From Mesoplasma coleopterae (GTDB lineage: Bacteria > Bacillota_I > Bacilli_A > Mycoplasmatales > Mycoplasmataceae): a stretch of 64,000 nucleotides of DNA. The stretch covers positions 248,001 through 312,000 of the forward strand of contig NZ_CP024968.1 of NCBI RefSeq assembly GCF_002804245.1, read 5' to 3'. The translations under genes and the position numbers were made by a program. The first letter of the stretch is position 1; the number at the start of each line of letters is the position of its first letter. A model generated the notes under the pieces. The model was not told the DNA's origin. It saw only the letters and a program-made list of their open reading frames with translations, and made no database searches. Shown here one piece after another: positions 1-64,000 of this stretch.

Positions 1-20
1 TTAATAGTTTGTGGTGAATT

Positions 21-488
21 ATGAAAACAATGGAAAAACTTGTAGATTATTTAAAAACAAATAATAAAACTATTTCAACTTGTGAATCTTTCACAGGAGG
101 AATGTTTGCTAATGAGATAACAAATATTTCAGGAGCTAGTGAAGTTTATGTAGGTTCTTTTGTTAGCTACCAAAATTCATTTAAACAATATATAGTTGGT
201 ATTAATGAACGAATTATTAAAAAATATGGTGTTGTGTCAGAAGAATGTGCGATTGAAATGGCACAAAAAACTTTAAAATTAACTAATTCAGATTTTTCAA
301 TTAGTTTTACAGGTAATGCTGGACCTATTGCAATGGAAAAAAAAGAAGTTGGATTAGCTTATATTTGTGTTTGTTCTAAAACAAAATATAAAGTTATTAA
401 AATTCAAGAAAATAATATGAGTAGAAAGCAATTTAAAGAAAATGGTTTAACTGTAGGATTAAATCTTTTTTTGAACTTTGTGAAATAA
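21..488 (+). CDS. CinA C-terminal-type protein (nicotinamide-nucleotide amidase family)
   Basis: The 155-residue product matches the stand-alone C-terminal domain of CinA, which in other bacteria deamidates nicotinamide mononucleotide in pyridine-nucleotide salvage. Visible hallmarks are the TCESFTGG motif near residue 20 and the SFTGNAGP motif near residue 98. The N-terminal CinA/MoeA-like domain is absent, so this is the short form. It lies 40 bases upstream of recA, and the order cinA-recA-rny is the one seen in Bacillus. The start follows a GTGGTG-like ribosome binding site. The family assignment is firm; the amidase activity is inferred from the family. Confidence 0.85.
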   Translation: MKTMEKLVDYLKTNNKTISTCESFTGGMFANEITNISGASEVYVGSFVSYQNSFKQYIVGINERIIKKYGVVSEECAIEMAQKTLKLTNSDFSISFTGNAGPIAMEKKEVGLAYICVCSKTKYKVIKIQENNMSRKQFKENGLTVGLNLFLNFVK

Positions 489-528
489 AAAGATAATTTA
501 CCTTAATAATTTATTGGAGGTAAATAAC

Positions 529-1569
529 ATGAATAATACAAGAACATTAGAAGGAGCTTCAAAAGCAATGAGTAATAAAAACGATATTTGAAAAAATGAA
601 GCTCTAGTATCAGCTTTAAAAACAATTGAAAAGAATTATGGGAAAGAAGCATTGGTAGTTTACAATGAGGGCGATGATATGGATCATGATGTTATTTCAT
701 CAGGTTCATTTTTAATTGACCAAGCAATTGGAATTGGTGGTTATCCTAAAGGCAGAGTAGTTGAAATATTTGGTCCTGAATCATCTGGTAAAACCACACT
801 TGCTTTACACGCAATTGCAGAAGCTCAAAAACAAGAGGGTGTTGCAGCATTTATAGATGCTGAACATTCACTTGATTTAAATTATGCTAAAAAAATAGGT
901 GTAGATGTTAATAATCTACTTGTTAGTCAACCATCATATGGTGAAGAAGCATTGGATATATTAGAAACCCTAGTGAAATCAAATTCAGTAAGTCTAGTTG
1001 TTGTTGATTCAGTTGCTGCTTTAGTACCTAAAACTGAATTAGAAGGTGAAATGTCTGAACAATCAATAGGATTACAAGCTAGAATGATGTCAAAAGCATT
1101 GAGAAAACTAAACGGAGCAATTTCAAAATCAAAAACAACAGTTATTTTCATTAACCAATTAAGGGAAAAAATTGGAATAATGTTTGGTAACCCAGAAACA
1201 ACTACTGGTGGAAGAGCATTAAAATTCTTTTCAACTTTAAGAGTAGAAGTTAGAAAAGGTGAATCATTAATCGAAAATGGTGTAGTAGTTGCTAATAAGG
1301 TGAAAGTTAAAATTGTTAAAAATAAAGTAGCAGCACCATTTAAACAAACATTGATTACTATAGGATACGACAAAGGAATAGAACGCACTAATGAAATAAT
1401 TGAATTAGCAACTCTTTATAATATCTTAGACAAATCAGGCGTTTGATATTCTTATGAAAAAGAAAAAATAGGTCAAGGTAAGAATGCTGTTAAAGAATGA
1501 TTAAGCAAAAATCCAGAAAAAGCAATTAAAATTGAAACTGAATTAAAAGAGTACATTGAAAAAGCATAA
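529..1569 (+). CDS. recA: Recombinase RecA
   Basis: RecA forms ATP-dependent filaments on single-stranded DNA and drives strand exchange in recombination and repair. The 346-residue product has a Walker A motif (GPESSGKTT) at about residue 82 and the INQLREKIG and [13 protein letters not shown] segments of the core and L2 region. The N-terminus is about 15 residues longer than usual before the core. Several TGA codons are read as tryptophan, for example in NDIWKN near the N-terminus and in GVWYSYE near residue 306. The start at 529 follows a strong GGAGG. The gene is intact, which is notable because recA is damaged in some relatives such as several spiroplasmas. Confidence 0.97.
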
Positions 1570-1615
1570 ATATATCTTATTTAAAAACTATAATTTTTTA
1601 GCGTTTATTTTAAAG

Positions 1616-1621
1616 TATAAT
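1616..1621 (+). promoter_or_regulatory. -10 element for rny
   Basis: A perfect TATAAT lies 40 bases upstream of the rny start. No good -35 is visible. A weak TGTGT/ACACA hairpin would sit in the leader. Confidence 0.4.
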
Positions 1622-1661
1622 ATATATGTGTCTAATCAACACACTTAAATAAGGAGTAAAA

Positions 1662-3173
1662 ATGGGAACTATTATAGGACTGATAATTGTTTCAGTAGCC
1701 TTTGTAGTAACACTATGCTCATTGCTTTATATATTGACTTCTAAATCACAAAAAGTCTTAAATGCAAAAAAGATTAAAGAAGCTAAAAATGAAAGAAAAA
1801 AAATTCTCTCAGACACATATAGAGAAATAAATGAACAAAAAAAGTTATTTGAAGATAAACTTCAATTTGAAAAAAATAAATTAGAGATAGCTAAACAAAA
1901 TATTGAAAATGAAAGTAACTTATTAATCAAAGAAAGAACTATTATTAATAAGCAACAAGAAACTCTTGATCTTAAAAATATAGACTTAGATAAAAGAATA
2001 AAAGATTATTCTGATAGAAGAGAAGAACTTATTAAAAGATTAGAAGTTATAAGTAATATGACAAGTTTTGAAGCTAAAGCAGAGTTGATGAAAAATGTTG
2101 AATCAAAAATTCAATACGAAATCGTGAGTCAAATAAAACAAGCAGAAAATTTAGCTCATTCAAGAGCTAAAGAAATATCAAATAGTATTATATTATCTGC
2201 AATGGAAAGATTTAAAACTGATATTGTTAATGAAAAAACAACAAATTTAGTTAAGCTTCCAAACGATGATATTAAAGGTTGAATTATTGGTAAAGACGGT
2301 AGAAACCTTAAAACTTTTGAACAGTTAGCTGGAGTTGAAATAATTATCGATGATACACCTGAAGTTGTTACAATTTCGTCATTTAATCCAATTAGAAGAG
2401 AAATTGCAACTAAAACTTTAGAAAAATTATTAATTGATAAAAGAATTCAACCAATAAAAATTGAAAAAGAATTAAAAAATCAGGAGATATTAATTGATCA
2501 AACAATTTTAGAAATAGGTTATCAAGTAATGGACGAACTGGGTATTCATGATATGGATAAAGAGTTAGTTAAATTAGTAGGTAAACTTAAATATAGAACT
2601 AGTTATGGTCAAAATGTTTTACTGCATTCTGTTGAAGTTGCAAAAATTGCATCAAGTATCGCATCTGAACTTGGGTTAAATGCTAAACAAGCTTTACGCG
2701 CAGGATTATTACACGATATTGGTAAAGCAATAGATTTTGAAAAAACAGGAAGTCATGTATTCTTAGGCGTTGAAGCAGCAAGAAAATATGGCGAAGAAGA
2801 TGTAATTATTAATTCAATAGAAGCTCATCATGAAGACGTAGCTAAAGAAAGCGAAATAGCTGTTATTGTAGCTATTGCTGATGCTATCAGTGCTTCAAAG
2901 CCTGGAGCTAGAAATAATTCAATTGAAGATTTCATTGTAAGAATGAAAGAAATTGAAAAAATTGGTAATAAGATTCCAGGTATATCAAAAACTTATGCTT
3001 TCCAAGCAGGAAGACAAATTAGAGTTATTGTTGATCCAGTAACAACTGATGATAAAGATCTTGCAGGAATATTGGAAACTCTAAAAAATGACTTAAAAAA
3101 TAGTGTTATTATTCCAGGAGAAATAACAATTACGGCTATTAGAGAAAAAAGAGAAATCTTAATATTTAATTAA
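1662..3173 (+). CDS. rny: Ribonuclease Y
   Basis: RNase Y is the membrane-anchored endoribonuclease that starts mRNA decay in Firmicutes and mollicutes. The 503-residue product has an N-terminal membrane segment (residues about 3-25), a long charged coiled coil (about 30-170), a KH RNA-binding domain containing GWIIGKDGRNLKTF (from about residue 206) and an HD domain with the metal-binding pair H351-D352 (LLHDIGKA). One TGA (2280-2282) encodes the conserved Trp of the KH domain. It is the third gene of the cinA-recA-rny block and ends at a strong terminator. Confidence 0.95.
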
Positions 3174-3195
3174 AAAGGTTGCTTAACCTTTTTTT
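3174..3195 (+). terminator. Terminator of rny
   Basis: Stem AAAGGTT/AACCTTT with a GCTT loop, followed by a T run. Confidence 0.85.
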
Positions 3196-3247
3196 GTTTG
3201 TCTAAAAGTTTTAAAATTATATAAATAAGAAAAATGAAGGTAATATT

Positions 3248-4210
3248 ATGAAATTTGCAACAATTGGAACAGGATGAATAGTTAAGGAATTTTTAGAAGC
3301 AACAAGAGAATTTACAGAGCTTGAATATACTATTTGTTATAGTAGAAAATATGAAACAGCAGCTAAGTTTTTAAGTGAAATAAATTATATTAATACAAAA
3401 ATCATTACTGACTTAAATAAACTTGCAAAATCTGATTGTGATTTTGTTTATGTAGCTTCTCCAAATGGTTTACATTATGAACAAACTAAACTTTTATTAA
3501 ATAATTTTAAAAATGTTATTTTAGAAAAGCCTGCAACTTTTAAACCTACAGAAATTATGGAATTAAAAGAATTAGCAAATAAAAATAAAGTAATACTAAT
3601 GGAGGCAACAAAGTCAGTTCACATTGATGAAATAGAAATATTAGAAGACTTTATTAAAAATAACAATGTTAATTCAGCGGTTTTTAATTTAAATCAGTAT
3701 TCAAGCAGAATGAATGATGTTAAAAATGAAATATTTAATTCGGTTTTTGATTTTAATTTAGGTAAAGGATCTTCATTTGATTTAAATGTTTATCCTGTTG
3801 AACTAGCAATAAAACTATTTGGAAAAGTTAGAGATGTTAAAGCTGTAAATCTTAGATTGAAAAATGGAGTAGGAATCTTAAATCATTCAATTTTACTTCA
3901 CAATAATGGAATAATCACTTCAATAACATGTTCAAAAAATAATTTTCAATCAATAAATTCACAAATATTTGCTGAAGACAAAAATATTGAAATTAAAAAT
4001 ATTACTTCAATTGATGAATTTACAATTAATAATTCTATTTTAAGGGTTGCACCTCTTAATATTAAAATTTCTAAGAGTAACGCAATGTGATATGAAATAA
4101 GAGATTTTGTTAATTTAATAATGAATAAAGATTTTGAAAAAATGAATTATTGACTTGATATAACAATCGAAACAATAAGAGTCCTTGAAATTATTGAAAA
4201 CATTAACTAG
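3248..4210 (+). CDS. Gfo/Idh/MocA family oxidoreductase
   Basis: This is a predicted NAD(P)-dependent sugar or polyol dehydrogenase of 320 residues. The N-terminus has a Rossmann start (FATIGTGWIV), followed by VASPNGLHYEQ and the family's EKP motif (ILEKPATF) at about residue 94. The C-terminal half is the alpha/beta substrate domain. Two or more TGA tryptophan codons are present. The substrate cannot be told from sequence. The gene stands alone between the rny terminator and the rnr promoter. Confidence 0.85.
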
Positions 4211-4250
4211 GTTAATTCTAAAAGATGTAAGTAAATAATTCATAATACTT

Positions 4251-4256
4251 TATAAT
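4251..4256 (+). promoter_or_regulatory. -10 element placed for a leaderless rnr transcript
   Basis: A perfect TATAAT ends 7 bases before the rnr ATG at 4264. Transcription would begin at or next to the start codon. No Shine-Dalgarno sequence is visible. Confidence 0.5.
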
Positions 4257-4263
4257 TATTAGT

Positions 4264-6378
4264 ATGAATAAAGAAATAATATTACAAATAGTAAAAGAAA
4301 ATAATGAGATGATATCAATAAACAGTTTAGCTTCAAAGCTAAACTATTTTGATTTTCCTATATTAGAAAATGTGTTAAATGAATTGAATGAAGAAAATGC
4401 AATAGCGCTTACAATTGAAAAAAATATTTATTTATTGGGAGGAAGTTACAAAAAAGGAAATTTAAGAATGAATCCAAAAGGTTTTGGATTTGTTAATGAC
4501 GTATTACAGCCAGAAGAAGAAGCTTATTTTGTACCACCAGTTAGTTTGAACGGGTGTTTTGATAGTGATGAAGTTATATTTAAAGTTATTAAAGAACAAG
4601 ATAAAACAAGAGCTGAAATTCTAGAATTATGTTTAAGAGTTAAAGAGTTTTTAATTGGTGAAATAGTTAGAAGTTATGATGGTAAATTTTTAGACTTTAT
4701 TCCTAGTGATCAAGCCTTTACTGGATTTAGAATTAGAATTTTGAATAAACAAGAATTTCCTATTCAAGAATATCAAATAGTTAAAGCAAAAATAATTTCA
4801 GTTAAAGATAGGTTAATGTTTGTTAGATTAAAAAAAGTTATCGGTGATGCTAGAAAAGCAAGTGACAGAATTTTATCAATAGCAGAAGAATTTGAAATTA
4901 GAACTGAGTTTGAAAAAGCAACTTTAAAAGAAGCAGAAAGAGTTAATATTGCTGTTGATAAAGAAGTCGATGAAATTAATAGAAGAATGAAACATTCATT
5001 ACTTGAAAAAATGGTTGTTACAATTGATGGTATTGATTCAAAAGATTTGGATGATGCTATATGTGTTGAAAAATTAGATAATGGTGAATTTAAATTATAT
5101 GTAGCTATCGCTGATGTAAGCCATTATGTAAAACCAAAAACACCACTAGATAAAGAGGCATTAATAAGAGGGAATTCTACGTACTTAGCAAATAGAGTTT
5201 TACCGATGTTACCAAAAATTTTAAGTGATGATTTATGTTCATTAAATCCTAATACTAAAAAATTTGCATTAGCATGTGAAATGAAGTTTGATAAAAATGG
5301 AATTATGATTAGTAAAGAAATTTATGAAACAATTATGATCTCAAAAGTGAGATTAAATTATAATGAAGTTAATGAATATATCGCAAACAAATCTTGGAAT
5401 CATTGTGATGAATCAAAAACAATGATTGATCAAGCTATTGAATTATTTAAATTAATTGAACAGGTTAAAATAAAGCGTGGAACTATTACATTTGATGTAC
5501 GTGAACCAAAAGTTATAATGGATGAAAATAGTAATGTTATTGAAATTAAGGCAAGACAAACAGGTGAATCTGAAAAATTAATTGAACAATTTATGGTTAG
5601 TGCAAATGAAGCAGTTGCTGAAATAGTTTATGAAATGGAATTGCCATTTATTTATAGAAATCATGATAAACCCGATGAAGAAGATTTAATTACTTGATAT
5701 CAATCACTTAAATCATTCGGGATTGACCCTAAATTAACTCCAGCAGAAATGCTAGATCCTTTAAATATCAATAAGACATTAAAACGCATTAGCGAACAAA
5801 CAAAAGATCCTATCGAAGAAGAGTTATTGAACTTATCACTTCTAAGATATATGGCTAAAGCTAAATATGAGTTAGAAAATATTGGTCATTTTGGATTGTC
5901 AAGTCAATGCTATACTCACTTTACTTCTCCAATCAGAAGATACAGTGACTTAATTGTTCATCGATACTTAAAACAATATGTAATTAATAAAAATTATGAT
6001 AAAAAAGCATTGGAAATAAATGAAGCATTTGTTAAGAAAGCATCAGTTATTATTAACGAAACTGAAACAACTAGTGTTGATTGTGAACGTGAAGTTGTCA
6101 AAGCATGTACAGTTGAGTACATGAGTGATAAAATCGGTAATATATATGAAGGAACAATATCGGTAGCTTTAAAATTTGGTATTTTTGTGCAACTAGATAA
6201 TATGGTTGAAGGTTTAGTCCATATTTCAAATCTAGAACCAAACATAGTTTATGATGAAACAAATAAAATTTTAATTAAGCATGATAATACATTCTACAGA
6301 ATGGGACAAAAAGTTAAAATTAAAGTTATAAGTGCTGATATAAGAAAAAGAAAAATTGACTTTATTTTAGTTAAATAA
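4264..6378 (+). CDS. rnr: Ribonuclease R
   Basis: RNase R is a 3'-to-5' exoribonuclease that degrades structured RNA and, in mycoplasmas, is the main processive exonuclease. The 704-residue product has an N-terminal winged-helix/cold-shock region (LRMNPKGFGFV near residue 70), the RNB catalytic domain with the acidic signature DGIDSKDLDDAI (from residue 255), the HFTSPIRRYSDLIVHR motif, and a C-terminal S1 domain (about 625-703). A TGA at 5695-5697 is an internal Trp. It is followed 19 bases later by smpB, a common pairing, since RNase R also acts in tmRNA quality control. Confidence 0.96.
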
Positions 6379-6397
6379 AAGTAAGGAGGTTCTTTTT

Positions 6398-6847
6398 ATG
6401 GGTGAGCATGTTATTGCACTAAATAAGAAAGCTAGATTTAATTATGAAATACTTGAAACTTGAGAAGCAGGAATCGAACTTTACGGTCCTGAAATCAAAT
6501 CAATTAGAAACCATGAGGCAAATATTGCTGAGGCTTTTATTCTTATAAGAAAAAAAGAAGCCTTCTTAATAAATGCAAATATAAAAAAATACGATTATGC
6601 AAATTTTGTGAAGGGTATTGATCCTTTAAGAACAAGAAAATTATTATTACATAAAAGAGAAATAAATAAAATTTTAAAAAGAGTAATGTTAGAGAAATTG
6701 ACTATAGTGCCTTTAAAACTTTATTTAAAAGGTAACTATGCTAAATTAGAAATTGGTCTTGGTCGTGGTAAAAAAATGCACGATAAGCGAGAAACAATTA
6801 AAAAAAGAGATAGTGAAAGAAAAGAAATGCGTAAATATAAATATTAG
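6398..6847 (+). CDS. smpB: SsrA-binding protein SmpB
   Basis: SmpB binds tmRNA and carries it into stalled ribosomes. The 149-residue product has the family landmarks [28 protein letters not shown] and a basic C-terminal tail ([19 protein letters not shown]) that becomes helical in the mRNA channel. TGA encodes the Trp of ETWEAG. The ATG follows an excellent AGGAGGT. Its RNA partner, tmRNA, is in the same window at 11374-11785. Confidence 0.96.
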
Positions 6848-6856
6848 GAGAAGAAT

Positions 6857-7087
6857 ATGGATAGACAACAAACTATTGGATTAATTATTTTATTAATAGG
6901 TTTAGCATTTTTTATAGTTTTTGGTTTAGCAGCACTATTTTATAAAAGAACTATTAAAAAGTCTGATGAATTTTTAACTGAAAAAAAACATATTGGTATG
7001 TGAGAATTTACAAAAACAAATTTTACACTTTTTCTTTCTTTATTTGGTTTAGTATTAGCAATTACAGGATTAATATTTTTAATCTAA
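6857..7087 (+). CDS. Small two-TM membrane protein (paralog of 7665-7898)
   Basis: This 76-residue protein is not recognised. It has two hydrophobic segments (about residues 8-30 and 56-75) separated by a charged loop containing the motif WEFTKTNF, with the Trp encoded by TGA. The gene at 7665 encodes a protein of almost the same length and layout with WEFTKKNF. It begins 9 bases after smpB behind a GGAG site and is followed 9 bases later by another membrane protein, so it is probably cotranscribed. The function is unknown. Confidence 0.7.
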
Positions 7088-7096
7088 AGGAGTAAA

Positions 7097-7585
7097 ATGG
7101 AAAATAACACAAATATAAATTCTTTCCCATCTTGAGGAATAGCAATTTTAATAGTAGTATTTATCGTAGCGTTAATTATTGCTTGTTGAGGTTTTTTGTC
7201 AGGCTTTAATTTAAAAAGAAAACATTCTACAACTTCTTCTTCAATTGTTTGAAATGAATTATTTATGAACAAAAAGGCAATTAAATTTGATCAAACTTTT
7301 GATATTAACAAAGGTATATTTGCTTTAACATTTGCTAAAGTTGAAAAAAATGATTTTTTCCTGCCCATATACATATTTGAGACTGATGATTATAAACGTG
7401 AATCAAAAGAATTAATTTTAAAAATAATTGAAAATAAGTTTGAAATTATAAATAATTACATGAAAGAAAATAAAAAAACAGTTAAAGAAATATTCTTTGT
7501 GCAACTTGAAGAAATAAATTCAAAAGTTAAAAAAGAAGAGTGAATTAAAATAACTGGAAGTAAAAATAGAGGATTTAACACTTAA
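7097..7585 (+). CDS. Single-pass membrane protein, unknown function
   Basis: The 162-residue product has one N-terminal membrane segment (about residues 14-38) followed by a hydrophilic, lysine-rich cytosolic domain. Three early TGA codons encode Trp, which is why only the C-terminal part reads as open under the standard code. The start at 7097 follows AAAGGAG. It lies between two paralogous small membrane proteins and ends at a strong terminator. I recognise no family. Confidence 0.7.
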
Positions 7586-7588
7586 AGC

Positions 7589-7637
7589 GGTTTTGTTTGG
7601 AAGAATTTCCCAAATAAAACCTTTTTTTTTTTTTTTT
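7589..7637 (+). terminator. Strong terminator
   Basis: A 12-bp stem with one G-U pair (GGTTTTGTTTGG against CCAAATAAAACC), followed by 16 consecutive T residues. Confidence 0.9.
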
Positions 7638-7648
7638 GTGTAAAAATA

Positions 7649-7654
7649 TATAAT
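7649..7654 (+). promoter_or_regulatory. -10 element for the gene at 7665
   Basis: TATAAT lies 10 bases before the ATG at 7665, just after the terminator T run. No -35 is clear. Confidence 0.4.
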
Positions 7655-7664
7655 GAGGTGCAAA

Positions 7665-7898
7665 ATGGAAACAGACAAATTATTAGGATTAATTATAATG
7701 ATTATTGGTCTATTTATTATGGTGATTTTTGGTGTGTTAGCTTTTTGGGTTAAGAACAGATCAAAAATTCACGATGAATTTTATAGACGAAACAAAGAGA
7801 GCCAAACTATTTGAGAATTTACTAAAAAGAATTTTCCTATTTTTTTAGCTTTATTTGGATTTGTTATGGCGTTTTCAGGACTAATGATGTTAGTCTAA
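7665..7898 (+). CDS. Small two-TM membrane protein (paralog of 6857-7087)
   Basis: The 77-residue product has two hydrophobic segments (about residues 8-28 and 57-76) with a charged loop and the motif WEFTKKNF between them, matching the 6857 product in length, topology and motif. One Trp is written TGG and one TGA. It has its own promoter-like TATAAT and lies 43 bases upstream of the PTS permease gene, with no terminator between them, so it may be cotranscribed with it. The function is unknown. Confidence 0.7.
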
Positions 7899-7941
7899 GT
7901 TTTGTATTCTTTTAAAACTAAATTAAGAAAGGGAAAAAAAG

Positions 7942-10128
7942 ATGAAAAGTTTTTCTTCTATTGAATGAAAAAGTAGCGCTAAAAACTCTTGAGAAATGTT
8001 CAAAAAGGGTTGTGGAAACATTATGCCTACACTTTCAAAATTAAGTAAGGCTTTCCTTTTACCTATTGCATTACTTCCTATTGCGGGAGTATTCTTAGGT
8101 GTAGGATCAGCTATTGCTTCAAATTCAGTCGATGGTACTTTTGGTTATTTCTTTGGTTCATTACTTAATAAAATGGGTGATGTATGTTTTGGAAACTTAC
8201 CAGTACTATTCTGTATTTCAGTTGCCCTTGCATATACTAAAGACTCAGGAATTGCAGCTATTACAGCTGTTGTAGGTTTCTTAGTTATGAATGGTATGCA
8301 GGCAGCGTTATTACATACTCAACAAGCAGATTATTCTTCAATTTTTGTAACTATTGATGGTAAAAAAGGTTACCACCAATTGTATTCACTTATTGAAGGG
8401 ACAGAAAATAAATTTGAAATAAAATGAGATACTCTAGATTTTAACCTTCAAGATATAACAGGATATTTTACAAAAAATAATGATCTTTACACTCCAGTTA
8501 ATTCAAATCGTGAATTAATTGACGCAGCTGGATCAGTTTACTATTCATTATTATGAATTAATAAAATTCCTAATGGATTAATAACATCAAATATTGGGGT
8601 TAATTCATTAAATACAGGAGTATTTGCAGGTATATTTGTTGGTGCTATTGCGGCCAAATGTTACAATAAGTTTCACCAAACTCAATTACCATCAGCAATT
8701 AGTTTCTTTAGTGGAACAAAACTGGTTCCAATTGTAACTTTCGTTGCTGTTATTCCTTTATCATTTATTTTTATGTTTATCTGACCATATGTTGGTATGG
8801 GATTAGCTGCATTTGGTTCAGCATCTGGTGACTTACCTGGTGGATTAGATTCATTTATCTATGAAATTGCTGAACGTTCACTAGTTCCTTTTGGACTACA
8901 CCATGTATTTTATGCACCACTATGATGAACAAATGCTGGTGGTTCAATTGCCGAAGCATTTAATAGATATGATTTAGCAGGTTTAGAAGTTGGATCAGCT
9001 AAATACAATGAATATGTTAAAATTCAAACTGAATTCGTGAATATCTGAATTGGTAATCATGTAGGTACAGCGGTTTCTTGAGGTCTTGTTACAATCGGTG
9101 ATGATGGTAAAATAACTAATATTTTCACTGACCATACTCAGGCGTTTTTAACTATTAAAACAAATATTTCTAATCAATTCCCTGAATTATGAAAATCAAT
9201 GGGTGATCAAACTATGGCATATTCAGTTATCGCAAAAATTAATATATTAAACTTTACAGATCTAGAAGCTTTAGGATTAAACATTGGTAGATTCCAATCA
9301 GGTAAATTCGGATTTATGTTATTAGGATTACCAATGGCTGGATTAGCTATGTGATTAAACGTACCTAAAGAAAACAGAAAAGAAGTTATGGGGATTTATT
9401 TCTCAGCAGCCTTTACTTGTTTCTTAACAGGTATTACAGAACCAATCGAATATACATTCTTATTCTTAGCACCTTGATTATTCTATGGTGTACATATGCC
9501 TTTAGCAGCTATTTCATTCTTATTTGCTGGGTTATTCAAAACTCACGTATCAATGACTGTTTCTGGAGGATTTATTGATTACATCGTATTCGGAGTTATC
9601 CCTTACTTTGGATCAAAAGCAATGTCAGCTAAATCAGCATTTGCAATATTAGGAGTTTCAGCCGCAATGGCACCTGCTTACTTCTTCGGATTCTACTTTG
9701 CAGTAAAATACGGAAATGTTATGGTACCGGGTCGTGATGGAAGTTCAAATGTTCAATTAGCAACAAAAGCTGATTATAAAGCATCAAAAGGATTAAATGT
9801 TGATGGAAGCAAAATTGAAGACGGAAAAACTTCAAAAGCATCTGCTAAAGACGCTGTTGAAGAAGCAAGAATTCAAAAAGCTACAAAAATCATTGAATTC
9901 TTAGGTGGAGAAGCAAACATCGTTGACGTTGATGCATGTGCTAGTCGTTTACGTTTAACTGTTAAAGATGGATCTTTAGTTGATAAAGATGGAATTATTT
10001 CTTTAGGTGGAGCTACTGGAGCTCTAATTAGAGGAACAAACGTACAAGTTGTTTATGGTGGTGAACAAGAAGCTATCAAACCTCGTATGATTAAAATCTT
10101 AGATGAACAAAGAAAAGCAAAAAAATAG
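7942..10128 (+). CDS. PTS sugar transporter, EIICB (glucose/GlcNAc class)
   Basis: This is a phosphotransferase-system permease that imports and phosphorylates a hexose or amino sugar. The 728-residue product has a polytopic EIIC domain starting near [16 protein letters not shown], the EIIC signature [16 protein letters not shown] (about residue 495), and a C-terminal EIIB domain whose phosphorylated cysteine is C666 in DACASRLRL. No EIIA domain is present. EIIC is larger than usual, with hydrophilic insertions (bases 8330-8560 and 8970-9260). The start at 7942 follows GAAAGGG, and TGA codons encode many Trp residues. Glucose or N-acetylglucosamine specificity cannot be separated from sequence. 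Confidence 0.88.
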
Positions 10129-10140
10129 TTTAATTTCTAA

Positions 10141-10172
10141 AAGAGACATTGTTATAAATTGTCTCTTTTTTT
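10141..10172 (+). terminator. Terminator of the PTS gene
   Basis: Stem AAGAGACA/TGTCTCTT followed by a T run. Confidence 0.9.
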
Positions 10173-10183
10173 GTTTTTAAGAA

Positions 10184-10189
10184 TATAAT
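10184..10189 (+). promoter_or_regulatory. -10 element for the serine hydrolase gene
   Basis: TATAAT (continuing AAT) lies 25 bases before the ATG at 10215. No -35 is clear. Confidence 0.35.
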
Positions 10190-10214
10190 AATAAATATAA
10201 ATATAGGTGGTTAT

Positions 10215-11333
10215 ATGAATTGAAATAATACGCAGATAAAATTAAGGGAATTTATTAATCATAATTTATTTAATGGATTAGTTATTAAGATAACAAAAGA
10301 TAATGAAGACATTTATTTTGAAAACTTTGGATATTCAGATAAGGAAAATGAAATTAAAATTCAAAAAGATAATATATTTGCGTTATATTCCATGACAAAA
10401 CCTGTGACTGTTGTAGCTTGTTTATTATTGATTCAAAGAAATCAATTATCACTTGAAGAACCAATAAAAAAATTTTATTCTGACTTTAATGAAAAAATTA
10501 AAATTAAGCATTTATTAAATATGACGTCAGGATTAACTTATTTTTGGAATAATTCTGATAGTGGAAAAGAAATTAAAAATGCTTTTGATTTAGTTGAAAA
10601 TGAAAATATAACCTTACAAAAATTTTGTGAGAAAGTCAGCAAGTCAAAAGTTATATCAGAACCAGGAACTGAATGACATTATGGAGTATCTCTTGATATT
10701 ATTGGTGGTATTATCGAAAAAGTAACAAATCAACCTTTTAATGAATTCCTTGAAGAAAATATATTTTCAGTATTAGAAATGAAAGATACGGCATTCTATG
10801 TTAAAGATTTAGAACGCAAAACAAAAGTATATGACTTTAAAAAAAGTATTGATGGTAATAAATTAACAGCAAATGATAATTTTCATTTCTTAATGCCTTT
10901 TACAAATAAACAACCATTAGCATCACTAGGCGGAAGCGGTTTATTCTCAACAGCTAGTGATTATGCAAAATTTTTAAATTTTTTAATTGATGGAAAAATC
11001 AATGGAATTCAATTCTTAGAAAAAGAACTACTTGATTTAATGAGAAGTGATCAACTAAAGGAAATAAAAGATTCATTTAAATGAACATTCAACAAAGACT
11101 ATTCATATGGATACGGTGTTAGAGTTAGACTAAAAAATGATTTGCACCCTTTAACTGAAATTGGTGAGTTTGGTTGAGACGGTGCTTTAGGTAGTGCTGG
11201 ACTTGTCGATCCAAAAAATAATATAACAATGACTTTTTTGAGCTCTAGCTACCCTGGTAATAATAAAATTGTTCAAACAGAGTTATTTGATGCAGTGTAT
11301 AAAGACTTGAGAGAACTTAATATAATAAAATAA
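10215..11333 (+). CDS. Beta-lactamase-fold serine hydrolase
   Basis: The 372-residue product belongs to the class C beta-lactamase/penicillin-binding-protein-like family. The active-site SxxK is S59-M60-T61-K62. Next come the segment HLLNMTSGLTY typical of the family, a YxS-type motif in WHYGVSLDIIGG and a C-terminal GWDGALGSAG in the position of the HxG/KTG box. No signal peptide is seen, so it is probably cytosolic. The cell has no peptidoglycan, so an esterase or other hydrolase role is more likely than a wall function. It is monocistronic between two terminators. Confidence 0.85.
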
Positions 11334-11334
11334 A

Positions 11335-11364
11335 AACCTAGTTATTTCTAACTAGGTTGTTTTT
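11335..11364. terminator. Bidirectional terminator between the hydrolase gene and tmRNA
   Basis: A perfect 10-bp stem (AACCTAGTTA/TAACTAGGTT) with a TTTC loop. T-rich runs follow it on both strands. Confidence 0.85.
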
Positions 11365-11373
11365 CTTAATAAA

Positions 11374-11785
11374 TGGTGGAGATGGTGGGAATCGAACCCA
11401 CGTCCAAAATACCAAATCATATAAATTCTACAGTTTAGATAATTTTCTAATTTGCTATATTAAATAAAACTATCAAAAGATTAATATAACATTCGTAATT
11501 GAGTTTCAAAATTATTTATTACGATCATAATTTCTATTGGAATAGGTATATACAATAATTAACAGATTCCAACACTGTTAAAAATTGCCAAACGTTATAT
11601 TTTTATATTGAAAGTCAAATTAAGCGAAAGCGTAATTTGCTTGTCCAGCATTTAACATAAATGTTGGAACTTCGTTTGTTTTTTCTTCGTTTTTGTTTGC
11701 ATTTTATCAAACCTAGAAGTCTTATGGTCTACCACACCACTGCTATTATATGACCAGAGTATCCTGTCGAAACCAGGACATCCCC
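11374..11785 (-). ncRNA. ssrA: tmRNA (ssrA)
   Basis: tmRNA frees stalled ribosomes and adds a proteolysis tag. Read on the minus strand, the RNA begins GGGGATG at 11785 and ends CATCTCC-A-CCA at 11374, giving a 7-bp acceptor with a G3-U70 pair for alanyl-tRNA synthetase. The T arm GTGGGTTCGATTCCCAC is intact. The tag frame starts with GCA at 11700 and ends with TAA at 11620, encoding 26 residues that begin ANKNEEKTNEVPTF and end ANYAFA. This differs from the tag I recall for Mesoplasma florum by Lys for Asn. The gene is not permuted. Confidence 0.97.
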
Positions 11786-11793
11786 ATATTTTT

Positions 11794-11799
11794 ATTATA
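11794..11799 (-). promoter_or_regulatory. -10 element of tmRNA
   Basis: TATAAT on the minus strand, with 8 bases between it and the mature 5' end. The short space to mgtE is therefore probably a divergent promoter region. Confidence 0.55.
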
Positions 11800-11834
11800 C
11801 AATATATTAATAAGAAGTTCATGAAAGGTAAACT

Positions 11835-13241
11835 ATGTTGAAACTAGATCATATTGAAGAAATGCTTGAGAAAGCTTTAGAAGAAAAAGATGTTAAAAAA
11901 ATAAGAAGTATTTCTAAAGAATTCCAATTTGTAGACTTTGCTGAAGCAATGGAACAATTCGAAAGCAAAAAGGTATTAAAAATATTTAGATTATTAGAAC
12001 TTGAAGAAGCTGCTGAAATTTTTACATACTTAGATTCAGAACATCAAGAATATATAATTGAAGCTTTCACTAATACTGAAATTCAGGAAATCTTGGATGA
12101 ACTTTATACTGATGACATTATTGACTTAATTGACGAAATGCCAAGTGAAGTTGTTAAAAAGATTTTGAAAGCAACAACAAAAGATGTAAGGAAAGAATTA
12201 AACAATATTCTTAAATATAAAGAACATACTGCAGGAGCCATAATGAGTATCAATTTTACTGAGTTAAAGGCAGATAACACAGTAGAAATGGCAATTAAGG
12301 CTATTAAACGTCGTCATGATGATTATGATGAGATAGATGACTTATTTATTATTGATGAACATAATAAATTGTTAGGTTGAATTGAATTAAAACAATTACT
12401 AATTAATAGTCCAAAAACAAAACTTGGAACAGTAATGAATTCAAAAATTGTTAACGTTAATGTAGAGATGGACCAAGAAGAAGTTGCAAACTATTTTAAA
12501 CGTTATGACATAAACACTTTACCTGTTGTTAATAAAAATCAACAATTAGTTGGTATTATAACTGTTGATGATGTTATTGATGTATTAGTTGAAGAATCAA
12601 CTGAAGATATTCAAAATTTTGCAGGAATTGATGCTGATGATGTAGAATCAGATTATTTTGAAACAAGTATTTTCAAAATGTACAAGTCAAGAGTTGTTTG
12701 ATTATCAATTTTATTACTAATTGGAGTAATTACTCACGTAATTATGTTATTAATGTTTAATTTAGTTGAAGGCTTAAAAGATTTACCATCGGGTAAAGAA
12801 GTAATTATGATGATTCCAATATTAATTGTTTTAGCTGGAGTATCAGGAAATATTGCTAACCAATCATCTCTAATGATGATTAGATCATTAGCCTTAAATC
12901 AAGTTCATAAAAAAGAAATTAAAACAATATTTGGAAAAGAATTATTAGTTGGATTCTTATTAGGCATTACATTAGCATTTATAAATGTAATTAGATTACT
13001 AATAATTTATGCAGTTCAAGAAGGTGGAACAATTAATCATAGTGAATGAATGGTTATTTTATTTTCAACACTTGGAATACTTGTTGTTGTTATGTTAGCT
13101 AACTTATTAGGTATTTTACTGCCATTATTATTGAAGAAGATTAAAAAAGATCCAACAATTGCATCATCACCATTAATTACTAGTCTGGTTGATATTTTGT
13201 GTGTACTTGTATTTATAGGGTTTGCATTAATTATAGTTTAG
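11835..13241 (+). CDS. mgtE: Magnesium transporter MgtE
   Basis: MgtE is a Mg2+ channel gated by cytosolic magnesium. The 468-residue product has an acidic N-terminal domain (about 1-130), two CBS domains (about 131-255, including VVNKNQQLVGIITVDDVIDVL) and a C-terminal membrane domain of five helices (from about residue 285). The membrane part contains SGNIANQSSLMMIRSLAL, the pore-lining region. Three TGA Trp codons interrupt it under the standard code. Only 49 bases separate it from tmRNA, too few for a magnesium riboswitch. Confidence 0.93.
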
Positions 13242-13249
13242 GAGAAAAT

Positions 13250-13921
13250 ATGAGATTAAGAAATAAACCTTGGGTAAAGGAATATTTAGAAAATAACAGT
13301 AAATATTTAATTAAATGAGATAAAGAATCAAAAATTAATTTAGCTGATTTATTTGAAAATACAAAACAACCTGTTCATTTAGAGATTGGCTGTGGTAAAG
13401 GTAACTTTATTACAAATCATGCATTAAAAGAAGAAAATATTAACTTTATTGGAATGGAAAAAGAAGAGACCGTTGTTGGAGTTGCACTTAAAAAAACTTT
13501 AACAGAGTTTAATCAAAAAAACCGAGAAGTGACTAATTTAAAATATTTTAATGATTTTGCTGAGGATTTGTCTGACATATTTGCACCATCATCAATTGAT
13601 AAAATTTATTTAAATTTTTCTGATCCTTGACCAAAAGCGAGACATGCTAAAAAAAGACTAACATACAGGACCTTTTTAGATATCTATGCAAATATTATTA
13701 AATCAAATGGAATTTTGGAATTTAAAACTGATAATGATGGTCTATTTTCATTTTCCTTAGAAGAAATTTCAGAAAATAAAAATTGAGAATTAATTTATCA
13801 AACAACGGATTTATATTCTGATCAAACTGCTTTAGAAAATAATATTCCAACTGAATATGAAACTAAATTTCATAATATTGGAAAAAACATTAATAAATTA
13901 ATAATTAAAAAAACCTTTTAA
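13250..13921 (+). CDS. trmB: tRNA (guanine-N7-)-methyltransferase
   Basis: TrmB makes m7G46 in the variable loop of tRNAs. The 223-residue product has the SAM-binding motif [11 protein letters not shown] near residue 45, [16 protein letters not shown] around residue 125 and the closing [14 protein letters not shown] block, all typical of the family. The DPWPK Trp is TGA, while the N-terminal NKPWVKE Trp is TGG. It starts 8 bases after mgtE behind AGGAG, so the two genes probably share a transcript. Confidence 0.95.
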
Positions 13922-13923
13922 TT

Positions 13924-13948
13924 AACTTGGAGAAATCCAAGTTTTTTT
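13924..13948 (+). terminator. Terminator of mgtE-trmB
   Basis: Stem AACTTGG/CCAAGTT followed by seven T residues. Confidence 0.88.
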
Positions 13949-13972
13949 GTTAATAACTTATGAGGTGAAAAT

Positions 13973-15325
13973 ATGATTAATTTAATACTTATTTTTTTAT
14001 CAACTATTTTTGGTTTTAATCAACTAGAGAATATTAACTATGTTCCAGAGAAAAAACAATTAAAATACAATGGTAATCAACATGTTAAATATCCTACAAA
14101 AGAATATTCAACAAATATAAATTTTGTTCAAAATGTTTTTAACAGCGGGCATTTATGAAAAACAAATTATGACTATACATTTGTTGTTAATTTAAGTGAT
14201 TTTGATAAATATACGTTTGAATATTTTGATTTTAAAATTCAGTTTGAAATTTTAGAAAGACTTGTTGATATAAACAATCAATCTTATTCTACAAAAAATA
14301 CAGTGGAACTCATAATTTATAAAAACATTGCTTCTAAAGTAATCATACAAAATCATTCTTATCAACAAAAAGGAACCAATAGAAAAATTAATTATCAAAG
14401 TTTAATAATGGCAGAATTAAACAAAAAAGAAAATTACCAATTAACAGCGTTAATTTCAAATAATTTAGCAAACAATGAGGAACTTAAAAATGTAATTATA
14501 TTTGAACAAAGAACATTAAATATTAATAAAATAATTATTTCGCTTGTACCAAAGATTAATTATTCTATGTTTGAAAATGCAAAAATTACTGTTTATTATG
14601 ATCCTACAAAAATTGGTTTAAATGCAGCTGAAATAAACAAACAAATAAATTTAGAATTAGTTAATTTATTAGATAAATTAAATATTGATTCAAAAGTATT
14701 TTATTATTTATTTTCAGGAATTAATTTAGTTAATAGTGACTTATCAAGACTTTCATCAGTCAATAAAGATTTAGTTCAAATTTTTATAATAGAATGTGCC
14801 AAAAGTTATTTAGTAGAAAAAGACTCATTTCTAAATACTTTAACATCTCCAACTATAAAAATAGAATTTATACAAAAGTTTAATATAAATAATTTAGGAT
14901 TTAAAAAAATAATTTATGTTGATGATTACTCAACAGTTACAAATAATTTAATAATTTTAAATTTTAGTTCACATAGGTTTTTATTTGATGAAATACTTTT
15001 CCTTGAAAAATTTAATGATCAAAAATGATTAGTTAAAGTTAATCCAAAATATAACAATAATATATTTGGTGAATTAGAAATCAGTTTAGTTTTAAAATCA
15101 AACAATTGAAGTGAATCTAACAAAGAAAATATTGATACTGAAAATCCTTCGTGAATTGATGGAGAAAAAGCGGATGATAATCCTGAATTGAAAACAAATA
15201 AGCATAGTAAATATTTAAAATCAATTATTCTGTTTTTAATTAGTATATTTATGTTTAGTTTTATTTTATTGCCTGAATTATTGAAAAAACTAAAAAAGAT
15301 ATATAGAAAAAATGATAAAATATAA
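13973..15325 (+). CDS. Surface-anchored protein of unknown function upstream of prpC-prkC
   Basis: I do not recognise this 450-residue protein. It starts with a short hydrophobic segment (about residues 1-16) that could be a signal sequence or anchor. A long Asn/Lys/Ile-rich domain of about 390 residues follows. Near the C-terminus is a membrane helix (about 417-438) and then a basic tail (KKLKKIYRKNDK). That layout suggests a large external domain held by the C-terminal helix. It lies 26 bases upstream of the PP2C phosphatase gene with no terminator, so it is probably the first gene of the prpC-prkC-rsgA-rpe-thiN operon. Confidence 0.7.
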
Positions 15326-15351
15326 AAAGAAAAAGTTGAGGGATATCGTGC

Positions 15352-16116
15352 ATGAGATATAAAATTCAATCACTAACTGATATAGGTAGAGTTAGAAAAT
15401 CAAATCAAGATTTCTTAGGATACACTGAAAACAACGAAGGTTGTCTTTTTGCTATTGTTTGTGATGGTATGGGTGGTCATGCATATGGTGAATTAGCTTC
15501 TAAGATGGCAGTTGAAACATTCATTAGATTATTTGAAAAAACTACTTTTTTAGAAAAGTCCGATAATGAAATAAATGAATGATTGAGAGAATCTGTAAAA
15601 CAAATAATTCAAGAAATGAAAAATCATGTTGATGTTTTTTTTGAAACTAATGATATGGGGACAACATTAACTGCTGTACTCTTTGTAGGAAAAAAAGCAT
15701 TTGTTGTTAACATTGGTGATTCAAGAACATACAGAATTAAAGATGGTAAGTTAAATCAAATAACAGTTGATCAAAACTTATGAAATGATAAAGATAATCG
15801 TGAAAAAAGAAAAGAAGAAATAAAAAACTATTTAGGGCCTAGATTTAACGAAATGACATATTGAAAAGTTTTAACAAGTGCTTTAGGACCAAATAAGAAT
15901 ACAAAAATAGATACTTATTTGCTAACTGATAATGTAGGTACTTTTGTCTTAACAACTGATGGTGTTCATGACTACATTGATGCAGAGACTTTTACTGAAA
16001 TATTAACTTCAAAGAGAAGATTAAAAGCTAAAGCTAAAGAAATGATTGAGTATGCATTAAATAATTTTTCAACTGATAACTTATCATTGCTAATTGTAGA
16101 AATGATGGGTGAATAG
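15352..16116 (+). CDS. prpC: PP2C-type Ser/Thr protein phosphatase
   Basis: This phosphatase reverses phosphorylation by the neighbouring PrkC kinase in Firmicutes. The 254-residue product shows the PP2C metal-binding motifs in order: RKSNQDFLGY near residue 16, VCDGMGGHAYGE near 37, DMGTTLTA near 100, NIGDSRTYRI near 120, LTTDGVHDYI near 202 and a final TDNLSLLIV. It is followed 2 bases later by prkC. The ATG at 15352 has only a weak GAGGG ribosome site, so coupling to the upstream gene is possible. Confidence 0.94.
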
Positions 16117-16118
16117 AT

Positions 16119-17285
16119 ATGCAAGATAATAATCAAAAATATACGAGAATTGATCAAATACCAGAAGACTATTTTGCTAATAAAAAAATAAATGGCAGCT
16201 ACTTGTTAATAAAAGAAATAGGAAGAGGAACATTTGGTCTAGTCTATAAAGCCAAAGATTTAAGCAATCCAACGAATTATTCAAAAGACAATTTTTTAGC
16301 TATTAAATTAATGTTTGTTCCTAACATTAAGAATGAAAATGACAGATTGAGAGAGCAAGAAGTAAGAGATGAAATTAAGAAATATTCAACTCAAATATTT
16401 AATCCAAGAGTTGTTAAAATTCAAGATTACCTTCAATGAGATAATTTTTTATTAATTGTTATGGAATATGTTGATGGCCAGTCATTGCAAGATATGTTAA
16501 AAGAAAAAGATGGTACTTTAACTTTTGAAGAAATAATTTACTACTTTAGTGAAATAGCTTTAGGGTTACAAGGTGTTCATGACATGAACATGATTCACCG
16601 TGATATTAAACCAGGTAATATTTTGTTAACAAAAGATAAAAAGATAAAGATAACAGACTTCGGAATTTCACATGTTAAAGGATTTGTTTATGAGGGAGGA
16701 AGCGCTAAAAGAACATTGAAACCCTCATCGCCAGGAACACCAAGATTTGCATCCCCAGAACAATATATTGAATCTGATGCTTCAAATGATGACAAAATAT
16801 CATTCCAGTCAGATATTTATTCATTAGGGGTAATGATGTATGAAGCAACAACAGGTGTTGAATTAATTAAAATTAATGATTCAAGATTATTTATGCCAAA
16901 AAATGATAGAGATAGAAAAGACAAAAATACTTATCTTTTAGATCAAAGTTTAGTTGCAGAGATTATTTTACCTTCAGCGATCAATCCAACAATCAACAAA
17001 AGTTTAGAAAGCATAATTATGAAATGTCTTGAAAAAAATGTTGCAGATAGATACAAAACAGCTAATGAAGTGGCAAAAGATCTTAAAGCAATTGGCAGAG
17101 GCGAAAAAATAACAATTAAAAAGTTTAGAAATGAACCTTATAAAAATGAAAATATTAAAAAATTTGAAAATGAAAATAAGAAATTTACAAATTTTATATC
17201 AAGCTTTATTAATACAAAAGTTGTCCCAGTAATTGTTTGCATTTTTGTAATATTAGTTTTATTCATACTTGTTTTAATATGATAG
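16119..17285 (+). CDS. prkC: Ser/Thr protein kinase, PASTA-less PrkC
   Basis: This is a Hanks-type kinase of 388 residues. It has a Gly-rich loop (IGRGTFGLVYKAK), the Lys of FLAIKLMF, the catalytic loop with H160-R161-D162 (HRDIKPGNIL), the DFG motif (TDFGISHVKG) and an SPEQY activation segment. A single membrane helix forms the C-terminus (about 368-388), ending in a TGA Trp directly before TAG. No PASTA repeats or external domain follow, unlike Bacillus PrkC, so a signal would have to come from another protein. It is followed 12 bases later by rsgA. Confidence 0.94.
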
Positions 17286-17297
17286 GAGGTAAAAATT

Positions 17298-18194
17298 GTG
17301 AATGGAAAAATTATTCAAATAGATAGCAATATAAGTTTTGTTCTTACTAAAGATAACAAAGTATATGAAGTATTTATTAAAGGTAATGTCAAAAAAGAAA
17401 CTAAACCTTTAGTCGGAGATGATGTAGAATTTGAGTTTATCGAAGAATTAAAAGGCAATATAACAAAAATAATACCTAGAAAAAATGAAATATATAGACC
17501 AAGAATTGCCAATGTTGATCAGGTTATTATAGTCACATCTTTATTTGAACCACTATTTGCGTCATACATTTTGAATAAATATATTTTTATGATTGAAGCC
17601 AAAAAAATAAAACCAATTCTTTTATTTACAAAAAATGAACTATTGAATAAAACAAAATTTTATGATGAAGTAATGCAAAAAGTAAATTCTTACAAAGATA
17701 TAGGATATGAAGTATTTATACTTGATAATATAGAAAATGTAAAATATAACAAAGAAATAAAAAATTTGAGATTAAAATTAGTTGATAAAGTTTCATTTTT
17801 TACAGGACAAACAGGTGCCGGTAAGTCTACAACACTTAACAATTATTTAGTTGATCATCAAATTAAAACTAATGAAATATCTCTGAAACTTAATAGAGGA
17901 AAGCACACTACTACAAATGTAAAAATATATAACTTACCTGATAATATTTTGATAGCTGATACCCCAGGTTTTTCAAGTTTTGAACTTGTTAATCTTGAAG
18001 TTGAAAATATTTTGAGAACTTCAAAAATATTAAATAAGTTTAATAGTAACTGTAAATTTATCGATTGTATTCATATTCATGAAAAAAAATGTGGTGTAAA
18101 AGATGCGGTTGAAGCAAATGATATACCATTATTTATATATGAAGATTATAAAAAGATTTATGAGGAAATATCAAACAGGAAGGTGAGATACTAA
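17298..18194 (+). CDS. rsgA: Ribosome small subunit GTPase RsgA
   Basis: RsgA is a circularly permuted GTPase that checks late maturation of the 30S subunit. The 298-residue product has an N-terminal OB fold, then G4 (LLFTKNEL), G1 (TGQTGAGKSTTLN, near residue 170), G3 (IADTPGFSSFEL) and a zinc knuckle built from NCKFIDCIHIHEKKCGV. The start is GTG at 17298, 6 bases after an excellent GGAGG. Its stop overlaps the rpe start by one base. The order prpC-prkC-rsgA-rpe-thiN is the Bacillus order. Confidence 0.95.
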   Translation: MNGKIIQIDSNISFVLTKDNKVYEVFIKGNVKKETKPLVGDDVEFEFIEELKGNITKIIPRKNEIYRPRIANVDQVIIVTSLFEPLFASYILNKYIFMIEAKKIKPILLFTKNELLNKTKFYDEVMQKVNSYKDIGYEVFILDNIENVKYNKEIKNLRLKLVDKVSFFTGQTGAGKSTTLNNYLVDHQIKTNEISLKLNRGKHTTTNVKIYNLPDNILIADTPGFSSFELVNLEVENILRTSKILNKFNSNCKFIDCIHIHEKKCGVKDAVEANDIPLFIYEDYKKIYEEISNRKVRY

Positions 18195-18865
18195 TGAAAG
18201 AAATAATTATTGCACCAAGTTTTTTATCTGCAAACTTTGCTGATTTAAAAAAAGAAATAGCGCGATGTGAGTTGGCTAAAATTGAATGAATACATTATGA
18301 TGTAATGGATTATGATTTTGTCCCAAATTTAACATTTGGTTCAAAAATATTAAAAGATATTGTAAATTCAAGTAAGTTTAAAATTGATATACATTTTATG
18401 ATCAAAGTAAAAACAAAGAAATTTGAAGATTTTTTTGTTGAGTATATTAAATGCAATCCAACTATGATGACTATGCATATCGAATCAATGACAAGAGAAG
18501 AAACTCAAAAATTTTATGATTTGTGCAAATCAAACAAGATTATGTTTAGCTTAGCTGTTTCACCAAAAACAGATATCCATGTTTTAGATGAGTGATTAGA
18601 AAAATTAGATAATATTTTAATTATGAGTGTAGAACCTGGATTTGGTGGCCAAACATTCATACCTGAAGTTTTAAAAAAAGTTGAATATTTAGCGTCTTTA
18701 AAAAAAACAAATCAGCTTAACTACATAATTGAAATTGATGGTGGAATTAACGAACACACAAGTAAAAAAGCCGCTAATGCAGGCGTTGAAATGATGGTCG
18801 CAGGGAGTTATTTATTTGAAAGTGAAAATTTTACAGAGAAAGTTGAAGCATTAAAACATGATTAA
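18194..18865 (+). CDS. rpe: Ribulose-phosphate 3-epimerase
   Basis: Rpe interconverts ribulose 5-phosphate and xylulose 5-phosphate in the pentose phosphate pathway. The 223-residue TIM barrel begins IAPSFLSANFADL and carries the family motifs WIHYDVMDYDFVPNLTFG, IDIHFMI, SVEPGFGGQTF and EIDGGIN. TGA encodes the Trp before IHYDVMD. It overlaps rsgA by one base (TAATG) and thiN by eight (ATGATTAA), so all three are probably translationally coupled. Confidence 0.95.
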
Positions 18866-19481
18866 AAATATTCTTATTGTAACTTCCAAAACTAAAATAG
18901 ATTTAAGTGTTTTTAATAATGATCAAACTTATATAATAGGTATTGAACGCGGATGTTTAGATTTGATTGAAAAGAATATAAGAATAGATTTAGCAATTTC
19001 AGATTTTGATCAGGTATTAGATGAAGAATTGGAGATGATTAAGTCTTATTCTAAAAAAATCGAAATACTTTCAAGGGATAAAGACTTGTTAGATGGTGAA
19101 ATGGCAATAATAAAAGCTAAGAAAATATCTTCAACAGCTAATATTTTATTTGTAGCTAATCCAACAAAAAGATATGACATGAACTTTTCAATTTTAAATC
19201 TAATATTTAAATATGGAATTAAATTAATAAATGATGAAAGTGTAATTTTCAAAATACCATCAGGTAAAACAGAATTAGAATTTAGTAATTTCCAAATTTA
19301 TACTTTCATAAGTTTCTTTTCAAAAGTTGATACTATAATAACTTTAAAAAATTTAAAATATGAATGTAATAATTTAGAATTAAAAGCTTGAGAAAATACT
19401 TGCATATCTAATGCCATGGTATTAAGTAAAAATCCAATAATTAACACTAATAATGAAATAATATGTATAGCAACAAAATAA
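18858..19481 (+). CDS. thiN: Thiamine pyrophosphokinase
   Basis: ThiN converts thiamine to thiamine diphosphate. The 207-residue product matches the short mollicute form: an N-terminal IGIERGCLDLIEK with LAISDFDQV (the ATP/Mg2+ DFD motif) and DKDLLDGEMAI, then a weakly conserved beta-rich C-terminal part. Its position directly after rpe, with an eight-base overlap, is the Bacillus yloS/thiN position. One late TGA Trp (19389) extends the frame by 30 codons. Confidence 0.87.
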
Positions 19482-19508
19482 AAAAAGGAATTTAAATTTC
19501 CTTTTTTT
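19482..19508. terminator. Bidirectional terminator between thiN and the convergent gene
   Basis: An AAAAAGGAA/TTCCTTTTT stem with T runs on both strands. It contains the stop codon of the minus-strand gene. Confidence 0.75.
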
Positions 19509-19935
19509 CTTGTAGTTTAATTCTTTTCTCTGCTGCTTTAAGATTTAATTTAGCTTTTTTAAATCTAATTTTAGCATTTCTAACTTTAGCCTTAAAAGTT
19601 ATTTTTTCAAATTCATTCTTGTTACTTTTTAATTCTTTTCTTCTTTGTTCCAATTCAAGTTTTGCAACATTAACTTCTGCCTTAGCTAATTTTAATTCAC
19701 TCAAAGATCTTTCATGAATTTCTTGAGAATTAAAAAAACTAGTGTAGTCAATTGTCATTTCATCAGTCGAATGAGTATTCTCTCTATTGTCATATATTTT
19801 AGCTACTAATTTATGCTCTCTAGCTAATTTTTTTGCTTCAGTTATTGCATCTTCTTTTTCCTTAAAAGAACCTAAATCATCTTTAGTTACAACTACTTCT
19901 TTTTCAGTTTTAACAATTTTTCAAGGCATGACCAT
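19492..19935 (-). CDS. Hypothetical protein, DUF2188-like head and coiled-coil tail
   Basis: The 147-residue product starts MVMPWKIVKTEKEVVV (Trp is TGA). Its first about 45 residues, with KEKEDAITEAKKLAREH, resemble the small DUF2188 domain. The last about 80 residues are a highly charged Lys/Glu/Ala helix that should form a coiled coil. There is no signal or membrane segment. ATG at 19929 is an alternative start two codons downstream; both fit an AAAAGAG site. It is a single-gene unit on the opposite strand, inserted between thiN and rpmB in an otherwise Bacillus-like order. The function is unknown. Confidence 0.65.
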
Positions 19936-19954
19936 TCACTCTTTTCTTTTTAAT

Positions 19955-19983
19955 ATTATATTAAAAAGTTTAGACAAAAACAA
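19955..19983 (-). promoter_or_regulatory. Promoter of the DUF2188-like gene
   Basis: On the minus strand, TTGTTT (19983-19978) and TATAAT (19960-19955) are separated by exactly 17 bases. Confidence 0.6.
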
Positions 19984-20000
19984 ATAATACTTTAGCAAAT

Positions 20001-20023
20001 AAAAAAGGGTATTTAAAACCCTT
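20001..20023 (-). terminator. Terminator of tRNA-Leu
   Basis: Minus-strand stem GGGTTTT/AAATACCC followed by six T residues, 15 bases after the tRNA 3' end. Confidence 0.75.
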
Positions 20024-20037
20024 AGTATTTTTATAAA

Positions 20038-20122
20038 TGGTGCCTCCTATCGGGGTCGAACCGATACGAGTTTCCTCGTCAGATTTTGAGTCTGATGCGT
20101 CTGCCAATTCCGCCAAGGAGGC
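20038..20122 (-). tRNA. tRNA-Leu (anticodon CAA)
   Basis: An 85-nt tRNA with acceptor GCCTCCT/AGGAGGC, discriminator A and an encoded CCA. The anticodon stem TCAGA/TCTGA holds the loop CTCAAAA, so the anticodon is CAA and it reads UUG. The long variable arm (CGAGGAAACTCG) is typical of class II tRNA-Leu, and the T loop GGTTCGACCCC is normal. A minus-strand TATAAT (20136-20131) lies 8 bases upstream. Confidence 0.95.
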
Positions 20123-20176
20123 ATATAACAATTATAATACATTTTTTGGTAAAATATTTCTAATGAAAGAGGTATT

Positions 20177-20920
20177 ATGAAAAAACAAACTAATAAAATA
20201 TTAATACTAAATATATTAAATGTAATATTTACAATCTTGTTTAGCTTATTAATAATAGCTACTATACTTGCTGTTTGCATATCATTAAAACAAACATTTG
20301 TTGCAATATTAGTAATTTTGCCAATCGTTTCTTTTATTTCAATTATTATTTTTTATCTAATATCATACAGAAAAAGAAAAATAGGAATAACAAATTTATT
20401 ATTTTTTATGTGTTCACTAAATATATTTTCATTGCTTATAAGTTATAAAATAATTTCTGAGTTAGAATCCTTAGATATTTTACAGAATGAGGATAATGAA
20501 AAAGTTTTTGAAGAAAAAAATATTTTAATGGCTAGTTGAGAAATAGAACTTGAAAAAGCAAAAATAGATAAGAAGCTAGCAAAATTAAGTTCAACTAATG
20601 AAAATAAAAAAGTTTCTAAAAAAAATATTGAACAAAAATTAGAGGTGAATAAAAGAGAAGTTTATAAAAGTTATACTAAATTTGTTTATAAAAATATATT
20701 GAAAAAAAACCCAGAAGAAAAAAACACATTTAAAATAATCACCTTAACATCAAATGCTATAGTTAAATATGAATATCTTGATCAATTTCTTAAACAAGAA
20801 AAACTAATTAAAGACTTAGAAAAATTTGGTTGAACAAAAGAAGAAGTAGTTCAAGTAATTACAACTAATGATATAGAACAAATAATTACAACATTTAAAG
20901 AAAACAGAAAAGATTATTAG
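20177..20920 (+). CDS. Membrane protein of unknown function
   Basis: The 247-residue product has three predicted membrane helices in its first about 95 residues (about 8-33, 40-62 and 72-92). A Lys/Glu-rich, probably helical cytosolic domain of about 150 residues follows. Two TGA Trp codons (20537 and 20831) split it under the standard code. It is divergent from tRNA-Leu and ends at a terminator shared with rpmB. No family was recognised. Confidence 0.7.
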
Positions 20921-20923
20921 AAA

Positions 20924-20951
20924 AAAACACATGCAACTAAGCATGTGTTTT
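20924..20951. terminator. Bidirectional terminator
   Basis: A perfect 11-bp stem (AAAACACATGC/GCATGTGTTTT) with loop AACTAA. It serves the plus-strand membrane protein gene and the minus-strand rpmB. Confidence 0.88.
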
Positions 20952-20956
20952 ATTAA

Positions 20957-21157
20957 TTAAGCAACAACAACGTTTTGTTTTTTTAAAGTTCTTAAAGTTC
21001 TTGCTGAAACTTTGATAGTAAATACATTACCGTTTTCGTCCATAACTTTAACTTTTTGTAAGTTTAAATTTCATTTTCTCTTTGTTGCATTTAAAGCGTG
21101 TGATCTTGAATTACCAGATAACGCACTTTTACCAGTTAACATATCTTTTCTTGCCAT
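20957..21157 (-). CDS. rpmB: Ribosomal protein bL28
   Basis: The 66-residue product [16 protein letters not shown]...LKKQNVVVA is bL28 of the large subunit. It shows the conserved [23 protein letters not shown] block, in which TGA encodes Trp. The start follows AGAGGTGA. It stands alone on the minus strand next to an Asp23-family gene and fakA, exactly the local arrangement of Bacillus (rpmB opposite yloU-yloV). Confidence 0.95.
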
Positions 21158-21248
21158 CTCATTTCACCTCTGTCTATAGTTAAGATTAATAACACTAAAA
21201 AAATAATACTAAAAATAAAGAGATATTACAACATATATAAATAAAATT

Positions 21249-21276
21249 TTGCTTTTTTACCCAACTTTTATATAAT
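21249..21276 (+). promoter_or_regulatory. Promoter of the Asp23 gene-fakA
   Basis: TTGCTT (21249-21254) and TATAAT (21271-21276) with a 16-base spacer. Confidence 0.55.
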
Positions 21277-21313
21277 ATTGTTAAAATAATATAAGTGAAA
21301 GTAAGGTGATTTT

Positions 21314-21625
21314 GTGAACACAATAGATAAATCAGTGATTAAAGTAATTAAAGATGCCATAGTAACTGTGCCTGGTGTAGTTTCATTTTCTAATTTTAAT
21401 GCAGACTCATATGATGAGATTGCAACAAATGATATCAACAATGCTATTGAGTTTACAAATACCGACAATATAACTCGTTTTAGAATACATGTTATAATAT
21501 TATCTGGTGTTAACATTAAAGATGTTATAAAAGAAATTCAAATTAGAGTAAAATATGAACTAGAGAAAATTTCAAAATTTACTATGAAATACATGGTAGA
21601 TGTTGTAGTAGATGATTTAGCTTAA
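21314..21625 (+). CDS. Asp23/Gls24 family protein (YloU-like)
   Basis: The 103-residue product has the Asp23/Gls24 pattern: VPGVVSFSN near residue 19 and an amphipathic beta-rich middle, then a segment rich in Val and Ile that ends VDVVVDDLA. The start is GTG at 21314 after AAGGTGA. It sits 27 bases upstream of fakA, as yloU sits upstream of yloV in Bacillus. The role of the family is unclear; envelope or lipid-related stress functions have been proposed. Confidence 0.82.
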   Translation: MNTIDKSVIKVIKDAIVTVPGVVSFSNFNADSYDEIATNDINNAIEFTNTDNITRFRIHVIILSGVNIKDVIKEIQIRVKYELEKISKFTMKYMVDVVVDDLA

Positions 21626-21652
21626 AAGCAAAGCAATAGGTGAAGGAATAAA

Positions 21653-23299
21653 ATGGAAAAATTAATTTTGATAAAAGACTCAATGACGAGTGCTGTAAAC
21701 AATTTATATAACAATTATCCGCATATTGATAAGTTAAATGTATTCCCTGTTCCAGATGGAGATACAGGAACTAACATGAATTTAACTGCTACTAACGGAT
21801 ATAATGATGTAAAAGATATTGAATTTAAAACAATCGGTGAATTTTTAAATGCTTTTTCTAGAGGTTTAATTATGGGGGCTAGAGGTAACTCTGGTGTTAT
21901 TTTTTCTCAAATTATTAAAGGTCTAGCAAAAGGAATGAACGATGCTACTGAATTGAATGTAGCAGAATGAAAAAAAGGGTTTACAGAATCTAAAATAATA
22001 GCTTATAGAGCAGTTATGAAACCTGTTGAAGGTACAATCTTAACAGTTATTAGAGAAGTTGCTGAACAATCAGTATTATTACCTGATGATATGGAAATAA
22101 AAGAATTCTGAAACAAAATAATATTAATTGCAAATGAAGCATTAGAAAATACTCCTAATTTATTACAAGCACTTAAAGATGTTGGTGTTGTTGACTCAGG
22201 GGCTTATGGATTAGTTAAATTTTTAGAAGGTATGAACTCAGTAATTCAAACAAATAAAATAATAGCTAAGACAGATAAACTTGAAATCAATGAAGGTGGA
22301 AACATCGAAATGGAAATTGAAGCCGAATTTGGTTACTGTACTGAAGGTATTGTAATGTTAAACGAGGAATGAATTAACAAATTACAAACTAGCGCAATCA
22401 GAGATCAATTACAAATTTATGGAAATACTTCAATCGTAGTTGTTGTTGACGAGGATATCTTAAAAGTTCATACGCATGCTTTAAGTCCGGGACAAGTTTT
22501 AATGTTCTTACAACAATATGGTGATTTTAGAACTATCAAAGTTGATAACATGAATTTACAAGCTGACAAGCAAGTTAAAGGTAGTGAAGGTTCTGGATGA
22601 CAAGAAAATACATCAATTAAACTTGAAAGAAAACTTAATAATGAATATGCAACAATTGCTGTTGTATCATCACCAGAGATGAAAAAATACTTTGAAAAAG
22701 AACTTGGTATTGATATAGCTATTGATGGAGGTTCAAAAATGAATCCTTCAACTAATGATTTCTTGAAAGCTATTGAGGAAGTTGACGCTAAAGCTGTTTA
22801 CTTAATGCCTAATAATGGAAATGTTTTATTAGCAGCAAAACAGGCTGAAAAAGAAGAAACTAAATCAAAAATTATTGTTATTCCAACAAAAACTATTCAG
22901 CAGGGAATGACTGCAGCATTATCATTCGATCCATCTGCAACAACTGTAAAAAATACTAAGGCAATTACTTCAGCAATTAAAAATGTGATTTCTTTCCAAG
23001 TTTCACAAGCAGCTAAAGATTCAGTTGTTAATGGAATTAAAATTAAGAAGGACCAACAAATGGCTATCGTTGATGGAAAAATTGTTGGTACAGCAAATGA
23101 TATAGGTATCTTATTTGAGAAACAATTATCAAGATATATAACTAATAAAACAGAAATTATAACTATTTTTATTGGACAAGATGCTTCAGCAAAAAGTGTT
23201 AGTCAACTAAGAAAATTTTTAGACGAAAATTTTGATGTAGAATATGAGATTATCGAAGGTGGTCAAAAAGTTTACAGTTTTATAATTGCAGTAGAATAA
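21653..23299 (+). CDS. fakA: Fatty acid kinase catalytic subunit FakA (DAK/YloV family)
   Basis: FakA phosphorylates fatty acids held by a FakB (DegV-fold) partner, so that host lipids can be used for membranes. The 548-residue product has the DhaL-type ATP site with NVFPVPDGDTGTNMN near residue 27, MGARGNSGVIFSQI near residue 80, and a C-terminal DegV-like/YloV domain. Three TGA Trp codons interrupt it under the standard code. No FakB gene is visible here. The next gene is plsX, which uses the acyl-phosphate product, so the two form a short pathway. Confidence 0.93.
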
Positions 23300-23305
23300 T
23301 TTATT

Positions 23306-23332
23306 AAAGCACCAAATTGGTGTTTTAATTTT
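23306..23332 (+). terminator. Weak terminator after fakA
   Basis: Stem AAAGCACCA/TGGTGTTTT with loop AAT, followed by TTTTAATTTT. The T run is interrupted, so read-through to plsX is likely. Confidence 0.6.
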
Positions 23333-23366
23333 ATAAAATAAAGAAAAAAGAAGGTAGGTACTACAA

Positions 23367-24362
23367 ATGTATAAAATAGCGTTTGACGTAATGGGATCAG
23401 ATAATGGTAGTTTAGTTGCGATTGAAGCAGCAAGCAAATTTATTAAGACAAGAAAGGATTTATATCTTATTTTTGTTGGAGATAAAGAACAAATAGAAAC
23501 AACATTAAAAAAATTCCCTATTGATAAATCAAGATATGAAATTCTTGCAACTACAGAGTTCATTGATATGAATGGTTCAATAATGGATATTAGAAGAAAA
23601 AAAGACTCATCAATGGTAAAAGCACTTGAAGCTTTAAAAGATAATAAAGTTGATGCTATGATTACTGGTGGTAATTCTGCAGCTTTCATTGCTGGAGCAC
23701 ATTTTATCCTTGGTGAATTAAATGGTATATCAAGACCTGGTTTCATGCCAACACTTCCAACTGCAGTAAACAATAAACTAACTTTATTATTAGATGTAGG
23801 AGCAAATCTTGAAGCAGACGTTGAAGATATCATTGGATATGCTAAAATGGCTAACATATACTCTAAAAACGTCTTAAAAATTGAAAATCCTTCTATTGCT
23901 CAATTAAACATTGGTGAAGAAAAGTCAAAAGGTACTTTATTACAAAAAGAAATCTATAAGGAACTAGAAGCAGATGAAAATATAAACTTTTTTGGTAATC
24001 TTGAATCAAGAGATATTTTAGCTGGTAAAGTTGATATCATTGTTACTGATGGTTACACAGGAAACATGTGTTTAAAAGCATTTGAAGGAGCTTCTAAAAT
24101 TTTAATGACTGAAATTAAATCTCAGTTATACAAAACAATTTTTACTAAGTTAAAGGCTTTAACACTTAAAAAATCATTTGATAATGTTTCAAAGAAATTT
24201 GATTATAAAAATCACTCTGGAGCTATTTTATTAGGTGTTAATGGTATTGCATTTAAAGCGCATGGATCAAGTGATGTTAAATCATTTGAAGCAACATTAA
24301 GAATGACTTGTGATGCTATTGAAAATGATGTATTAAATAAAATTAAAAAGGAATTGATATAA
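23367..24362 (+). CDS. plsX: Phosphate acyltransferase PlsX
   Basis: PlsX interconverts acyl-ACP and acyl-phosphate and feeds PlsY in phosphatidic acid synthesis. The 331-residue product begins [12 protein letters not shown] and has [33 protein letters not shown] and [13 protein letters not shown], all conserved in the family. It ends 1 base before rnc. In Bacillus, plsX is in an operon with fab genes; here none are present, consistent with fatty acid uptake rather than synthesis. Confidence 0.95.
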
Positions 24363-24363
24363 T

Positions 24364-25059
24364 ATGACAATGCACGAATTTTTTGAAAATTTTGGTATTA
24401 AAATTAATGATTCAAAAATTTTTAGCACTGCATTAACTCATAATTCTTATGCAAATGAGACAAAAACAAAAGAAACATATCAAAGACTAGAGTTTTTAGG
24501 CGATGCTGTTTTACAAATGTATGTATCAAAATTTTTGTATTTAAATTTTTCAAATGCACCAGAGGGTAAATTAACAAAAACAAGATCTGATATTGTTAGA
24601 CAAGAAACATTGAGCGAAATTGCTAAAATGATTGATCTTGGTAAGATTATTAGATTAGGTCAAGGAGAAATAAAATCAAAAGGTTATGAAAAACCTTCGA
24701 TTTTATCTGATGTCTATGAAGCAGTAACGGCTGCTATTTATTTAGATCAAACTGAAGAAATATTAATATCTTGAATTAAAGCAACAATATTCAAATACAT
24801 TGAAAAAAATGATTACAAACAACTTAATCGTGATTACAAATCTGAGCTTCAAGAGATCATTCAAGCTGAGATTAGAAGTGATTTAGAATATAAAGTTGAA
24901 AATCAAATTCACATTGAAAAAGATAATAAAATAAAATATACTGTTAGTGTTAATTTAGATGGACAAAAGTATGGAGTTGGTACTGGTTTTTCTAAGCAAG
25001 AAGCATCACAAAATGCTGCAAAAGATTGTTTAAATAAATTAAAAAAAACAACAAAATAA
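24364..25059 (+). CDS. rnc: Ribonuclease III
   Basis: RNase III cuts double-stranded RNA, including rRNA precursors. The 231-residue product has the catalytic signature [11 protein letters not shown] near residue 41, the second acidic site [14 protein letters not shown] near 118, and a C-terminal dsRNA-binding domain (from about residue 158) ending [22 protein letters not shown] at 24772 is a Trp. The stop codon lies inside a perfect 17-bp hairpin (25058-25098). The gene is followed by smc, the Bacillus order. Confidence 0.95.
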
Positions 25060-25098
25060 TAAGTAAAAAGTGAGCTGAAAACTCACTTTTTACTTATT
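25058..25098 (+). terminator. 17-bp perfect hairpin over the rnc stop codon
   Basis: The arms 25058-25074 and 25082-25098 are perfectly complementary (17 bp), with loop CTGAAAA. The left arm contains the last two bases of the rnc TAA. The right arm holds TTTTTACTTATT, so it could terminate transcription, but it lacks a clean T run. It could also be an RNase III target. Confidence 0.65.
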
Positions 25099-25161
25099 AT
25101 AAATTATTCTTTTATACCAAGTATAAGGATAAGAAAATCAACTATTTTTTAAGTTTTTTGA

Positions 25162-25167
25162 TATAAT
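25162..25167 (+). promoter_or_regulatory. -10 element for smc
   Basis: TATAAT lies 40 bases before the smc start. An inverted repeat TTATAC-CAA-GTATAA (25112-25126) lies upstream of it. Confidence 0.4.
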
Positions 25168-25207
25168 TTTATTAGTTATTATATTTAAACGAAGGAGTTA
25201 AGAATTT

Positions 25208-28195
25208 ATGCTATTTTTAAAACAAATTAGAGCAGTTGGATTTAAATCGTTCGCTGAGCCTACAACATTAAACTTCACAAAAGAAATGATTGGTGTTGTT
25301 GGACCAAATGGTTCAGGTAAATCAAACATTACAGACTCTATTAGATGAGCTTTAGGAGAACAATCAACTAAATCATTACGTGGTTCAAACATGGATGATA
25401 TTGTTTTTTCAGGGAGTGCTGATAAGCCTGCTGCTGATTTTGCAGAAGTAACATTAGTTTTTGATAATCAAAGAGATATTTTTTCTACTATCAAAACAAA
25501 TGTTGTTGAAATAACTAGAAGATTTAATAAAAAAACTCGTGATAGTGATTTTTTCATTAATGGTGAAAAATGCAAATTAAGAGATATCCAAGATGTAGCA
25601 TTAGAAACAGGTTTGACTAAATCAAGTATAGCAATTATTTCACAAGGAACAATTTCAACATTTGCTGAAGCTAAACCTGATGCAAGAAGAGAAATTTTTG
25701 ATGAAGCTGCAGGATTAGCAAAGTACAAAAAAAGAAAATTAGAAGCTCTTAAACAATTAGCAAAAACAACTGAAAACTTAACAAGAATTAGTGATATTAA
25801 ATCAACTCTTGAAAAAAGACTACCAAGAGAAAAAGAAAAAGCCGAAAAAGCTGCCAAATATAAAGATAAAATTGAAGAATTACAAAAAATTGAATTAACA
25901 ATTTTAGCAAGTGATGCTTTAAGATTTGAGACTGAATTATATTCATTAAGAGATAAAAGACGTCAATTAGACATAGAAGTTCAAAAATTAGCAAATGAAA
26001 TTAACTTATCACAAGATGAATTAGATGTAATGTTATCTAAAAATGGTGATGCAGATAAAGAAATAACTCAATTAAATTTAAATTTCCAAAGAATTGTTGA
26101 AAGAATAGCAAGTTTAAAAACTCAAAAGCAACAAGTTGAAGCTAGAGAAAATTCTGAAAACATTAACCAAAATTCTGATGATATAAAAGCTAGAGCTATT
26201 AAAAAAGAATTTGATGAAAAATCAATTTCATTTAATAGTGAAAAAGATCTTGTAGCAAATCTTGAAAAAACAGAATTAGAATTAAAAAGAAGATATGACG
26301 AAGTTAATGACCAGTTTAGAACTTTTCATATGCAATCTCAAGAAATTGAATCTGAAAAGAACAAGTTACAATATCGTTTAGAAGAACTTGAACATAAACA
26401 AAACACAAATAACTTAAACCCAATGTCAGGTGCAAAAGCAATTATCGATAACGCAAAAAGATTATCAGGAGTTGTAGGAACTGTCGGTTCATTAATTGAT
26501 GTTAAAGAAGAACACCAAATTGCTATTTCATTAATAACTGGTAATCATTTACAATCTGTAGTTTTTAAAACAAGCGATGATGCTAAAAAAGGGATTGAGT
26601 TTTTAAAAAAACAAAGATTAGGTAGAGTGAATGCATTACCTATTGATACTTTAAATCCTTCTTCAATTGCAGGGCCACAAAGGGACATAATAAAAAGAGC
26701 TCCTGGATTCATTGGGTTTGCAAACGAATTAGTTGAAATTGAAAAAGACTGTCAAGTTGTATTGGATTATATTTATGGTACAACAATCGTTACAAGAAAC
26801 TTTGACGATGCAACTAAACTTGGAAAAAGCATTAACTTCCGTTATGGAATAGTTTCATTAGATGGTCAAAGAGTTTTACCTAGAGGAGCAATGAGTGGTG
26901 GTTCTGTTAATAAAGCATCAAATATTTTTGCTGCTAAAAAAATTGATGAATCATTTGACCCAGAATCAATTAAAACAAAAATTGTTTCTTTAGATAAAAT
27001 TTTTAATGAGAAACAAAAAATATTTAATGATTTAAAAGAAGTAAGAGAAAAATTAGTTGATGATATTAACCAGACAGCATCAAACATTAGAATTGGTAAA
27101 AACTCAATTAATATCCTTAATTCTTCATTAATTGAATTATCTGATAATTACAAAATTATTACAGGTAAAGATTTATTAAATAACCAAGTTACTTCATCAT
27201 TTGATGAATCAGAATCAATTAGATTAGCTAGAGAAATTGCTAAACTTGAAACTGAAAGAAATGAAATTTCAATCAAAGTTAATAGTTTATCAGAGTCTAA
27301 AACTAAAACAACTGATCGTCAACATGAATTAAATAAAGAAAACAAAGAAAAACGTGAAATTTTAAATAATTGAAAAGATGAATTAGCTAATGTTAAATCA
27401 GACTTAACAATTTTAGAATCAACAAATATTCAAATCCTAAAAAGATTATCAGAAGGATACAACTTATCATTAGATGCTATTAGAGATATGCAATTTGATG
27501 AAATAGAAAATCCTGAAGAAACAAGAGCTAGAATTCAGGAATTAACTATTGAATTAAAATCAATTGGAGAAGTTTCAATGGATGCAATTCAAGAGTATGA
27601 AGAAACAAAAAAAGAATATGAATACTATGTTTCAAATTTAAATGAAGTTCAAGAATCAGCAGATAAACTAAATGAAATTATTTTAAATATTGATATAGAA
27701 ATGAAAACTCAATTTAAACGTATTGTTGACGATGTTAATGCAGCATTACCAGAGGCATTCCAAAAATTATTTAATGGTGGAACTGCTCGTTTAATTTACA
27801 CAAACCCAGATGATATTTTAGAAACTGGAATTGATATTGAGGTTAACCCTCCAGGTAAAAAAATTACTAACTTAAACTTATTAAGTGGGGGAGAAAAATC
27901 ATTGGTAGCATTGTCAGTGTTATTTTCAATTTTAAAAGTAAGACCATTACCACTAGTTATCTTAGATGAAGCTGAAGCTCCATTAGATCCAGCAAATGTA
28001 ACAAGATTTGCACGATATGTAAGAGACTTCGTTGAAAACACTCAATTCATTATTGTAACTCATCGTGAAGGTACAATGGAAAACTGTGACATCTTATATG
28101 GCGTAACTATGGAGACAAAAGGAATTACAAAAATAGTCCAATTAGCTTTAGATATTGATAAAATTAAAAAACTAATCAATAAAAATAAAGAATAA
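25208..28195 (+). CDS. smc: Chromosome segregation ATPase SMC
   Basis: SMC dimers, with ScpA and ScpB, compact and segregate the chromosome. The 995-residue product has the N-terminal Walker A ([22 protein letters not shown], near residue 34), two long coiled coils, a hinge from about residue 421 (GVVGTVGSLIDV), the C-motif LLSGGEKSLVAL near 892 and Walker B VILDEAEAPLD near 917. TGA codons encode Trp in RWALGEQ and in the second coiled coil. The length is a little shorter than Bacillus SMC. The ATG follows GAAGGAG. Confidence 0.97.
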
Positions 28196-28200
28196 ATTTA

Positions 28201-28225
28201 AAATTGCATATTGTGCAATTTTTTT
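28201..28225 (+). terminator. Terminator of smc
   Basis: Stem AAATTGCA/TGCAATTT followed by a T run. Confidence 0.88.
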
Positions 28226-28239
28226 GTTATATTATTAAC

Positions 28240-28258
28240 CTTTAATCTATGATTAAAG
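28240..28258. repeat. Perfect inverted repeat upstream of the pst operon
   Basis: CTTTAATC-TAT-GATTAAAG (8+3+8), without a T run. It lies 48 bases before the pstS -10 and is a candidate operator. Confidence 0.55.
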
Positions 28259-28305
28259 AAATAAAACCAAAAGTATAATTTTTACTAATTACATGCTTAA
28301 ATTGG

Positions 28306-28311
28306 TATAAT
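28306..28311 (+). promoter_or_regulatory. -10 element of the pst operon
   Basis: TATAAT (continuing AAT). A second TATAAT is at 28274-28279. TTTACT at 28281-28286 is a weak -35 with a 19-base spacer. Confidence 0.5.
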
Positions 28312-28342
28312 AATATTAATTATTTCTAAATAGGAGAAAAAC

Positions 28343-29452
28343 ATGAACAAGAAATTCTTTTTAGTAATGGTGATAGTTGTAGGAGCTATTGTTGGTCTAT
28401 GATCATGAACTTTAGTAGCACCAAATAACTCAATAAGTATTGGTGGCAGTGCCAGTGTTCAGCCGTTATTGAAGAAACTTACTGATAAATATAAAACTGA
28501 AGATGGTAAAAAATTTGTTTATTCAGCAACTGGTTCAGGGGCTGGAGTTACAAATGTACAAGAAGGTGTTTATGAAATTGGATTTATTTCAAAAGAAATT
28601 AAAGAAGATGATTTTGAAAAAGAGCCTATTAATGAAAACAAAGCGTTATTTAGTAATCTTTCAAAAGATGCAATTAATGATAGAAAATGATATTCAAACC
28701 AACTAGCAAATACTCCAGGTGTGGATGACACATATCGTTCAATAGAATTTGCAAGAGATTCAATAGTATTTGTTTACAACGATAAAGGAACAGGTTTTGA
28801 CGAGTTTTTAAAAAAATCAAATTTAGAATTTAAGTTTGAAGTTGATGAAAATGGAAATTTTGTTAAAGATGAAAAAAGTTATAGAATTCTTAATGCAATT
28901 TATAAACCAGATTCACAAAATGATTTAATAAGTTGGAATGATTTAGCAAAGTTAATAGCAAATGAATTTTCATTACCCGAAAATAAGAAGGCCAATTTAT
29001 CACTTGCAGAAGAAGTTTCAAATAAAGTTAAAGTAACGCCTTATTCATCAACAAGTGGTTCAGGGACAAGAACTTCCTTTTCAAATTTAACAGGAATAGA
29101 ACCTGGTAATGCTGTTAAAGAATATGGAGCTAATGGAACTATTTACAGTCAAATTGAGAAATCTCCAGGATCAATCGGATTTGTTTCAATGTTATATGGT
29201 TCAGCAAATTCATCTACTATTAAATCAGTAAAAATTAGCAATGGTGAAAAAACTTGAGACCCTTCAAATGATTCAACTCAAGAATTAGTGGATTACCCAT
29301 TAACAAGACCTTTTATAGCGATTTATAAGTATGACAGAAATAACAACGATTTAAATAGTATATTAGACTTTTTGTTTTGAATGGCGGCAAGTCCAGAAGT
29401 TGAAAAAATATATGCATCTGTTGGTTTAACACAATCTGTTCAAGCCAAATAA
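28343..29452 (+). CDS. pstS: Phosphate ABC transporter substrate-binding protein PstS
   Basis: PstS captures phosphate outside the cell for the Pst transporter. The 369-residue product has an N-terminal membrane segment (about residues 3-24) rather than a lipobox cysteine, so it seems to be held by an uncleaved anchor. The phosphate-binding signatures are IGGSASVQPLL, SATGSGAGVTNVQEG and SSTSGSGTRTSF, followed by SPGSIGFVSM. Trp residues are mostly TGA. It is the first gene of pstS-pstCA-pstB-phoU. Confidence 0.92.
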
Positions 29453-29491
29453 TCAGAAAACAAATAAATTATAAATGGAAAGGAGATACCC

Positions 29492-31639
29492 ATGTTTGCA
29501 AATAAAAAGAATCAAGAAAATGCTTTTAAAGCTAAAGTATTTAAGCCAAAACAAAATTTTAATGCTAAATTTTTTAAATCAATTATTTATTCATTAACTT
29601 TTACTGTTATTGCTATTTTATTAGTTTTAGTTATTTTTGTTATTTTAAAATCAACTCATGTTTTTAAAGAACAAGGTTTCTGAAGTTTCATAACAGGTAC
29701 AAGTTGAAAACCTGGCAAAGATGGATCCGGGCAATATGGTATAGGATTAATTATTTTAATGACCTTAGTACTTTTAACTATATCAATGGTGTTTGCAATT
29801 CCACTAACAATATTTGCAACTTTGTTTATTTCTGAATACCTATCAATAAGTATGCAGAAAAAAGTACTTACTGTTATTAAACTATTAGCTAGTGTACCAT
29901 CAGTTGTTTTTGGACTTTTTGCAAGAGATCAAATTGGAGCATTATTTCAATTAATGGGTGCTCCAAATAATGATAACTTGATGGTTGCCTCAGTAACAAT
30001 GACTTTTATGGCAGCTCCAACAATGATAAGTTTAAGTTATAACGCTGTTCAATCTGTTCCTGAAGGTTATCGATTAGGTAGTTTAGGTTTAGGTATTTCT
30101 AAAGAGAAAACAACATTTAAAATTATTAGAAAATCAGCTTCAGCTAAAATAATTTCAGCAATTATATTGGGTATGGCTAGAGTAATTGGGGAAACAATGG
30201 CTATCATGATGATTGCAGGTAACTCAACTGGTGGTTTTATAACAAACAGCGGAATAAGTGGTTTTTTATTTTCATCTATTAGAACATTAGCTGCAACAAT
30301 TGGTCTTGAAATGACGGAAAACAGTGGTTGAACGCATCAATCAGCTTTATACGCAATTGGTTTAATTCTTTTCTTATTAGTTTTTATTATTAATATCGTT
30401 ATTTTATTTATGTCTAATGTTGATAATATTAAATACTCAAGAAGAATTAAAAGAGAAGAAAAAATGAATATGAATTCTTCAAAAAAAACTAAATCGCCAA
30501 AATATGTTTATGATAAAAGAATGTTAGGAATGATGGTTCATAATAGAACAGAGAATAAATTTTTTAAAAAAACATATTCGGCAATAATGTTAATGTTAAT
30601 GTGAATTTCAACTGCAATTATTATTTCGTTTACATTTTGAATTTTAGGTGATGTTATTATTAGAGGATTAATTGGACTATCAGACCCTGTTGCATTTATT
30701 CATATGGATACTGAAAATAGAACAGGTGGAGGAATTTTTGCAGCATTGCTTACAACAATCTTATTAGTTGTTTGTACTTTAGTATTTGCTATTCCCTTTG
30801 CTTTAGCAGCGGCCATTTACTTAAATGAATATGCAAGAAAAAGTTCAGTCTTAACTAAAACATTTAGATTTTCAATTAACTTATTAGCGTCAACACCATC
30901 AATTGTTTTTGGTATATTTGGTTTATCGATATTTATTGTTTTATTAGGTTTACCGTTTAGTATATTAGCTGCTGGTTTAACGATGACAATAGTTGTTCTT
31001 CCAATGTTAATTTCTAACTTTGAAGATGCGTTGCAACAAGTACCTCATCAATATCGTGAAGCTGGTTCAGCTTTGGGTTTAACAAAGATTCAAACATTAT
31101 TTAAAATTATTTTACCTAATGCAATGGAAGGTATAATTACTGGGATTATCCTAGCGATGGCTAAAATAATAGGAGAATCTGCTCCAATTTATTTAACTCT
31201 TGGAACAGATATTCAAATGCCAACGCAAGGATTCTTATCTCAAGGAACAACATTAACTACTGGAATCTATATGATGGTAGCTGAAGGAATACCTGGTCAT
31301 GGTCAAGGAACAATTTACTTAATGGCATTAATTACAATTATACTAATTATTGGATTGAATTTTACTTCTGGAAGACTTTCATCATTGCTTGTTCAAAATA
31401 CAAAAGATTTAAAAGCAAAATCAAAAATTAAACGTAAAGAATTTAAAGCTAAAACTAAAGCAAGAATTAAGAAACTAAAGCCATCGCTTAAATTTAAATG
31501 AATGAAATTGCAAAGCAAATTAAGAAAAGGTGAAGTTGAAGTGAAATTCTTTAAAGAAATTTCAACAAAGAATAAAGCTTGAATCAAACGAAAAAAACAA
31601 TATAGAAAATTAAAAAAAGGAGTTATAGATAATGAGTAA
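29492..31639 (+). CDS. pstCA: Fused phosphate permease PstC-PstA
   Basis: One continuous 715-residue frame under code 4 carries both Pst permease subunits. The first half (about 1-310) is PstC-like, with the EAA-type loop [19 protein letters not shown]. The second half (about 345-635) is PstA-like, with [19 protein letters not shown]. Six or more TGA Trp codons would make it look like broken pieces under the standard code. The C-terminus is a tail of about 75 residues very rich in Lys and Arg (bases 31405-31636). It overlaps pstB by eight bases (ATGAGTAA). Fused phosphate permeases also occur in other mollicutes. Confidence 0.9.
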
Positions 31640-32492
31640 TACACTTAAAAAAGATGAAACTTTTAAAGGCTTAAATTTAAATAAAAATCTAAAAGAAGAT
31701 AAGCCAGCAAAATTACCGCCTCTTTCAAAAAGAGCAGATGTTATTAAAGTAACAAACTTTAACTTCTTCTATAAAGGTAAAAAACAAGCTTTATTTGATA
31801 TCAATATGGATATTAAAGAAAATTCTATTACAACTTTTATTGGTCCTTCAGGGTGTGGTAAATCTACACTTTTAAGATCAATTAACAGAATGAATGACTT
31901 AATAAGTGGTTCAACTGTTGAAGGATCAATAGAAGTATTTAATGAAGAAATTTATAAGCAAGGAACAGATGTTTCAAAATTAAGAACTGAAGTTGGTATG
32001 GTTTTTCAAAAAGCTAATCCATTCCCTTTATCAATTTATGAAAATGTAATTTATGGACCAAAAACACAAGGGGTTAAAAGTAAAAAAGTATTGGACCAAA
32101 TTTGTGAAGATTCACTAAGAAAAGCTGCACTTTGAGAAGAAGTAAAAGAAAAATTAGAAACCCCAGCGCTTGGTCTTTCTGGTGGACAACAACAAAGACT
32201 ATGTATTGCTAGAGCTATTGCAATGCATCCAAAAATTTTATTAATGGATGAACCAACATCTGCGTTAGACCCAATTGCAACTTTAAAAGTTGAAGAATTA
32301 GTTTTAGAACTTAAAAAAGAATATACTATAGTTATGGTGACTCATTCACTGCAACAAGCAACAAGAATCAGCGATATGACAGCTTATTTCTTAAAAGGCG
32401 AGTTAATAGAATACAATACAACTAAAAAAATATTTATTAGTCCAAAAGACTCAAGAACAGAAGATTATATTTCAGGAAGGTATGGTGATTAG
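31632..32492 (+). CDS. pstB: Phosphate ABC transporter ATP-binding protein PstB
   Basis: PstB powers phosphate import. The 286-residue product has Walker [21 protein letters not shown] near residue 74, the signature [16 protein letters not shown], Walker [13 protein letters not shown] and the H-loop VTHSLQQA. The NRMNDL segment is typical of PstB. An N-terminal extension of about 35 residues precedes the ABC domain. The start overlaps the end of pstCA, whose GGAG supplies the ribosome site. Confidence 0.96.
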
Positions 32493-32495
32493 AAT

Positions 32496-33182
32496 ATGTC
32501 AATTAACAAAATTTTAGATAATGATATTCGACAACTAAGAAGCATGCTTGAAGACATGATTAAAGAAACTAAAGTTCAATTTGCTGAAACATTTGAAGTT
32601 ATTACAAAAAATAACGTTGAAGGTGCAGCAATGATTGTAGAACATGACAAAATTATTAATGATAAGTTGAATGAATTTACATCAACAGCTCTTTGAAAAA
32701 TTGCAAAACAACAATTAGTTGCTCGTGACCTAAGACTTGCTGTTGGAGGTATACTATTAGCTAGAGAAATTGAAATCATTGCGGATTACTCTAAAAAATT
32801 ATGTATCTTTTTTTCAAAATTTAAACCAACAAAAAAATACACAACATCAATCCTAAATCTTTTTCAGTTAGTTATAGATATGTTAGATAGCTTTTCAGAA
32901 CTATTTTCAAACTTTGATACTAATCTAGTTGTTAAAGTTATGGAACTTGAATCACAAATTAATAAAGAATTTGAAGACTTATATTCATATTTAGTAAAAG
33001 CTCTTAAAAAAGCTGAAACAAATGAAGAAGTGACAGAAATTTCAGAAGCTATGAAACAAGCTAAAAATCTGGAAAGAGCTGGAGATCATTTATTAACTGT
33101 TCAAGAAATTGTTTCATTCATTAGAACAGGAAGATTTGAAGAAACTTCGGAAATATATGACAATTTAAAAACATTAATGTAA
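32496..33182 (+). CDS. phoU: Phosphate uptake regulator PhoU
   Basis: PhoU restrains Pst transport and, where a PhoR kinase exists, signalling. The 228-residue all-helical product has the two PhoU repeats, with the metal-binding pattern EHDKIINDKLNEF in the first half and AKNLERAGDHLLTVQEIV in the second, and ARDLRLAVGGILLAREIE in between. No phosphate-sensing kinase is visible here, so it probably acts on the transporter. It lies 3 bases after pstB. Confidence 0.93.
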
Positions 33183-33187
33183 TAAAT

Positions 33188-33213
33188 AAATTCTGTTTAA
33201 TCAGAATTTTTTT
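33188..33213 (+). terminator. Terminator of the pst operon
   Basis: Stem AAATTCTG/CAGAATTT, loop TTTAAT, then a T run. Confidence 0.88.
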
Positions 33214-33262
33214 AATTTTATGATAATTTGATAAAATAATAAATAGTAGATAGAGGTATATC

Positions 33263-34363
33263 ATGGGTTTTTGAAACAAGTTAAAAGATAAAATATCTGG
33301 TAATCAAACAGAAAAACAAAATAATGAAGAAAAGATAGTTAAAAGTAAACCTATTGTTGAGCAAAAACAGCTAACTGAAAAAGAAATAGCTAAAAAACAA
33401 AAACAAAAAGCAAAAAAAGAAAAAGCTGAAAAAGCAATTGCAAAATCAGCTTTAGATTTTTCAAAAGATATTAAAAAACTTTCTAAAAAATATAAAAAAA
33501 TGGATGATGATTTCTTTGACGAACTTGAGGAAGTTTTAATTAAAACTGATATGGGTATGAAAATGGTTTTAAAAATTTCAAATAATATTAGAAGAAAAGT
33601 AAAAAATACATCTGAAGCAAATGAATTTAGAGAAATTCTTGCTGAAGAAATTTATGATATTTATACAGATGGTTCTAAAAAAGTGGAAGAATTAAATTTT
33701 GAAGATGGAAGATTAAATGTTTTTATGGTTATTGGTGTAAATGGAACTGGAAAAACTACTTCATTATCAAAAATTGCAAATTTCTACGCTGAACAAAACA
33801 AAAAAGTCTTAATAGCAGCTGCTGATACATTTAGAGCAGGAGCTATTGAACAATTAGAAGAATGAGTTGATAAAAGACTTGATAGTAAAGTTGATCTAGT
33901 GAAAGGAAAAAAACAAAATCAAGATCCTGCAAGTGTGGTATTTGATGCTTTAGAAAAAGCAAAAGCAGAGGGATATGATTTATTATTGATTGACACTGCT
34001 GGTAGATTGCAAAATAAAGTTAACTTAATGAAAGAATTAGAAAAAATGTATCAAATAGTTCATAAATTTGATAAAAAAGCACCACATGAACTTTTATTAG
34101 TGATTGACGCAACAACAGGTCAAAATGGAGTTATGCAAGCTCAAGAGTTTAATGAGGTTGCTGATATTTCTGGTATTGTTTTAACAAAAATGGATGGAAC
34201 AAGCAAAGGTGGAATTGCACTATCAATTAAAGATCAATTAAATATACCGGTTAAATTAGTGGGTGTTGGAGAACAAGTTGATGATATTGAAAAATTCGAT
34301 GTTGACCAATATGTATATAATTTAGTAGTTGGTTTCATGGAAGAAAGAGAAGAAGATGAGTAA
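33263..34363 (+). CDS. ftsY: Signal recognition particle receptor FtsY
   Basis: FtsY docks SRP-ribosome complexes at the membrane. The 366-residue product has a short Lys/Glu-rich N-terminal region (about 1-70) instead of a long acidic domain, then the NG domain. G1 is IGVNGTGKTTSLSKIA near residue 155; DTFRAGAIEQLEEW, LLIDTAGRLQNKV and TKMDGTSKGG follow. TGA encodes the Trp at position 4 and another after QLEE. It overlaps ylxM by eight bases. Confidence 0.96.
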
Positions 34364-34682
34364 AATAACATTAGAAAAAACTTTAGAGTTATCATCACTA
34401 TTTTATTTGTATAAAAACATGCTAACTGAAAAACAAGTTGAATATTTTGAATTATATTTTGAAGAAGATTTGAGTTTTCAAGAAATAGCTGATCAATTAG
34501 TAATATCTAAAGCAGCAGCACATGATGCAATTAATAAAATTATCAAAACATTAAATGATTTAGAAGGTAAGTTAAAAATAAACGAACGAAAAATAAAAAT
34601 TCAAGGTATTATTGAAAAACATAATAGTTCTGAAAATAAAGAAGTTTTAGAACTTATAAAAGAAATAGAAGAGGTTATTTAA
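34356..34682 (+). CDS. ylxM: YlxM-type helix-turn-helix protein (UPF0122)
   Basis: The 108-residue product has the sigma-factor-like helix-turn-helix of the YlxM family (LSFQEIADQLVISKAAAHDAI, near residue 40) after LTEKQVEYFELYFEEDLS. In Streptococcus the YlxM protein assists SRP. The ATG at 34356 lies inside the end of ftsY (ATGAGTAA overlap); a TTG at 34329 would add nine residues but is less likely. In Bacillus the next gene is ffh; here it is not, and ymdB follows with a one-base overlap. Confidence 0.88.
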   Translation: MSKITLEKTLELSSLFYLYKNMLTEKQVEYFELYFEEDLSFQEIADQLVISKAAAHDAINKIIKTLNDLEGKLKINERKIKIQGIIEKHNSSENKEVLELIKEIEEVI

Positions 34683-35446
34683 TGAAAGTACTTATGGTAG
34701 GAGATATCTTTGCTAAACCAGGTAGAGAAGTTTTTAAAAAAAATATTGAAAGCTTAATTAAAGATAACCAAATTGATTTTGTTGTTGTTAATGGAGAAAA
34801 TACAACGCATGGTAAATCTATTTCAAAAGAACATTATTATTTTTATAAAGAAAATCACGTTGATGTAATAACAAGTGGTAACCATATATTTAAAAATACG
34901 GAAGTTCTAGAATATATAAATCAGACACCTGATTTGTTAAAACCACTAAACATGTATAAAACACCAGGTAATGGATATGTGATTATTGAAAAAAATAATA
35001 AAAAAATATGTGTCTTAAACTTAATGGGGAATAACTTTATGGATCCTTCAAACAGTGTTTATGAAACTATGGATGAGTTCTTATCATTGAAATTATCATA
35101 CGACATATTATTAGTTGATTTTCATGCTGAAACAACAGCTGAAAAAATAGCTTTTGCATTAAACTATGATGGAATTATAACTGCTTTTGTAGGAACTCAC
35201 ACTCATGTGCAAACTGCAGATGAAAGAATATTGCCAAACGGTACAGCATTTATAACTGATTTAGGTATGAGCGGAGTGATTGATTCTGTTATTGGTATTG
35301 AAGCAGCAGATGCTATTTATAAGCAAAAAACGGGATTGGTAAGACGTTTTCAACCAGCAAAAGGAAAAGCAAAATTGAATGGAGTAATTATTCAAATTGA
35401 TGAAAAATCAAATAAAGCTATAAGCATTAAAAGAATAAGTATTTAA
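34682..35446 (+). CDS. ymdB: YmdB-family metallophosphoesterase
   Basis: The 254-residue product matches the TIGR00282/YmdB family of calcineurin-like phosphodiesterases, reported to act on 2',3'-cyclic nucleotides. Metal-site motifs visible in order are VGDIFAKPGR at the N-terminus, VVNGENTTHGK near residue 37, VITSGNHIF near 63, LVDFHAETTAEK near 140 and GTHTHVQTADE near 170. In Bacillus ymdB follows rny; here it is coupled to ylxM instead (TAATG overlap). Confidence 0.92.
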   Translation: MKVLMVGDIFAKPGREVFKKNIESLIKDNQIDFVVVNGENTTHGKSISKEHYYFYKENHVDVITSGNHIFKNTEVLEYINQTPDLLKPLNMYKTPGNGYVIIEKNNKKICVLNLMGNNFMDPSNSVYETMDEFLSLKLSYDILLVDFHAETTAEKIAFALNYDGIITAFVGTHTHVQTADERILPNGTAFITDLGMSGVIDSVIGIEAADAIYKQKTGLVRRFQPAKGKAKLNGVIIQIDEKSNKAISIKRISI

Positions 35447-35468
35447 AAGCAAATTATTTGCTTTTTTT
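35445..35468 (+). terminator. Terminator after ymdB
   Basis: Stem AAAGCAAA/TTTGCTTT followed by a T run. Confidence 0.85.
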
Positions 35469-35470
35469 AT

Positions 35471-35499
35471 TTCAGATTTTTAAACGGATTTAGTATAAT
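35471..35499 (+). promoter_or_regulatory. Promoter of metK
   Basis: TTCAGA (35471-35476), a 17-base spacer, then TATAAT (35494-35499). The leader is too short for a SAM riboswitch. Confidence 0.6.
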
Positions 35500-35533
35500 T
35501 TATATTGATATCGCAGAAGGGAAAAATGGAAAA

Positions 35534-36667
35534 ATGAGAAAATTATTTACTAGCGAAAGTGTTTCAGAAGGACATCCAGACAAAATATGTGATCAGATAT
35601 CTGATGCGATATTGGATGAAGTACTGAAACAAGACCCAAACGCTAAGGTAGCCTGCGAAACATTTGCTACCACAAACTATTTATTAATTGGCGGACAGAT
35701 TACAACAATTGCTACTGTTGATTATGAAGAAATTGCACGTGACGTATTAAGAAAAATTGGATACAACAACGATGCTTATGGTATCAATGCCGACACTTGT
35801 GAAATTGATATCAAAATTGAACAACAATCAGCTGATATTGCCTTAGGAATCGATTTAGATACTGAAGTAATTGGAGCTGGTGACCAAGGAATTATGTTTG
35901 GATATGCTACAAATGAATCTAAAACTTTCTTACCATTAGCTATTACTATTTCGCATGAGTTAGTTTATTTAGCTTCTAAGCTAAGAAAAGAAGGAAAATT
36001 CAAATGAGCAAGACCTGACATGAAGTCTCAAGTAACAATTGATTACACTGATGAGTCAAATCCTAAAATTGATACAATCTTGATGTCAATTCAACACGAT
36101 GATGAAATGATTGAAGAAGAATTTAAAAACTTTATAAAAACAGAAATCATGGATGTTGTTGCTAAAGAGTTTAAATTAAACACTGATTTTAAAGTGCTAA
36201 TCAATCCAACAGGTAGATTTGTTATTGGTGGACCTCAAGGAGATACTGGGTTAACAGGAAGAAAAATTATTGTTGATACATATGGAGGTTATTCACGTCA
36301 TGGAGGAGGAGCTTTTTCTGGAAAAGATGCAACAAAAGTTGATAGAAGTGCTGCTTATATGGCGAGATATGCTGCTAAAAACTTAGTTGCTGCTGGTTTG
36401 GCTGATAAAATCGAAATTCAAGTTTCATACGCTATTGGTAAACCAGAACCAGTTTCAATTTTTATTGAAACATTTGGGACAGAAAAAGTAGACAAAGAAA
36501 TTATCACAAAAGCATTAAATGATAATTTTAATTTTTCAGTTAATGAAATTATTAAAAAATTAGATTTAAGAAAACCAACATTCTTGAAAACAGCAACTTA
36601 TGGACATTTTGGAAAAGATGAATTAACATGAGAACAATTAGATAAAGTTGAGCAATTAAAAAAATAA
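35534..36667 (+). CDS. metK: S-adenosylmethionine synthetase
   Basis: MetK makes SAM from methionine and ATP. The 377-residue product begins with FTSESVSEGHPDKICDQISDAILD and has GAGDQGIMFGYA near residue 115, the P-loop-like GGPQGDTGLTGRKIIVDTYGG near 235 and RSAAYMARYAAKN. Two TGA Trp codons are present. An earlier ATG at 35526 is in another frame. The gene is single, between its own promoter and terminator. Confidence 0.97.
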
Positions 36668-36670
36668 AAC

Positions 36671-36697
36671 AAATCACTTTTAAAAAGTGATTTTTTT
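36671..36697 (+). terminator. Terminator of metK
   Basis: Stem AAATCACTT/AAGTGATTT followed by seven T residues. Confidence 0.9.
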
Positions 36698-36699
36698 GT

Positions 36700-36721
36700 T
36701 ATAAAATAATAACTAATAAAA
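36700..36721 (+). repeat. 22-base promoter-like repeat, copy 1
   Basis: The segment from TATAAAATAATAA to TAATAAAA is identical to 39264-39285. Both copies follow a terminator T run and precede GGAG and an ATG, so it is probably a -10 region (TAAAAT). Confidence 0.6.
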
Positions 36722-36732
36722 AAGGAGAAAAA

Positions 36733-37215
36733 ATGAACAAATTAATAAGCAATAATTTTTTTAAAATATTAGTTTTGTATTTTACAGTTTCGTTTTTTTT
36801 ACCACAATTAGGATTTTTAGTACCTTTAATTGTAGTATTCTCACTTTTTTATTCAATTTTTAAAGTTTTTAAAGAAATTAAAATTAAGCCTAAATTTATG
36901 GGAATATTCTTTATTCTTTTCTTTCTTTGAACTTTATTTATTTTCGTTTTCGCAATTGTAATTTCGTTTATTTTATTTAAAAATAATAGTATCTTATTAA
37001 ACTTTAAATTATCATTAATAATATTTTGTTCACTAATAATAGCATTTAATTTTAAACCGTTTATAAATATAACTACTTTAAATGAAGAAAATAACTTCAG
37101 TTTATATGTTTTTTTGCATCAGTTATTAAAAACATTAATATACTGGTGTTTCTGAGAAAAATTAATTGTTCTTAAAAAAATAATTTGATATAGGCAAGAT
37201 ATTTCATCTATTTAA
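36733..37215 (+). CDS. Membrane protein of unknown function
   Basis: The 160-residue product is very hydrophobic, with about four membrane helices (roughly 8-27, 28-45, 54-82 and 88-107) and a C-terminal cytosolic tail rich in aromatic residues. Trp codons are TGA except one TGG. It lies 40 bases upstream of an ABC ATPase and an FtsX-like permease and may be an accessory membrane protein of that exporter. No family was recognised. Confidence 0.65.
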
Positions 37216-37220
37216 AATAT

Positions 37221-37246
37221 CCTATTTTAATAAAAAATAAAATAGG
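37221..37246 (+). promoter_or_regulatory. Hairpin overlapping the ABC ATPase ribosome binding site
   Basis: CCTATTTTA (37221-37229) pairs with TAAAATAGG (37238-37246). The last two G residues of the stem are the first two bases of the GGAGG site at 37245-37249. No T run follows. Confidence 0.5.
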
Positions 37247-37255
37247 AGGATTCTC

Positions 37256-37963
37256 ATGAAAGAATTAATTAAAATAAACAACATAAAAAAAACAAATATT
37301 TTACAAGAAATAAATATAAGCATTTTTGAAAATGAATGTATTTCAATTATGGGTAATAGCGGAGTAGGTAAATCAACTCTTTTAAACATTTTATCAGGTA
37401 TTGAAAAACCATCAGAAGGAAGCGTCATAATTGATGGCACTAATATATCAGAATTGAATGAACCTAAATTAACAAAATTTAGATCAAAACAAATATCATA
37501 CATTTATCAAGATTATAAATTAATTGAATATTTAACAGTTGAACAAAATATAAAATTTGTTGAGAAAAATAATAAAAACATAATTAACGAAGAAAGATAT
37601 TTAAATTTACTAAAAGAACTTGGATTAATTGAAAAAGAAAAGGTTATTGTGTCTAAACTGTCAGGTGGACAAAAGCAACGTGTAGCAATTGCAAGAGCAT
37701 TACTTGGAAATTCAAAGATAATATTAGCAGATGAACCAACAGGAGCTCTTGACTTAATCAATACTAAAAAGGTATTAGAGGAATTAGTAGTTAATAGTAA
37801 AAAATTGGGAAAAACTTTAATTATCGTTACCCATTCACCACAAGTTGGACTTGAAACAGAAAAGATTATTTTTATGAGTAACGGAAAAATAACAGAAGAA
37901 ATTAAAACTAAAGAAATAACAATTGCTAAATTAGAAAAAAAATTACTTATTGAAAATGAATAA
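37256..37963 (+). CDS. ABC transporter ATP-binding protein (LolD/MacB-type)
   Basis: The 235-residue ATPase has Walker A MGNSGVGKSTLLN near residue 32, the Q-loop YIYQDYKLI, signature KLSGGQKQRVAIARALL, Walker B ILADEPTGALD and H-loop VTHSPQ. EPTGALD and the FRSKQISYIYQ segment are typical of the MacB/LolD/FtsE-like group that works with FtsX-fold permeases. It overlaps the permease gene by eight bases (ATGAATAA), so they form a pair. The substrate is unknown; lipid, peptide or lipoprotein handling are possibilities. Confidence 0.9.
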   Translation: MKELIKINNIKKTNILQEINISIFENECISIMGNSGVGKSTLLNILSGIEKPSEGSVIIDGTNISELNEPKLTKFRSKQISYIYQDYKLIEYLTVEQNIKFVEKNNKNIINEERYLNLLKELGLIEKEKVIVSKLSGGQKQRVAIARALLGNSKIILADEPTGALDLINTKKVLEELVVNSKKLGKTLIIVTHSPQVGLETEKIIFMSNGKITEEIKTKEITIAKLEKKLLIENE

Positions 37964-39233
37964 TAGTGAAATATTTAAGCAATTAAAGTTTTATAAAAGC
38001 TATAACATTCCAATATTCATAACATTATTTTTATCATCAGTTTTTACTAATTCATCTTTATTCTTATTTATTTCTTCGCTCAAACATTTTGATAAGGATT
38101 CCAACATGTCTTTAATTTTTATTATCCTTTTTGGGTTATTACTACTAATTTCAATATCAATGACTACATTAATAATAAGTATAAATTTTAATGTTAGAGA
38201 AAAAGATCTAATAAATAGAAGATTGATTGGATTGTCTTTTAAAAATTTATTTAAGAATTTATTGCATGAGCAACTAATCATAATGGTTCCAAGTTTTATT
38301 TTAGGATTTTGTTCTTCAATAGTCTTAAATAAATTGCTTGTAGCAAATTTAATTAAAAAAACTATACTTCAACAAGGTTTTTCAATAAACTATACATTTT
38401 TAAATATAACTTTAGTACTTTTAATAAGTTTATTAACCTTGTATGCAATTATTTATGCATCAACAAAAAAATACCAAAGAATTGAAGTAAGCAACAAAGA
38501 TAATAAAAAGAAAATGATTAAAAATCAAATTATTAAAATTATTTTAGGATTTATGTTTATAATTTCGTATTTTCTACTAATTGTATTTAATAATACTGAA
38601 GTTCTATATTTATTTGGAGGAATATTCTTTATTATAGGGCTACATTTCTTATTAGAAATTATGATAACAGTGATTTGTAAAATGCTATTTCAAGTTTTTT
38701 CAGGTTCTTTTGTTTTTTCTAGTTCAATAAAAAATATGCAATATAATGCATCTCTAATAACTAAAATTATTTTAATGCTTGTTAACTCAATGATTTTTTT
38801 AAATTTTTCAATTAACGTAATAGGCAAAATGGGTGTTCAAAGTTATGAAATAAATTCTAATACTCAATATTTAAATGGTTTGATATTTTTAGGAGCATAC
38901 TTAAACATTGTGTTTGTGAGTTTTACATTTATAATTATCATAAACGGTTTTTTAATGTATTTAAGAAGTCTTGAAAAAGAAAATTTAGTGCTAAGACAAC
39001 TAGGTTTCACAAGAAAAAAAGTTTTTGTCAGAAATATCTTACAATTCATTATAATTTGATTTCTTTATGTAATATTAGCATTTACTACAACAGTTTTAAT
39101 ATCATTAATTTGAAATGATAAAGCAGCTTTATCTAATGTTATATACTGAATTATTGAAATTTTTGTGGTTCTATTACTTATGATGTTATTATGCTTAAGT
39201 AATTGATTTTTTAAAATTATTAAAAATAAATAA
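37956..39233 (+). CDS. FtsX-like ABC transporter permease
   Basis: The 425-residue product has a membrane helix near the N-terminus, groups of helices around 50-75, 105-125, 142-165 and 190-260, and the closing FtsX-type core with NGFLMYLRSLEKENLVLRQLGFTRKKVF. That motif (an RQLG-type coupling segment) is typical of MacB-like permeases. There is no long extracellular domain, so it is nearer to the BceB/VraG-type single-subunit layout in miniature. A TTG at 37950 is a less likely start. Trp codons near the end are TGA. Confidence 0.82.
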
Positions 39234-39239
39234 TTTTTG

Positions 39240-39262
39240 ACGTCTTAATTGACGTTTTTTTA
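39240..39262 (+). terminator. Terminator after the ABC/FtsX pair
   Basis: A short stem ACGTC/GACGT with loop TTAATT, then a T run. Confidence 0.65.
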
Positions 39263-39263
39263 T

Positions 39264-39285
39264 TATAAAATAATAACTAATAAAA
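39264..39285 (+). repeat. 22-base promoter-like repeat, copy 2
   Basis: Identical to 36700-36721. It lies 12 bases before the M13 peptidase ATG and just before its AGGAG. Confidence 0.6.
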
Positions 39286-39296
39286 GGAGAGTTTAT

Positions 39297-41195
39297 ATGA
39301 TAAAAATTAGACCACAAGATAATTTCTATGATTCAGTAAACAAAGAATGAATAGATAATAACGAATTACCAGATGGATATGCATCATGAGGTAGTTTTGA
39401 AATGCTACAAAAAAAATCAACAGATGATATCAAAGCAATAATTAATGAACTTGTTAGTGCAAAGAACTTAGATAGAGAAAGTCAAATGATTGCTAACTTG
39501 AGATCAAACTATTTGAATAATCAAGCAAGAAATCAGCAAGGAATTAGTCCGATTAATCCAATTTTAAATAAAATAAAAGAATTAGCTGATAAAACTCAAT
39601 TAACGGCTTTATTTATTGAATTATTTAAAGGTTGAGGAATTTCTTTATTCCATTCAAAAGGAGTTGACTCAGATTTTAAAGATAGTAATCTAAGAGCGTT
39701 AATGATTGATTCTATGGGTTTAGGAATGTCTGATAGAGATTTTTATGAAACAACTCACCCAAGACATGAAGAAATTAAGAATGCTTATAAAAACTACATT
39801 GAAAATTTAGTTAAACTTTCAAAAGTAGAATTAAAGACTTCAGATATTTTTACTTTGATTTATAACTTTGAAGAAAAAATTTCAAAATCTATGTTTAAAC
39901 AGGAAGAATTACGTGAACCAGAAAACATTTATAATGTTGTAACCATTCAAGATTTAAATACTATATGTCCAATTATTGACTGAGCAGCATATCTAAATCA
40001 AACAGGATATGATAAGGCAAAAAAAATTATATTAACTGAACCTAAATATTTTGAAAAACTAAACGAAATGATTAATGAAATTAGTTTAGATGATTTAAAA
40101 GATATTATGATATATAAAATAACTAGTTCTTATTCTAAAATGTTAACAATTGATTTGTATGAAAATGCATTTAAATATGGATCAGTATTTAGTGGTGTTA
40201 AGAAAATGAAACCTATCGAAGATAGAGTTGTTGAATTTGTTGATAGCACACTTGGAGAATTAATTTCAAAAGAATATGTAAAACGTCATTTTTCAGAAGA
40301 TGCAAAAAAAGATGTTTTAAAAATGGTTAATGATTTATTAAAAGTTTATGAAAATAGAATTAATGCATTAGATTGAATGTCAGAAGAAACAAAAATTAAA
40401 GCGATTGAAAAATTAAAGTCTTTTACTATTAAAATTGGTTACCCAGATAAATGAGAAGATTTAAGTGATGTTCAAATTCTTAGTTATGAAGAAGGCGGGA
40501 GTTTATTTGATAACATGCAAAGCTTAGCAAAACACTACATTAACAAAGAATTAAAAGAAATCAATTTACCAGTTGATAAAACAAAATGATATATGGATGC
40601 TCAAACAGTTAATGCTTATTATAATCCAACGTCAAATGAAATTTGTTTCCCTGCAGGAATTTTGCAAAAACCATTTTATGATGTAAATCAATCACATGCT
40701 GCAAACCTTGGTGGAATTGGTGCTGTTATTGGTCACGAAGTAAGTCATGGTTTTGATGATGAAGGAAGTAAATTTGATAAAGATGGAAACTTCAAAAATT
40801 GATGAACTCAAACAGACAACGAGCAATATAAGTTAAGAACTCAAAGAGTAGTTGATCAGTATAATGAATATCAAATTAATGGTTCTAATGTTAATGGTAA
40901 ATTAACACTTGGTGAAAATATTGGTGATTTAAGCGGAGTTGCTGCTGCTTTAGATATATGCAAAGCACAAAGTCCGGAAAACTTAAAAGATTTCTTTACA
41001 AACTATGCTTTAGTATGAAGAAGAAAAGCAACAGATGAGCAAAAAAACACAAGATTACTGGTTGATCCTCATTCGCCTGAAGAATTCAGATGTAATGGTG
41101 TATTGGTAAATATAAATGAATTCCACGAAGTTTATGAAACTAAACCTGGTGATGGTATGTATAAACCAAAAGAAGAAAGAACTAAAGTTTGATAA
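39297..41195 (+). CDS. pepO: M13-family zinc metallopeptidase (PepO/neprilysin-like)
   Basis: The 632-residue product is a neprilysin-family oligopeptidase. The zinc site HExxH is H480-E481-V-S-H484 ([11 protein letters not shown]), the third ligand E540 lies in GENIGDLSG with D544, and the substrate-binding [11 protein letters not shown] precedes them. The C-terminus ends KVW, like the family's CxxW end. No signal peptide or membrane helix is seen, so it is probably cytosolic, as PepO is in lactococci. Many Trp codons are TGA. It is monocistronic. Confidence 0.93.
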
Positions 41196-41205
41196 TAAAC
41201 TAATT

Positions 41206-41231
41206 AAACCATCTTAAAGATGGTTTTTTTC
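41206..41231 (+). terminator. Terminator of pepO
   Basis: Stem AACCATCT/AGATGGTT followed by seven T residues. Confidence 0.88.
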
Positions 41232-41273
41232 TTGTTTTAACTTATAATTTTATATAGAAGTAAGAGGTATATG

Positions 41274-42602
41274 ATGCAAAAAGAAGTAAATATTATAGGA
41301 GCAGGATTGGCAGGTTGTGAAGCTGCTTATCTATTAGCTAATAATGGAGTGAAAGTCAATTTATTTGAAGTCAAATCTTTAATAAAAAATGATATTCAAA
41401 AAACTAATGACCTTGCAGAACTTGTTTGCTCAAATACTTTAAGAAGTAAATCTAAAAAAAATGCAGCTGGAATTTTAAAAAATGAAATGAGATTGTTAAA
41501 CTCATTAGTTTTACAGGCAGCATTAGAAAATGAAATTCCCGGTGATGACGCTTTAAGTGTTGATCGATTTGGTTTTAGTAAATATATTACTGAGAAAATT
41601 AAAAATCATGAAAATATAACCTTAATTGAACAAGAAGTTTTTGAAATTGACTACACAAAAGTAACCATTATAGCTTCAGGGCCCTTAACAACAGAAAAAT
41701 TAGGTAAAAATATTGAATTAATGACAGGAAATGAAAAATTATTCTTCTTAGATGCTTCTGCTCCTATCATCACAAAAGATAGTATTGATTTTAATAAGGT
41801 ATATTGAGCAAGCAGACATAATGAAGGCAAAGATGGCCAATATATTTGCATTCCGCTTAATGAAGAGCAATTTAACGCATTTGTAGATGAGTTAAAAAAT
41901 GCTGAGACAGTTAAATTAAAATCTTTTGAAAAAGAAATCTATTTTAAAGGATGTCAACCAATTGAGCAAATAGCTAAGACTAGTAAAAAAGTTTTATTAA
42001 ATGGTCCTTTATCACCAAATAATTTAGCTGATCAAAACGGTGAAACTCCATTTGCGGTTATACAGCTACGACAAGATGATGCAATTGATTCACTTTATAA
42101 TTTTGTTGGTTTTCAAACAAACATTAAATGACCAGAACAAAAAAGAATATTACAAACATTACCTGGTCTTGAAAATTTGAACATTGTTAGATATGGAGTT
42201 ATGCATAAAAATTATTACATTAATTCACCAAAACTACTTAATAGAGGACTGCAAGTAAAAAGAAATAAGAATGTATTTTTTGCAGGGCAAATAACTGGTG
42301 TTGAAGGATACATTGAATCAGCAAGTAGTGGAATCTTAACTGCTATCAATGTATTAGCATATTTAAATCATAAGAAAATAGAACAACCATCAAGAAGATC
42401 AATGTTAGGAGCTCTAAATTTTTATATAACAAATCCTAAGCACCAAAAATTAAAACCAATGAAATGTAACTTAGGGATTTTAGATCAACAAAACAAAACT
42501 GTTAAATCAGAATTTTATTCATTTGATGAATCAGAAAAAGAAATAAGAGCATTTATTAAAATAATAAGTAGTTTTGTAAAAATAGGTGATAACAATGAAT
42601 AG
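41274..42602 (+). CDS. trmFO: Methylenetetrahydrofolate-tRNA-(uracil-5-)-methyltransferase TrmFO
   Basis: TrmFO is a flavoprotein that makes m5U in RNA using methylene-THF. The 442-residue product starts with the FAD-binding [20 protein letters not shown] and contains [14 protein letters not shown], the [25 protein letters not shown] block and [22 protein letters not shown] at 41274 is preferred because it lies 6 bases after TAAGAGG; ATG at 41271 would add one Met. The end overlaps ung by eight bases (ATGAATAG). Confidence 0.93.
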
Positions 42603-43245
42603 TAAATGAAATAGTTTGCTAACAAACAAAAATCTTTCAAAAAGAATTGAAGAATTATTAAATAAAGCTTATGAAACTAAAAAAACTATTTATCCATTAA
42701 GAGAAGATTGTTTAAGGTTATTTGATCTAATATCCCCAAAAGAAGTTAAAGTTGTTATTATTGGTCAAGATCCATATCATAACCCTAAACAAGCAAATGG
42801 AATTGCTTTTAGTGCTAATAATGAAATTAAAACACCTAAAAGTTTAATTAATATTTTTAAAGAGTTAGACAGCGATTTAAATATTAAACATTATGACAAT
42901 AATGATTTAAGTGGTTGAGTTAAACAAGGTGTTTTATTGATAAATACTTGTTGAACAGTAATTGAGAATAATCCTGGAAGTCATGCTAAACTAGGTTGAC
43001 AAGAAATAGTTAGTGATATTTTAAGTAACTTAAATAAAAATAATCCAAATTTAGTTTATTGTCTATGAGGTAACTATGCGAAAGGTGTTTATGAAAAATT
43101 AGAGTTCAAAACGTCAAATGTAATCAGCTCAGCTCATCCATCACCATTTAGTTATCTAAAAGGTTTTAAAGAAACAAAGCCTTTTTCAAAAATAAATGCA
43201 ATTTTGCTTAATAATGATTTAGAACCAATAGATTGGTCTAAATAA
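42595..43245 (+). CDS. ung: Uracil-DNA glycosylase
   Basis: Ung removes uracil from DNA. The 216-residue product has the water-activating motif [17 protein letters not shown] with D59, [22 protein letters not shown], and the Leu-loop [11 protein letters not shown] (SAHPSP motif). TGA encodes most Trp residues, but the one in the final DWSK is TGG. The start lies within the end of trmFO. A dimeric dUTPase is encoded at 56980, so both defences against uracil in DNA are present. Confidence 0.95.
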
Positions 43246-43271
43246 GGTAAAATAATAATAAGGAGTTACAT

Positions 43272-44252
43272 ATGAAAAAAATAAATGAATTAAATAACAC
43301 AGTGTCTTCAACTGACTTAGTTGTTAGATTAGAAAAAGTTATTGTTTCAACAGCAACTAATGGCTCATCGTATTTAATTTTAAATTTATCAGATAAAACT
43401 GGTAGAGTAGAAGCTAGAAAATGAACTGTAACTGATGAAGATAAACAATTATTGCAACCAAATGCTTTTGTTTTATTCAAGAATGCTGCTGTGAACGAAT
43501 TTAGGGGCGTATTGCAGCTTAAAGTAAGTGAATATAGTATTCTTAGCGAAGATGATTTAAATCACTTTGGATTAGAGGGAAAAGACTTTTTTATCGAAGC
43601 ACCAATTAACATTGAAAAAAACTATGCAGAGTTAATGACCATTCTTGAAGGTTTAACAAATCAAACTTATCGTGATTTAACAATTGGTTTAATTAAGAAA
43701 TATGAAAAAGAGTTTTTAACTTATCCAGCTGCAATGTCAATTCATCATAATGTTAAAGGTGGATTATTTTGACATAGTTTCACTTTAGTTAAAAATGCTT
43801 TAGCTTTAAAACCAAGTTATGCGTATGCTTCAATTGATTGAGAATTATTAATCTGTGGAGCAATTTTACATGATATAGGTAAAGTAATTGAAATTATTGA
43901 TCCAACGGGAACAGATTATAGTTTACAAGGAAAAGTAATTGGACATATTAGTATTGGTAATACTGAACTAAATAAAATAGCTGAAGAATTAAAAATATAT
44001 AAAGATGAGCAAGGTAATATTAATGAATCATTAACTTTGCTGCAACATATGATTATTGCTAGTCATGGTAAAAAAGAATATGGTTCACCAACTGAACCAG
44101 TTATTATTGAAGCAATCATGTTGTCAATGTTTGATGATCTAGATGCTAAAGTATTTAAAATAAATGATGAATTAAATAAAGTTGAGCATAAGACATGAAC
44201 GCCAAGAATTATTAGCGTTGATGGTAAAATGTTTTATAAACATAAAAAGTAA
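43272..44252 (+). CDS. yhaM: 3'-5' exoribonuclease YhaM family
   Basis: The 326-residue product has an N-terminal OB fold (about 15-105, with VVRLEKVIVSTATNGSSYLILNLSDKTG) and an HD domain with the metal pair H200-D201 (CGAILHDIGKVIEI), preceded by SIHHNVKGGLFWHS. This is the layout of YhaM, which trims RNA and DNA 3' ends in Firmicutes. TGA encodes Trp at GGLFWHS. It follows ung by 26 bases, with AAGGAG before the ATG. Confidence 0.92.
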
Positions 44253-44260
44253 TGTAATGT

Positions 44261-44285
44261 AATGCAACTTAGGTTGCATTTTTTT
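44261..44285 (+). terminator. Terminator of yhaM
   Basis: Stem AATGCAAC/GTTGCATT, loop TTAG, T run. It is preceded by three tandem TAATG units from 44250. Confidence 0.88.
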
Positions 44286-44311
44286 AATGTTAATTTGACT
44301 TATTAAAACTA

Positions 44312-44342
44312 AAAAAAGATGACTTTAAACGTCATCTTTTAT
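44312..44342 (-). terminator. Terminator of the lipoprotein-hinT operon
   Basis: Stem AAAAGATGAC/GTCATCTTTT with loop TTTAAAC, and a T run on the minus strand. The hinT stop lies at its edge. Confidence 0.8.
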
Positions 44343-44746
44343 TTAGTTATTTCATTAAAAACATCTTCTAAACTTGCATATTTAAGATTCACGTTCTTAT
44401 CATGTAAGAAACCTTCATCTTCTTTAAATTTAGGTAAAATATGCTCGTGATAGTGGAATACCACTTGTTTAGCAATAGCTTCTTGATTAGAAATATAGTT
44501 AAAACCTTTGATACCTTCTATTTTTTCTTGAAGTATTTGAGCAACAATTTTTTTGGCTTTGTTTACTTCAGATAAATATAAATCAGGCGTTGTTGATAAA
44601 TTTTCAGCATGCACTTTTGGAATAACTAATGTATGCCCATCACTTACAGGATTAATATCTAAAAATGCGTAAATATAATCATTCTCAAAAATTTTATACG
44701 AAGGAATTTCTTGCTTTATTATTTTACAAAATAAACAATCATTCAT
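44339..44746 (-). CDS. hinT: HIT-family hydrolase (HinT-like)
   Basis: The 135-residue product is a histidine-triad nucleotide hydrolase: it starts CLFCKIIKQEIPSYKIFEND, has DINPVSDGHTLVIPK near residue 30, and the triad H98-Y-H100-E-H102 (HYHEHILPKF). HinT proteins cleave purine nucleoside phosphoramidates. It is the last gene of a minus-strand operon after two large lipoproteins, with a one-base overlap (TAATG). This resembles the mycoplasma cluster in which HinT binds the membrane proteins P60 and P80. Confidence 0.93.
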   Translation of the reverse strand: MNDCLFCKIIKQEIPSYKIFENDYIYAFLDINPVSDGHTLVIPKVHAENLSTTPDLYLSEVNKAKKIVAQILQEKIEGIKGFNYISNQEAIAKQVVFHYHEHILPKFKEDEGFLHDKNVNLKYASLEDVFNEITK

Positions 44747-46815
44747 TAGTCTGATTTATTCCCATCTTCATCTTTAATATATTTTGCAATTTCATCGTAT
44801 AAACCTTGGAATAGAACGTTATCACCGTCCATAATGTATTTAGTATAAAGTTCTTCTTTAGCTTCTGTTGTGTAATCTGTGTCTCCTGCAACTAACCCAT
44901 TTTCAATTTCTGAAATTAATAATTGTTTGTTAGTTGCATTTAATTTTTTAATATCAGAACTAGATTGAACTGAATTACTTCAAGCTTCACTTAATTGATA
45001 AATACTTTTTGGATCACCGTTTCTTGCTCATAAAACTGAATATAAAATTTTATCTGTATCTTGTACCTTAGCTTGTTGTTCTGTATCAAATCCGCTTGTA
45101 AAAGCTGAATCTTCTTTATTTATTGTTTCATGAATACCTAACATTGTATCAGCGTTATTTTCAACATTAACTTTTATTGTACTTGCATTACCTAAAGTAA
45201 ATGAACCAGTGTCACCTGTTGCTTTAACGTAAAGGTTTCCACTTTTATCTTTAATAATATCAACATTTTTTTCATTTGAGAATGATTTCATATCATCTAC
45301 AAGAGGATTATATTTATCACCAAGAGGCACTCAAGTATTACTTGGGATAGAAAGTGTTATTTGTCCATTAATAGGATTTAAAGTTACATTTGAGTTATCA
45401 TAAATATCATTCAAATATATAGGTAAAACTAAAACAATTTCACTTTCACCGTTTTCACCTACTGCAAAACCTTGATCTTTTGGCCCAGTTAGTATTGTTG
45501 GTCTGTCTATTGATTTGGCTGCTGTTTGAGCATCAGTTGAAATGCTCAATGAACCGCTTATTGCTTCAATACCAGTTTCATTATTTTTTGCAATACCATT
45601 ATATCCAGCTAGTCCTAAAAAAGGATCGGCCCCTAATTTGTTAACATTTTCTAGTTTAGGATTTTCAACTGATGATTCATGATTTGAACTAAAGTTTTCT
45701 TTTAAAGTGTTTATGCTATCAGCGTCCAAAATAATATTTCCACTGCTATTTGGATCACCTAATGTTTCTTTATAAGTTTTAACTCATGAAGTTGCATCAG
45801 TTGAAACTTTTGCTTTGAAAGATCAAATTAATTTAACATTTGAACTTTTAGTTTCAGAAGTTAATGAATTTTGAACAGAAGAAACTAATTTGTTTGATGT
45901 ATTTAATCTAGCAAAAGATCTTGTATAGTTTGTAGTTGTTAAATTAGTTGAATATAAATTACTGTCTAAATATGCCAAGCTAATTAATTGAGTATATAGG
46001 TCTGGAATTATTTTTGCATTTATATAACTTTGAAAACGATATTTCATAATTTCATTTCCGCTAAAACCATTTTCACTTTCAGATTTAGCAACTAAAAATG
46101 GTTCATTTACCTGATCAATATGAGTATCTTTATTTAAAACTTTTTTTGTTTTTGGTAAATCATTTATTTTTACCTTATTAGTTGATCCAATAATATAGAA
46201 ATTATTAGTTTTATTTAAAGTATCTATACTAGGTGTATTTCATTCTTGTTCGCCAAATTCCCCTGGAATCTGTCATCTAGTTAAACTATTATCACTAGCG
46301 TTCTCGTTCTTATAGTATATAGAATATCTAATCTTTTCATCATCTTTAAATAAATTAAAAGGATTTAATGAGTGATTATTTGAATATTGTGCATCATCTA
46401 CTAATCCCTCACTATTGCTAATGATTTTAGCAGTGTACTCACTAAAAAATTTGTTAGTTGCTAAATCATTTAATAAATTAGAAGTAATATTCTCAGTTGA
46501 CTCTTTTTCTTTTAGTTTTAAAGTAGAAGTAATATTTTTGTTAGTTGCTTTATATTCTTCTTCTGCAATTTTTTTATCTAATATTTTTAATACATCAGCA
46601 ATGATTTCAGTATCAGAAATTTTTAAAAACTTTTCTGCTTGTGAAACACTTATAAAACCACTGTCTTTCATCTTTAAAATGAAAGTTTTGTATATTTCTT
46701 TATCACTAAAATTTAATTTACCAAATCTATCAACTGTTGTTGTACATGAAATTACAACTGAAGAAGTTGTAGCAGTCAGTCCAACTGCTGCTAATATAGC
46801 TAATAATTTTTTCAT
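44746..46815 (-). CDS. Large lipoprotein next to hinT (P60/P80-like position)
   Basis: The 689-residue product has a lipoprotein signal peptide (MKKLLAILAAVGLTATTSS) ending in the lipobox VISC, so the mature protein would be lipid-anchored outside the cell at Cys24. The rest is a soluble, Asn/Ser/Thr-rich domain with no membrane helix. Several TGA Trp codons split it under the standard code. Its ATG overlaps the stop of the next lipoprotein by one base and its ribosome site lies in that gene's end. I do not recognise the fold; the gene order suggests a partner of HinT. Confidence 0.8.
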
Positions 46816-49685
46816 TATTTAATTCCTCCTTCATGCTTATTTAAAACATTGATAATAACCTCATCATTAAATCATTTGTCTGAAATAATATATGTTAATC
46901 TTTGGTTTTTTATTGGGTTTGATAAATCAGTTTTTCAGTGTTCACTTTGTGTAATTGAAGAATTTTTTACTTTTAAACCATTTTTAGGAATAAATGATCT
47001 TGCAGTAGGTGTTTTTAAATCTTTGTATTGTTTTTCATAGTTATCTTCTACGCTTTGATTTCAATTATCATTTTCATTTCTAAAACTTCTTAAAGGAGCT
47101 GCACTAAGAGCTTCTTGATTAAATTCAATAACCCTAATTAATTCATAAACTGCTTGTATGTCTACATCTTCTCCTTCAATTTCAAAGAATTTCCCAAATA
47201 AGCTAACGTAGTCACCTTTTGTACCTAATATTTCATCTAAGTAGGTTCACATTCATTGACTTAGCAATCCAAAATTTTCTGTTGTTGAAGTAGCTGCTTT
47301 TGCATCTGCTAAAATGTCAAAATTATAAAATAAATTTGTTTTATCATCATCGCTTGATAAAAATCCTTTAGCAACAGTATTGTTAACTAAAAATCTTTCA
47401 TAGTCATTTGAAATTGAATAATTAATTATCTTACTGTAATCATTACCAAATTCGGTACCCATATTATTAATAATATTTTGTCTAGCAATATCATTATTAG
47501 TACCAGTTTCTGGTTCAGGTGTAACAGGAGGATTTGTTGTTTCATCACTATTATTATTTGTATTTTTTGTGCTATTACCTAAATTATTTGAACTTACTGC
47601 ACTTATTTTTGGATTTAATAAGTATGGAATGTATTCTTTATTTGTTTTTGATAGAAGATCATAAGCCATTGATTGTTGTTTATCTTTATCAATAGATTTA
47701 CTTTGTTCTGTTGAGACTTTAGATGTAGTACTTTTTAATAAGTTGTAACCATCAATTTTCATAAAATGCAATCCATCAGTATCAATAAATGCAATAATTC
47801 CATCTTCAGCATTTAATACTTTATAAGGTTTAATTGCTTCTGTTTCAGCATCTTTTGAGTTTTTTCCTTCAGTTTCAGCATGTCTACCTAAATCATTTAC
47901 AAGGTTAAATAATAAGTTCATACCTTTTTCTGCATCAGTGCCCTTAGCAGCGGCCATTTTACCGTTAAAGCTTTCTCATTCACCTACCAAATTAGTTGTA
48001 TCAGCATTTCATTCATTTTTTTCAGAAATTTTATCTTCTTTTGGATTTGATAATAAGAAATCATAAACAGAGTATTTAGCTATGTTTGAATATGTTCCTG
48101 TTGATGTGTCATAGTCTAAAGTTAATAATTTTTCATTATTTTTAGCTGTTAAGAAATTAATGATTCCTGTATCAGTCTGGCTTTGACCTAATTTTCATAA
48201 ATTATCTTTATTTGAACCTCTATAAAATGTTTCAAAATCTGTTAGTCCAGTTGAAGCACTTGTTTCAGCATTTGCAGATGATGAAGAAATATAGGCCTCA
48301 TAAAATTTGTAAAAACCTTCAAAGTAATTAATTAATTGAGTTTGAGTGTTTCCATTGTTAACAAATTGAGCAGGACTTATTTCTTTATTTATATCTGGTG
48401 TAGCTTCGCTGTTAATTTTTGAAAAATCTAAGACAATTTCAGAAGTTGCAACAGGTTTTTTGCTTTCAAAATAGTTGTCAACTAAGAATTTTTGTGAGTT
48501 TGAAAGTATATTATTTTTTTGGTTGTCTTTAGGAGAATTTAAAATAGGTGCCACAGAAACGATTTGTGTTTTGTTAAGTTCTCTAGAAGGTCTACCATTA
48601 TAGTTATAAAAACCATTATATATGCTATTTTTTTCAAGTCTTATACTTGAAACATCGCTATATTTAAAAATATTATCATTACTACTACTGATTTGAGAAA
48701 TAGTTCTATCTGTTGAAACTGTTGTGTTAGCAAAAATAGCACTAATGCCTGATAAAAAAGTTCCTCAAGTTAAGTCAGTAAAAAATTTATCATTTGTATT
48801 CTCAATAAATTCAATTTTAAAAGTTGTATCGGTGCTTACTGGATTTGTTGCTTCTAAATTATTAGTTGATTTAAATGCATTCTTTCCACCTAAAGCATTA
48901 ATTAAATTAATAATAGAAACTTGTTGAGCTTCAGTTGTTGCTTGAGTAGTAATTTTTTCATTTAAAGTATTACTGTTGATTAAAACATTTCCATTTTGAG
49001 TTAAAAATACTGATAATAAGTTTGAAATAGTTGTTCTATTTACTTCAATTGTTGAATACCCTTTTGCTCAAGTTGATTCAGTTGCTCCGAAACCTAATGC
49101 CTTTGAAAGATTAGCATAAGCAGAGTTAGTTGAATCAGTTAGAATATAATTTGAAATTCAAGCATTTTCTAATGCTGTTTGATCACCAGTAACTCAAGGA
49201 AATTCCCCTTTTAAATACTTAATTCAAGCTTTTGTACCTTGTTTTTTGTTATCAAGGTATTCTTGTCTTGCTCTTTCCATTTCAGTATTTGCACGACCAT
49301 ATATTGTATTTGTAGCTTTTGACTCTTTACCATATTGTGTTTTTAAACTTTTAGCAAATTCTGTTCCACTTTCATTCATATAAGGATTATTTGTAGAATT
49401 TATATTTTCAAAAATATTATTATCCTTATTTGCTTCTTCATAAATGGCAACTGCAAAAATATTATAGAATTGTACTAAAAATTTTTGAGGATCTTTACCT
49501 AAACGTCCATAAGTTTCATTGTATCAATTTAATAAATCTTCAGTAGTGATTTTAAAATCACCATCATCATTAATAAATATATTTCCATATTTATCGTCAT
49601 CCTTATCATTTGAACATGAAATTAAAACACTTGTTGCACTAGCTGTTAAAGTAAAAGCACCAATTAGTGATAGTAGTTTTTTCAT
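46815..49685 (-). CDS. Large lipoprotein, first gene of the hinT operon
   Basis: The 956-residue product begins MKKLLSLIGAFTLTASATS and has the lipobox LISC, so it is lipid-anchored. The mature protein starts with an acidic SNDKDDDKYGN stretch and continues as a long external domain rich in Asn, Thr and Ser with a proline/threonine linker (NPPVTPEPETG, about residue 725). The frame holds many TGA Trp codons and runs to TAA at 46817-46815. The start follows CAGGAGG. It heads the operon of two lipoproteins plus hinT; no family is recognised by sequence alone. Confidence 0.8.
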
Positions 49686-49804
49686 TTTGTTTTCCTCCTG
49701 TGAAATTTCGTTTCTCTTAACACTTATTTTTTATATAAATATAAGCATTGATAATATTATAACCCAAAACCTATGAATTTCCTAAAATTTCACTCATAAA
49801 ATAG

Positions 49805-49810
49805 TATAAT
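49805..49810 (+). promoter_or_regulatory. -10 element of sufS
   Basis: TATAAT lies 26 bases before the sufS ATG, in the 151-base space divergent from the lipoprotein operon. Confidence 0.45.
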
Positions 49811-49836
49811 ATCAAAGATAGAAATGTAGGTTGTAA

Positions 49837-51063
49837 ATGAAAAACTTTAAAAAATATTTTCCATTTTATGATAAGCAAAGTAATTTAATTTACTTTGATA
49901 GCTCAGCAACTAGTCTTAAACTTAAAAAAGTTATTGAGGCTGAAATGAAATTTTTGAATGAAAATGGATCAAATCCTCATGCTGTTGACTATAAAAAAGG
50001 CTTTGAAGCATTTGAAATAATCAAAAATGCTAGACAATTAACTCAAGAATTTATTAACGCTAAAAAAGCAAATGAAATAATATTTACAAGTGGAACAACA
50101 CATTCAATAAATCTATTAGCAAACGGACTTAAAAAAATAATAAAAAAAGATGATGAAATTTTAGTTACAGAATTAGAACATTCAGCTAATTTATTGCCAT
50201 GAATTGCTTTAGCAAATTCTATAGGTGCAAAAATTAAAAAAATTAAGTTAAATGAAGACTTTACAATTGATCAAGAAGCATTAAAACTACAGTTATCAGA
50301 TAAAACAAAAATAGTTTCATTTGCTAGTGTTTATAATACTGTTGGGGCTAAAAATGATGTTAAACTAATTACTAAAGTAATTAAAGAGTTTAATAACAAT
50401 ATAATTGTTCATGTTGATGCAGCACAATCAATTGGTCACACAAAAAATGATGTTACAGATTCAAATATTGATTTTATGTCTTGATCTTTTCACAAAATGT
50501 ATGGACCATTTGGTGTTGGTTGTTTATATGGAAAATATGAATTACTTAATCAATTAGAACCATTGTTTTATGGTGGTGGAATGAGTTTAAAAATTGAAGA
50601 AAATTTAATTGATTATTCCTTATCTTCATTGCCAGAAAAATTAGAAGGTGGAACACCAAATATAAGTGCTATAGCAGGGGTTATTGAATCAATTAAATTT
50701 ATTAACTCAATAGGTTTAGATCAAATTGAGGAACATGAATTAACATTAAAAGATTACTTTAAAATTAAAGTTAAAGAAAATAACTTAAATGATCACATAA
50801 CTTTTTATAATTTAGATACTAAATCACCCATAATACTATTTAATGTTAAAGGTGTTAATCCACAAGACATAACTAATTTTTTAGATGAAAAATATAATAT
50901 TTTAGTTCGTGGTGGAGCTAATTGTGCTAGAAGAATTGAAGGTGTTATTGGAACAAAAATAGCCATTAGAGCTAGTTTCGGAATCAATAATAATAAAGCT
51001 GAAATTGATCAATTTATAGAAGCTTTAAAAAATACAAATAGCTTCTTAGATGTGCTATTTTAA
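49837..51063 (+). CDS. sufS: Cysteine desulfurase SufS
   Basis: SufS takes sulfur from cysteine, as a persulfide, for iron-sulfur cluster and tRNA thiolation pathways. The 408-residue product starts YFDSSATSLK and has FTSGTTHSINLLANGL near residue 87, the PLP lysine K220 in SFHKMYGPFGVG, and the catalytic C363 in RGGANCARR. Two TGA Trp codons lie between residues 122 and 218. It is followed 9 bases later by sufU, its sulfur acceptor. No SufBCD genes are nearby. Confidence 0.95.
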
Positions 51064-51072
51064 AGGAGAAAA

Positions 51073-51501
51073 ATGATAGATATAAATGATGATATTTTAT
51101 TAAGAAAAATTTTAATGAAACATTTTACTGAGCCTGAGAATTCGGGATTAAAAAATATTGCAAATGCAATTATTAAAGATGCTAAATCTCAAACTTGTGC
51201 TGATGAAATGAAAATTGAAATATTAGTTGAGAATAATATTTTTAAAGAAATAAATTTTGAAGGAACTGCATGTGCGGTTGCAACATCTAGTGCTGATATT
51301 TTCTTTAATTTAATAAAAAATAAATCTTTAGAAGATACAAAAAAAATAATATATCAATATCAAAATTTTTTAAATACTGGTGATCTATCTGAAATTGATC
51401 TTTTAGAAGATTTAGTAGTTTTTAAAAACATTAATAAGCAAAAAAATCGCATATTATGTGCTAATTTAGCAATTGAAGCCATAAATGAGATTATTGAATA
51501 G
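51073..51501 (+). CDS. sufU: SufU/NifU-like sulfur acceptor
   Basis: SufU accepts sulfur from SufS in Gram-positive bacteria and mollicutes. The 142-residue product keeps the three cysteines of the family: C42 (TCADE), C67 (GTACAVATSSADI) and C129 (RILCANLAIEAI). The DE of TCADE gives the Asp next to the first Cys. The ATG follows AAAGGAG 9 bases after sufS. The GxGCSxxxxSAD pattern is slightly altered (GTACAVATSSAD). Confidence 0.93.
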   Translation: MIDINDDILLRKILMKHFTEPENSGLKNIANAIIKDAKSQTCADEMKIEILVENNIFKEINFEGTACAVATSSADIFFNLIKNKSLEDTKKIIYQYQNFLNTGDLSEIDLLEDLVVFKNINKQKNRILCANLAIEAINEIIE

Positions 51502-51558
51502 TTTGTTTATGTATAATTATATTATGTAATAATAAATTATAATTTTAAAGGAGAAACA

Positions 51559-52206
51559 ATGAGCAACAAGAATCAAATAAGAGAAAAATTTCTTAAAACA
51601 AGATCTTTCTTATCAAAATCATACAAAGAAGAAGTTAATAAAATTATCGAAAGAAAAGTTAATCATTATATAGATAGATATAACTTAGAAAAATATGCCA
51701 TTTATCTTTCAACTGAGAATGAACCTAATACTTTAAACATTATTGAAACAAGTTTAAAAAAAGAAATAGAAGTTTATGTTCCATTAATTATTGAAGATAA
51801 CAAAATGGAATTTAAGAAAATTACAAATTTAGAAACTGATTTAGAACAAAATAAGGTTTTAAACATTTTACAACCAAAATCAACATGTCCAACATTAGAA
51901 AATGGTAACTACATTAATACTATGTTTATTCCTTTGGTAGCTTTTGATAAACAATTAAATAGAGTTGGTATGGGTAAAGGGTTTTATGATCGTTGATTAA
52001 ATGAAAATGATTACATTGGATATAAAATTGGTTTATCAGCTTCAACTCAATTATCAAATGAAAGCATTGATGCTGATGAGTTTGATGTTAAATTAGATAA
52101 TGTAATCACAGAAAAAGAAATTTATGTTCCTTTTGTTGAAGAAGAACAAGAATTTGATTATGATGTTACTTATTCAGTTTTCAACGATGAAACTATTGTA
52201 GGTTAA
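51559..52206 (+). CDS. 5-formyltetrahydrofolate cyclo-ligase
   Basis: This enzyme turns 5-formyl-THF into 5,10-methenyl-THF using ATP. The 215-residue product shows KNQIREKFLKTRSFLS at the N-terminus, VPLIIEDNKMEF near residue 74, FIPLVAFDKQLNRVGMGKGFYDRWL near 125 with the Trp as TGA, and ESIDADEFDVKLDNVITEKEIY. The acidic C-terminal tail (about 193-215) is longer than usual. It ends at a clear terminator before the merR promoter. Confidence 0.93.
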
Positions 52207-52210
52207 TTTG

Positions 52211-52235
52211 AAATAGGTTTTTACCTATTTTTTTA
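52211..52235 (+). terminator. Terminator of sufS-sufU-cyclo-ligase
   Basis: Stem AAATAGGT/ACCTATTT with a TTTT loop, then a T run. Confidence 0.88.
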
Positions 52236-52241
52236 TTTTTC

Positions 52242-52272
52242 TTGCATTAAAGTAGGTTTAATCTTTTAAAAT
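52242..52272 (+). promoter_or_regulatory. MerR-type promoter/operator upstream of merR
   Basis: TTGCAT (52242-52247), a 19-base spacer, TAAAAT (52267-52272). The spacer holds the inverted repeat ATTAAA-GTAGG-TTTAAT. Long spacers with a central dyad are the hallmark of MerR control, so autoregulation is likely. Confidence 0.8.
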
Positions 52273-52299
52273 AATAAATATAGAACAAAAGAGGTCATT

Positions 52300-52656
52300 A
52301 TGGAAAAGTTATACATAAAAGATATATCAAAAGAATTATCAATTCCAGAGTATGTATTAAGGTTTTACGATAAGAAAGGTTTATTTCCTTTTTTTGAAAG
52401 AGATGAAAATAATTACAGATATATAGAAAGAGAAAAATTAGAGTGAGTTAGAATTGTATCTTGTTTAAAAAAATCTGGAATGCCTTTAAATAAAATAAGT
52501 GAATATATTGATTTAGCCTTACAAGGTAAAAACACTTATCCAAAAAGGTTAGAAATGATGATTGAACAAGAAAAATTAGTACTTGAAAAGATGAAAGATT
52601 TGCAAGAACAATTAGACTATATTAAATATAAAAAGAAATTTTACGAAAATAATTAA
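52300..52656 (+). CDS. MerR-family regulator, AdhR/NmlR-like
   Basis: The 118-residue product has an N-terminal MerR winged helix (YIKDISKELSIPEYVLRFYDKKGLFPFF, then NNYRYIEREKLEWV) and a C-terminal dimerisation coiled coil (about 78-112). C55 in VSCLKKSGMP aligns with the redox- and aldehyde-reactive cysteine of Bacillus AdhR. There is no metal-binding cysteine loop at the end, so a metal sensor is unlikely. Its own promoter, that of the next gene and that of gapN share one operator type. Confidence 0.9.
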
Positions 52657-52664
52657 TTTTTTGC

Positions 52665-52695
52665 TTGCATTAAAGTAGGTTTAATGAAATATGAT
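52665..52695 (+). promoter_or_regulatory. MerR-type promoter/operator upstream of the aldo/keto reductase
   Basis: TTGCAT (52665-52670), a 19-base spacer, TATGAT (52690-52695). The dyad CATTAAA-GTAGG-TTTAATG is perfect over 7 bp and almost identical to the merR site. Confidence 0.82.
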
Positions 52696-52728
52696 TGATT
52701 TGAGTTCAAAACTCAAAGGAGATAATTT

Positions 52729-53715
<987 letters not shown>

Positions 53716-53733
53716 TTAAAATATTTATTAAAG

Positions 53734-53754
53734 AATAGCAATTGCTATTTTTTT
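53734..53754 (+). terminator. Terminator of the aldo/keto reductase gene
   Basis: Palindrome AATAGCAATTGCTATT followed by a T run. Confidence 0.85.
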
Positions 53755-53766
53755 ATTTCATAAGAG

Positions 53767-53772
53767 TATAAT
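53767..53772 (+). promoter_or_regulatory. -10 element of pgi
   Basis: TATAAT (continuing AAT) 35 bases before the pgi start. Confidence 0.45.
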
Positions 53773-53807
53773 AATTCTTGTAAAGTAAAAATTTAAGGAG
53801 AAAATAT

Positions 53808-55088
53808 ATGATCAAAGTTGATTTACAACACTCAGGACTTTCTATAGCTGATTTAAATGAAGCAAAAGTTAAAAAAGTTCATGAGATGATAATTAATAAA
53901 ACTGGAAAAGGTAATGATTTTTTAGGATGAATTGAATGACCAAAAACATTTGATAAAAAAGAATATGAAGAAATGAAAAAAGTTGCTTCTTCATTAAGAA
54001 GTAAAATTGATGTATTAGTAACTGTTGGAATTGGTGGTTCATACTTAGGTATTAGAGCTGCTGATGAAATGATTAGAGGAATTAATCATTCTGATAAAAT
54101 TCAAGTGATTTATGCAGGACATACAATGAGTTCAACTTATGTTGCCCAGTTATCAGATTACTTAAAAGGTAAAAAATTTGGAATTTGTGTTATTTCTAAA
54201 TCTGGAACAACTACAGAACCAGGAATTGCTTTTAGAGCATTAGAAAAACAATTAATTGAACAAGTTGGAGTTGAAGCTTCAAAAGAATTAATTGTTGCTG
54301 TAACTGATTCATCAAAAGGAGCTTTAAAAACTCTAGCTGATAATAAAGGTTACCCAACATTTGTAATCCCAGATGATATTGGGGGGCGTTTCTCAGTTTT
54401 AACACCTGTTGGAATTTTCCCATTATTAGTTGCGGGAGTTAATACTGATAATATTTTTGCAGGAGCTATTAGAGCAATGGATGAATTAGTTCAAGGTGAT
54501 TTAACAAATGAAGCTTATAAATATGCTGCTGCTCGTAATGCTTTATACAGCAAAGGGTATAAAGCTGAAGCTTTAGTTGCTTATGAATTACAAATGCAAT
54601 ATACTGCAGAATGATGAAAACAATTATTTGGAGAATCAGAAGGAAAAGATAATAAAGGTTTATACCCAACATCAATGATTTTCTCAACAGATTTACACTC
54701 ACTAGGGCAATGAGTTCAAGAAGGTGCAAGAAACGTATTATTTGAAACAGTTATTAAAGTAAAAGAGCCAGTGGCTAATATGTTAGTTGAAACTGATACT
54801 GATAACTATGATGGTTTAAACTACTTAGCAGGTAAATCATTCCATGAAATTAACTCAACTGCTATTGAAGGAGTTATTGATGCTCATGTTAATACTGGAA
54901 AAATGCCAAACATTGTGTTAGAATTCGACAAAATGAATGATGTACAATTCGGATACTTAGTTTACTTCTTTGAAATAGCTGTTGCAATGAGTGGATACTT
55001 ATTAGAAGTTAATCCATTTGATCAACCAGGAGTTGAAGTTTACAAATACAATATGTTTAAATTACTAGGAAAACCAGGAGTTAAATAG
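53808..55088 (+). CDS. pgi: Glucose-6-phosphate isomerase
   Basis: Pgi interconverts glucose 6-phosphate and fructose 6-phosphate. The 426-residue product is the short Gram-positive form. It has [18 protein letters not shown] near residue 70, [18 protein letters not shown] near 127, the PGI signature [18 protein letters not shown] near 190, [12 protein letters not shown] near 282, and the C-terminal [17 protein letters not shown]. Trp codons are TGA. It follows AAGGAG and is monocistronic. Confidence 0.96.
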
Positions 55089-55125
55089 TAAAAACCAAAA
55101 AAATCCATGATTATTTTAAAAAAGT

Positions 55126-55162
55126 AGAACTTTTTCCATAAAAGTTCTTTTTTTTTTTTTTT
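55126..55162 (+). terminator. Terminator of pgi
   Basis: Stem AGAACTTT/AAAGTTCT followed by 15 T residues. Confidence 0.9.
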
Positions 55163-55201
55163 GTGAGTAGAATAAGACCTATATGAAAGAAGGGGAAACT
55201 A

Positions 55202-55906
55202 ATGATAAGTATAAATAATGTAAGCAAAAAATATGGAGAAAAAGTAGGAAACTTTAATATAAATATACAAATTAAAAAAGGCGAAATTTATGGAATAATA
55301 GGTCCTAATGGTGCTGGTAAAACTACTTTAATTAGGCAGATATTAGGTTTTGTAAAACCCGATGATGGCAATATAACAATTAATTCTATGCATTCATGAG
55401 AAAAAAGACAAGAAATAATGGAATGAACAGGTTATATAGCTGGTGAAGTTAGTATTTATGAAGACTATACAGGAATGCAGTTTTTAAAATTAATGTCTAA
55501 TTTAAAGGCTAATGTTGATTGATCTTTTGTTGAAAAACTAATTGAATATTTTGAACTTGACACATCAAGAAAAATAAAAAAAATGTCAAAAGGAATGAAA
55601 CAAAAAATAGCTATAATATCAGCAACTATGAATAAACCAGCTTTTTTAGTATTGGATGAGCCAACTTCAGGATTAGATCCAATAATGCAACAGAGATTTA
55701 ATGAATTGATTTTAAAATTAAAAAGAGAAAACAACTTAACAGTTATAATTTGTTCTCATATTTTTGAAGAAGTTGTAGCACTTGCTGATAATGTAGGAAT
55801 GATTAAGTCTGGTGAATTAATAGAAGAGTTTGTTATTAAAGAAAAAAATATCGAAATAATTAGAGAAAAATTTAAAAGTGTTTTTATTAAGGAGAGTATT
55901 TTATAA
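55202..55906 (+). CDS. ABC transporter ATP-binding protein (ABC-2 exporter type)
   Basis: The 234-residue ATPase has Walker A GPNGAGKTTLIRQILGFVKPD near residue 37, the signature KKMSKGMKQKIAIISATM, Walker B FLVLDEPTSGLDP and H-loop ICSHIFEEV. This is the CcmA/drug-exporter pattern. TGA encodes two Trp residues in HSWEKRQEIMEW. Its stop overlaps the start of the permease gene by one base (TAATG). The substrate is unknown. Confidence 0.9.
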
Positions 55907-56871
55907 TGGTTAAAAAAGTTTCAGGGTTTCAAATAATAAAAACTCATTTAAAATCTAATTGAAAACTAATTTTATTTTTATTTTTAATTGCTCTTGCAGG
56001 ATCAGTTCTTGTTTTATGAATTTTTCTTCTTGGAGATCAAGGCAGAAAATATATTGCTCCATGAAGTCTTACTGTAACAAGCTCAGGTCCTTGAGGATCA
56101 GGAACATCTTTAAGTGGTGGAATGGGTCTTCAGTATCCAATTAGTTCTATATTATTAAGTGCGGGTTGTGTATCAATATTCAGTATATTATCTTTAATTT
56201 TTATTTTTATAACTTTCAATAAAGAAGTTAAGACAACTCAAATAAGTATTTGACTAACGTCTCCAATATCTAAAAAGAATATTATGCTATTTAAATTTTT
56301 ATTTGTTATTTTAACTTTATTTTTAATTTATTTACCTATGTTTTTTTCAATAATTATATTTGCTTCTTTATCATATGATGCAGATAAATATTTCATTAAT
56401 GTATTTGGGCAATTAATTTATTTCTTTGTATTTGTTATTCTTATAAGTGCAGTTTTCAGTTTAATTTTGACTACTTTATCAGACAAAGTTACTTTAGCTA
56501 TAATTCTTTGTGTAGCCATTTTAGTTTGAATGTTTCTTACTTCAATAATAATTAGTTTTTCTCATATATCTAAAACGCATCAAGAAGATATTGAAGGAAC
56601 AATAGTGATTGTTTATACAAAACCTTATAAATGGTTAGAAAATTTCAAATATATTGCTCCACAAACTTTATATGCTCAATTTTTAACTTTTAATATTGAT
56701 AAATATATATCAGACGAATCACTTAACTCAAGTGAAATATATGAAGTAGCTACATTAAATATTGCAAAAACATGATGATTAGTAATCTCTTTATTTATTA
56801 ATATAACTTTAATTTGTTTAATTGAAACTTTAAATTTAAAAATTGTAAATAAAAAAGATTTCAATATCTAA
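55906..56871 (+). CDS. ABC-2 type permease
   Basis: The 321-residue product has six hydrophobic regions: about 18-42, 83-103, 127-150, 162-190, 194-215 and 285-305, the usual ABC-2 exporter number. A Gly/Ser-rich extracellular loop (about 50-75) follows helix 1. Several TGA Trp codons near the start and end are required to keep the frame open. It pairs with the ATPase gene it overlaps by one base. Confidence 0.85.
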
Positions 56872-56894
56872 AATCAGCGTTGCTGATTTTTTTA
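56871..56894 (+). terminator. Terminator of the ABC-2 exporter pair
   Basis: Stem AAATCAGC/GCTGATTT with loop GTT, then a T run. Confidence 0.88.
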
Positions 56895-56948
56895 TTTTAA
56901 TTACTTTATTCCAATAATTAAATATTTTATAAGATAAAATCATTAATA

Positions 56949-56954
56949 TATAAT
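56949..56954 (+). promoter_or_regulatory. -10 element of the dUTPase gene
   Basis: TATAAT lies 25 bases before the ATG at 56980. Confidence 0.4.
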
Positions 56955-56979
56955 ATTTAAATTAATAAGGAGAACATAT

Positions 56980-57483
56980 ATGATTAAAAAAGAAACACTT
57001 AAATGATTAAGTGAACAACAGGATTTTTTAGATAATAAAATAATAGAAAAACATAATTTAACTTTAGATCATGAAATTTTTAGAAAAAAACTTATTGCTT
57101 TTTGAGTAGAATTAGGTGAATATGCCAATGAAGAAAAAAGTTTTAAATATTGAAAGCAAGGAGCACCAGGTGCTAAAGAAGTTCAATTAGAAGAATATAT
57201 TGATGGATTACATTTCATCATAAGTTTAGGAAATCAAATTAACTATAATTTTGAGAACTTTAATTTTAAAGATTTGGGATATGACAATAATATTGATTGT
57301 TACTTTGAATTAATAAAAAATTTAACTGCTCTAGTTAATAGCCCAAGTAATGACTCTTTTGCTAAAATTTTTAACTCGTTTTTACAAATTGCAAAAGTTC
57401 AAAATTATTCAGAAGAAGATTTAATTAAAACTTATAAAGCTAAACATGAAAAAAACCAACAAAGACAAGTGGAAAATTATTAA
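56980..57483 (+). CDS. Dimeric dUTPase (all-alpha NTP pyrophosphohydrolase)
   Basis: The 167-residue helical product matches the dimeric dUTPase (dUTPase_2) family, which hydrolyses dUTP to dUMP. The Mg2+-binding motifs are AFWVELGEYANEEKSFKYW (near residue 40) and LEEYIDGLHFIISLG (near 70), that is ExxE followed by ExxxD. TGA encodes the Trp of KYW and of AFW. It keeps uracil out of DNA, complementing ung at 42595. It ends 1 base before the TrmH gene. The family call is good; substrate by family. Confidence 0.8.
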
Positions 57484-57484
57484 A

Positions 57485-58240
57485 ATGGAAAAAATAACAT
57501 CAGCATCAAATAATAAAATTAAAGACTTAATTAAATTAAGAGACGATAAGAAATTTCAAATAGTTGAAAATCTTTTTGTAATCGAAGGATTGCACATGGT
57601 TAATGAAGCCATTAAAAGAAATATTATTAAAACTATATTTTTGGAAGAAAAAATGTTAAGCAAAATTTATGATATTAATAATTTTGAATGTATTTTAATT
57701 TCAGAAAATGTTTCAAATAAAATTTCTTCAACCAAAACAAGTCAAGGAATATTTGCAACTTGCACATTGGAAAAACAAGAAATAAGTTTTGAAAAAAATA
57801 TTTTATTACTTGATCAATTGCAAGATCCAGGTAATATGGGAACTTTAATTAGAAGTGCTGCTTCTTTTGATTTTCAAACTGTGATTGCTTCAAATAATTC
57901 AGTTAATTTTTATAATCCTAAAGTTTTGAGATCAACTCAAGGAAACTTATTTTCAATAAATTTAATAAATGATAATTTAATTAAAGTTATTAGTGAATTA
58001 AAACAAAGTAATTACCAAATTATAGGAACTGTTTTAAATGATGAAACAAAATTTTTGAAACAAATAGAATTTAGCAAGAATCAAAAGTATGCGTTAATAA
58101 TAGGCAATGAAGCAAAAGGTATAAGCGATGAACTTAAACCTTTAATAGATATCAATTTAAACATAGAAATGAGCAATGAAGTTGAATCCTTAAATGCAGC
58201 AATTGCAGGATCAATTATTATGTATAACATTAAAAAATAA
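57485..58240 (+). CDS. TrmH/SpoU-family RNA 2'-O-methyltransferase
   Basis: The 251-residue product has an N-terminal L30e-like substrate-binding domain (TSASNNKIKDLIKLRDDKK, then FVIEGLHMVNEAI) and the SPOUT knot with LLDQLQDPGNMGTLIRSAASF, ALIIGNEAKGISDEL and the closing ESLNAAIAGSIIMY. These are the three SpoU motifs. It probably methylates 23S rRNA or tRNA. ATG at 57485 is preferred because family members start at this point; ATG at 57446 would add 13 residues inside the dUTPase gene. Confidence 0.9.
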   Translation: MEKITSASNNKIKDLIKLRDDKKFQIVENLFVIEGLHMVNEAIKRNIIKTIFLEEKMLSKIYDINNFECILISENVSNKISSTKTSQGIFATCTLEKQEISFEKNILLLDQLQDPGNMGTLIRSAASFDFQTVIASNNSVNFYNPKVLRSTQGNLFSINLINDNLIKVISELKQSNYQIIGTVLNDETKFLKQIEFSKNQKYALIIGNEAKGISDELKPLIDINLNIEMSNEVESLNAAIAGSIIMYNIKK

Positions 58241-58259
58241 ATAAATTTAATTTTTTGTA

Positions 58260-58290
58260 TTGCCTTATAGTAGGTTGAATGTTTTAAAAT
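58260..58290 (+). promoter_or_regulatory. MerR-type promoter/operator upstream of gapN
   Basis: TTGCCT (58260-58265), a 19-base spacer, TAAAAT (58285-58290). The centre AGTAGGTT and the right arm AATG match the merR and aldo/keto reductase sites; the left arm differs (TATA for TAAA). Confidence 0.72.
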
Positions 58291-58321
58291 TAAATTACAA
58301 TCAAATAAAGGAGAATTTATT

Positions 58322-59740
58322 ATGGAAAAATTCAAAGCAATAATTAACAATCAAGAAATAGAATCTAACTCTTGATTAGATATTATGGACCCAACAACTG
58401 ATGAAGTTTATGCACAAGTTAGCGCACTATCTGCTCAAGAAATAGACTCAGCATTTAAGGCTGCTAAGGCTGCTCAAAAAAACTGAGAAGCAATTGGTGT
58501 TGAAAAAAGAACAGAGTTTTTAATTAGATGAAGAGATCTAATGTTAAAAAACGAAGAGGATTTAGCAACAACAATGATGCACGAAATTGCAAAAGCATAT
58601 AAAGATTGTTTAACTGAAGTTCGCAGAACAGCTGAATATATAGATTTAACAATTTCAGAATATAACGATTTACAAGTTTTAACTTTTGATAAAAATTCTA
58701 AAGGTATTACTGAAGATATAACCGCTGAATACAAAAGAATAGCAAAAGGTGTTGGTGTTGGTATTTCACCATTTAACTATCCAATTAATTTAGCTGTTTC
58801 TAAATTAGCACCTGGATTATTAACTGGAAATACCTTTGTATTTAAACCAGCAACTCAAGGAAGTGTTGTTGGTATCAAAATTGGTCAATTGGCAATTGAA
58901 GCTGGACTACCAGCTGGTGTATTGAATGTTGTAACTGGGCGTGGAAGAGACATTGGAGATGTTATTGTGACAAATCCTTTAATTGATTTTATTTCATTTA
59001 CAGGAAGTGTGCCTGTGGGTAAAAGATTGATGGAAATTTCAAGCTCAAAAGATTTAGTTTTAGAGCTAGGTGGAAAAGATGCAGCCATCTTGTTAGATGA
59101 TCATAACTTAGAAAACATTGCTAAAGATATAGTTGCAGGGGCATTTAGTTATTCTGGACAAAGATGTACAGCAATTAAAAGGGTTATTACTACAGATGAT
59201 ATAGCAGAAAAACTAACACCGTTAATTAAAGCAGAAGTTGCTAAATTAACTGTTGGATTACCAAGCGAAAATCCTATCATTACACCTATGATAGATAAAA
59301 AAAGTGCTGATTTTGTAACTGATTTAATTAATGATGCTATTAAAAAAGGAGCAACTTTGGTTTATGGTGGATCTAGAGATAAAAACTTATTGCAACCTAC
59401 ATTATTGGATAATGTTACAGTTGAGATGAATGTAGCTTGAGAAGAACCATTTGGCCCTGTGCTTCCAATTATAAGAATAAATGAAATTGAAAACATGATT
59501 AGTATAGCCAATAAATCAAATTTTGGTTTACAAACTTCAATTTATTCAAAAGATGTAGACTTAGCTTATAAAATCGCTGAACAATTAGAGGTTGGAACTG
59601 TAAATATTAATAGAAGAACTCAAAGAGGACCTGATGTTTTACCATTCTTAGGTGTAAAAGATTCAGGGTTTGGTGTTCAAGGAATAAAAGAAACCATTTT
59701 ATCAACAACAAGATATAGAGGAATAATAATTAAAAAATAA
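58322..59740 (+). CDS. gapN: NADP-dependent glyceraldehyde-3-phosphate dehydrogenase (GapN type)
   Basis: GapN oxidises glyceraldehyde 3-phosphate directly to 3-phosphoglycerate, giving NADPH without ATP. The 472-residue aldehyde dehydrogenase has GVGISPFNYPINLAVSKL near residue 142, FTGSVPVGKRL, the catalytic Glu in LELGGKDAAILLDD and the nucleophile C282 in YSGQRCTAIKR. The Arg/Lys pattern around RCTAIKR is typical of GapN. TGA encodes Trp in three places. A GGAG site precedes the ATG. Its promoter carries the MerR-type operator. Confidence 0.92.
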
Positions 59741-59746
59741 TAAACT

Positions 59747-59774
59747 ATAAGGGTCTTAAAACCCTTATTTTTTA
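59747..59774 (+). terminator. Terminator of gapN
   Basis: Stem ATAAGGGT/ACCCTTAT, loop CTTAAA, then a T run. Confidence 0.88.
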
Positions 59775-59824
59775 TTTTTAGTATTTAAATTGACCTCTTT
59801 TTTTATCTAAATATCTAAAAATGG

Positions 59825-59830
59825 TATAAT
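59825..59830 (+). promoter_or_regulatory. -10 element of the lipoprotein-permease operon
   Basis: TATAAT (continuing AAT) 47 bases before the ATG at 59878. TTGACC at 59790-59795 is too far away for a normal -35. Confidence 0.45.
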
Positions 59831-59877
59831 AATATAAATATTTTTAGTTTATATTAATCAAAGGAAAGGGAGTTAAT

Positions 59878-62343
59878 ATGAAAAAAATGCTTTTAAGCTT
59901 GACTGCTGTTAGTATGTTAGCTTCATCAACTGCAACCGTTAGTTGTACATATACGATGAAAGCTAAAAGTGAATTTGTAAAAAGTATTCAAAAGATAATT
60001 AATGTTGCAAATGTTTCTGCTGAAGCACAAATATTAACTTCAAGTAATACACCAAACTCTAATTTAACCATTAATGATTATAATAACAACAGTAAAAAAA
60101 TAAATGGAATTGAATATTCAACAACTAACGCAAACATTAGTTATTCATACACATTAAATAACTTTAGTGGCATGAAAGCTAGTCAATTTTTACCTAAAGA
60201 AGATTTATTACTTTCACCTTCAAATAAACCTAATGATGATAATACAAAGATGGATCGTTATTTATTTAAAAACTATGGGAGTAACTGAGTCAACAACATA
60301 AATTCATCAAGTATAACAAATAATGATACACATAAAGGTAAAAAGACAGGTTCTAGTTCTATAACTTCAACTGCGAGTCTAGTTTCATCAATAATTGGTG
60401 TTGTTTTAGGAAGTGATTTTAGTGTTTCAGAAGCTGGTTTTTTAAATGATAATATTGCTACTATTTTAAACCAATTGCCCGATGACACAAAACTAAGTTT
60501 AGCAAAAGCCTTAGATGAGTTATCATTAAAATTTGAAACACTTCCTGTAAGTTTGAAAGAAAGTTTTTCTAATCCTCTAAATGCATACGTTGGAAAAACA
60601 AAATATGAAGCAATAACTGAAATATCATCAAAGTTTTGAGCAGACATTTTTAAAAAAGGTACTGGTGAAAATTCAACAAATGAAAAAGCTGGAACACTTA
60701 ACAAAATATCATCAGCGCTTCATTACATATTTACATTAATGTGGTACATTCAAGAATTTGCCAATATTATAGATAAAAATATTACACCAGATGATTTAAG
60801 CGTTGTTTTAAGTGAAAAAATAGATGCCAATGATGTTAAAAATTATGATCAAATAAACCTTAATAAAACTTTCAAAATTTTAAATAATTTTTTAAATCCA
60901 GGAAGAGACATAAGAAAAGCAAAAAACCTTGTTATTGTTCTCTTTGGTATTCCATCAGCAACTGATCATTTTAAACCAAAGTCTAATATAATTGTTGAAC
61001 CAATATTTCAAGCTTTATCAAATAATCCTTCAAGTACTCCTAAAACTTATGTTTTAAAATCTAATCAATCTAAAATGTTTGGTTTAAACATAACAGAAGT
61101 TATAAAATTTTTAACTGATATCCTTAAAGCAAATAATTCTTTACCAAAAGAAATTGTTAAAGAAATAATTAGATTACTTGGTGTTTTACAAGAAATCTTA
61201 GCAAGCGAAAATAAGGATATTTACACAATAATTCAATCTTTGTTGAATGAAGCTATTTTTAAACCATTAACAGAAGATGGAAAATCAATACTGTTGATAG
61301 GTGACATATTATATTTACTTGCAGAATCAGTAAATGCTAAAAATGATAATAAAGTTGTCATTGATTCAGATCCATTGCTAAAAATATCAAGTTTAACAGG
61401 ATCGCAAAATCCATTTAAAGCTTTATATGAAGGTGGATTGTTGAAAAGTATTTTCCAAATAATTAATTATTTTACAACTAAAGATGGTTCAAAAGAGCCT
61501 ATGTTTAGTGATGTTGTAATTAAAAACTTTAAAGACTTAAGTTCAATTTTTAATACTAAGATGGATATAATTTTTACTCAAATGTTAAATATTAATTATG
61601 ACAGTAATATGCAATTTTTATATGGTTTAAAAAATTCTTCAATAGCCACTATTGTGGATACTATCTCTAAACAATTTATAGACCCAATAGAAGGAAAAGA
61701 ATATTTCCTTGATTTAGGTGCTATTAGAAATATTATTCTTTCGTTTTTCAATAGTTCTTATGGTTCTATTTCAATTAACAATGTGGATTACACAAAACCA
61801 AATAACTTATTTGCAACTTTAAAAGTTGTTTCGGCAGCATTAAAAAATGAGTCAGTTACTTTTGATAAGACAGTAGTTAATGATTCAAAGTCAATAGTAA
61901 ATGTTTTAGGTTTAAATCCTGCGAATCCAAATAAATTTATGGAGGGTTCAATATTTGACTCGATAGCTCAAGCGTATGGACATGGCGTAATTGTTGATGG
62001 AAACCGTGTTGAAATGCCTGAAAAAAGAGAAAATACAATTAAAATGATTTCTGTTATGCTTGAAGGGATATCATGAATGTCAAAAACATCAGAAAGAGAA
62101 TACTACAATGATAATTTTGGTCATTTCTTTGATCAAGAAAATTGAAAAAATCAGATTATAAGTTATTCAAATTTTGACAAAATCCATAATGATGCGGAAA
62201 TAAAATATAACTTAATTTATCAAAATAAAAAATACAAAATTAAAGAGACTTATCAAGTAACTTTAAAAAGAGATAAAGTTCCATTGAATGAATCAATAGG
62301 AAATAAATATTTCTACATTTCAAATATAACTAGAAAAAAATAA
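59878..62343 (+). CDS. Large lipoprotein, MOLPALP-like
   Basis: The 821-residue product starts with a lipoprotein signal peptide (MKKMLLSLTAVSMLASSTA) and lipobox TVSC, giving an external lipid-anchored protein. The mature part is largely alpha-helical with LNNFLNPGRDIRKAKN, FGIPSATDHFKP and IFDSIAQAYGHGVIV, which I associate with the MOLPALP lipoprotein family of spiroplasmas and mesoplasmas. TGA Trp codons occur at 60286, 60637, 62074 and 62143. It lies 23 bases upstream of an FtsX-type permease, a neighbour often seen with this family. Confidence 0.75.
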
Positions 62344-62366
62344 GTACAAAAGGAAAGGAAACATTT

Positions 62367-64000
62367 ATGAAAAAGACAAGTAATTGATTACTTTTTAAAC
62401 AAGGTTTAAAAGGTATATTCAAATTTAAAATTCAATTTGTTATCATTTTAATTCTTTCTTTTTTATCAATTTTTATTTTAACAACCTCTATTTCTTTGAG
62501 AGATAGATTAAACCATACTTACAACGAAGTTGTAAAAAGTGTTGATAAGTTTGATTATGAATATAATGATGAATTTTTTGGTAAATCTGGTGGAATTACA
62601 TCAAATAGTGTTTCACAAAATCCAATGATAATGTTTATTGACCCAGAATCATATTCAACAATTAATGGAAGTTCTAAAACTTTTAATATTTCTTTTAATG
62701 AAATATATGGTGGTAAAACTTTTATAACTGAATCATTTTTGGACCAAAAAATGAAAAACACATATGAGAAAAGCGATTGAAATCTTTTAACTAGTAAAGA
62801 TTTCATGGTAAAAACAAGAAACATATTATTAAATTATTTTTATCGTGACTTAGTTGGAGCCTTAAATGGAAAAGAAACAGAAAGCTCTATTAATTTAGAA
62901 AAAACACCTATTTTTGCTTATGCTTCAACTTTAAACAAAGATGAAATAAAGTCTGATTATGAAGTTATTCAAGGATATCAATCGATACAAACCATTGATA
63001 TGTACAAAATTAAGCAAAAAGATTTATTTTATTTTTCAACAATAGCATTTAGTAGTATTGGTGCATATATTTCAGAAATTAATAATACATATAACTTAAA
63101 TTCAGCAAAACCAGGCCACCTTGCTGATGTAACATATGAAATAATTACAGGTAATAGTTTAAGAGAAACTCCTATTAATACTAATTTAATTGTTAATGAT
63201 CAAAATAAATATTCTCTTAGAGTGAATAATTCAACAAATAGTGATGCTTTAATAAATATTTCTTCAAACTCAGCACATGATATTGAAAATGCTATAAAAG
63301 AAAATGGTTTAAAAGGTATAACTACGCCAACATTTGTTCAAAATAATAACAAAAATAATAAAATTATAAATCTTAATTCATTTAAATTGCAATCAGCTGC
63401 AAATGGCGATGATTGATCTGCTAGGCTGAATGCATTTGACTCTACTAAAATTGATGAAAATTTATTTAATAATTTAATGAATAAATCTAATTATGATTGA
63501 ATTTTAGAAGGTAAGAATTATGCAAAAATGGATGATGAAGTTGCTAATATACTATCTTTTACATATAAAATGCAATCTGATATTGCAGCGGTTGCTTCAA
63601 ATGTAGAAACAGAATTTAGAAAAGAATTTTCAGTATTTGATAATTCTTCACAAATTGAGTATAAGACTATTGTTTTAGACGAAATGAAGCATTCAAACTT
63701 AAAAATATTAAATCCCGATAAGGGAGGAAGAATGCCAATTACAAAGGGTGAAATATTAATTTCTGAACAATTTGCTAGAGCCAGAAAAATACCTTTGTTT
63801 TCAGATTTAAAAGTAGGAGCTCAAAACTTTACTGTTGTTGGTTATGCTACAGATACATTTTCATATTATCCTGTTGTAAATGATGATTTACCAATACCAC
63901 AACCCAAAAATACAGGAATTATTTATGCATCAGTAGATACATTAAAATCATTGTGAGAAGATGCTCCATCTTCAAATAGAGAAAAAATTAGTAAAACATC
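62367..64000 (+). CDS. FtsX-type ABC permease, 5' part (runs off the window)
   Basis: The 544 residues visible begin WLLFKQGLKGIFKFKIQFVIILILSFL, a single membrane helix (about 20-42) of the FtsX/MacB-like permeases. A long extracellular domain follows with no further helix before the window ends. The later part has KPITKGEILISEQFARARKI-type wording (GRMPITKGEILISEQFAR) and LKVGAQNFTVVGYATD, typical of MacB periplasmic-core-like domains in permeases. TGA Trp codons keep the frame open. The C-terminal helices and any ATPase gene lie beyond 64000. Confidence 0.8.

Follow-up and report, generated by a model that had tools for sequence, protein, structure and literature searches.

A putative composite operator of unlike MerR-type half-sites before the gapN gene of Mesoplasma coleopterae

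This study focused on a promoter-like site upstream of gapN in Mesoplasma coleopterae, within a window of 64,000 nucleotides (the whole stretch of DNA that was analysed; NZ_CP024968.1, positions 248,001 to 312,000). The site was confirmed, in that gapN sits behind a MerR-type promoter at which regulator binding is predicted, and its two operator halves are unlike: the left matches the site type of a regulator encoded outside the window (MerR-B), while the right resembles that of a regulator encoded nearby (MerR-A). We tentatively prefer the reading that gapN has long been a target of MerR-B and that its operator turned composite, the parts played by the two regulators being deduced from their sites. 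If true, this would be a highly economical way of integrating signals, with two MerR-type inputs acting via one operator of unlike halves, on a gene that probably supplies most of the NADPH.

The features of the gapN region are as follows (positions in the window).

57446..58240, forward strand: spoU-type rRNA methylase gene, directly upstream of gapN
58260..58265, forward strand: -35-like element TTGCCT of the gapN promoter, its TTGC invariant in 10/10 gapN sites
58264..58271, forward strand: left half-site CTTATAGT, MerR-B type (10.0 bits under the B model, 5.6 under the A model)
58273..58280, forward strand: right half-site GGTTGAAT, MerR-A-like with one change (6.0 bits under the A model, 1.9 under the B model)
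58285..58290, forward strand: -10 element TAAAAT, 19 bp past TTGCCT (sequence inspection)
58307..58313, forward strand: ribosome-binding-like AAAGGAG before gapN
58322..59740, forward strand: gapN (Pfam Aldedh; GAPN enzymes make up the best 11 PDB sequences, lowest E 1.7e-138)

On sequence inspection the promoter occupied 58260-58290, with TTGCCT, a 19-base spacer, TATAGTAGGTTGAATGTTT, and then TAAAAT; written by parts it reads TTGC CTTATAGTAGGTTGAAT GTTT TAAAAT. The start codon is the ATG at 58322, and transcription is expected to begin at about 58296-58297, going by the 6-7 base spacing given in excerpts of PMC7745072. The corresponding operator of G004, another genome of the genus, lies at 287315-287345 on the forward strand, with a predicted start near 287351-287352. 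MerR promoters have spacers of 19-20 bp (PMC9909328, in excerpt), and the 19 bp found at gapN were shared by the other collected sites. Since M. florum promoters have no clear conserved -35 box, according to the passages at hand of PMC7745072, the fixed TTGC-19 bp layout is conspicuous. An inverted repeat within the spacer was perfect at the gapN site of a sister species, G002, and at the SDR (short-chain dehydrogenase) sites, and imperfect at the M. coleopterae gapN site, because the halves of the latter are of two types.

Three places in the window matched a degenerate 31-base pattern at up to 3 mismatches, each in fact with 0 mismatches: 52242 (merR), 52665 (aldo/keto reductase) and 58260 (gapN). 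The same pattern gave a mean of 0.08 and a maximum of 2 places in 100 dinucleotide-preserving shuffles, a figure that is not fully independent, as the pattern was composed once the sites had been seen. The original observation of a MerR-type site with a 19-base spacer before gapN was borne out. In the whole genome (800,407 bases, read with TGA as W), the pattern AGTAGGTTNNATNTTTTANAAT was matched exactly at two places, the promoters of merR and gapN. At 0-1 mismatch there were four operator places, before merR-A, the aldo/keto reductase, an SDR gene and gapN; at 3 mismatches the operator pattern found nine, and its reversed control likewise nine. Another MerR pattern, applied to 60 genomes at up to 2 mismatches, matched 41 places across 19 genomes, and its reversed control matched none in the same genomes at the same threshold. 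The signal comes from the MerR pattern and not from the promoter pattern: a general search for -35/-10 elements yielded no information (97 promoter-like sites, with 95.0 expected), and neither did a loose TTGAC-20-TANNAT pattern (43 against 44.4).

Two MerR proteins are encoded in the genome, according to Pfam. The first lies in the window, with its own promoter and a target gene.

52242..52272, forward strand: MerR-A operator/promoter of merR-A itself, TTGC ATTAAAGTAGGTTTAAT CTTT TAAAAT
52300..52656, forward strand: merR-A, NmlR-like, with the conserved cysteine (Pfam MerR_1; NCBIfam NmlR 64.3 bits, cut-off 175)
52665..52695, forward strand: MerR-A operator/promoter of the aldo/keto reductase gene
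52729..53715, forward strand: aldo/keto reductase (Pfam Aldo_ket_red, E 4e-77)

Both of these promoters have the form TTGC ATTAAAGTAGGTTTAAT N4 TAnnAT. The second regulator, merR-B, also NmlR-like, is at genome positions 216343-216687, outside the window, and stands before two tandem SDR genes that are 57% alike (genome 216343-218525; L068, L160); no MerR site belonging to merR-B itself was present in the DNA read around 216343-218525. The SDR promoter operator is TTGCACTATAGTTACTATAATGTTTTAGAAT in M. coleopterae and TTGCCTTATAGT(T/A)ACTATAATGTTTTA(A/C)AAT in most relatives of the genus, where the MerR-B operator takes the form CTTATAGT-N-ACTATAAT, unlike the MerR-A type. The two proteins have 49/117 aligned residues in common, and as both score below the curated NmlR cut-off of 175 bits (MerR-A 64.3, MerR-B 76.4), they are termed NmlR-like and no more. 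The ten B-type rows of the alignment have EQT in common in a helix, which, from MerR structures, is presumably the one that reads DNA. The cysteine described as absolutely conserved in the NmlR clade (PMC4776306, in excerpt) was found at Cys54/Cys52 in 20/20 A-type rows and 0/10 B-type rows, where Leu or Ile stands instead. With this cysteine kept in MerR-A and missing in MerR-B, the proposal that an aldehyde is the signal for gapN is unsupported.

Some variation in these cassettes was seen elsewhere. In a more distant genus (L047, G025), merR-A is 72% identical to the M. coleopterae copy and gapN 55%; the cassette of merR-A and the aldo/keto reductase gene may have been transferred between genera. 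Two MerR-A operators of G002 (L046, 1437 and 1877) have the asymmetric centre reversed (ATTGAACCTACATTAAG, ATTGAACTTACATTAAG) relative to other species of the genus. In one further genome, G035 (L167), the MerR-like site CTTATAGTTACTCTAAT precedes a gene predicted to be lipoprotein-like, and a second, ATTAGTCTAGGTCTAAT, precedes a gene whose start looks NAD(P)-binding, beside a lone MerR gene; these perhaps represent a third site type.

The two operator types differ at positions 5/13 of the 17-base dyad, which were A/T in 27/27 A-type sites and T/A in 12/12 B-type sites; types were assigned from the target gene and the regulator nearby, and the set includes near-identical sites of close species, which are not independent events. 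Excluded from this half-site count were the two G035 sites (T/C and G/C, neither type) and a G023 site at 587331 (A/T, so A-type). A half-site model, tested by leaving out one site at a time, classed 46/46 distinct half-sites correctly, and in all 39 sites of the set before genes other than gapN both halves were of one type. The ten gapN sites were otherwise: eight were mixed, one (G002) was pure B and one (G007) was neither. Positions 5/13 were T/T in G000, G001, G003, G004, G005 and G006, T/A in G002, T/G in G007, and A/A in G014 and G021. In M. coleopterae the left half scored -4.4 bits (the B side) and the right half +4.1 (the A side), while G014 and G021 showed the mirrored arrangement, with left halves at +4.4 and +1.9 and right halves at -3.4 bits. 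The two mirrored orientations belong to two genera, and merR-B lies near gapN in both G014 and G021. An A/B mixed site was found before no other gene among the places listed at 0-2 mismatches, by patterns that left positions 5/13 free to mix; the G035 site among them is T/C. TTGCCT is present as originally described. The left arm, which had been taken for broken, is CTTATAGT, a complete half-site of the MerR-B type, and the right arm is similar to the MerR-A type.

The identification of the gene as gapN was upheld. Eleven GAPN sequences in PDB matched its product at E 1e-127 or better, with the next class at 7e-74, and by these matches it is a genuine GAPN, apart from other aldehyde dehydrogenases, with NADP-linked activity predicted. 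Aldo/keto reductases and SDRs, the other targets, are commonly NADPH-dependent, and it makes sense for gapN to rise along with them. The glucose-6-phosphate dehydrogenase family had a match in 0/7 genomes of the genus, and JCVI-syn3A draws its NADPH mainly from GapN, which is essential in vivo, and in tiny amounts from FolD (PMC6609329, in excerpt). GapN is the probable main source of NADPH in M. coleopterae as well, and the suggested link to NADPH supply is plausible. A spoU relative precedes gapN in 25/30 gapN loci, and since no terminator is listed in the spoU-gapN interval of M. coleopterae, basal read-through is likely, to which the MerR promoter would add. A reciprocal switch between GAPDH and GapN, as had been envisaged, found no support, given this interval and the fact that none of the four operator places is at another glycolytic gene. 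Between pgi and the dUTPase gene of the window is a pair of ABC transporter genes (55163-56871), both closely matched in the G003 and G004 neighbourhoods and neither in those of G001, G002, G005 and G006; the pair is, on this distribution, an accessory insertion.

The history of the site was explored in several ways. The gapN site of G002 is a perfect MerR-B operator and matches the G001 SDR site at all 31 bases, while the mixed gapN site is 31/31 identical in five species, whose gapN fourfold-degenerate sites share 53-56% identity (G001 against the other four). The flanks of the site are also well conserved, which indicates constraint on the promoter region and not on the operator alone. In a tree of SMC, G002 was the first branch of the genus (support 88/89), and the simplest account is then that a B site turned mixed once, before G005 split off; SMC together with ten neighbouring proteins left the fork at G002 open. 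The gapN protein tree failed to order G001, G002 and G005, and the ten neighbouring proteins failed to root it. When 3-4 random substitutions were simulated on a B operator, in a rough and after-the-fact test, a strong mixed site arose in about 1% of cases and a weaker one (g9) in 13-16%. Across the two genera, the mixing perhaps represents two independent events.

Upstream DNA was available for 30 gapN loci out of 56 gapN matches, and the site was present at 10/30. Comparison of related species had been put forward as a check, and it did reveal a shared site, though the pure form, in G002, is of B and not MerR-A type. The site was found in 9/11 loci with merR-B or its remnant and 1/19 without (G007), against 9/18 with merR-A and 1/12 without; the genomes are related, so that the counts are not independent, and the merR-A count treats G003 as present despite a stop. 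In G023 and G028 both regulators are present, but at gapN the site was not found. G007, with no match to merR-B, nonetheless has a site-like sequence at gapN, upstream of which is a frame that looks like EF-Tu. In G014 merR-B is directly upstream of gapN. About 190 bases separate the site from the start of gapN in G014 and G021, a longer distance than in the genus of M. coleopterae. As the site occurs in three gapN neighbourhoods, it goes with gapN. Among six loci from a scan of named genomes, Mesoplasma grammopterae was the one close relative, and a search for further genomes of the genus of G014 gave four in all.

Two genomes have lost regulators. In G005 (L061, about 1400-2900), neither merR-A nor the aldo/keto reductase has a match, and stops and frameshifts have eroded merR-B and the SDR gene; judged by these frames, both members of the regulatory pair have been lost naturally. 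The gapN site of G005 was kept, and no other gapN site has so exact an A half. In G003, merR-A (L045, 1501-1880) has an in-frame TAA at codon 23 with the remaining frame intact, which may be a recent loss or a sequencing error, and the gapN site is unchanged. Unless these losses happened recently, some other cause must be maintaining the right half.

The left half, the perfect B operator of G002 and the co-occurrence counts together indicate MerR-B for gapN, and nearby MerR-A was not supported as the sole or original regulator. The idea that the site is a diverged operator of MerR-A alone, with gapN following its aldehyde-like signal, draws on the distance of 6 kb between merR-A and gapN, on the core AGTAGGTT common to both, and on their promoters being the sole exact matches of one genome-wide pattern. 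It is very unlikely, since the left half fits MerR-B (10.0 against 5.6 bits) and the G002 gapN site is pure B though merR-A is retained there. Control by MerR-B only would require that the right half drifted to a weaker, sufficient form and that its likeness to A is coincidence. This agrees with the G002 operator, with the closer tracking of merR-B than of merR-A, and with the A-like half of G005, where merR-A has no match; against it, 3/4 changed positions match the A half and are fixed over 31 bases in five species, and a mirrored mixture exists in another genus.

The regulator losses in G005 and G003, with the site kept, weaken the case for a composite operator, and because of them control by MerR-B only keeps a chance that is far from negligible, unlikely as we hold it to be. 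They also leave some room for a relic or ordinary promoter, with gapN transcribed constitutively or mainly by read-through from spoU, as the persistence of the site in G005, the interval without a listed terminator and the common spoU-gapN order would allow. We consider this quite improbable, in view of the 31/31 identity despite near-saturated synonymous change, in species that keep the regulators, and of sites in three gene neighbourhoods. A bolder proposal is a long shot: the composite would have arisen on two occasions, in mirrored orientations, and be bound by a heterodimer of MerR-A and MerR-B, so that a near-minimal cell would integrate two stress signals in its central NADPH production at a 17-bp site.

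The composite operator that we tentatively prefer builds on features read directly from the sequences, namely the presence of the site, of two operator types and of mixed halves that are conserved; from these we infer binding, activation, signals and the action of both regulators. With its 19-bp spacer, the gapN promoter would work poorly until a MerR dimer, bound and activated, distorts that spacer. The site would have been inherited as a MerR-B target, its right half rewritten towards the MerR-A operator in the ancestor of most of the genus, and the composite, once formed, conserved. Activation of either or both regulators would then raise gapN above read-through from spoU, and the resulting NADPH would feed the reductases of both regulons, so that a composite operator would let NADPH supply follow both regulators.

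In the open literature, as represented by titles, the starts of abstracts and passages, no description of this regulon or of a composite MerR operator was found, which is weak evidence of absence. The string MerR in excerpts of PMC7745072, PMC8290834 and PMC5893858 was the author name Merryman, and PMC5138195 had no MerR anywhere. According to excerpts of a 2024 review, none of the tested M. florum promoters was inducible (PMC10884336); if our reading is true, natural inducible promoters are predicted in Mesoplasma florum, before the aldo/keto reductase, SDR and gapN genes.

The enzyme is the same as that of JCVI-syn3A and other mollicutes, but gapN of M. coleopterae is preceded by a MerR-type promoter, while the excerpts of PMC6609329 name no gapN regulator for JCVI-syn3A. 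Both regulators have their best curated family match in the NmlR/AdhR branch (B. subtilis AdhR, H. influenzae NmlR), a branch marked by responses to formaldehyde, methylglyoxal or thiol stress; the best PDB matches include 3gpv, named B. thuringiensis NmlR in an excerpt of PMC5045206, their targets are carbonyl-type oxidoreductases, and MerR-A carries the clade cysteine. They differ from that branch in scoring far under the NmlR cut-off, in the lack of the cysteine in MerR-B, in being two paralogues with unlike half-sites, and in having a central glycolytic-bypass gene among their targets. Classical MerR promoters, where a homodimer sits on a palindrome, likewise have a 19-bp spacer with the dyad inside; what sets the gapN operator apart is that its halves match the site types of two different paralogues.
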